From positions 1-30,764 of the IMG/VR virus record IMGVR_UViG_3300036851_000144: a DNA stretch of 30,764 bases, one strand, 5' to 3'. This stretch comes from a virus. Positions 1-30,764 of this stretch are shown here, piece after piece (the stretch's first letter is position 1; every line of letters starts with the position of its first letter). The notes below the pieces were generated by a model, which saw nothing but the letters and a program-made list of their open reading frames with translations, did not search any database and was not told the DNA's origin. The translations under genes and the position numbers were made by a program.

Positions 1-2
1 GT

Positions 3-575
3 TGGGACAAGTTCCCAAATCCAATCACACAAGCAGTAATGTTTGGCATTATGGACGTATCTGGTTCAATGGGTGAATGGGAAAAAGAAATGGCAAAGCG
101 CTTCTTCATGATGCTCTTGTTGTTCCTAACATGCAACTATGAACGTGTAGATATCGTATGGATTCGTCACCATACCATTGCTTCAGAAGTAGATGAAGAT
201 GAATTCTTCCATTCGCTGGACTCGGGCGGAACATTGGTGTCGCCAGCGTTGGAGTTGATGAAAGACATCATCGACAAGCGTTACTCGCCTCAACAATGGA
301 ACATTTTCGGTTGCCAGATTTCCGATGGCGATAACTTCCCGACCGATACTGCCCATGCTGTTGAGATCTTGGAGAAGCAAATTCTGCCCGTTTCACGCTA
401 TTTTGCGTATGTTGAAATTGATCAGAATGGTGGTGAAGATAGTGACCTATGGCCAAGCTATAAGGATCTAAAGGGCAGGGTAAAGAATATGGAGATGACC
501 GTCATTGACGACGTTGCCAATATCTATCCTGTGTTCCGTTCACTATTTGAGAAGAAGAAAAATGCTAAAGATTAA
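3..575 (+). CDS. DUF444 / YeaH-like VWA-domain protein (5' truncated by window)
   Basis: The reading frame is open from base 3, so the gene begins upstream and only the C-terminal ~190 residues are seen. It has a von Willebrand A (MIDAS) motif DVSGSMG, then segments strongly resembling Escherichia coli YeaH: a MAKRF helix, IRHHT, the GGT segment, QWNI, SDGDN, and a C-terminal IYPVFR. In bacteria YeaH works with the PrkA-type kinase YeaG, and the genes often sit with SpoVR (YcgB); the set is tied to stress and stationary phase. Here it overlaps spoVR by 14 bases, so the two are translationally coupled. PrkA may lie just upstream, outside the window; that is inference. Family call is firm; role in phage infection is unknown. 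Confidence 0.88.
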   Translation, partial: WDKFPNPITQAVMFGIMDVSGSMGEWEKEMAKRFFMMLLLFLTCNYERVDIVWIRHHTIASEVDEDEFFHSLDSGGTLVSPALELMKDIIDKRYSPQQWNIFGCQISDGDNFPTDTAHAVEILEKQILPVSRYFAYVEIDQNGGEDSDLWPSYKDLKGRVKNMEMTVIDDVANIYPVFRSLFEKKKNAKD

Positions 576-2109
576 CTCTGGTGACGATTGGACAGCGGAC
601 GATATCGAAGATATCTATGCTGCGCTTGATAAGATTTCGAAAGAAAAGTATCAGCTGAATATCTATCCAAATCAGTTGGAGATCATTACATCTGAGCAGA
701 TGTTGGATGCATACGCATCACACGGCTTACCAGTATTCTATCCACACTGGTCCTATGGTGAGCAGTTTGTAAAGCAGATGGAAGCTTACAAACGTGGCTA
801 CATGGGCTTGGCATATGAGATTGTGATCAACTCCAACCCATGCATTGCTTACCTAATGGAAGAGAATACTCTTCTGATGCAGGCGCTTGTTATTGCACAT
901 GCCTCCTTCGGCCACAACTATTTCTTCAAGAACAACTATCTGTTTAAACAGTGGACAGATGCTGAAAGCATTATTGATTACTTGTTGTTTGCCAAGAAGT
1001 ACATCAAAGAATGTGAAGACAAACACGGCATCAACGAAGTTGAAGCTTTACTTGATGCCTGCCATGCATTGCAGTATCACGGTGTTGATAAGTACAAGCG
1101 TGCTCAGAAGTTGTCTGCTGCTCAAGAAGAGAACCTTCGTGATGAGCGCGAGAAGTATAATCAGAGTCAGGTGAACGAGATTTGGAATACAATTCCAAAG
1201 TCAGTTAAAGACAAAGATGATCCTGATAAAGAGCCAGAAGAGAAGTTCCCTTCTGAGCCACAAGAGAACATCCTGTACTTCATTGAGAAGAATGCCCCCC
1301 GCTTGAAGACATGGCAGCGTGAAATCGTCCGCATTGTTAGAAAAGTATCACAGTACTTCTACCCACAATACCAGACCAAGATCATGAATGAAGGATGCGC
1401 AACATTCTTCCATTACAAACTAATTCATGACTTGTTCGACCAGGGATTCATTGATGAAGGTGCAATGATGGAGTTCTATGCTTCACACACTGCTGTTACA
1501 CGTCAGCCTGATTATGACAAGGGTGGCAGCAGCATGAATCCATATGCTCTTGGATACGCAATGTTTTGTGATATTGAGCGTATTTCAATGACCCCGACTC
1601 AAGAAGATCGCGACTGGTTCAGAGGACAGGAGTGGGTTGGTAATGGTGACTGGTTGAAGAACGTTAAATGGGCAATCGAGAACTTCAAGGATGAGAGTTT
1701 CATTCTTCAGTTCTTATCACCAAAGGTAATGCGCGACTTCAGGTTGTTTGCGTATGTTGATGATGAACGTGATCCTGAGCTTGAAATCACAGCGATCCAC
1801 AATGATCGTGGTTACAAGGCCGTTCGTGAGGCACTTGCAAAGCAAAACAATATCGGCTATATGATTCCTGACATTCAAGTTGTTGATGTTGATCGTTGGA
1901 ATGATCGGTCAATGACATTGAAGCATTTTATGGTGGACAGAGTCCCTCTCGATCCAAAGACTACGGATGAGACGATTCGTTATTTATGCTGGTTGTGGGG
2001 ATACCCAATCACTTTACAGACGGTCGACGAAACAGGCGAAGTTCGTGCTGAGTATCATGCCGCCACGTTTGAGAAAACGAAGACAGATCTGTTCTTGGCC
2101 GACGATTGA
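562..2109 (+). CDS. SpoVR family protein
   Basis: 515 residues, close to E. coli YcgB. Family-typical features are the early IYPNQLEIITSEQM segment, PHWSYG near residue 60, the HASFGHNYFFKNN stretch with conserved histidines, and GCATFFHY in the middle. The start at 562 (protein MLKINSGDDW) is chosen because AGAAG lies a few bases upstream and the frame would otherwise run deep into the DUF444 gene. SpoVR was named from a Bacillus spore-cortex phenotype; in Gram-negative bacteria it accompanies YeaG/YeaH and its biochemistry is unknown. The coupled DUF444-SpoVR pair suggests a transferred module used to adjust host physiology. Identification is firm; function in the phage is inference. Confidence 0.92.
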   Translation: MLKINSGDDWTADDIEDIYAALDKISKEKYQLNIYPNQLEIITSEQMLDAYASHGLPVFYPHWSYGEQFVKQMEAYKRGYMGLAYEIVINSNPCIAYLMEENTLLMQALVIAHASFGHNYFFKNNYLFKQWTDAESIIDYLLFAKKYIKECEDKHGINEVEALLDACHALQYHGVDKYKRAQKLSAAQEENLRDEREKYNQSQVNEIWNTIPKSVKDKDDPDKEPEEKFPSEPQENILYFIEKNAPRLKTWQREIVRIVRKVSQYFYPQYQTKIMNEGCATFFHYKLIHDLFDQGFIDEGAMMEFYASHTAVTRQPDYDKGGSSMNPYALGYAMFCDIERISMTPTQEDRDWFRGQEWVGNGDWLKNVKWAIENFKDESFILQFLSPKVMRDFRLFAYVDDERDPELEITAIHNDRGYKAVREALAKQNNIGYMIPDIQVVDVDRWNDRSMTLKHFMVDRVPLDPKTTDETIRYLCWLWGYPITLQTVDETGEVRAEYHAATFEKTKTDLFLADD

Positions 2110-2202
2110 TAAACGTTTGGTAACACAAGACTTGTGAGACAAACTTCGTTTGAATGTAAATAGGTATGCCTTTTACAATTCTCTACGAGGAGATACATCA
2201 CG

Positions 2203-2976
2203 ATGGGAAAAGCAACCAAGCGTGCTCGAAAGAGCCACGATATGGAGTTTCTAAATTTAGCACTAATCAACAACGCTAAAGCAATGGAGGAAGGGCCTAG
2301 AAAGAAAAGATGGACAGCACACGATTTGAAGACAGTTAAACCACTAACCACTAACCAAGAAGAATTATTTCACTCTTGGTATAACGGCGATAATATCTGC
2401 GCACACGGCTCCGCCGGTACAGGTAAATCATTCTTAAGCTTATTTCTCGCACTAAGTTCTATCTTAGACCGTCGAGATCAAAATCGCATAATCATTGTGC
2501 GATCAGCAGTTCCTACACGCGATATCGGATTCTTACCAGGTACACTGGAAGAAAAGACAGCTCTTTATGAGATGCCTTACATTGATATCTGTCACGAACT
2601 AGTTGGCAAACATTCCACGTATCAAGACATGAAAGATGCTGGTGTCATTGAATTTATGACAACCTCGTTCATTCGTGGATTGACTTGGGACAACGCAATC
2701 ATCATTGTAGATGAAGCTCAGAATATGACATTCCACGAATTGAATTCTATCATGACACGTGTTGGTAACAACTCTCGTCTGATCGTCAATGGAGATTTGC
2801 TACAGACAGATCTTGTTGACTCAAAGAAGACAGGAAACGTTTGTGGTATGAAGCATTTCATGAACATTGTCAAGAACATGAAACAATTCACAACAATCAA
2901 TTTCACTCACCATGATATTGTTAGAAGTGATTTCGTGAAGTCTTGGATTATAGCTTCGGAAACAACAAAGTCTTAA
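2203..2976 (+). CDS. phoH: PhoH-like P-loop ATPase
   Basis: 257 residues with a Walker A motif GSAGTGKS (about residues 69-76), followed by the PhoH-type IIIVRSAVPTRDIGFLPG segment and Walker B IIIVDEAQN (about 167-173). PhoH-like genes are common in phages of marine and soil bacteria; the protein is an ATPase and putative RNA helicase whose role in infection is unsettled. A strong Shine-Dalgarno (GAGGAG) lies about 10 bases upstream of the ATG. The gene follows spoVR after 93 bases that hold a TGTAAATA box (2155-2162), one mismatch from the late motif. Its stop codon overlaps that of the next, oppositely oriented gene by four bases. Confidence 0.93.
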   Translation: MGKATKRARKSHDMEFLNLALINNAKAMEEGPRKKRWTAHDLKTVKPLTTNQEELFHSWYNGDNICAHGSAGTGKSFLSLFLALSSILDRRDQNRIIIVRSAVPTRDIGFLPGTLEEKTALYEMPYIDICHELVGKHSTYQDMKDAGVIEFMTTSFIRGLTWDNAIIIVDEAQNMTFHELNSIMTRVGNNSRLIVNGDLLQTDLVDSKKTGNVCGMKHFMNIVKNMKQFTTINFTHHDIVRSDFVKSWIIASETTKS

Positions 2977-3344
2977 CGACGACGTTGACGTAACTGATCG
3001 AGAGTAGCTTTAAGCTCTACCACTTTTTGGTTTAACTGAGCAATCTCGGCCGAAGAAGCTGTACGTGTCTCCTCGAGTACTTGCATACGTGCATTGACGT
3101 GATACAATTGCTCTGTGAGAGATTGAATGCGTACATCGCGTTCTTTTAGTTCACCGGCATACTCATCTGCATCCCCTTGAAGGGTTGCAATTTGATTCTC
3201 GAGAATGCCAAATTTGGAGTCAAATGCAAAAAACGGAGCCGCAGCTGTAATAGCTGTCGTCAAAATGACAAGAACATCCTTAAAATTGAATGTTGTTGGT
3301 AAAAATCGTTTGATCTTCGTTTTTGCTGGCGAACGGGGTGCCAT
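2973..3344 (-). CDS. Single-TM protein with long C-terminal coiled coil (possible i-spanin-like)
   Basis: 123 residues on the minus strand. A basic N-terminus (MAPRSPAKTKIKR) is followed by one hydrophobic segment (about residues 23-41, VLVILTTAITAAAPFFAF), then some 75 residues of heptad-rich, charged helix ending in RQRRR. The start at 3344 is chosen over an ATG eight codons upstream because AGGAG sits five bases before it. A late-type motif GATAAATA lies upstream on the same strand (3369-3376). The topology resembles inner-membrane spanins of the Rz type, but no sequence match is recognised, so lysis function is a guess from topology and late control. It could equally be a membrane-anchored structural or exclusion protein. 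Confidence 0.6.
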   Translation of the reverse strand: MAPRSPAKTKIKRFLPTTFNFKDVLVILTTAITAAAPFFAFDSKFGILENQIATLQGDADEYAGELKERDVRIQSLTEQLYHVNARMQVLEETRTASSAEIAQLNQKVVELKATLDQLRQRRR

Positions 3345-3368
3345 GATTGCTCCTAATGAATGTTTCAA

Positions 3369-3376
3369 TATTTATC
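3369..3376 (-). promoter_or_regulatory. Late promoter motif GATAAATA (minus strand)
   Basis: Read on the minus strand the octamer is GATAAATA, one base from the T4 late consensus and identical to the motif at 25701. It lies 24 bases upstream of the ATG at 3344 with AGGAG between. It faces away from TATAAATA at 3400. Confidence 0.5.
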
Positions 3377-3399
3377 CAAAAGGGGACAATTACAGTTGG

Positions 3400-3407
3400 T
3401 ATAAATA
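3400..3407 (+). promoter_or_regulatory. T4-type late promoter TATAAATA
   Basis: Exact T4 late consensus, seven bases upstream of the ATG at 3415. T4 late transcripts start about six bases after the octamer, so the mRNA would begin almost at the start codon. No Shine-Dalgarno is visible. Confidence 0.65.
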
Positions 3408-3414
3408 ACATCCT

Positions 3415-3735
3415 ATGGAAACAATACTAACATCAGTGCTCGGAATAATTGCAGTTTGGTCGTTTGCATTAGCAATTGCAACAGTTCGAATGATATACAC
3501 CGTGTACAAGGGCAAAGGCAAACCACGCAAGAGTGACTGGGTTCAACTTGTGGGAACGTTGCTAGTTAGTTGTATAAGTGGTGGTGCATTGATTATGACA
3601 CCGTCCATAGCTGCGATTAACAGTGGTGGACTAATCGCTCTGGAACTCGGTGCAGTTGTGTTGCTCGAATACATTACCGAGCGTGTAGTTTTGTGCTGCA
3701 GAGGCATAAAACAGCGTTTTACAAATCCTTCTTGA
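3415..3735 (+). CDS. Small multi-span membrane protein
   Basis: 106 residues with three hydrophobic segments: about 5-28, 46-66 (LVGTLLVSCISGGALIMTP) and 70-88 (GGLIALELGAVVLLEYI). A basic KGKGKPRKSD loop lies between the first two. No family is recognised. Size, three spans and an exact late promoter right before the ATG would suit a holin, but there is no motif proof. There is no ribosome binding site, so translation may be leaderless. The 3' end runs into the sigma70-like promoter of the next operon, whose -35 overlaps the last codons. Confidence 0.65.
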   Translation: METILTSVLGIIAVWSFALAIATVRMIYTVYKGKGKPRKSDWVQLVGTLLVSCISGGALIMTPSIAAINSGGLIALELGAVVLLEYITERVVLCCRGIKQRFTNPS

Positions 3736-3760
3736 CAAAATAACAGGGTTATAGTACTAT
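3732..3760 (+). promoter_or_regulatory. Strong sigma70-like promoter
   Basis: TTGACA (3732-3737), a 17-base spacer and TACTAT (3755-3760). The -10 lies in a perfect 14-base palindrome (3749-3762), a possible operator. Likely drives the PTH2-like/Thg1/thymidylate synthase run. Confidence 0.75.
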
Positions 3761-3762
3761 AA

Positions 3763-3794
3763 GTGCCCTATATTCTCTTTTGTAAAGAGGGCAC
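3763..3794 (+). promoter_or_regulatory. Inverted repeat over the 3800 gene's ribosome binding site
   Basis: GTGCCCT (3763-3769) pairs with AGGGCAC (3788-3794). A nested pair is CTCTTT (3775-3780) with AAAGAG (3784-3789). The 3' arms contain the Shine-Dalgarno AGAGGG. The start site predicted from the -10 (about 3767) falls inside the outer 5' arm, so only read-through transcripts would form the full stem. Confidence 0.5.
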
Positions 3795-3799
3795 CACTC

Positions 3800-4324
3800 A
3801 TGCGCAGCTATTTCTTTGGTAACATGTATCTCTCGTCTATTCAGCAGGGCATTCAAGCTGCTCATGTAGTGCATGATATGTTTGTCAAGTACCAAATCGA
3901 AAGTGAACAGAAGCGAACGCTGTTCGATTGGGCTACCAATCGCAAAACTATGATCCTTCTGAATGCTGGTTATGCAGATGAAATTCTGAAACTGCAAGAA
4001 TTCTTTCGTTCAGCTGAAAATCCATATCCGTGGGCTACCTTTCACGAAGAAGGTGCTTCACTGAATTTTGCCGCCACATCAGTCGGTATCGTGTTGCCTG
4101 AAAAGATTTACGATCGTACTAATTGGAGGATTGTAGTTCGCGAAACTGGCTTCCCACCAATCGGCGGCTCTATCGTGGGTGAAGCGTGTAAAGATGCCGT
4201 CATGGGTGACTGTGCGTATTTCACTTGGCAGCATCTGAATCCAATCACTCAACAGATCGAAGAACTTAACGCGTACGATCAGGTACTTGCTCGACGCATT
4301 ACACAATACAGGTTTGCAATCTAA
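3800..4324 (+). CDS. PTH2-like (peptidyl-tRNA hydrolase 2 fold) protein, tentative
   Basis: 174 residues. The first ~100 align by eye with type 2 peptidyl-tRNA hydrolases: a GIQAAH helix in the place of the family's AAQCSHAA, a strand KTMILL followed by a helix like the 'VVVKAPDEETLIAL' region, then EEGASLNFAATSVGIVLPEKI in the place of 'DAGRTQIAPGSQTVLGIGP'. PTH2 releases peptides from stalled peptidyl-tRNA. The ~70-residue C-terminal part (several aromatic residues and two cysteines) is not recognised. The gene has AGAGGG before the ATG and overlaps the Thg1 gene by one base, fitting an RNA-related role. The family call is pattern-based and needs a structural or profile search. Confidence 0.5.
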   Translation: MRSYFFGNMYLSSIQQGIQAAHVVHDMFVKYQIESEQKRTLFDWATNRKTMILLNAGYADEILKLQEFFRSAENPYPWATFHEEGASLNFAATSVGIVLPEKIYDRTNWRIVVRETGFPPIGGSIVGEACKDAVMGDCAYFTWQHLNPITQQIEELNAYDQVLARRITQYRFAI

Positions 4325-5121
4325 TGAAAGGCGACTCTCTTGGCGATAGAATGAAACGCTACGAAGAAGCAGTGGGACCAACACTGCTTCGACGTACACC
4401 GGTAATCATCCGTGTTGATGGGAAAGCATTCCATACTTTTACACGACGCCTCACGAAGGAATTAGATCCAACTGCAGAGTTCCATTTTAGTCACCGCTTT
4501 CATACAGTGATGATGAACGTAGCTGAACAAATGACACATGGCATACAAGGTGCAAAGGTCGCATATACTCAATCAGACGAGATCTCAATCTTACTTCGTG
4601 ATTGGGACACACTAACCACCAGTGCTTGGTTTGATTATAAAGCTCAGAAGGTAGTATCAGTTGCTGCATCACAAGCTGCTGCATATTTCAATTTCTTCTG
4701 GAATGAAGAATTTAAAGACGATGCCCCAATAACACAAGTGTGTGGTGTTGCACAGTTTGATGCGCGTGTGTTTAACATGCCGTTCGATGATGTTGCCAAT
4801 TATTTCATCTGGCGCCAGAAAGATGCGATGCGAAACAGTGTTAACTTTGTTGGGCGTAAATACTTCCCTCATAAGAAGCTTGAGGGTAAGAAAACATCTG
4901 AAGTAAAAGCGATGCTATTCGCTCAACATGGTGTACAGTGGGACGAGTATCCTATCTGGGAGCAAAGGGGTTCTTGTATTACTACCAATCCTTTTGATGG
5001 TAATACGCGTGTGCAACAGGATAACTACATTCCTGTCTTCACAGAAGATAGAAAATATATAACAAGATTTTTGGAGATAGTTGATGACTCAGCTGGACAG
5101 CAACAAGACGTACATCTATAA
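4324..5121 (+). CDS. thg1: tRNA(His) guanylyltransferase (Thg1) / Thg1-like 3'-5' polymerase
   Basis: 265 residues with the Thg1 signatures in order: RVDGKAFHTFT (30-40) carrying the first metal-binding Asp, AYTQSDEIS (80-88) carrying the second Asp-Glu, the KVVSVAASQAAAYFN helix, FDARVFN, and NYFIWRQKDAMRNS. Thg1 adds G-1 to tRNA(His); bacterial and phage Thg1-like proteins repair 5'-truncated tRNAs by templated 3'-5' addition. TAATG overlap with the previous gene shows coupling. In most bacteria G-1 is encoded, so repair of damaged tRNA is the likelier job here; that is inference. Family call is firm. Confidence 0.93.
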   Translation: MKGDSLGDRMKRYEEAVGPTLLRRTPVIIRVDGKAFHTFTRRLTKELDPTAEFHFSHRFHTVMMNVAEQMTHGIQGAKVAYTQSDEISILLRDWDTLTTSAWFDYKAQKVVSVAASQAAAYFNFFWNEEFKDDAPITQVCGVAQFDARVFNMPFDDVANYFIWRQKDAMRNSVNFVGRKYFPHKKLEGKKTSEVKAMLFAQHGVQWDEYPIWEQRGSCITTNPFDGNTRVQQDNYIPVFTEDRKYITRFLEIVDDSAGQQQDVHL

Positions 5122-5317
5122 CAGCGTTGAAGTTAAAGTAACAGGACGCACCGCTTCTAAGGAAGTAGAAAAAGTCAATAGACTAAAGCGTAGAACAGAA
5201 GGCAGTGAGACCATCACACAAGTTCTTCACGAAGTCACACCATCAAACAAAGAAGATGGTTCATGGAAGAAGTGGGTAGACTTATCAGAGTTACACACAA
5301 TTGATGTAGGTCAATAA
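5084..5317 (+). CDS. Hypothetical small protein
   Basis: 77 residues, charged (KEVEKVNRLKRRTEG in the middle), with no recognised domain. The start at 5084 is chosen because GGAG lies eight bases upstream; a TTG codon just before it is in frame but less likely. It overlaps the end of the Thg1 gene by 38 bases in another frame and ends one base before the thymidylate synthase ATG, so it belongs to that operon. Confidence 0.7.
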   Translation: MTQLDSNKTYIYNSVEVKVTGRTASKEVEKVNRLKRRTEGSETITQVLHEVTPSNKEDGSWKKWVDLSELHTIDVGQ

Positions 5318-5318
5318 C

Positions 5319-6185
5319 ATGACAACATACCACGATAACACGTATCTGCAGTTGGTCAGAGATGTACTTGAGAATGGTATTGAGAAGAAAGATCGTACAG
5401 GCACAGGTACATTAAGTGTATTCGCTCGTCAGATGCGATTTGATTTATCCGATGGTACCATTCCACTTCTCACAACAAAGAAGATGCACATTCGAAGTGT
5501 AATTCATGAATTGCTTTGGTTCTTAATGGGAACAGGCAGTACGCAATATCTTGAAGCTAACAATGTTACTATTTGGGATGAATGGAAGAAGGATGGTAAG
5601 TTAGGACCTGTATACGGTGCTCAGTGGCGTGCCTGGAAGAAGTACAGTGCGTATTCAGATTTCCGAACAGGAAATCTTACCTATGAACCAGATCAAAGTA
5701 TTGATCAAATCAAGAATGTCATCCATACACTAAAGATGGATCCGGACAGTCGTAGAATGTTGGTCAACTGTTGGAACGTGGGGGAACTTGATAAAATGGC
5801 ACTGCTACCATGTCACTATGCTTTTCAGTTCTACGCAACAAAGAATGATTCGGGACCTCGTTCACTATCGTGTATGATCAATCAGCGCTCGTGTGATGTG
5901 GGATTGGGTGTTCCATTCAACATTGTTCAGTATTCAATGTTGACAAGAATGATCGCCGAAGTCGTTGATATGACACCGGGCGAATTGATTTGGAATGGTG
6001 GAGACGTACATATCTATACCAATCATGTAGAAGCATTGAACGGGCAACTAGAACGGAGCCCATACCCTTCCCCAACATTAACATTTGGAAGAAGGGTGAG
6101 CGATATCGACAAGTTTAAATTTGAAGACTTCGTGATTTCTAATTACGAAAGTCATCCAACAATTAAGATGGAGGTTAGCGTATGA
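5319..6185 (+). CDS. td: Thymidylate synthase (ThyA type)
   Basis: 288 residues, full length. Visible ThyA motifs: KDRTGTGT near residue 24, TTKKMHIRSVIHELLWFL (52-69), GPVYGAQWR, the catalytic LPCHYAFQFY with Cys165, QRSCDVGLGVPFN (189-201) and DVHIYTNHVEAL near the C-terminus. It makes dTMP from dUMP with methylene-tetrahydrofolate, supplying thymine for phage DNA together with the dCMP deaminase and ribonucleotide reductase encoded further on. No intron interrupts it, unlike T4 td. Its TGA stop overlaps the next ATG. Confidence 0.98.
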   Translation: MTTYHDNTYLQLVRDVLENGIEKKDRTGTGTLSVFARQMRFDLSDGTIPLLTTKKMHIRSVIHELLWFLMGTGSTQYLEANNVTIWDEWKKDGKLGPVYGAQWRAWKKYSAYSDFRTGNLTYEPDQSIDQIKNVIHTLKMDPDSRRMLVNCWNVGELDKMALLPCHYAFQFYATKNDSGPRSLSCMINQRSCDVGLGVPFNIVQYSMLTRMIAEVVDMTPGELIWNGGDVHIYTNHVEALNGQLERSPYPSPTLTFGRRVSDIDKFKFEDFVISNYESHPTIKMEVSV

Positions 6186-6547
6186 TGGTAATCAACAAAG
6201 TAATGAAATCCGTAAACAGCAAATTGCTCATTTCGCAAATTACTGCATATGCTGAAGAGTTGATGACCACAGCTGGCATTAACTGGGCTGATGAATCAGA
6301 ACGTGTGACAGTAGCCACCATGCTTGAAGAGTACCTTGCTGAACTGAACGAAACAGATGGTTCAGTTGAGCAGTACAAGGTCATTTCAGATCGTCGCAAC
6401 AATACAGTTGCTAACTCCCTGAGAGGCTTATATAATTTGCACCTTATTTTCCGTCAGAAAAACTGTTTCAACACCACAAAAATCCTATATACTATCAATG
6501 TTGGACCAAACATCGATTTGAACGACACGCCGGACTTCACTATTTAA
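6182..6547 (+). CDS. Hypothetical protein downstream of thymidylate synthase
   Basis: 121 residues, ATGA-coupled to thymidylate synthase (a second ATG follows directly). The N-terminal half is helical and acidic. The C-terminal half (YKVISDRRNNTVANSL, then LIFRQKNCFNTTKILYTINV) reads as alternating beta strands. That strand pattern recalls C-terminal domains of tail-sheath or tube-like proteins, but the similarity is too weak to assign. No catalytic motif is seen. Confidence 0.75.
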   Translation: MMVINKVMKSVNSKLLISQITAYAEELMTTAGINWADESERVTVATMLEEYLAELNETDGSVEQYKVISDRRNNTVANSLRGLYNLHLIFRQKNCFNTTKILYTINVGPNIDLNDTPDFTI

Positions 6548-6559
6548 TTAGGGATCCAC

Positions 6560-6757
6560 ATGCTGCTTGCTTCATCGGGTTGGTGCTATGGGTGTCATTA
6601 CACTGTGCTGCATAATCGTAGCACAATGGAGTTTGAAATTAGATTCACCCTTCCAGGAGGAAAGGTGGTAGAGCGTAAGTCAAGCTCAATGGAAGCTGCA
6701 TCGCAGTGGATTGAGCGAATGGGCTTGCAAAGGATAAGAAGAGATGAAACTGGATGA
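6560..6757 (+). CDS. Hypothetical small protein
   Basis: 65 residues. AGGGA lies about five bases before the ATG at 6560 and supports that start. An internal ATG at 6626 would give a neat 43-residue beta-beta-alpha peptide (MEFEIRFTLPGGKVVERK onward) but has no Shine-Dalgarno. The last 14 bases overlap the Acb1-like gene. No family recognised. Confidence 0.6.
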   Translation: MLLASSGWCYGCHYTVLHNRSTMEFEIRFTLPGGKVVERKSSSMEAASQWIERMGLQRIRRDETG

Positions 6758-7250
6758 GTTGATCGTAGAAAAGAAACAACCAGATGGAACGTATGCTGGT
6801 GTTCACTTCTCAAAAGAAACAGTTGAAGCAATTGCTGCTTACTGCAAAGAAAACAAAATCCCAAACCGTACTCGTCATGAGAAGATGCACACTACAGTTC
6901 TCTATAGTCGCAAGTATTTGCCAGACTACGAGCCAGCAGGCAAGTATGAAAAACCAATGATCGGTACCCCTACGGGATTTGATATTTGGCCTTCTAAAGG
7001 TGAAGATCCAAAGAACTGTTTGGTACTTGAATACAAATGCCCCGAATTAGAAAAACGCCATGAAGAGTTGATGAAGGACCATGAAGCAACGTATGACTTT
7101 GACGAATACAAAACACACATCACGTTCTCATATGACGTCGGTGATCTTGATATTAAGACGCTTCCAAAGTTCGAAAGCAAAATCGAAATTGTTGAAGAAT
7201 ATGGTCAGGACTTGGATTTGAATTGGGCAGATAAGAGCACCAAGAAATGA
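6744..7250 (+). CDS. acb1: Acb1-like anti-CBASS cyclic-oligonucleotide phosphodiesterase (2H fold)
   Basis: 168 residues, similar in length and pattern to T4 gp57B (Acb1). Two HxT motifs of the 2H phosphoesterase superfamily are present: HTTVLYS (His49, Thr51) and HITFSYDVG (His125, Thr127), the second inside the T4-like context TYDF...Y..HITFSYDVG. Acb1 cleaves the cyclic di- and trinucleotide signals of CBASS immunity and so blocks host suicide. ATGA coupling to the next gene and overlap with the previous one place it in the thymidylate synthase operon, consistent with early expression. Whether its substrate range matches T4 Acb1 cannot be read from sequence. Confidence 0.85.
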   Translation: MKLDELIVEKKQPDGTYAGVHFSKETVEAIAAYCKENKIPNRTRHEKMHTTVLYSRKYLPDYEPAGKYEKPMIGTPTGFDIWPSKGEDPKNCLVLEYKCPELEKRHEELMKDHEATYDFDEYKTHITFSYDVGDLDIKTLPKFESKIEIVEEYGQDLDLNWADKSTKK

Positions 7251-7432
7251 GCACACCTGTTAAACCGGGAGTGTATAAATTTTGGGGTGGATATCTCAAT
7301 GTGATTGACATGACCAAGTTTACATTAACACCAGCTCAAATTGGTGAACAGCCACTACTTTCCCCCATGAATGACCAAGAACGTGCACGGTTGATCGATT
7401 CACTCAGAGTTGACTTCAAAACACCAATCTAG
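7247..7432 (+). CDS. Hypothetical small protein
   Basis: 61 residues, coupled by ATGA to the Acb1-like gene. No domain is recognised. It ends with TAG immediately upstream of the late promoter for the tmRNA and is the last gene of the operon that starts near 3800. Confidence 0.65.
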   Translation: MSTPVKPGVYKFWGGYLNVIDMTKFTLTPAQIGEQPLLSPMNDQERARLIDSLRVDFKTPI

Positions 7433-7440
7433 TATAAATA
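7433..7440 (+). promoter_or_regulatory. T4-type late promoter TATAAATA before the tmRNA
   Basis: Exact late consensus, one base after the preceding stop codon. A transcript starting about six bases downstream would include the whole tmRNA acceptor piece. Confidence 0.7.
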
Positions 7441-7716
7441 ACAGCAATGGTTGTAAACTTTCTTTTCGAAAGTGCTTAGGACGCGGTTTCGCCACCGCCA
7501 TCTCCACCAAGTTTGAGAAATCGCATTTGGGGATGAAGATGTTTCGACTAGGTTCGTAGTAAAATTGTAAAGCAACTCGAAAGACGACTGACGTAATCAG
7601 CGTAAACAAAAGTAAATGCAGCAAACGATGCAGACTTTGGTGATTTCGCTTTCCGCAAGGCAGCTTAATTTTACCGGGGTGGAGATTTAACCACCTGTCA
7701 ACAGAAACAAAATGGA
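7441..7716 (+). ncRNA. ssrA: Circularly permuted (two-piece) tmRNA
   Basis: tmRNA rescues stalled ribosomes and tags the nascent peptide. Here its halves are swapped. First comes the acceptor piece: hairpin ACTTTC/GAAAGT (7457-7473), GGACGCGG, a T arm (GCGGT 7483-7487 with ACCGC 7494-7498), then CATCTCC-A-CCA ending at 7509 with CCA encoded. A 19-base spacer follows. The coding piece starts at 7529 with GGGGATG, which pairs with 7499-7505 as a 7-bp acceptor stem. That stem has G3-U70 (7531, 7503), the alanyl-tRNA synthetase identity pair, and A73. Next come the conserved TTTCGAC, AAGCA (7570-7574, can pair with TGCTT 7473-7477), a CTGA/TCAG stem, the tag frame (7618-7668) and a GGTGG/CCACC stem (7678-7695). 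The T loop is six bases, one short. Exact mature ends are estimated. Confidence 0.9.
7618..7668 (+). other. tmRNA proteolysis-tag reading frame
   Basis: Codons read AANDADFGDFAFRKAA then TAA; the resume codon is either the first or second GCA. The AAND or AND start is typical of tags. The last three residues are KAA rather than the common LAA or VAA, which may alter recognition by ClpX or other adaptors. Confidence 0.85.
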
Positions 7717-7745
7717 AGGGAGAAGAGAAATCTTCTCCCTTTTTT
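7717..7745 (+). terminator. Rho-independent terminator of the tmRNA
   Basis: A perfect 10-bp stem (AGGGAGAAGA with TCTTCTCCCT) closed by a GAAA loop and followed by a run of T. It ends the tmRNA transcript and probably also insulates the genes downstream. Confidence 0.95.
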
Positions 7746-7755
7746 ATTGCCTGGC

Positions 7756-7796
7756 AATAAATACTCCTGACCGGCTTTCGGTCATTTACTCAGGAG
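7756..7796 (+). promoter_or_regulatory. Late-like motif AATAAATA abutting an SD-hiding hairpin
   Basis: AATAAATA (7756-7763) is one base from the late consensus. CTCCTGA (7764-7770) directly follows and pairs with TCAGGAG (7790-7796), which is the Shine-Dalgarno of the 7804 gene; an inner GACCG/CGGTC stem (7769-7783) can also form. A transcript begun at the late motif would lose most of the 5' arm and expose the site. T4 genes e and soc use this logic. Confidence 0.5.
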
Positions 7797-7803
7797 AAAA
7801 AAC

Positions 7804-7926
7804 ATGACATCACTATTCTGGTTATTGGTCGGCGCATTTGTCGGCTGGAATGTTCCTCAACCAAAGTGGGCTGTAGACGCAAAGGCAAAAGTAGTTGCAT
7901 TCGTCAAGGGCTTGTTCGTAAAGTAA
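7804..7926 (+). CDS. 40-residue membrane peptide
   Basis: The ORF begins MTSLFWLLVGAFVGWNV, a hydrophobic N-terminal segment of about 15 residues, followed by PQPKWAVDAKAKVVAF and ends KGLFVK. AGGAG lies seven bases before the ATG. Single-span peptides of this kind are common in T4-like phages; no function is recognised. Its ribosome site is the 3' arm of the hairpin at 7764-7796, so expression may be confined to transcripts starting just upstream. Confidence 0.7.
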   Translation: MTSLFWLLVGAFVGWNVPQPKWAVDAKAKVVAFVKGLFVK

Positions 7927-7941
7927 TATAAGAACCATATC

Positions 7942-8574
7942 ATGCCAGTTCCTAACAAAGAAGATTTGTTACAAGAGATAGAACCTGCTAAGTACAAGCA
8001 CTATGAACAACAAGTAGTTCATAAGCTTCATCATTTTTATTTGTCACAACAGATTGAAGAGCCACCTCACTATACGGATATGATTCATCGTATCCATACA
8101 GCAAGTCCAGAAGATGTGATTCACATTCATCTGAACACTCCAGGTGGCCACTTAGATACTGGAATGCAAATCATTAATGCGATGCGTTCGACTCCTGCTC
8201 ATGTGATCTGCAGCATTGAATCCGAAGCACACTCATTAGGCACACTGATTTTCTTAGCAGCTGATGAGTTCGTTGTGCATGACAACGTTATGATGATGTT
8301 CCACAACTATAGTGGTGGTGTGTTTGGCAAAGGCCACGAACAAGCTGCTCAACTTGAAGGAACTAAGAAGTGGTTTAGTTCACTTGCTCGCAAGTTGTAC
8401 ATTCCATTCTTGACTGAAGAAGAACTCGCGCGCCTTGAGCGTGGTGAGGACATTTACCTTCACTCAGATGACATTCGTAAACGTCTTGACCGTGTTGTTA
8501 ATGCAGCCAAGAAAGTCGAACGTAAGCTAAAAAAGAAGTCCAAGAAAACCAAAGACAAAACAGAAGAGAGTTGA
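7942..8574 (+). CDS. ClpP-like serine protease
   Basis: 210 residues with the ClpP/crotonase fold. Visible: LNTPGGHLDTGMQI (64-77, oxyanion-hole region, ClpP 'NSPGG'), nucleophile Ser98 in EAHSLGT, catalytic His121 in MMFHNYSGG, and a candidate Asp170 in GEDIYLHSDD. The C-terminus is a lysine-rich tail not found in bacterial ClpP. The protein has no ATPase partner in this window and could use host ClpX or ClpA, act alone, or process virion proteins as phage ClpP-like prohead proteases do. It lies about 200 bases after the tmRNA terminator. Fold call is firm; target unknown. Confidence 0.88.
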   Translation: MPVPNKEDLLQEIEPAKYKHYEQQVVHKLHHFYLSQQIEEPPHYTDMIHRIHTASPEDVIHIHLNTPGGHLDTGMQIINAMRSTPAHVICSIESEAHSLGTLIFLAADEFVVHDNVMMMFHNYSGGVFGKGHEQAAQLEGTKKWFSSLARKLYIPFLTEEELARLERGEDIYLHSDDIRKRLDRVVNAAKKVERKLKKKSKKTKDKTEES

Positions 8575-8607
8575 TTCCCCAAATTAACCTTCTGTAGGCT
8601 TGGCATT

Positions 8608-9720
8608 ATGGCTAGGTCCGTTTCACTCGAAGAAATAATCCGCAAATATGTGCTGCTTCCTGCTTCGCCAAGCAGTCGAGGCTTTTATCCTGTGCTTTGT
8701 AAAGTATGCAATGATCACGGCAGAAAAGGACTTCGAGGTGGTTTCCGATTCGATACTGGTGGTGTAGTTGGCTATCATTGTTTCAATTGCTCACATGCAG
8801 CAAAATTTGACCCAGATGTAATTAAAACAAAGCGGTCAAAGAAAATCAGTCACAAAATGCGTCAGGTTTTGGATGGATTTGGCATTCCGATTGATGAAGT
8901 TAAAGAAATGATGTTTAACTTGTTGAAGGATGCTGGGGAAGTTGGTCACACAGATAGTGACGTAGGTGTTCAGCCCACCAAGTCGATCGAACCAAATGAA
9001 ATTCCACTACCTAAGCATTTCTACCGGCTAGATGAAGCTGGTCCAGAGGACAAATGGGCAGAGATTGCAATCGACTATCTGGAACACAATCGTGGAATAG
9101 ACCCCAAAGGGTACACGTACTTTTTATGCCGGGAGACTGGGGTAGAAACGATAGATAAGTGGGTGGGTAGAATTATTATTCCAATCTACAAAAACGGAAA
9201 ACTAATCTACTTTCAAGGGCGAGCTCTTTATAACGATAAGAAAAAATATGAAAGCCCTGCACAGCCGAAAGATTGTGTGCTGTATGGATACGAACGATTG
9301 TTCGAACACACAGACATGCCTCTTTATGTGGTGGAAGGGTTTTTCGATGCATACTTGATTGATGGTGTTGCAATTCTTGGAAAGGAGTTGACGGAAGAAC
9401 AGGCGCAGTGGCTCGAAAGATCGAAACGACGAAAAGTGTTTATCCCTGATCGTCAAGGTGGTGGTAGTAAAACACCAGCTTTAAATTTCATCGATCGTGG
9501 CTGGTCCATTAGTACTCCTGACATTGGCTCCTGCAAAGACATTAACGACGCCGTCATGAAATACGGAAAGTTGTATGTGATGAAGGCGATTGCCGATAGC
9601 ATTACAGCGGACCGTTTTACAGCTCAGACACGATTGGGAGTGTACTGTGAAGTCGAGACAGGCGATCAAAGCGAAAAGAAAAATCATCTCGCACGTAAAA
9701 CAAAAGGGCGAAAGTGGTGA
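8608..9720 (+). CDS. DNA primase (T4 gp61-like)
   Basis: 370 residues. The N-terminal zinc-binding domain shows CKVC (31-34) and HCFNC (57-61). The TOPRIM core shows LYVVEGFFDA with the metal-binding Glu243, then VFIPDRQGGG. Primase makes RNA primers for lagging-strand synthesis and works with the gp41-like helicase encoded at 23443. Only TAGG at some distance serves as ribosome site. The C-terminal ~40 residues are basic and variable. The SprT-like gene begins just after its stop. Confidence 0.92.
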   Translation: MARSVSLEEIIRKYVLLPASPSSRGFYPVLCKVCNDHGRKGLRGGFRFDTGGVVGYHCFNCSHAAKFDPDVIKTKRSKKISHKMRQVLDGFGIPIDEVKEMMFNLLKDAGEVGHTDSDVGVQPTKSIEPNEIPLPKHFYRLDEAGPEDKWAEIAIDYLEHNRGIDPKGYTYFLCRETGVETIDKWVGRIIIPIYKNGKLIYFQGRALYNDKKKYESPAQPKDCVLYGYERLFEHTDMPLYVVEGFFDAYLIDGVAILGKELTEEQAQWLERSKRRKVFIPDRQGGGSKTPALNFIDRGWSISTPDIGSCKDINDAVMKYGKLYVMKAIADSITADRFTAQTRLGVYCEVETGDQSEKKNHLARKTKGRKW

Positions 9721-9727
9721 TTTCAAC

Positions 9728-10069
9728 GTGTCAGAGCAACTAATCCGTCATTGGTGGAGTGCTCTTAACCAGGCTTTGTTTGAAGGAAAGTTAATACAAC
9801 CAATGGAGATTGCAGTGAAGCGCTTCCCAAATCATTGGGGCGACTGCAACGTCCACAAGTCTTATGCCAAGAGATGCAAACGCGCCCCAATCATTATTCG
9901 CATTGCAGAAGATATCGATGAGAGAACTCTTTTCCTTTCCGTACTCGCTCATGAAATGGTACATCAGTGGGAGCAAGAGAATTTTGGCAGGCAAGGTCAC
10001 GGCAAACGATTCTGGTCTTGGGAGCACAAGATCAAGAAATTAGGACTTGAATTTGATGAATCTTACTAA
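9728..10069 (+). CDS. SprT-like zinc metalloprotease
   Basis: 113 residues from a GTG start. The zinc site HEMVHQWE is followed by a third ligand in GHGKRFW. The frame is open upstream to a TTG at 9590 inside the primase gene, but no in-frame ATG exists; GTG at 9728 is preferred because GGTGA lies seven bases upstream and the SprT domain (EQLIRHWWSALNQALF) begins there. SprT/Spartan proteins act on DNA-protein crosslinks; phage versions are common and not characterised. The GDC and RCKR region may hold a partial zinc ribbon. Confidence 0.8.
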   Translation: MSEQLIRHWWSALNQALFEGKLIQPMEIAVKRFPNHWGDCNVHKSYAKRCKRAPIIIRIAEDIDERTLFLSVLAHEMVHQWEQENFGRQGHGKRFWSWEHKIKKLGLEFDESY

Positions 10070-10508
10070 GTTAGTTTTGTTCGCACTCTTTTTGTTGCCT
10101 ATTGACGGATTTGCCGAAACTGCTGAACAAACTGAACAAGCCATGGATGCTTTAAAGTTGTCCAAGTCACAATCTGTTGTATTTGAATACGGTGGCCTAA
10201 TATATCGATATAAAGGTGTACTGTGGATTACACCGCCGCGTACTGATAGGAATCCTGTTAGAGTTGGTGTCGATGGATATGCAATGCCAGCATCTTCAAT
10301 CGTTGAAGGCATCTATCATACGCACCCGTGTGTGAAAGGTTATGATACTCACGAGATGTCCGAAGAGGACATGTATCTGGCTCTTACAGTGTACAAGAAG
10401 CCTATGTACATGTTGGACCTGTGCACAGGCAATGTACATGTGTGGGATTCAACCAAAGATACAATTGCAAAATCTGGTGGTCGAATCATCGGGCGTATTC
10501 CACTATAG
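10056..10508 (+). CDS. Secreted JAMM-like / DUF4329-like putative metalloprotease
   Basis: 150 residues. ATG 10056 is chosen for AGGA ten bases upstream; it overlaps the SprT stop. A signal peptide is evident (MNLTKLVLFALFLLPIDGFA, cut near residue 20). The mature part has Glu84, HTHP (His88, His90) and SEED (Ser102, Asp105), matching the JAB1/MPN+ pattern E...HxHP...SxxD, although the gap before the serine is 11 residues instead of about 7. Such domains cleave isopeptide or peptide bonds; a periplasmic form could act on peptidoglycan or envelope proteins. Motif is clear; activity is inference. Confidence 0.65.
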   Translation: MNLTKLVLFALFLLPIDGFAETAEQTEQAMDALKLSKSQSVVFEYGGLIYRYKGVLWITPPRTDRNPVRVGVDGYAMPASSIVEGIYHTHPCVKGYDTHEMSEEDMYLALTVYKKPMYMLDLCTGNVHVWDSTKDTIAKSGGRIIGRIPL

Positions 10509-10535
10509 TTGACCTCAACTCAGTGATACTATACT
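10509..10535 (+). promoter_or_regulatory. Sigma70-like promoter before topoisomerase genes
   Basis: TTGACC (10509-10514), a 15-base spacer and TATACT (10530-10535); TACTGT (10532-10537) at 17 bases is an alternative -10. It begins right after the preceding stop codon and faces the 10570 gene. Confidence 0.55.
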
Positions 10536-10569
10536 GTATTCATTACAGGAATTACCCAAAGAACACATA

Positions 10570-12444
10570 ATGGTCCGTAAAAACAAAGACTACACGTCCG
10601 AAGATATTCGCGTGCTCAGCGAGCGCGAACACGTACGTTTGCGCACACAAGTTTATCTTGGCAACACAAAGATTACACAGTATCAGATTCCCGTTTTCCG
10701 AAATGATAAGTTTGCAGTTGAGAACGTTGAATTTGTGCCTGCTGTGTTCAAAGCTGTTGGTGAGATTCTCGATAACTGTATCGATGAGTTTGCTCACATT
10801 GACATAGCAAACAAGAAGCTAACAATTGCTGCAACTCCTCTTGCTGGTGTGTATGAGATTGGTGATAACGGACGGGGTGTTCCAATTGATAAGCACGAAG
10901 TTGGCAAATTCACTCCAGAAGTTGTATTTGGATCACTTCGTTCAGGTCGTAACTTCAAAGATGAAAAAGAAATCGGAGTCATCGGGCAGAACGGTGTAGG
11001 CAGTGCTTGTACCAATTACTGCAGTTCGTCTTTTGCTGTTGAAGTCAATCGAGACGGAAAACGATATACACAGACATTTACTAATGGTGCTGAAGAAGTA
11101 TCAAAACCAAGCATTCGTAACACTGGAAGTAACAAAACAGGAACAACAATTACATTCACGCTAGACAAAACAGTGTTCGAAAGCATTATGCTTCCGGACA
11201 TTTTGATTCAAAGTCGTGCGATGGAACTTGCTCTAACCAATCCAGGTGTAAGTGTTACGTACAATGGCAACACATACAAATATAAGAAGGGATTTGATGA
11301 CATCATTAAAGATGTCTCCAAGGATTTCTTCAAGTTCGAAAAAGAGAACATGGAATTCTATGTTGTCTTCGATGCAAACAAGAGTGCAGATGAACAAGTG
11401 TTCACGTGGGTTAATAGTTCCCTACTATTCGATGGTGGATTGTGTAATACACAGTTTATCAATGCATTTGTTGATAAGACGATAGAGCACTTAGCAAAAG
11501 ATGCTAAGCGTGAAAAGTGTGAAATCACTAAGAATGATGTTCGCCGCCAGTTGCTGGTACTTGGTAATTTGAAGATTTCAGATCCGCAGTATGATAGTCA
11601 GGCTAAGACGCGTCTCACAGGACCTAATCTCCGTGACACAATGAAGTCTTTGGTTGAAGAAAACTGGTCGTTATTTGCCCGCCGTAACAAAGATTGGCTC
11701 GAACGCGTATTGAAGTATGCAACCTCTCGTTATCATCGTGACGCTGATGATAAAGCTATGAAAGAGATGCAAAAGCGTAAGAAAGTTCCTGGCCTTGTAG
11801 ATGCTACAAGCAAGAACATATTCGAGCGCCAGCTTCTGATTACAGAAGGTGATTCTGCTGCTAGCATGATCACCGAAGCTCGTGATCCTAAGACAACTGC
11901 TTCGTTGCCTCTGTCTGGAAAAATCAACAACGTATACGACTCGACAATTGCTCAGGTTGTAAACATGGGTAAGATGACTGATCTGCTTTCTGCTATCGGT
12001 CTTGTGCCAGGACAGAAAGCTGTCCGAAGTAACCTTCGATATGGCAAGATTGTCATTGCAACCGATGCTGACGTAGATGGTGGAGACATTTTCACATTGC
12101 TTGTGAATCTGTTTTACAAGTTCTGGCCAGAGTTGTTCGATCCTGCATATGAACCAATCGTGTATCGATTACTTGCACCAAACGTTTGCTTGATCAAAGG
12201 TGACAAGCGTATTCACTTCGTGTCACGAGCTGAGTATGAGAAGTCAAAAGACCAGTACAAAGGTTGGACAGTCAAGTACTACAAGGGACTTGGTAGTATG
12301 GCTACAGAAGACTGGGAGATGATTCTGTCAGGCAAGACCAATACGTTGACCCCGATCGTGAATGATGGTAATATGGAAGATGTATTAACCCTGTTGTTTG
12401 GACCAGACGCAAATTTGCGTAAGCAGTGGTTACAAGGTAAGTGA
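10570..12444 (+). CDS. 39: DNA topoisomerase II large subunit (T4 gp39/gp60-like)
   Basis: 624 residues. The GHKL ATPase shows EILDN (65-69), DNGRGVP (99-105) and a glycine-rich lid VIGQNGVGS. The TOPRIM part shows TEGDSA (425-430), PLSGK and TDADVDG (498-504), then YYKGLGSM. It corresponds to GyrB/ParE and pairs with the gp52-like subunit encoded at 13084. In T4 this protein is split between genes 39 and 60; here it is one intact reading frame. The Shine-Dalgarno is weak. Stop and next ATG overlap (TGATG). Confidence 0.95.
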   Translation: MVRKNKDYTSEDIRVLSEREHVRLRTQVYLGNTKITQYQIPVFRNDKFAVENVEFVPAVFKAVGEILDNCIDEFAHIDIANKKLTIAATPLAGVYEIGDNGRGVPIDKHEVGKFTPEVVFGSLRSGRNFKDEKEIGVIGQNGVGSACTNYCSSSFAVEVNRDGKRYTQTFTNGAEEVSKPSIRNTGSNKTGTTITFTLDKTVFESIMLPDILIQSRAMELALTNPGVSVTYNGNTYKYKKGFDDIIKDVSKDFFKFEKENMEFYVVFDANKSADEQVFTWVNSSLLFDGGLCNTQFINAFVDKTIEHLAKDAKREKCEITKNDVRRQLLVLGNLKISDPQYDSQAKTRLTGPNLRDTMKSLVEENWSLFARRNKDWLERVLKYATSRYHRDADDKAMKEMQKRKKVPGLVDATSKNIFERQLLITEGDSAASMITEARDPKTTASLPLSGKINNVYDSTIAQVVNMGKMTDLLSAIGLVPGQKAVRSNLRYGKIVIATDADVDGGDIFTLLVNLFYKFWPELFDPAYEPIVYRLLAPNVCLIKGDKRIHFVSRAEYEKSKDQYKGWTVKYYKGLGSMATEDWEMILSGKTNTLTPIVNDGNMEDVLTLLFGPDANLRKQWLQGK

Positions 12445-13109
12445 TGACGATTGAGCAAAAACGTGAACAAGTACGAGAGCAGTACTTAAATTTCCACGCC
12501 AATAAGAAGTTGGCGGTGTGGAAGAGTGTTCCTGTTGTTCAACCTGTCGCAGACATTGCTGACTTCAAGAATGTATGGGTATGGAGTGATCTTCACTTCG
12601 GTCACAAGAACATTATCCCCTACAGTGAACGTCCATTCCCCGATGTGGAAACTATGGATGCAACACTGATCACCAATTTCAACGAAAAGGTTAGTGTTGA
12701 TGACATGTCTATATGGGTAGGTGATGTTACATTCTACGATGAAATGAAGTCACGCAAGATCCTGTATCGCCTCAACGGCTACAAGGTTCTGATTGTTGGC
12801 AACCACGACTTCTATCATGGCAAATTGAAGCACATGGCATTTGACGAAGTCCATATCACGTATGTGCTTCCTGTTGATGACTCATATTTGGTCTTCTCAC
12901 ACTATCCTTTTGAAGTGGCATATCCAGATGTTAACGTGCATGGGCACGAGCATATCAAGAAACAAAACATCTATACTGGCCATGACGCTCAAGGACATTA
13001 CAACGTGAATTGTGAATTTCATAATTACACTCCAATCAATCTAAATGAAATCAAAGAACAAGCAAGGGAACGAATCAGTTCGTATGTCAAAACAAAAACA
13101 CGCTGGTAG
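12444..13109 (+). CDS. Calcineurin-like metallophosphoesterase
   Basis: 221 residues with all metallophosphoesterase blocks: WSDLHFGH (48-54), GDV (93-95), GNHD (119-122), FSHYP (151-155) and GHEH (167-170). It most resembles small phage and bacterial MPEs with the N-terminal SDLHFGHKNI motif; the substrate is unknown. The start at ATG 12444 overlaps the topoisomerase stop and has AAGG upstream. Its last 26 bases overlap the gp52-like gene, so it is co-expressed with both topoisomerase subunits. Confidence 0.92.
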   Translation: MTIEQKREQVREQYLNFHANKKLAVWKSVPVVQPVADIADFKNVWVWSDLHFGHKNIIPYSERPFPDVETMDATLITNFNEKVSVDDMSIWVGDVTFYDEMKSRKILYRLNGYKVLIVGNHDFYHGKLKHMAFDEVHITYVLPVDDSYLVFSHYPFEVAYPDVNVHGHEHIKKQNIYTGHDAQGHYNVNCEFHNYTPINLNEIKEQARERISSYVKTKTRW

Positions 13110-14433
13110 TGATTACGTTCTAGAACAGCGTAAGGTGTACAGCCTTTACACTCTAGAATCACGTGCCATTCCACATGCTGCGGACGGCTTAAAAGCCGCT
13201 GCGCGACGTGTACTTTGGACTGCTCGGGATGGCAAGACGTATAAGAGTGCGACACTTGCTGGTGCAACAATGCCAATCCATCCTCACGCAAGTCCAGAAA
13301 CAACGATCAATACGTTGGCAGCTTACTATGCCAATAACATTCCATTGTTAAAAGGCGATGGAGCATTTGGCACATTGTTGAAGCCAGGCGCATTTGGTGC
13401 ATCCCGTTACACATCTGCAGCAGTGTCTGCTTTCACTAAAGATGTAGTGTTCCGTGATATTGAAATCATCCCAATGGTTGAGAATTATGATGGTTCATTG
13501 ATGGAGCCTAAGCATTTCCTGCCTCTTGTACCAGTTGTGCTGATCAATCCACAAGAAGGCATCGCAGTGGGCTTTGCCTCATCTATTCTTCCTCGTGATC
13601 CAGCATCTGTTATCAAGCACCAGATCGGTTTCCTTGAAGGCAAAACTCGCGTTAAGAATCCTGCTCCAACTCTGCATCCTCTTTCTCAGATCTCGCCTGG
13701 CACAGAAGTTGATCGTCTTGGTACGGAGAAGTGGGTGTTCAAGGGAACGTTTGAAAGGAAGGATGCTGTGACTGTTGTTGTCACTAATCTTCCATACGGC
13801 CTTGATCATGAGAAGTTCATCGAACGCTTAATCAAGTTCGAAGATGAAGGAAAGATCCAAGAGCACGAAGACAATTCAAAGAATGTGTACAACATCACCA
13901 TCCGATTCAAGAAAGGAGAGTTGAAGCCTTTGACAGATGACCAAGTGATCTCATATCTTGGTTTATCTACTGCATATGCAGAGAACTTTACAGTCATTGA
14001 CTTTGACGGTGAGCGAGTATGGGAAGCTGAGTATTCTGACTTCGTTCAGAAGTTCACCGAATGGCGGTTGAAGTGGTACTTGACACGATACCAACGCCTT
14101 GCAAACCTTCTCGAAGAAGAAATTCAACGTTATCGTGATGTATTGATTGCGATTGCTAAGAATCTCGGTAGTGTTGCTCGTAAGACAGAATCACGATCCG
14201 AGCTTAAAGAGCTTTGTGAAGCATTTGGTATTGTAAACGTAGACTATATCGCTGACCTTCCTGTATATCGCTTTACAGAAGAAGAGAAACGCAAAACTGA
14301 GAAGAAGATTGAAGAAGCAGAAGTTCTGCTTAAGCACTACTACTCACTGATCAAAAGCGAACAGAAACGTAAGGATGTATACATTGAAGAGCTTAAAGAA
14401 ATCCTCCAGAAAATCTCGAAAGGACACTACTAA
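13084..14433 (+). CDS. 52: DNA topoisomerase II medium subunit (T4 gp52-like)
   Basis: 449 residues, GyrA/ParC-like breakage-reunion core. Visible: YTLESRAIPHAADGLKAAARR, GDGAFGT, the active-site tyrosine in GASRYTSAA (Tyr109), PVVLINPQEGIAVGFASSILP, and a C-terminal helical dimerisation region. It cuts and rejoins DNA using the gp39-like ATPase. ATG 13084 is preferred because MSKQKH...LEQRKVYSLYTLESRAIP then aligns with the T4 N-terminus; GGGAA lies 13 bases upstream. An in-frame ATG at 13045 would add 13 residues but has no ribosome site. Confidence 0.93.
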   Translation: MSKQKHAGSDYVLEQRKVYSLYTLESRAIPHAADGLKAAARRVLWTARDGKTYKSATLAGATMPIHPHASPETTINTLAAYYANNIPLLKGDGAFGTLLKPGAFGASRYTSAAVSAFTKDVVFRDIEIIPMVENYDGSLMEPKHFLPLVPVVLINPQEGIAVGFASSILPRDPASVIKHQIGFLEGKTRVKNPAPTLHPLSQISPGTEVDRLGTEKWVFKGTFERKDAVTVVVTNLPYGLDHEKFIERLIKFEDEGKIQEHEDNSKNVYNITIRFKKGELKPLTDDQVISYLGLSTAYAENFTVIDFDGERVWEAEYSDFVQKFTEWRLKWYLTRYQRLANLLEEEIQRYRDVLIAIAKNLGSVARKTESRSELKELCEAFGIVNVDYIADLPVYRFTEEEKRKTEKKIEEAEVLLKHYYSLIKSEQKRKDVYIEELKEILQKISKGHY

Positions 14434-14434
14434 C

Positions 14435-14626
14435 ATGACAGACAAGTACGCTGATCTGATTATACAGTACAAAGAGAAGACCAAACAGCTGGTCAAAGAT
14501 GAATTCAGTACAGAAGAAGGTATGGATAAACTTGCTGAACGAATGATTGTTTTGACAGCAATCAATGAAGACCTAGAGAAGGAAATTCTGCAGTTAAAAG
14601 CAGAGATTCGGTCTCTTATTAAGTAA
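14435..14626 (+). CDS. Small helical protein
   Basis: 63 residues, almost wholly alpha-helical and charged, with heptad spacing near the end (LEKEILQLKAEIRSLIK). AAAGGA lies ten bases upstream of this ATG, one base after the gp52-like stop. It is the last gene of the topoisomerase operon. Possibly an accessory or adaptor protein; no family recognised. Confidence 0.65.
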   Translation: MTDKYADLIIQYKEKTKQLVKDEFSTEEGMDKLAERMIVLTAINEDLEKEILQLKAEIRSLIK

Positions 14627-14628
14627 AG

Positions 14629-14657
14629 TTGACCTTAAAACGCTATTAAGGTAGCAT
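14629..14657 (+). promoter_or_regulatory. Sigma70-like promoter with inverted repeat
   Basis: TTGACC (14629-14634), a 17-base spacer and TAGCAT (14652-14657), a weak -10. CCTTAA (14633-14638) and TTAAGG (14646-14651) form an inverted repeat within the spacer, a candidate operator. Reads toward the 14714 gene. Confidence 0.45.
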
Positions 14658-14713
14658 TCCTATAGAGAAAATATGATAACCCGTTCATCACATAATTCTG
14701 GAAAGACCAACCT

Positions 14714-14950
14714 ATGAGCAACATTGCTGCAGAGGTGGCACACATGCTTCGCGATTGCAAAAACTTAGACGCTGAAGGCATCAAACTCACCTATGGTATT
14801 GAGTTCCTCGAGAAAGGAGCTGTATACGATTTCACATATGATCAGACTTTTCGATCTTTAGCCGATTGGATCATATTCAACAACGAACAAAACGCTGAAG
14901 ACGATTATGATGACGATCAATATGGAGATTTCTCAGATGAAGATTATTGA
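14714..14950 (+). CDS. Hypothetical acidic protein
   Basis: 78 residues with a strongly acidic C-terminus (EDDYDDDQYGDFSDEDY). No domain recognised. The stop lies 14 bases inside the next gene, so they are translationally linked. Acidic tails like this can mimic DNA or bind basic partners, but nothing more can be said. Confidence 0.7.
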   Translation: MSNIAAEVAHMLRDCKNLDAEGIKLTYGIEFLEKGAVYDFTYDQTFRSLADWIIFNNEQNAEDDYDDDQYGDFSDEDY

Positions 14951-15536
14951 ACTTGAATTACCAACGGCTGCCCCTGTAGAGGCACCAGTCGTGCAGCCCA
15001 AGCCTGAAACTGCGCCAACTAAAGTTGAGCGTATCTACTGCGACATGGACGGCGTAATCGCTGACTTTGCAAAAGGCGTGTCCAAGATTTTTCCTGAGTT
15101 TCAGGAAGGTGTAACAGAGGGCAATAAGAAGCTCGATGGAATCATGTGGGCCAAGATCAACAACTACCAGAAAGCTGGTGGAAAGTTCTGGCTTGACCTC
15201 GATCCAATGCCTGATGCTCACATATTGTGGAACTACATCAAGCAGTACGACCACTACATTTTGTCTGCTGCTGGTCAGCCTCACTTCGGTGCTGCTGAGC
15301 AGAAGGTAGAATGGCTGAACCGTCATTTCCAGATTGATCCTTCAAAGATCAATATCGTGCAGCGCGCAGTTGAAAAGGCAAAGCTCGCTGCGCCAGATGC
15401 TATTCTCATCGATGACAAGCGAAAGGCGCTTGATCCATGGGAGGCTGCTGGTGGGCTTGGTGTGTGGCACACAAGTGCTAGAGATTCAATCCTGCAGATG
15501 CAGGCTTTGGGCGTAATGCCGCTACAGGCACAGTAA
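14937..15536 (+). CDS. HAD-family phosphatase, probable 5'(3')-deoxyribonucleotidase-like
   Basis: 199 residues. After a proline-rich N-terminal stretch come HAD motif I (YCDMDGVIADF), motif II serine in LSAAG, and the late motif ILIDDKRKAL...AAGGLGVWHTS. This arrangement is typical of phage and bacterial 5' nucleotidases that dephosphorylate (deoxy)ribonucleotides. ATG 14937 is chosen for GGAG nine bases upstream; an ATG at 14907 lies deep in the previous gene. It fits the nucleotide-metabolism set. Substrate is inference. Confidence 0.8.
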   Translation: MKIIELELPTAAPVEAPVVQPKPETAPTKVERIYCDMDGVIADFAKGVSKIFPEFQEGVTEGNKKLDGIMWAKINNYQKAGGKFWLDLDPMPDAHILWNYIKQYDHYILSAAGQPHFGAAEQKVEWLNRHFQIDPSKINIVQRAVEKAKLAAPDAILIDDKRKALDPWEAAGGLGVWHTSARDSILQMQALGVMPLQAQ

Positions 15537-15561
15537 CATGAAGATTCAGGAGATTACAGAG

Positions 15562-15939
15562 ATGACGAATAAGTACACAGCATATGTATTGAACGATTCA
15601 GATCGTGCTTTACTGGCGAATAACTATCCCCCAAAGTATGCTGACTTTGTTGGGCATCACGTGACTGTGCAGTTTGGTGTGCCAGAGGGTACGTCAGCTC
15701 CAGAACCTGCAACTGTTAAGGTTGTTGGATACAAAGATTCGGGCGATGGCATCGAAGCTCTGGTTGTGTCTGTAAATGGGAACACACAGCGACCTGATGG
15801 AAGCACGTACCACATCACATGGTCACTGGATCGTACAAAGTATTCACCAAAAGACTCCAATGTATTGCTATCGGACACAGAGAAGCGTTACACGCTAATC
15901 CGACCAATTGCCATACAAACGACTCCTGCAGTCATGTAA
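15562..15939 (+). CDS. 2H-phosphoesterase-like protein (two HxT motifs)
   Basis: 125 residues. Two motifs, HHVTVQFG (His33, Thr35) and YHITWSL (His84, Thr86), flanked by beta strands (KYTAYVLND, IEALVVSVNG), follow the 2H pattern of RNA ligase/cyclic phosphodiesterase proteins. Such proteins hydrolyse 2',3'-cyclic phosphates or cyclic oligonucleotides. ATG 15562 is preferred (AGGAG nine bases upstream, and the first strand begins there); ATG 15538 would add eight residues. It is distinct in sequence from the Acb1-like gene at 6744. The family call is motif-based; the role could be RNA repair or defence evasion. Confidence 0.65.
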   Translation: MTNKYTAYVLNDSDRALLANNYPPKYADFVGHHVTVQFGVPEGTSAPEPATVKVVGYKDSGDGIEALVVSVNGNTQRPDGSTYHITWSLDRTKYSPKDSNVLLSDTEKRYTLIRPIAIQTTPAVM

Positions 15940-15944
15940 CGCAC

Positions 15945-16157
15945 ATGCCTGATATTTTTGTTAAGTGTTCTGTTTGTAAGACTAGTACCATGCAACAAGT
16001 TGGTGCTTGTGTCGCTTTTGGACGCCACGGAACAATTTGCGATTCATGTGGTAATCTAGATGCACCCTTCTGTACAGGAAACAATTGTCCATATTGTCAG
16101 GCGACAGCCAAACCGACACCTGTCGACGCCTACAACAGAGCAATGTCAATAATATAG
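15945..16157 (+). CDS. Small zinc-ribbon protein
   Basis: 70 residues with three cysteine pairs: CSVC near the N-terminus, CDSC in the middle, and CTGNNCPYC, enough to bind one or two zinc ions. No Shine-Dalgarno is visible and the ATG lies five bases after the preceding stop, so reinitiation is likely. Zinc ribbons of this kind bind nucleic acid or proteins; no family assigned. Confidence 0.6.
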   Translation: MPDIFVKCSVCKTSTMQQVGACVAFGRHGTICDSCGNLDAPFCTGNNCPYCQATAKPTPVDAYNRAMSII

Positions 16158-16164
16158 GTCACAT

Positions 16165-16452
16165 ATGCAAAACAAAGACTGGCACGGTTGTGAGTTTGGT
16201 CCAGGCACGCGAATTTGTGGCGCCTGTCAACCTACGTATGGCTACTTGGATAAGCGATATCGGTGCAAGGAGCCAACACACACTGTGTTTGAGATCACAC
16301 ACGTCATGTTGAATCATGGTGGAGAAGGTAATCATTACTACCACGCGACAGCTAAGGGGTATGGTGCCATTCACGTCTATGAGGACTGTGTTAGATTGAC
16401 AGATAAACCTGTTTCCAACTTCTTTGAGAGACACAATGCCTCTATTATTTAA
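16165..16452 (+). CDS. Hypothetical Cys/His-containing protein
   Basis: 95 residues. TAGG lies a few bases upstream of the ATG. Cysteines at about 9, 18, 21 and 34 could form a zinc site (HGCEF, ICGAC, YRC), followed by an aromatic and histidine-rich strand region (HYYHATAKGYGAIHVYEDC). No family recognised. It overlaps the next gene by 17 bases. Confidence 0.65.
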   Translation: MQNKDWHGCEFGPGTRICGACQPTYGYLDKRYRCKEPTHTVFEITHVMLNHGGEGNHYYHATAKGYGAIHVYEDCVRLTDKPVSNFFERHNASII

Positions 16453-16759
16453 ACATTGCGCTTTGACATCCGACCAAGCTAGTTGGGCACAACAGTCTGT
16501 TAACGATGGTGCACCATACGTTGTGTTGCTAAATGGGTTTCTTGAGTACGATTGGATTGAAGAACACTTCCCAAAGTATTCTGTTCCAGGTGAAGATTGC
16601 ATGGGACAAACATATATCAAAGAGACACATTCGTATCGCACGTTTGGATGTCCAGCAGGACGACTCTACTTCTTCCCAACACACGTTGAGTATAACAAAG
16701 TCATTGAGTTGCTTCCTGAAATGGTAATTGACAAATCCCCATTTGAGACCATTATCTAG
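16436..16759 (+). CDS. Hypothetical protein
   Basis: 107 residues starting at ATG 16436 (GAGAG upstream). It has mixed alpha/beta content with YVVLLNGFLEYDWIEEHF and PAGRLYFFP. No known motif. It ends this series of small genes before the late-like motif at 16772. Confidence 0.65.
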   Translation: MPLLFKHCALTSDQASWAQQSVNDGAPYVVLLNGFLEYDWIEEHFPKYSVPGEDCMGQTYIKETHSYRTFGCPAGRLYFFPTHVEYNKVIELLPEMVIDKSPFETII

Positions 16760-16771
16760 CGGATTTTCCAT

Positions 16772-16779
16772 CATAAATA
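16772..16779 (+). promoter_or_regulatory. Late-like motif CATAAATA
   Basis: One mismatch from TATAAATA, four bases before the ATG at 16784. It is so close that a transcript from it would start at or inside the start codon, so either translation is leaderless or the motif is fortuitous. Confidence 0.35.
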
Positions 16780-16783
16780 GGTG

Positions 16784-17389
16784 ATGGAATTCAAGTGGAA
16801 CGAAGGTAACATTGCTCGTATCTTAGCACAGAAGCTGTTTCAAACAGACATCTGCCTAGTTCCTAATTGCACGTGGACTGGCTCAGAAACTGATTTGCTA
16901 GTTGTTACCACAGACCTTTTCCTTATTGATGTTGAGATCAAGATCTCTCGTACTGATCTCAAGAACGACTTGAAGAAAGATAAGTGGTGGTCCAAGTCCT
17001 ACAAGCACAGAGTGGATCCTCAAACAGGCCAAAGACTCCCACCTGAAATCACTGAACGAACACATCCCTACAAGATCTGGAAACACTACTATGCATTTCC
17101 AAAAGATTTGTGGATTGATGATCTGTATGCTTCTATCCCATCTGCTTCGGGTGTGTTACTATTGAGTCATTGGAAGGATCATCTGTCCACTGCAGATCAA
17201 TTTAGTGTGCATTGTATCAGACGCGCTAAGCCCAATCGCAAAGCGACGCCAATCTTAACAGAACATGCTCTAGAGATTGCTCGATTAGCAAATATCAGAA
17301 TGTGGAATGCTTACAAGCAGGTAGATGTTCTTCAAGAAGAACTAAAAGCTATTAATCCTGCGCCCACACATCCGACCACGATCCTGTAA
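16784..17389 (+). CDS. MmcB-like PD-(D/E)XK nuclease family protein
   Basis: 201 residues. The core shows SETDLLVV (Glu35, Asp37), strand LFLIDVEIKISR (Glu51-Ile-Lys53), then DLKNDLKKDKW, the arrangement seen in MmcB, an alphaproteobacterial DNA-repair protein of the PD-(D/E)XK superfamily. ATG 16784 is used (a GTG at 16781 also precedes it). The 3' end overlaps the end of nrdB on the other strand by 38 bases. Likely a DNA-damage or replication-linked nuclease; activity is inferred from the fold motif. Confidence 0.6.
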   Translation: MEFKWNEGNIARILAQKLFQTDICLVPNCTWTGSETDLLVVTTDLFLIDVEIKISRTDLKNDLKKDKWWSKSYKHRVDPQTGQRLPPEITERTHPYKIWKHYYAFPKDLWIDDLYASIPSASGVLLLSHWKDHLSTADQFSVHCIRRAKPNRKATPILTEHALEIARLANIRMWNAYKQVDVLQEELKAINPAPTHPTTIL

Positions 17390-18341
17390 GTGCGCCTTTA
17401 GCGTAATCCGTAACACGATTCTCGAAGAAGTTGCCATGAATTGGAGCATTGATCATCTCGTCGACCCATGGAAGTGGGTTCTTCTTTACTTTGAAGATAC
17501 CTTTTAGACCAAGACTGATCAAACGGCGATCAGCAATGTAGCGAATGTATTTCTTTACATCCTCTGACGTAAGGTTTTCCATTGGTCCCATTTCAAATGC
17601 TAGATCAATAAATTGATCTTCAAGCTCAACCATCCTAGTTGCGATGGTATAGATCTCACCTTTGAGTTTATCATTCCAAATATCACGATTCTCTTCTACG
17701 AAAGTACGGAATAGCTTGATCATTGCTTCTGTGTGGATTGACTCATCCACGATTGACCATGTAATGATCTGACCCATTCCCTTCATTTTGCCATGGCGTG
17801 GAAAGTTCAATAAGCAAATGAAGCTGGAGAATAATTGCATACCTTCTGTAAACGCTGAGAACACTGCTATCTGCTGCGCCAATTTACGGTCTGTGAGCTC
17901 GTTGAAATGCTCCAGGTATTTGTGCTTGTCTGCCATTGCCTTATATTCAAGGAACTCATTGTATACAGTATCAGGCATGCCAAGTGATTCGATCAGATGT
18001 GAATATGCAGCGATGTGAAGAGCTTCACGAGCAGCAAAGCCACACAACATCATGCGTATTTCTGGTTGTGGGAAGACAGGTAGAAAGTTTTTAACATACC
18101 CGCCAGCAACGTCAACATCAGCCTGTGTAAAGAAGCGGAAGATGTGAGTAAGAAAGGTGCGTTCGTTTTCTGTTAGCCGCGTGCTCCATTCTTTGACGTC
18201 CTCATTAAGAGGAACTTCTGTATGAAGCCAATGGATTTGTTCGTGCTGCAGCCAGTACTTGTATGCCCAGTCGTACTTGAACGGTTTGAAATATGAACGC
18301 TCATCCGTGAGCTTCAGCTCATTTAGTTTCTTCTTAACCAT
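17352..18341 (-). CDS. nrdB: Ribonucleotide reductase class I beta subunit
   Basis: 329 residues. Diiron ligands and radical site are visible: an Asp in QADVDVAGGYV, Glu106 and His109 followed by Tyr113 in REALHIAAYSHL, and the second helix pair with Glu in AFTEGM and DESIHTEAM. The tyrosine four residues after the histidine matches the NrdB radical tyrosine, so this is a class Ia-type protein. It follows nrdA by nine bases with GGAAC before the ATG. It supplies the radical that reduces ribonucleotides to dNTP precursors. Confidence 0.95.
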   Translation of the reverse strand: MVKKKLNELKLTDERSYFKPFKYDWAYKYWLQHEQIHWLHTEVPLNEDVKEWSTRLTENERTFLTHIFRFFTQADVDVAGGYVKNFLPVFPQPEIRMMLCGFAAREALHIAAYSHLIESLGMPDTVYNEFLEYKAMADKHKYLEHFNELTDRKLAQQIAVFSAFTEGMQLFSSFICLLNFPRHGKMKGMGQIITWSIVDESIHTEAMIKLFRTFVEENRDIWNDKLKGEIYTIATRMVELEDQFIDLAFEMGPMENLTSEDVKKYIRYIADRRLISLGLKGIFKVKKNPLPWVDEMINAPIHGNFFENRVTDYAKGALTGSWSDVWAQD

Positions 18342-18350
18342 GTTAGTTCC

Positions 18351-20141
18351 TTAAGATCCGCAAGCCAGACATTCATCGCCTTCAGCGACTTTTGTCATGT
18401 CAAGTTCTTCAATAATTTTACGTTCGACTTGTTGTGAGACCTTGTCGGCCTTTCTTAATTTGTCTGAACGGCAATAGTATAGCGCTTTTACGCCGTGTTT
18501 CCAAGCCATAAAATGTACTGCGTGAATGTACTTGATATTGCTGTCGGGTCTAAAGAAAACATTGACGGACTGTCCCTGATCAATCAAAGGAGCACGATCT
18601 GCAGCGAAGTCAATAACCCAACGCTGATCAATTTCCATTGCTGTCTTAAAGACATCCTTCTCTTCATCTGATAAACACTTGACACCTTGTGCGGAACCAT
18701 CATCACTGATAATTTCCTGCCAAGCCTTGTTGTACTGTTCTTCGTCACAACGCTCTTTCAAAATCCTATCGAGGTATTTGTTCTTGTTTAAGAAGGCCCC
18801 CGACAATGTATCCTGGCGATATGCATTGGCTCTCATTGGTTCAATTGATGGACTTGTGTTGCCCATAATAATTGAGCTTGATGCTGTTGGAGCAATTGCC
18901 ATTGTGTGACTGAAACGTACACCGTATCCCACAGCATCTGGCGCGGTGCCTCGTTCGGCACCTAATTCCTTATTGGCTCGATCCAATTTCTTTTTGATGT
19001 TCTTAAAGATTCGAAGATTGGCAGCTTTTGCAACTGCTGATTCCCATGGAATCATTTGTTGTTGCAAGTAACTATGAAATCCTAGAACACCAACACCAAT
19101 AGATCGTTCACGTGATGCTGAATACTTTGCTCTGATGATTGTATCAGGAGCATTATCGATCAAAAACTGCAATACGTTGTCGAGCATTTCTGCTACATCA
19201 CGAAGGAATTGATAATCATCTTTCCATTCATCGTAGTATTCGAGATTCAAAGATGACAGACAGCACACAGCTGTACGATCCTTGCTTGTTGGTAATTCAA
19301 TTTCAGCACAAAGATTTGAACCATTGATTGTTAGACCAAGATTCTGCAACCAAATTGGAAGTGCACGATTTGCTGTGTCAATAAAGTGGAGATATGGTTC
19401 ACCTGTTGAAACTCTAAGCTCCAAAATCTTCTGCCAAAGGTCCTTAGCCGACACTTTGGAGATGATTACATTTGGACGGTATGGATCGTATAGATTCCAT
19501 GTGTCGTCCGCCTTAGGATCCAACATGCACTTTTCGATGATCTGCATGAAATCGTCTGTAATGTTGATTCCATGGTGAAGATTCATGCAACGAATATTCT
19601 GGTCACCTGTTGGTTTACGAATTTCCAAGAACTGAATGATGTCAGGATGTGAAATATCCATGTACATGGCATATGAACCACGACGGGTACGACCCTGACG
19701 ATATGCCAAGCATGATGCGTCATAGATCTTTAGGTGAGGCATTACGCCTACAGACTTCTCATCAGCGGAACGAATCTTGAGATGGACGCCGACACCGCCA
19801 CCCATCATAGAAAGCCAATTGGTCTCAGACAATGTGTCTACCAGTCCTGCACTGCTATCATGCATGTATGAGAGGAAGCATGAAATTCCCAAACCACGAG
19901 CACTTCGGCCATGTGATAAAATTGGGGTAGAAAAGCTAAGCCAATGCTTTGAAGCATATTCGTAGAGTCTCTGGGCGTGTTCTGGATTTGAGCCAAATTG
20001 CTTTGATACAAAAGCGTATCGTTGCTGTGGGCTAGTTTCGTCGTCTCTCATGTACGACTCTTTCAATCTCTTGATGCCGAGCTCGTCGAATTTAGAATCA
20101 CGAGAGTAATCGATATCAATACCAAGATGCTGGTCTTTCAT
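18351..20141 (-). CDS. nrdA: Ribonucleotide reductase class I alpha subunit, no ATP cone
   Basis: 596 residues. Catalytic parts: Cys88 in GISCFLSY, the NLCAE cluster (Asn276, Cys278, Glu280), Cys293/294 in AVCCLSS, the YYCRS radical-transfer tyrosines near residue 550, and a C-terminal CLAC pair (591, 594) for thioredoxin or glutaredoxin. The protein starts almost at the catalytic domain, so the N-terminal ATP-cone that lets dATP shut off most NrdA enzymes is absent. That suggests dNTP synthesis resistant to feedback inhibition (inference). Transcribed with dCMP deaminase and nrdB on the minus strand. Confidence 0.95.
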   Translation of the reverse strand: MKDQHLGIDIDYSRDSKFDELGIKRLKESYMRDDETSPQQRYAFVSKQFGSNPEHAQRLYEYASKHWLSFSTPILSHGRSARGLGISCFLSYMHDSSAGLVDTLSETNWLSMMGGGVGVHLKIRSADEKSVGVMPHLKIYDASCLAYRQGRTRRGSYAMYMDISHPDIIQFLEIRKPTGDQNIRCMNLHHGINITDDFMQIIEKCMLDPKADDTWNLYDPYRPNVIISKVSAKDLWQKILELRVSTGEPYLHFIDTANRALPIWLQNLGLTINGSNLCAEIELPTSKDRTAVCCLSSLNLEYYDEWKDDYQFLRDVAEMLDNVLQFLIDNAPDTIIRAKYSASRERSIGVGVLGFHSYLQQQMIPWESAVAKAANLRIFKNIKKKLDRANKELGAERGTAPDAVGYGVRFSHTMAIAPTASSSIIMGNTSPSIEPMRANAYRQDTLSGAFLNKNKYLDRILKERCDEEQYNKAWQEIISDDGSAQGVKCLSDEEKDVFKTAMEIDQRWVIDFAADRAPLIDQGQSVNVFFRPDSNIKYIHAVHFMAWKHGVKALYYCRSDKLRKADKVSQQVERKIIEELDMTKVAEGDECLACGS

Positions 20142-20164
20142 TCTTCATCGTCCTTAATTTGTTT

Positions 20165-20590
20165 TTATTCTTCAGGAATTGTTAGTAGATATGTAGGGAT
20201 GTTTCGGGATTGTAGTAATTCTATTCCCTCAACGATGCCACGATATATCTCACCATAGTATAATTCTTTTATCTCAACATTAGCAAGCCGGACAGCACAA
20301 CTGTAACAAGGTGCTGCTGTTACAAACACTGTTGAGCCTTGAGCCCCACCTGTTGTTTTAGCTAACTTGTCCATTGCATTCATCTCAGCGTGGATCACAC
20401 CGTTGTGTGTTAGACCTGTTGCTGGATCTTCACAGCAATTGTCTTCCCCCGGTAGTGTCCCGTTCAAACCTATGGATATGATATTGTTATCTTTTACTAC
20501 AATACAGCCGACTCGTTTACGCTTTGAATGCGACAAGTCACCGTAATTTTTTGCAGATCGCATATGCGCGATCAACAGCTCACCTTTCAT
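20165..20590 (-). CDS. cd: dCMP deaminase
   Basis: 141 residues with the zinc-deaminase motifs VIHAEMNA (His67, Glu69) and APCYSC (Cys95, Cys98), plus the GLNGTLPGEDNC segment typical of dCMP deaminases. It converts dCMP to dUMP, the substrate of the phage thymidylate synthase. AGGA lies eight bases before the ATG. It is the first gene of the minus-strand nucleotide operon; the 120-base gap to the plus-strand gene at 20711 must hold divergent promoters, but I see no convincing -35/-10 pair there. Confidence 0.93.
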   Translation of the reverse strand: MKGELLIAHMRSAKNYGDLSHSKRKRVGCIVVKDNNIISIGLNGTLPGEDNCCEDPATGLTHNGVIHAEMNAMDKLAKTTGGAQGSTVFVTAAPCYSCAVRLANVEIKELYYGEIYRGIVEGIELLQSRNIPTYLLTIPEE

Positions 20591-20710
20591 AGAAGCGGTC
20601 CTATTTAGTTCTTATTGTTATAGGAAATGAAAGTACAACCAAACTGCTGATAGGACAACGGAATTTTGTGTTGAGATCAATTTGGGAACAAATACATCAG
20701 GAGAAATAAA

Positions 20711-20923
20711 ATGACCTCAAATGAAAAGAAAGCTCTTGTGAGTTACTTCGACGATCAGTTGATGACAATGTGTCGTCAGATGTCAATGCACCTTGACCCA
20801 CAGCAGACAGGTGACTTGTACCATCTGGCATACGATCTTGTCCACGATCTTGAGCATACTCTTGAGTGTTCTGTCGAGCTTACGCACGCAGAACGGCTTT
20901 CAGTGTTCAAGAACAAACGTTGA
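20711..20923 (+). CDS. Hypothetical small protein
   Basis: 70 residues, helical, with two Met/His-rich stretches (MCRQMSMHLDPQQ, LVHDLEHTLECSVELTH). Strong CAGGAG before the ATG. No domain recognised. Downstream (20953-20976) is a bulged inverted repeat CTTGTGGTGC/GCACACAAG without a T run. Confidence 0.7.
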   Translation: MTSNEKKALVSYFDDQLMTMCRQMSMHLDPQQTGDLYHLAYDLVHDLEHTLECSVELTHAERLSVFKNKR

Positions 20924-21017
20924 CGATTAATTGTCACCCACGTAGACTGAATCTTGTGGTGCATGACGCACACAAGGGTCGCATTCTCCCAATGCATGTT
21001 TTAACATAGGTTATGTT

Positions 21018-21326
21018 ATGACAGAACGAACAGAACGAACAGAAAGAGTCGAAAAGAGAATCAACGTTGACCAAGTTGTCAACTATCTTAGTCATTCCTT
21101 TGCTAAGGCAGCCTCCAGAGCAGCTCCAAAAATTGGTAACAGAGCAATCCGAACCGTTTCCAATGGAAACGTCTATACAACACCGCTGTATCGCTACCAG
21201 GTAGATTTCACCTATTTGGTGAATGACATTCAACGAGGACCAACATACATTGTTCCAAAGTTGATTCAGGATGCGAATGATTTGATCGCGAGATTAGAAA
21301 AAGAAGAAGGTGAAAAGGGGGAATAA
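21018..21326 (+). CDS. Hypothetical protein
   Basis: 102 residues opening with a repeated TER unit (MTERTERTERVEKR), then a globular region (VDQVVNYLSHSFAKAA, YRYQVDFTYLVNDI) and an acidic/basic tail. Its start is preceded by a small AACATA/TATGTT hairpin with TAGG at the loop. The terminator begins inside its last codons. No family recognised. Confidence 0.7.
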   Translation: MTERTERTERVEKRINVDQVVNYLSHSFAKAASRAAPKIGNRAIRTVSNGNVYTTPLYRYQVDFTYLVNDIQRGPTYIVPKLIQDANDLIARLEKEEGEKGE

Positions 21327-21340
21327 ATCCCCCTTTTCTT
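21313..21340 (+). terminator. Rho-independent terminator overlapping a stop codon
   Basis: AAAAGGGGG (21313-21321) pairs with CCCCCTTTT (21329-21337), a 9-bp stem with a 7-base loop containing the TAA of the 21018 gene, followed by a T-rich tract. The A and T flanks would let it work partly in both directions. Confidence 0.85.
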
Positions 21341-21369
21341 TACCCACTGTTTTTGTGAGGTATTGAGCA

Positions 21370-21377
21370 TATAAATA
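21370..21377 (+). promoter_or_regulatory. T4-type late promoter TATAAATA
   Basis: Exact consensus, just after the terminator and eight bases before the ATG at 21386. No Shine-Dalgarno lies between. Confidence 0.65.
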
Positions 21378-21385
21378 CCCTTTGT

Positions 21386-21967
21386 ATGCTGATACAACAC
21401 CTGACCTCTCGCTATCACAAAACCAACCTTTCGGTCATTACCGAACGATGTAGTCAATTCTTGGAAGAATCAGAAGGCGAACCACTTCTTAAGAATCTAT
21501 CGCGTGATTACTCCCATCTTCACAAAGTGAAAGCCCGTAAGCGTAATGTGTCGGGTGAATTTGCCACTGCGTTCAATGAAGCCTTTGAAGCTTACGAAGA
21601 TGACCTATGCCAGAAGGCGATCTTTGCAAATGGCATTTCATCATTTACACCAAGTATTGGTGAAGGACTGGAACCCTTTTACGTGTTTCCGATTGATGGG
21701 TACAACTTCCTATACAGCGCGGAAGTTGAATGCTCATCAGCAGACCACAAACAAGTGTTTGACACAATGTTTGAGCAGTTTGGTGTTGATAAGGGCAAAA
21801 CACTTGTGCTTGAATTCTTGAAGTTTGCGTACAAGCAAACCAGCCTAAAAGAAGGCATCGAACGAGGTTCAGAGATCATTCTATTCAACATCCCCTATTA
21901 TTATGCTGTTAGAGCTTCGATGCATGAATATTCCACCTTGTTGACATTGATTTCGAACAACAAGTAA
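21386..21967 (+). CDS. Hypothetical protein under late promoter
   Basis: 193 residues. Basic N-terminal third (SRDYSHLHKVKARKRN), then an alpha/beta region. No family motif recognised. The exact late promoter implies a late role, perhaps in the virion or assembly. No ribosome binding site is seen and no later in-frame ATG lies near the N-terminus, so a leaderless start is possible. Confidence 0.7.
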   Translation: MLIQHLTSRYHKTNLSVITERCSQFLEESEGEPLLKNLSRDYSHLHKVKARKRNVSGEFATAFNEAFEAYEDDLCQKAIFANGISSFTPSIGEGLEPFYVFPIDGYNFLYSAEVECSSADHKQVFDTMFEQFGVDKGKTLVLEFLKFAYKQTSLKEGIERGSEIILFNIPYYYAVRASMHEYSTLLTLISNNK

Positions 21968-21994
21968 GCTCGAAATCTTCGTTAATCATCCAAC

Positions 21995-22002
21995 TATAAA
22001 TA
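21995..22002 (+). promoter_or_regulatory. T4-type late promoter TATAAATA
   Basis: Exact consensus, 15 bases before the ATG at 22018, with AGGAG between. Likely drives the 22018 and 22341 genes. Confidence 0.75.
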
Positions 22003-22017
22003 TAACAGGAGATTCTC

Positions 22018-22341
22018 ATGACAAACGTAATAGTGCTCAAACTTTCAACCGGTGAAGAAATTATCGGATATGAAGAAGATATTTCAGCTGAAAAAATCAG
22101 CATCTCAAAGGCTCGTGTTCTAGTTGTAGGGGGACAAGCACCCGACGGTAGAGTTGCATTGCAAATGTTTCCATGGATCCTGTCAGCACCAGATGCAACA
22201 GTAGATGTTTGGCGTGATCATATCATGGTTCGAGTTCCCGAGAAGGATCTTCCACCAGATGCTGTTAAGGGCTACATGGCCAAGACTTCGTCAATTCAGT
22301 TAGCTGGTGCTGCCTCTGGTGGACTCATCAAGGGAAAGTAA
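22018..22341 (+). CDS. Small beta-rich (Sm-like?) protein
   Basis: 107 residues. The N-terminus (VIVLKLSTGEEIIGYEEDI) followed by strands KISISKARVLVVG, ALQMFPWI and HIMVRVPE resembles the bent five-stranded Sm/LSm layout, as noted for small proteins of T4-like cyanophages. This is pattern similarity only. It is TAATG-coupled to a probable virion protein and late-expressed, so a structural role is also possible. Confidence 0.6.
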   Translation: MTNVIVLKLSTGEEIIGYEEDISAEKISISKARVLVVGGQAPDGRVALQMFPWILSAPDATVDVWRDHIMVRVPEKDLPPDAVKGYMAKTSSIQLAGAASGGLIKGK

Positions 22342-23384
22342 TGGCAATCGTCGTCTATAAGTGTGATACCTGCAAACGTGATGTTGAGTTACTTCGTAAT
22401 ATCGAAGGGCTGGAAACACCAGGTCGTTGCGTTATTACGCTTGGGTGTCGTGGAAGACTTTATCAGACCAAAGTTCATCCCGACTTCACCAGAGCTGCGT
22501 TGCCGGCAGATGTGTTGGGCTTAGACAACTGGCTTCAACGTAAAGTGTTACATAACCATGAACAGACAATCGAAACTGATCAATGGACTGTGACACACGA
22601 GCTTGGAACATTTCCAGCTATCTCTGTTTTTGTCGATCGTCCAACAACTGAAGATCCAGAGAATCGCGAAGAGATTCTTCCACAGGATGTTAGAATTGTT
22701 GACTCTGATACTTTGATTTTGGTGTTCGATCGAGCATACTCAGGTGTCGCACAGTTAGTAGCTCGTGCATCTGATCCACAATTGTTGCAACCAAACAATT
22801 CTACAGCAAGTGAATCTGAGCCAGATCCAGTTCAAATTTCAACAAACGCATACGTTACCCTTGCAACACGAATTGATAAGTTTGGTATAGATCCGGTGAT
22901 CAACCTAAAGCTACGTTACAGAACGAATGCAGGTGTTGAGTTCACAGTTACATATCCAGCTACCCTTAACATTGCCGAAGGAACTCCTTGGAGTGACGCT
23001 GAGCGAATTCTATTCAAAGGCAAAGTGTACCTTGTACGTCAGTTCAATGGTATTACAACAGAAATTACAACTGGTGCAATTGTAAATGGTACTGCATTCA
23101 GATTTTATTCGTTCGACATCAACAATGACCTCGTAGATGATTACGTTGTTGATCCAGATGATCAGAGTGGAAGTCCCCTTCCAGCAATCATTCAGTCAAA
23201 TGACATGATTATCCTAACAGCTAATTCCCCATTTGGTACTGTTGACAAGATTTTGAATACCTATATCGACATCACTGCTGTGACTACATCTAAAAACACG
23301 CACGGATTGTTCTATAATGGTAATGAATTCTTTGCCGCTCCCTCAATCATTCAGAACGTATACCCACCAATCCGAATTGTGTAA
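22341..23384 (+). CDS. Probable virion structural protein
   Basis: 347 residues. An N-terminal zinc-ribbon-like part (CDTC at 8-11, then GRC and GCRG) precedes a beta-rich region with the common phage pattern WTVTHELGTFPAISVFVD, which occurs in tail-fibre and baseplate-associated proteins of many myophages. The rest is beta strands and turns. It is late-expressed with the 22018 gene. Exact position in the particle cannot be told. Confidence 0.6.
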   Translation: MAIVVYKCDTCKRDVELLRNIEGLETPGRCVITLGCRGRLYQTKVHPDFTRAALPADVLGLDNWLQRKVLHNHEQTIETDQWTVTHELGTFPAISVFVDRPTTEDPENREEILPQDVRIVDSDTLILVFDRAYSGVAQLVARASDPQLLQPNNSTASESEPDPVQISTNAYVTLATRIDKFGIDPVINLKLRYRTNAGVEFTVTYPATLNIAEGTPWSDAERILFKGKVYLVRQFNGITTEITTGAIVNGTAFRFYSFDINNDLVDDYVVDPDDQSGSPLPAIIQSNDMIILTANSPFGTVDKILNTYIDITAVTTSKNTHGLFYNGNEFFAAPSIIQNVYPPIRIV

Positions 23385-23422
23385 TTGTTGTCCTGACCAG
23401 TCAGAATGCAGTATGCTCGACC

Positions 23423-23428
23423 TATAAT
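23423..23428 (+). promoter_or_regulatory. Possible -10 box TATAAT before helicase
   Basis: TATAAT lies in the 10-base palindrome TATAATTATA (23423-23432), followed by AAGGA and the ATG at 23443. No good -35 at 16-18 bases is visible, so an activator would be needed if this is a promoter. Confidence 0.3.
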
Positions 23429-23442
23429 TATAAGGAAAAACA

Positions 23443-24777
23443 ATGGCCGATTTTGATAGTGAGAAGAAGCAACGCTTACTCATTGAATACCTCATCTCTT
23501 CCCCTGACACATACGCACTTTGCCAAAACATTGTAAGTCCAGCGTTCTTTGATCCTGCACTTCGTAACAGTGTTGGTTTCATCAAGAAGTACTATCAGGA
23601 TTACAACACCACCCCATCTACCGATCAGATTGAAGCTGAGACAGATCAGAAATTTGTTCTTCGTGATATCGTAATGGATAAAGTGAAATGGACATGTACA
23701 GAAATTGAAACATTCTGTCGCCGTAAAGCTATTGAAAAAGCAATCTACGCTTCACCAGAACTAATTGCAAAGGGCGATTACGGTACAGTGGAAACACAGA
23801 TCCGCGAAGCTGTTATGCTTTCACTGAATGCTAATCTTGGCTTGCGGTACTTCGAGGATCCACAAGCGCGATTGCAAGAGTTGTTAGACAGTCCACTCGT
23901 TGAGCCAACGGGATGGACAGAAGTTGATGCCTTGCTATATGGCGGCATCTCCAGAGGTGAACTATTCCTTGTATCTGCAAATAGCGGTGGCGGTAAATCA
24001 ATCACATTGGCAAACTTAGGATTCAACTTCTTAGCTCGTAAGAAAAACGTATTGTACATCTCCCTTGAATTGTCCGAACCTGTTATTGCTCAACGTTATG
24101 ACACAATGTTTACGGGTATCTCACGTAGAGATTGGAAGGGACATGTTAGTGAAATTGCTACACGAGTTCATAATGCTGGTTCTGAGAACGGCATTCTTGA
24201 TATCAAACAGATGCCATCAGGTACAAACTCTGCTGCAATTCGTGCTTACCTCAAAGAATACTACTTACACCACAAGTTCTTGCCTGACCTATTAATCGTC
24301 GACTATTTGGATGAAATGTCTCCGAATGAACAAGTTGATGCAGGTAATGCTTGGCTTAAAGACAAGATGTGTGCATCCCAATTGCGTCAATTGGGTGTGG
24401 ACCATAATATTGCGGTAGCAACTGCTTCGCAGTTGAATCGTGAAGCTGTCAATGCAGCTCAACATAATCATTCACACATCGCTGGTGGCATCAGTAAGAT
24501 CAACATTTGCGATGTTTACATTTCGATCAAGTTTACGGAAACTATGCGACTACAAAATGAGATCTTTTTCTCATTACAGAAAACACGTAACAGTGACGGA
24601 GTGGGTAAGGGTGTATTCCTGAAGTGGGATCCAAAGCGCTTACGAATTATCGATAAGGAAGGTGGAAGTTTTATACCGCCTTCCATGACAACTAAAAAAG
24701 ACACAAAAGAGGGGCTGCTCGGTACAGCTTCTGGAAGTGGATTACTAGACATGATCGCAAGATCAAAGAAAAATTAG
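23443..24777 (+). CDS. 41: Replicative DNA helicase (T4 gp41 / DnaB-like)
   Basis: 444 residues. RecA-like core with Walker A SANSGGGKS (178-186), the SLELSE segment (207-212), Walker B LLIVDYLDEM (283-292), and the ATASQLNREA motif with sensor glutamine; a helical N-terminal domain precedes it. It unwinds DNA at the fork as a hexamer and partners with the primase at 8608. AAGGA lies before the ATG. Helicase and primase are 14 kb apart here, whereas gp41 and gp61 are close in T4. Confidence 0.95.
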   Translation: MADFDSEKKQRLLIEYLISSPDTYALCQNIVSPAFFDPALRNSVGFIKKYYQDYNTTPSTDQIEAETDQKFVLRDIVMDKVKWTCTEIETFCRRKAIEKAIYASPELIAKGDYGTVETQIREAVMLSLNANLGLRYFEDPQARLQELLDSPLVEPTGWTEVDALLYGGISRGELFLVSANSGGGKSITLANLGFNFLARKKNVLYISLELSEPVIAQRYDTMFTGISRRDWKGHVSEIATRVHNAGSENGILDIKQMPSGTNSAAIRAYLKEYYLHHKFLPDLLIVDYLDEMSPNEQVDAGNAWLKDKMCASQLRQLGVDHNIAVATASQLNREAVNAAQHNHSHIAGGISKINICDVYISIKFTETMRLQNEIFFSLQKTRNSDGVGKGVFLKWDPKRLRIIDKEGGSFIPPSMTTKKDTKEGLLGTASGSGLLDMIARSKKN

Positions 24778-24785
24778 GAGATGAT

Positions 24786-25085
24786 ATGTTTAAGGTAGTA
24801 GACGTTAAGGTATTGAATTTTGATGGTGTAGCAATTGCAGTGGATTCATTGCCACAGCAGCTTCAGGATTATGTTGAGCATTTCAATGTACTCAACCGCA
24901 AGGAATCAGCATTGCGTTCTGATCTCTTCACAATTGAAGCTGCCAAGTTGCAGATTCAACGTGACATTCAGACACTTTGGAATCAGGAACAGGCTAAGGT
25001 TGCCGCAGCAGCAAAGGCCAAGGCTGACGCAGAAGCTGCAGCTAAGACAAGCGATGTAGCACCACCCCTCCCACCAGAAGCGTAA
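24786..25085 (+). CDS. Small coiled-coil protein with Ala/Lys-rich tail
   Basis: 99 residues: a short N-terminal beta part (VKVLNFDGVAIAVDSLP), a helical coiled-coil centre, and a low-complexity AAAAKAKADAEAAAK tail ending in PPLPPEA. TAGGAG upstream. It follows the helicase by eight bases. No function recognised. Confidence 0.7.
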   Translation: MFKVVDVKVLNFDGVAIAVDSLPQQLQDYVEHFNVLNRKESALRSDLFTIEAAKLQIQRDIQTLWNQEQAKVAAAAKAKADAEAAAKTSDVAPPLPPEA

Positions 25086-25086
25086 T

Positions 25087-25335
25087 ATGCCATCCGTAAC
25101 TCGTAATGAATTTGGTGAAGATGGTTTCGCCTTATTGGAATTGTGTGAACGTGTTCATGGTGGTAACACTGGCTCATATCAGTATCTGTCTGTTGTCCAA
25201 CAAATGAACGACGTTCTGGTGTTAGCACATGCGCTTGAAAATTGGGAACCATCAACCCACGATAAAGCACAAGAATATGATAATGCTGTCAAGTTGCTCA
25301 TTGAAGCAACACTAAAGGAATATGATAATGCTTAA
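25087..25335 (+). CDS. Hypothetical small protein
   Basis: 82 residues, mostly helical. It starts one base after the previous stop and overlaps the next gene by 8 bases. The peptide EYDNA occurs in near-repeat form at residues ~62 and ~78 (QEYDNAVKLL and KEYDNA), a small internal duplication also visible in the DNA. No family recognised. Confidence 0.65.
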   Translation: MPSVTRNEFGEDGFALLELCERVHGGNTGSYQYLSVVQQMNDVLVLAHALENWEPSTHDKAQEYDNAVKLLIEATLKEYDNA

Positions 25336-25648
25336 GCAGAACGAACTCGCATACGTAAAATATACTAAGAAGGATGGAAGCGAAGTAACAAATCGCGCAA
25401 TCATCCCAACATTCATCCCAAATGGTACAATCAAGGCAGTTGACGTTTCTGAGCTTCCAATTGAAGAAGCCAAGAAGTTGGTTGAAGCAATGGCCGATTA
25501 TAGTGCCTACTATCAGTTGGCTACTAGCCGCCTGTTTAACTTCGAAGATTGGCTCGCTCATACTGGCAGTGACATCCAAAATGTCAAGTGGAGAACGTTC
25601 CTTCAGAGCAATCTTGAATACCTGGGCGATTCGTCAGATTTGAAGTAA
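25328..25648 (+). CDS. Small WYL-like? protein
   Basis: 106 residues. The first 50 (ELAYVKYTKKDGSEVTNRAIIPTFIPNGTIKAVDV) follow the beta pattern 'Y.k.dG....R.I.P......i.A.D' of WYL-type sensor domains; the second half is helical with a C-terminal WRTFLQSN segment. ATG 25328 is chosen for AAGGA eight bases upstream. The WYL comparison is weak. Confidence 0.55.
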   Translation: MLKQNELAYVKYTKKDGSEVTNRAIIPTFIPNGTIKAVDVSELPIEEAKKLVEAMADYSAYYQLATSRLFNFEDWLAHTGSDIQNVKWRTFLQSNLEYLGDSSDLK

Positions 25649-25700
25649 ATCCCTCAATTGGGTACTTTTCTTGGGTTTTGTGGTACCAACGCTAGACTTG

Positions 25701-25732
25701 GATAAATACCTTTACTCACAACGCGTAAAGGT
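25701..25732 (+). promoter_or_regulatory. Late motif GATAAATA abutting an SD-hiding hairpin
   Basis: GATAAATA (25701-25708) is followed by ACCTTTAC (25708-25715), which pairs perfectly with GTAAAGGT (25725-25732). The 3' arm carries the Shine-Dalgarno AAAGGT for the ATG at 25739. Transcripts from the late motif would start near 25714 and lack most of the 5' arm. Confidence 0.6.
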
Positions 25733-25738
25733 GTTTCA

Positions 25739-26755
25739 ATGGGATTACTTCAAGAATTGAATGAAATGGGCGGCGATGGTGGCGTAACTGACGGCGGTGA
25801 TATCGCTGTTGTACAGACACCACTATTCAAAGACAAGAAAAAGGGTAAGAAGAAGCATGTTACCATGCGTCGACTTAACCAGGGAATTCCTCGTCTTGCT
25901 GAATCGCTTGGCCTTAACACTGACGAAACCAGATATAACGCTGCTGACGTCATTTCAAAACTTGACGCTGCTGAAAAGAAAGCTAAGAATACCGAAGACA
26001 CTGTCACATTTGGTATGGAAGATGAGGAAGGTAACGTAGTTAAAGTCTACGTCCGTTCAGATCAGGCAAAAGAGTTCGAGCATGCACTTGGAGCGCTTCT
26101 TAGCGGCCAGGACAACAACTCAGATGAACAAAACACCGCTCTTGAAATCGCCGAAGTTCTTTTTGAATTGAAGAACAAGTTTGACATCATTGATGTTGAT
26201 TGGGGTGTGATTCCTTCCGATGAAGAAGAGGAACAGGAAGTTGAAGGTGGAGAGAATCCAGAAGAGATGGGCATGGATCCAAACATGGAAGAGATGCCGC
26301 CAGAAGATGGAATGATGGATGATGGTATGGGCGGTGGCGAAGACGCTGCAGCATCAGCTCTCCAACAGGTTATCGATTTGCTTAAGGCACAAGCAGAAGC
26401 TGAAATGGCAGAAGCTGAAGCTCGTACTGCTGAAGCAAAAGCCAAAGAAGCTGAATACACAGCCATCGCTTCCAAAATGAAGGTCAAGCAGGAAGAAGAA
26501 GTTCTTGATATGGAATCATATTACAAGAAACAGGCCGAAGAGAAGAAAGAAGCAAAGCAGATTGCAAAGCTTGCAAAGTACAAACATGATCTTGCACAGG
26601 ATGCAGGTGGTATGTTGGATGGTGACGATGCTGAAGTAGACATTTCAAAGACAAACGTTCAGTTACAGGCTCCAAGTGGCGGCGAAGAGAACGAAGAGGT
26701 TGTTTCACCATCACGTCTTGCTGAATTGATTTTCGGTCAGATGAGAGGTCGCTAA
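25739..26755 (+). CDS. Acidic Glu/Met/Ala-rich coiled-coil protein, possibly virion or scaffold
   Basis: 338 residues. Basic patch KDKKKGKKKH near residue 35, a conserved-looking alpha/beta part to about 160, a low-complexity acidic Met/Gly segment (~161-205), then a long Ala/Glu helical coiled coil and a short C-terminal SRLAELIFGQMRGR. Such composition suits a head-scaffold or tail-associated protein, and the late motif before it agrees. No direct family match is recognised. Translation is likely controlled by the hairpin at 25708-25732. TAATG coupling to the next gene. Confidence 0.65.
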   Translation: MGLLQELNEMGGDGGVTDGGDIAVVQTPLFKDKKKGKKKHVTMRRLNQGIPRLAESLGLNTDETRYNAADVISKLDAAEKKAKNTEDTVTFGMEDEEGNVVKVYVRSDQAKEFEHALGALLSGQDNNSDEQNTALEIAEVLFELKNKFDIIDVDWGVIPSDEEEEQEVEGGENPEEMGMDPNMEEMPPEDGMMDDGMGGGEDAAASALQQVIDLLKAQAEAEMAEAEARTAEAKAKEAEYTAIASKMKVKQEEEVLDMESYYKKQAEEKKEAKQIAKLAKYKHDLAQDAGGMLDGDDAEVDISKTNVQLQAPSGGEENEEVVSPSRLAELIFGQMRGR

Positions 26756-27090
26756 TGAAGCCTACATTCAAGCAGTTTTTGAATGAATTGATGGTCGATA
26801 TTGATCCAAAAGCTGACATTAATAGCACAATCCAAGACGTTCGCAAGACACAAATGACTGCGAATCGTTCACCTCAGACTGTTGCAAAGCAACAGGCTGA
26901 CGCCGCTGTTCAAAGCCGTCAAGCAGTAGATGCTGACAAGACAGCCCCACCACAAATCAAGACGATCCAAACACAAATCGCTCGTGTTAAAGAGCAGCTT
27001 ATGCGTCTACAGCAGCAACTAGTTCGTATGCAAGCATCGCAGGGTGCTCAAGCTACAAATCAGCCTCAGAACAATACAGGTCAAATCTAA
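26755..27090 (+). CDS. Gln-rich coiled-coil protein
   Basis: 111 residues. The N-terminus MKPTFKQFLNELM is of the 'MKxFxxFLxE' type frequent at the start of T4-like head proteins. The C-terminal half is a Gln-rich coiled coil (IARVKEQLMRLQQQLVRMQ) with a polar tail. TAATG coupled on both sides. Function unknown; it may pair with the preceding coiled-coil protein. Confidence 0.65.
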   Translation: MKPTFKQFLNELMVDIDPKADINSTIQDVRKTQMTANRSPQTVAKQQADAAVQSRQAVDADKTAPPQIKTIQTQIARVKEQLMRLQQQLVRMQASQGAQATNQPQNNTGQI

Positions 27091-27305
27091 TGAATCCAGA
27101 ACTTAAGAAGCTACTTGAAATCGCCGGCACCCTCGACAAGCACGTTTCAGACGAAACGAAGCTTTTCAAAGAGGTATGTGCAGCATTGACGAAGCTTGAA
27201 ACCTTTAGCGCCAAGCAGCGCGAGAATAAGGTATATGGTCCTCTCGCATCATGTGCAAAAGAGTTGTGCAACAAGCTCAACAAACACCTCGACCGCTATA
27301 AGTAA
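27090..27305 (+). CDS. Small helical protein
   Basis: 71 residues, all-helical by eye, Lys/Glu rich with two cysteines near the C-terminus. TAATG coupled to the gene before it. No family recognised. Confidence 0.65.
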   Translation: MNPELKKLLEIAGTLDKHVSDETKLFKEVCAALTKLETFSAKQRENKVYGPLASCAKELCNKLNKHLDRYK

Positions 27306-27309
27306 GTTG

Positions 27310-27340
27310 TTGTAACCAGTGTAATTCTGATGTATAAGTA
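27310..27340 (+). promoter_or_regulatory. Promoter before nuclease gene (sigma70-like or late-like)
   Basis: TTGTAA (27310-27315), 17 bases, then TATAAG (27333-27338). The same site reads TATAAGTA (27333-27340), one mismatch from the late motif. Either way transcription would start at or just before the ATG at 27347. Confidence 0.45.
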
Positions 27341-27346
27341 TACATC

Positions 27347-28015
27347 ATGCAATTTGTACACCTAGAACAACCAAAATTACCCACCCTCGTTAGAGAACAA
27401 CTGGAAGACGGAAAACGTTGGTACCGTACACCAGAAGGCAACAAGTATGCCTCTATCACAACCATCCTTGGACACGAGGAGAAGCCGTGGTTGAACGAGT
27501 GGCGCGAGTCAATGGGCTTAGACAAAGCCGATGTTGAAACCAAGCGTTGCGCTGAACGTGGAACTAACATCCACTCATTGATTGAGAAGTACCTCAATAA
27601 CGTTCCCAACCACACAGCTGGGTTCAAACAAGAGTATATCAACGGCTTCAATCAGATTAAGCCACATCTCAACAAGATCAGCAACATCAGAGCACAAGAG
27701 GTCGGCCTATACAGTGACACATTGGAAGTAGCTGGTACAGTTGATTGCGTTGGTGACTATGAAGGTGTGCCTACAATCATCGATTTTAAGACATCAAATC
27801 GGTACAAAGATACCACCATGATTGAGGATTACTTCTTGCAGGTTACTGCATATGCCCTTATGTGGTATGAACGAACAAATGAACCTATTAATGACATCGT
27901 AATTCTGATGACTGTGGAAAAGGGTATTGTTCCGCTTGTGTTCAAAGACAAGATGTATAAATACGTAGATAAATTGGACAAACGTATCGTTGAATACATT
28001 AAGGGCACCAAATAA
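27347..28015 (+). CDS. PD-(D/E)XK exonuclease, MGME1/Cas4/RecB-like
   Basis: 222 residues. RecB-family nuclease motifs: RGTNIHSLIE with His76, GTVDCVGDYEG with Asp133, IIDFKTS (Asp146, Lys148) and the QVTAYALMW motif (Gln165, Tyr169). Phage proteins of this shape are often compared with the mitochondrial ssDNA exonuclease MGME1. It probably degrades or processes DNA ends in recombination or host DNA breakdown. No Shine-Dalgarno precedes the ATG. Overlaps the next gene by one base (TAATG). Confidence 0.85.
   Translation: MQFVHLEQPKLPTLVREQLEDGKRWYRTPEGNKYASITTILGHEEKPWLNEWRESMGLDKADVETKRCAERGTNIHSLIEKYLNNVPNHTAGFKQEYINGFNQIKPHLNKISNIRAQEVGLYSDTLEVAGTVDCVGDYEGVPTIIDFKTSNRYKDTTMIEDYFLQVTAYALMWYERTNEPINDIVILMTVEKGIVPLVFKDKMYKYVDKLDKRIVEYIKGTK
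27956..27963 (+). promoter_or_regulatory. Exact TATAAATA inside the nuclease gene
   Basis: Exact late consensus within the coding sequence, 51 bases upstream of the ATG at 28015, which has AAGGGC before it. It could give late expression of the protease-like gene. It also encodes MYKY in the host frame, so it may be chance. Confidence 0.35.
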
Positions 28016-28968
28016 TGAATTTTGCAAGTCTTGACGAAGTAAAAGCAGCATTCCTTTCGGGACAGATCGAATTCCCACAGGATATCCAAGTCGCTGGTGT
28101 TCCGTACTCACATCGTGGCTCAAGCAATTACTCACTAGACGACATGCTTAAGAATGGTAAGAAGGGTGTTGTGATCTATCACACACCACAAACCAATCAG
28201 GAAGCTGCAAAACAGAGTGGTCTAAACGAATGGATGCTGTTTGTATGGTCACTTAACAACAGAATGAGTTTGGTTCCAGCTGGAGTTGTACCAACAACTA
28301 AGGCTCGCGCACTTACACAGACGTCTGAAACTGTAGAACCAGAAGGTGAAGTACAGACAGAAGCTATGGGACAGAAGGGGCTCAACCCAAGCAATGTTAT
28401 TGGCGATACTGTGACAGTTCGGTTTGCAACATTAGGTAGCAAGGCTGTGAAAGGTAAGGTAGATACTGGAGCAGAAATGAGTTCCATCCACGCTGACAGT
28501 TGGGATATTCGCGGGGACAAGGTTTCATTTGTTTCTCGCTCACTTTCTCCAAACACATTGACACTTCCGCTCGTTACACAACAGGCTGTCAAGTCAGCCA
28601 ATGGTGTTCAGTATCGTCCAGTCATTGAGTTGACGGTAAAGATTAACGATCGTGTTATGAATGGCATGCAGTTCAATTTATCTGATCGCAAGCATATGGA
28701 TTTTCCAGTTCTTGTGGGCCAGAATATTCTCGAGAAGGGCAAGTTCTTGATTGATCCATCACTTCGTGAAGAGATTGATTGGGAATTTGTTGATGCGGAG
28801 ACAAAGAACGTAATCGTTTTGGAAACCGTGCAAGATGACGCTCCTCCATCAACAGAGAACGTCCAAAAAATATACAACATACTAAAGGATAATGACGTTA
28901 GCTTTGCTGACCTTGTGCGTTACATTCGCACAGAAGTAGTTCAGACAATGGAAGACGTCAAGTACTAA
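28015..28968 (+). CDS. Retropepsin-like (PF05618-type) putative protease with novel N-terminal domain
   Basis: 317 residues. Residues ~128-250 match the bacterial 'ATP-dependent zinc protease' family (retropepsin-like fold): KGKVDTGAEMSSIHAD with Asp150, and FPVLVGQNILEKGKFLIDPS, the counterpart of 'yPvLlGRnfL...lVD'. The N-terminal ~110 residues and the C-terminal helical ~60 are not recognised. Aspartic proteases of this fold act as dimers. A phage could use it for virion maturation or to cut host proteins; the possible internal late promoter points to the former. Family call good, role inferred. Confidence 0.72.
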   Translation: MNFASLDEVKAAFLSGQIEFPQDIQVAGVPYSHRGSSNYSLDDMLKNGKKGVVIYHTPQTNQEAAKQSGLNEWMLFVWSLNNRMSLVPAGVVPTTKARALTQTSETVEPEGEVQTEAMGQKGLNPSNVIGDTVTVRFATLGSKAVKGKVDTGAEMSSIHADSWDIRGDKVSFVSRSLSPNTLTLPLVTQQAVKSANGVQYRPVIELTVKINDRVMNGMQFNLSDRKHMDFPVLVGQNILEKGKFLIDPSLREEIDWEFVDAETKNVIVLETVQDDAPPSTENVQKIYNILKDNDVSFADLVRYIRTEVVQTMEDVKY

Positions 28969-28970
28969 GA

Positions 28971-29594
28971 ATGGCATCACCAAAATCTCCGTTTCTTGTC
29001 TATCGTGAGTTTCTTTCACCAAAACTCTGCGAACAAATCATCTACAATTTGAACATCTACTCACCCGATGTAGATAAAGAAGGTAAGCCTCTTCGTGTTC
29101 TTCGTACACATGAGAAATCAGAAGAGCTCATTTTTGATCGCTTTCAAACCACAATGCCTCTAATGCAGGATCATTACAAATACGATCATCAGGGAACTGA
29201 ACTCGTATCATTTGAGTACTACGCTGAAGGTGTGGAATCAAAACACCAATGTGAAAATAGTGTTTGGACAAAGGCTAAGAAGTGGGCAAGAGTTCGCAAT
29301 CGTGATTTCACCTGCTTGTTGTTCTTGAACACCTATCAGGATCAAGTTCCATTCGATAATGACTTCGAAGTATATGGCGGTAAGCTTGAATTTCCACAGC
29401 ACAATTTTGGTTTCAATCCTGAGCGTGGCACACTGATTGTATTCCCAAGTGGACCACACTTCATCAACGTTGTCGCACCTGTCATTGCTGGTGAGTTGTA
29501 TGTTGCTCGCTGGCACGTTGCAGCACTGTCACCATATTTGTATCAACCAGTCAATTTTCCCGGTGATTATCGCTCTTGGTTCAAAGATCTTTAA
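28971..29594 (+). CDS. 2-oxoglutarate/Fe(II) oxygenase (prolyl-4-hydroxylase-like)
   Basis: 207 residues. Layout of P4H-like oxygenases: FLSPKLCEQI at the N-terminus, a core RDFTCLLFLN strand, GGKLEFP, the turn GTLIVFPSGPHFINVV with distal His163, and GELYVARWH with Arg180 for 2-oxoglutarate. The proximal HxD motif is not textbook: KHQCENS offers His92 and Glu95 (HxxE spacing). Such enzymes are common in T4-like phages of aquatic bacteria; substrates are unknown. It starts two bases after the previous stop. Confidence 0.82.
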   Translation: MASPKSPFLVYREFLSPKLCEQIIYNLNIYSPDVDKEGKPLRVLRTHEKSEELIFDRFQTTMPLMQDHYKYDHQGTELVSFEYYAEGVESKHQCENSVWTKAKKWARVRNRDFTCLLFLNTYQDQVPFDNDFEVYGGKLEFPQHNFGFNPERGTLIVFPSGPHFINVVAPVIAGELYVARWHVAALSPYLYQPVNFPGDYRSWFKDL

Positions 29595-29597
29595 GGG

Positions 29598-29626
29598 TTG
29601 ACCTCGCCCTCAAATGAGGGTATAGT
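29598..29626 (+). promoter_or_regulatory. Strong sigma70-like promoter before endolysin
   Basis: TTGACC (29598-29603), exactly 17 bases, then TATAGT (29621-29626). The spacer contains a perfect 14-base palindrome, CCCTCAAATGAGGG (29607-29620), ending at the -10, a candidate operator. Leads to GGAGGT and the ATG at 29651. Confidence 0.8.
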
Positions 29627-29650
29627 CCTATCAACTATTTGGAGGTGTTT

Positions 29651-30274
29651 ATGAGCCTACCGTATAAGCTGATTGGAATCGTCGTAATTGGTCTTGTTTC
29701 AAACATCGCACGTAGTGCTGTAGGCACTGATCAGTTTGTTCCATTTCTCGACACAGACACCACAATTACAGATGCTCCTGAACAAGAAACACCAAAACGA
29801 GCCACCTTCACTTATGCTCAGTGGGAATTCATTTCTCTCGACAAAGAAATCGAATGTCTTGCAAAGAATTTATATTTCGAAGCGTGGCAAGAAGAGCGCA
29901 AAGGTCAACTTGCTGTTGCGTTGGTAACGATCAATCGAGTCAAATCTGGTTTCTATCCCAACAGCATCTGTAAAGTCGTTTGGCAGATCACAAAAAATCG
30001 ACGGGGTAAACGAGTTGCACAATTCTCATGGACACTTGATGGAAAGGCAGATGTTCCAGGCAATGAAACTGCATGGAGTGAAATGCTGAATCTTGCTCGT
30101 GAAATTCTGGCAAACGGTTCACTCGACAACATTCCTGATTTCACCGAAGGTGCAACCCATTATCATGCTGTGTATGTTCGTCCGAAGTGGCGCAAAAGTA
30201 TGGATAAGGTGATGAAGATTGGTCTTCACATCTTCTATAGAGACCCCAAGCTGGTAGTTGATCTTACGACCTGA
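29651..30274 (+). CDS. SleB/CwlJ-type cell wall hydrolase (endolysin)
   Basis: 207 residues. The catalytic domain (about 66-200) shows LAKNLYFEAWQEERKGQLAVALVTINRV in several blocks, with Glu77 as the likely catalytic acid, then FYPNSICKVVWQ, QFSWT and the C-terminal THYHAVYVRPKW. This is the Hydrolase_2 lytic transglycosylase/amidase family used as endolysin by many phages. Residues 7-20 are hydrophobic, so it carries a signal peptide or signal-anchor-release segment for export. ATG 29651 is chosen for the strong GGAGGT five bases upstream. It is driven by a sigma70-like promoter with a palindromic spacer rather than a late motif. Confidence 0.88.
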   Translation: MSLPYKLIGIVVIGLVSNIARSAVGTDQFVPFLDTDTTITDAPEQETPKRATFTYAQWEFISLDKEIECLAKNLYFEAWQEERKGQLAVALVTINRVKSGFYPNSICKVVWQITKNRRGKRVAQFSWTLDGKADVPGNETAWSEMLNLAREILANGSLDNIPDFTEGATHYHAVYVRPKWRKSMDKVMKIGLHIFYRDPKLVVDLTT

Positions 30275-30310
30275 CCTCTATAATGTCTCCTTTACAATAA
30301 TAAGGAGACA
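30258..30310 (+). promoter_or_regulatory. Promoter plus SD-hiding inverted repeat before dsbA
   Basis: TTGATC (30258-30263), 15 bases, TATAAT (30279-30284). ATGTCTCCTT (30283-30292) pairs perfectly over 10 bp with AAGGAGACAT (30302-30311), whose AAGGAG is the Shine-Dalgarno for the ATG at 30313. The expected start (about 30291) removes the 5' arm, so read-through from the endolysin gene would be translationally silent. Confidence 0.6.
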
Positions 30311-30312
30311 TC

Positions 30313-30615
30313 ATGTCCACTACAACCCAAAACGTAATCATTCCATCAAGCCCAAACGATCGCCAGCAGATCAAGCTCAAGATTGTTGAGATTACTAATT
30401 CATTCTCAAAGATCGATGCTGAAAAGGATCACATCAAAGAGATCCTTTCCGACGCAGAAGCAAAGTTTGGTATCAAAAAGAAGCTGATCTCCAAGATGGC
30501 TCGTACAATGTACAAGCATAGCTACGATACATTGCAGCAGGAAAACGAAGACTTCTCAACCCTGTACGAAACATTGGTTGAGGGTAAGAAGGATGCGGAG
30601 TCAGAAGCCGATTAA
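30313..30615 (+). CDS. dsbA: DsbA-like late-transcription dsDNA-binding protein
   Basis: 100 residues. The central part (QIKLKIVEITNSF, DHIKEILSDAEAKFGIKKKLISKMARTMYKHS, then STLYETLVE) matches T4 DsbA in pattern and spacing. T4 DsbA is a small dsDNA-binding protein that binds near late promoters and aids late transcription. Its presence agrees with the TATAAATA motifs in this window. AAGGAG precedes the ATG but is the arm of a 10-bp inverted repeat, so its translation may depend on which promoter made the mRNA. Confidence 0.82.
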   Translation: MSTTTQNVIIPSSPNDRQQIKLKIVEITNSFSKIDAEKDHIKEILSDAEAKFGIKKKLISKMARTMYKHSYDTLQQENEDFSTLYETLVEGKKDAESEAD

Positions 30616-30632
30616 CGAGTATATAATGCGCG

Positions 30633-30764
30633 ATGAGTTACATTTCGGCGGTTAGAAGGAACGATGAGGTTTTTGTTTGGGAACGCGTTAATGGTGTTCG
30701 TGAGCTAAAGATCTATCCTGCCCCATACTATTTCTATGTTGAAGATCCTGAAGGTAAGTACACC
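30633..30764 (+). CDS. 43: DNA polymerase, family B (T4 gp43-like), N-terminal fragment
   Basis: 44 residues to the window edge. It begins MSYISAVRRNDEVFVWERVNG and continues YPAPYYFYVEDPEGKYT, corresponding to the opening beta strands of T4 gp43-type polymerases ('fyt.v...gn.i..r....G......y.P..f'). Position after dsbA and the rest of the replisome in the window support the call. No clear Shine-Dalgarno; the ATG is 17 bases after the dsbA stop. The catalytic domains lie outside the window. Confidence 0.8.
   Translation, partial: MSYISAVRRNDEVFVWERVNGVRELKIYPAPYYFYVEDPEGKYT

What the first reader, a model, noticed from the sequence alone, without database searches (positions are those of the whole stretch)
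7433..7745. A complete circularly permuted tmRNA gene carried by a T4-like phage
Seen: CCA-ending acceptor piece first, GGGGATG coding piece second, a 7-bp acceptor stem joining 7499-7505 with 7529-7535, G3-U70 and A73 alanine identity, TTTCGAC, a tag frame ending in AA-stop, and a perfect terminator. The exact late promoter TATAAATA stands immediately upstream. Known: two-piece tmRNA occurs in alphaproteobacteria and a few other lineages, and phage-borne tmRNA genes are rare. Inference: the phage makes its own split tmRNA late, to rescue ribosomes stalled on cleaved host or phage mRNAs.
Basis: partly seen in the sequence, partly recalled or inferred. Interest (0 to 1): 0.95.

Follow-up and report, generated by a model that had tools for sequence, protein, structure and literature searches.

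The report
Phage-borne two-piece tmRNA beside ClpP
A large T4-like phage carries its own split version of the bacterial RNA that frees stuck ribosomes; phage tmRNAs of this kind are already known, but in this phage group the gene sits beside a Clp-type protease gene and behind an unusual promoter that looks both early and late.

Summary
Window 7449-7668 matches Rfam's permuted tmRNA model (RF04321, 95 bits, E 1.8e-17), with a 7-bp acceptor stem across the two pieces, G3.U70, A73 and the tag AANDADFGDFAFRKAA. ARAGORN misses it, probably because the T-loop has 6 nt instead of 7. Phage-borne permuted tmRNAs are not rare: one strict pattern found at least 120 viral stretches, and they are published (phage Melnitz).
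What I add: fourteen diverged loci, this one included, keep a permuted tmRNA upstream of a ClpP-like protease, mostly with the anti-CBASS gene acb1 further upstream; one relative has lost the tmRNA. Across the 14, the acceptor stem covaries between the pieces (97/98 pairs) while G3.U70 never changes.
TATAAATA does mark late-type promoters in this clade, but the tmRNA copy also has TTGAC 16-18 bp upstream in 12 of 14 loci (0 of 11 other TATAAATA sites). It looks like a composite sigma70 and late promoter, so expression is probably early as well as late.
Most likely it is a working two-piece tmRNA that uses host SmpB, AlaRS and RNase P. No smpB or clpX was found in the phages. New member of a known kind.

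The parts
7410..7415 (+). -35-like element TTGACT, 17 bp before TATAAATA
   Evidence: sequence; conserved at 16-18 bp in 12 of 14 clade tmRNAs, 0 of 11 other ORF-linked TATAAATA sites
7433..7440 (+). TATAAATA: T4-type late promoter octamer, also readable as a sigma70 -10 (TATAAA)
   Evidence: within 60 nt upstream of tmRNA in 10 of 14 loci (0.013 expected), NNTAAATA 14 of 14 (0.24 expected)
7446..7509 (+). acceptor piece (T-arm, 3' acceptor strand CATCTCC, ACCA); 5' end inferred from promoter spacing
   Evidence: RF04321 alignment from 7449; cofold
7510..7528 (+). 19-nt intervening segment, presumably removed by processing
   Evidence: inference from two-piece tmRNA biology
7529..7720 (+). coding piece: 5' acceptor strand GGGGATG, TTTCGAC, pseudoknot region near 7577-7605, tag; 3' end inferred
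7618..7668 (+). tag reading frame AANDADFGDFAFRKAA plus stop
7716..7746 (+). terminator hairpin with T-run
   Evidence: 13-bp hairpin; one search lists the same stem on the other strand
7804..7926 (+). 40-aa hydrophobic ORF between tmRNA and clpP; relative in L154
   Evidence: E 2e-5
7942..8574 (+). ClpP-like protease (PF00574), candidate Ser-His-Asp residues S98/H121/D170 invariant in 6 relatives
6744..7250 (+). Acb1 anti-CBASS protein gene, conserved neighbour upstream

Best explanation
This is a genuine beta-type permuted (two-piece) tmRNA gene of a jumbo T4-like phage. RNA polymerase starts at about 7446, at the 5' end of the acceptor piece. The transcript ends at the hairpin near 7746. 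Host tRNA-processing enzymes remove the 19-nt insert, leaving two RNAs held by the acceptor stem and the P2 helix. Host AlaRS charges the RNA through G3.U70, and host SmpB delivers it to ribosomes stalled on broken mRNAs; the nascent chain gets a 16-residue tag ending in AA and goes to a Clp protease. The conserved neighbour clpP suggests that a phage ClpP helps with disposal, docked on host ClpX or ClpA. The composite promoter suggests production by host sigma70 from early infection and by the phage late sigma factor afterwards. Shown here by sequence: gene structure, covariation, G3.U70 constancy, clpP linkage, promoter elements. Inferred: transcription, processing, charging, tagging and any ClpP coupling.
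For: RF04321 and RF01850 full-length hits above gathering score. Fourteen diverged loci, the window included, with a permuted tmRNA upstream of ClpP. Acceptor stem 97/98 pairs with compensatory changes at pairs 4-6 (shuffled mean 79.8, 0 of 20000 as high) and G3.U70 in 14/14. Every tag begins AN[DE] or AAND and ends AA despite sequence divergence. TATAAATA is a real promoter motif in this clade: 11/13 other sites precede an ORF versus 140/560 for permuted octamers, and gp55 (phrog_234) is in all six relatives over 100 kb tested and in XacN1 and RAS14. TTGAC -35 in 12/14 tmRNA sites versus 0/11 others. ClpP is separate from the S77 prohead protease. T4 work found host SsrA stable during infection while tRNAs decay, and suggested it is needed to keep ribosomes available (PMC9697503).
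Against: The window copy has a 6-nt T-loop TTCGCC without A58, and its tag ends RKAA, whereas the other 13 clade tags end [LVM]AA; either could lower function. The phages carry no detectable smpB or clpX. A sigma70 scan that demands T at the last -10 position does not list the promoter. No expression data exist. Linkage to clpP does not prove functional coupling.
Confidence: 0.72

Rival explanations
1. One reading: purely late expression from a T4-type late promoter, giving a rescue RNA only in the late phase.
For: Exact TATAAATA at the right distance, motif ORF-linked in this clade, gp55 present in relatives.
Against: T4 late promoters have no -35 element (established knowledge); here TTGAC at 16-18 bp is conserved in 12/14 tmRNA loci and in 0/11 other TATAAATA sites.
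Confidence: 0.13
2. Purely sigma70 (early or constitutive) expression; TATAAATA is just a sigma70 -10 variant.
For: TTGACT-17-TATAAA matches 10 of 12 consensus positions; six unrelated phage tmRNAs show TTGACA-17-TATAAATA; Melnitz authors assign their phage tmRNA to an early promoter.
Against: Elsewhere in the fetched loci most TTGAC-17-TATAA matches end TATAAT (about 65 against 11 reading TATAAATA, crude linkage filter), whereas 10 of 14 clade tmRNAs read TATAAATA; three further loci keep TAAATA while losing the TATAAT-like hexamer.
Confidence: 0.25
3. A decoy or dominant inhibitor of host tmRNA that titrates SmpB, as shown for a tRNA-domain-only form like that of mycobacteriophage DS6A.
For: Precedent in phage (PMC4131195, PMC11915505).
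Against: Here the tag frame, its AND...AA ends and the pseudoknot region upstream are kept, which a decoy would not need.
Confidence: 0.08
4. A decaying copy in this one phage, while relatives keep a working gene.
For: 6-nt T-loop without A58, KAA tag end, lowest RF04321 score (95 bits) among the clade hits.
Against: All 7 acceptor pairs, G3.U70, promoter, tag frame and terminator are intact; 6-nt T-loops also occur in L011, L017, L152 and L154, whose genes look intact.
Confidence: 0.12
5. tmRNA and ClpP form one phage tag-and-destroy pathway aimed mainly at host or phage proteins rather than at ribosome rescue.
For: Linkage in 14 of 15 informative lineages; Melnitz authors suggested selective tagging for amino-acid recycling.
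Against: Gene order can be inherited without functional coupling; no phage ClpX found; XacN1 keeps a tmRNA away from clpP.
Confidence: 0.2

Closest known systems
Permuted tmRNA family, Rfam RF04321 (and RF01850 beta_tmRNA)
   Same: Gene order, acceptor stem across pieces, G3.U70, D-loop motif, tag with AA-stop; both models hit full length.
   Different: 6-nt T-loop without A58; tag ends KAA; missed by ARAGORN.
Two-piece tmRNA of OM43 phage Melnitz and other aquatic phages (PMC9004378)
   Same: Permuted tmRNA on a lytic T4-like myophage; 53 two-piece tmRNAs already counted in phages.
   Different: Melnitz has a riboswitch, an alpha-type RNA and an assigned early promoter; here beta-type, composite promoter, no riboswitch hit, next to clpP.
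Huge-phage tmRNA and SmpB (PMC7162821)
   Same: Large phages carrying ribosome-rescue RNA.
   Different: No smpB found in the clade here; that paper does not mention ClpP.
Mycobacteriophage DS6A tRNA-domain-only tmRNA (PMC4131195)
   Same: Phage-borne tmRNA-related RNA.
   Different: DS6A lacks the tag frame; this one keeps it.
T4 late promoters (TATAAATA, gp55)
   Same: Exact octamer; gp55 homologues in relatives.
   Different: Conserved TTGAC -35 element, which T4 late promoters lack.

Membership tests
Permuted (two-piece) tmRNA | covariance-model match above gathering score | tested here: met
   RF04321 95.0 vs 47 bits; RF01850 89.3 vs 84 bits
Permuted (two-piece) tmRNA | acceptor strand upstream of coding piece, 7-bp stem between them, intervening segment | tested here: met
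   7499-7505 with 7529-7535, 19-nt insert; covariation across 14 loci
Permuted (two-piece) tmRNA | alanine identity G3.U70 and A73 | tested here: met
   7531.7503 and 7506; G3.U70 in 14/14
Permuted (two-piece) tmRNA | usual 7-nt T-loop with A58 (typical, not a strict criterion) | tested here: not met
   6-nt TTCGCC; 4 of 93 phage permuted tmRNAs in the survey have 6 nt; the Rfam match holds all the same
Permuted (two-piece) tmRNA | tag frame starting near AND and ending AA-stop | tested here: met
   AANDADFGDFAFRKAA*
Permuted (two-piece) tmRNA | mature RNA in two pieces, alanylated, tags proteins | not testable with these tools
   needs RNA and protein from infected cells
T4-type late promoter | TATAAATA octamer | tested here: met
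   7433-7440; 10/14 exact in clade
T4-type late promoter | no -35 element | tested here: not met
   TTGACT 17 bp upstream; conserved in 12/14
T4-type late promoter | phage encodes gp55-type sigma | tested here: inconclusive
   not in the 30.8-kb window record; present in all six relatives over 100 kb tested, absent from one 89-kb fragment
sigma70 promoter | TTGACA-16/18-TATAAT with T at last -10 position | tested here: inconclusive
   10 of 12 matches but A at last position
ClpP protease | Pfam Clp_protease match and Ser-His-Asp triad | tested here: met
   PF00574 E 1.2e-11; S98, H121, D170 invariant in six relatives; residue roles assigned by eye

The most novel reading that the evidence does not exclude
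This jumbo-phage clade carries a dedicated tag-and-destroy cassette: a phage two-piece tmRNA, driven by one composite promoter read by host sigma70 early and by the phage late sigma factor later, paired with a phage ClpP that replaces or competes with host ClpP in degrading phage-tagged proteins.
Probability: 0.2. Interest if true: 0.8.

Novelty: new member of a known kind. Interest (0 to 1): 0.48.

Why it matters
Why phages carry tmRNA is an open question, with only suggestions in print. A clade in which the gene is conserved over deep divergence and nearly always beside clpP gives a concrete, testable hypothesis about what the RNA is for and when it is made. It also shows that standard annotation misses many such genes: ARAGORN misses this one and five of the 13 relatives scanned, and the tmRNA of isolated phage XacN1 is unannotated.

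Tried and rejected
Nucleotide search of the tmRNA against 50,697 phage records: no match. Bacterial donor search with a conserved 19-mer: one Paenibacillus match, taken as chance; donor not identified beyond 'beta-type'. SmpB and ClpX in relatives: none. ClpP as prohead protease: rejected, a separate S77 protease is present. Late promoter alone: rejected after the -35 comparison. The isolated relatives RAS14 and CM1 have no permuted tmRNA. L144 lacks it: an opposite-strand reading frame seems to fill the place, judged by eye. L002 and L150 are uninformative because the contig ends near the spot. No covariance model of my own was built, since Rfam's sufficed. Literature searches found no report of phage tmRNA linked to clpP, within an open-access library only.

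Full report
The window is a 30,764-base IMG/VR virus record, a fragment. PHROGs and Pfam matches give T4-like replication and nucleotide genes around the finding: primase, topoisomerase II subunits, DnaB-like helicase, ribonucleotide reductase, thymidylate synthase.

Observation. Rfam's permuted tmRNA model aligns end to end at 7449-7668 with 95.0 bits (E 1.8e-17), and beta_tmRNA at 7396-7700 with 89.3 bits (E 6.5e-26). ARAGORN reports nothing. The likely reason is the T-arm GCGGT-TTCGCC-ACCGC, whose loop is 6 nt and lacks A58. Of 93 phage permuted tmRNAs surveyed, 88 have 7 nt, four have 6 (this one, L011, L017 and L028) and one scored 9; L152, found later, also has 6. L028 and L154 are the same contig.

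How common. A strict pattern scan of IMG/VR stopped at 120 stretches, and about 90 distinct tmRNA regions could be read from the fetched loci. Published work already counts 53 two-piece tmRNAs in phages, 50 of them marine or aquatic (PMC9004378), and the tmRNA database holds 79 phage sequences (PMC11915505). So the gene is a new member of a known kind.

Relatives. The gene after the tmRNA is a ClpP-like protease. Searching viral contigs with it and scanning the neighbourhoods with Rfam gave 14 distinct loci, the window included, with a permuted tmRNA upstream of ClpP: window, L003, L004, L141, L142, L143, L145, L146, L149, L151, L152, L153, L154, L155. Distance from the end of the tmRNA model to the ClpP match is 109-1242 nt. 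ClpP identities to the window protein are 45-55% in the aligned set. In a ClpP tree the 14 fall with L144 and L002 in one group (82/89, not strongly supported) apart from XacN1, RAS14 and the 37%-identity group. L144 has lost the tmRNA; L002 and L150 end too near to tell. Acb1, an anti-CBASS protein, lies upstream in 11 of the 13 other tmRNA loci and in L144.

Selection on the RNA. The acceptor stem, formed between the two pieces, pairs in 97 of 98 cells; dealing the strands out at random gives 79.8 on average and none of 20,000 shuffles reaches 97. Pairs 4-6 change in a compensatory way, while pair 3.70 is G.U in all 14. Related sequences inflate such counts, but the constancy of a wobble pair next to covarying pairs is what alanine charging predicts. 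Tags differ widely yet begin AN[DE] (AAND in the window) and end AA; 13 end LAA, VAA or MAA, the window alone ends KAA.

Promoter. TATAAATA lies within 60 nt upstream of the tmRNA model start in 10 of 14 loci (0.013 expected), and NNTAAATA in all 14 (0.24 expected). In seven of those ten the motif begins 12-16 nt before the model start, which would put the transcription start at about the first base of the acceptor piece (T4 late promoter spacing from established knowledge). The motif is a promoter in this clade: 11 of 13 other copies precede an ORF, against 140 of 560 for octamers of the same composition, and the late sigma factor gp55 (phrog_234) is found in all six relatives over 100 kb tested and in XacN1 and RAS14. 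However, the tmRNA copies carry TTGAC (TTGAT in one) 16-18 bp upstream in 12 of 14 loci, and none of the 11 other ORF-linked copies has five of six matches to TTGACA. By eye the other two also have candidates: L153 TTGACT-17-TACTAT and L155 TTGTCT-17-TATAAT. The tmRNA promoter therefore looks composite. Six unrelated phage tmRNAs show TTGACA-17-TATAAATA as well. The last -10 base is A, not T, so the tool's sigma70 scan does not list it; dual use remains an inference.

Mechanism. A fold of the two predicted pieces gives the acceptor stem and T-arm. No smpB or clpX was detected in the clade records tested, so the RNA must use host partners. In T4 infection host SsrA stays stable while tRNAs decay (PMC9697503), which fits a need for ribosome rescue. 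ClpP is not the prohead protease, since an S77 protease is present separately. Coupling of tag and phage ClpP is suggested only by linkage; XacN1 keeps its tmRNA elsewhere, in the terminal repeats, unannotated.

Doubts. The short T-loop and the KAA end could mean weakened function in this phage. The record is a metagenomic assembly, so a single-base error cannot be excluded. The 14 loci were gathered through ClpP, so the linkage figure applies to this clade, not to phage tmRNAs at large: most of the other phage tmRNAs fetched have no relative of this ClpP in the stretch held.

Noticed in passing
Xanthomonas phage XacN1 AP018399 37231-37530 and 356026-356325: Permuted tmRNA (123 bits), tag ANANTFDYALAA, in both terminal repeats; unannotated in the record and not mentioned in the XacN1 paper.
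   Followed up: partly
window 6744-7250: Acb1 anti-CBASS homologue (PF23474, 1.5e-36) just upstream of the tmRNA, conserved there in most clade loci.
   Followed up: partly
L138 2769-3851 (phoH) and 6190-6981 (thyA): In-frame insertions of 361 codons in phoH (LAGLIDADG, intein-like) and 264 codons in thyA (no Pfam match) in one relative; the window copies are uninterrupted.
   Followed up: partly
window 39-2109: SpoVR and DUF444 genes, stress or sporulation-type proteins, carried by the phage.
   Followed up: no
window 4324-5121: Thg1-like tRNA-His guanylyltransferase (PF04446), which could act on RNA ends.
   Followed up: no
window 7618-7668: Tag ends RKAA, the only one of 14 clade tags without L, V or M before the final AA.
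   Followed up: no
L131, L133, L135, L136, L137: Another phage group with a permuted tmRNA sharing a 21-nt block with the window, encoding the tag ANDETFALAA and with a long insert, no relative of this clpP detected nearby.
   Followed up: no
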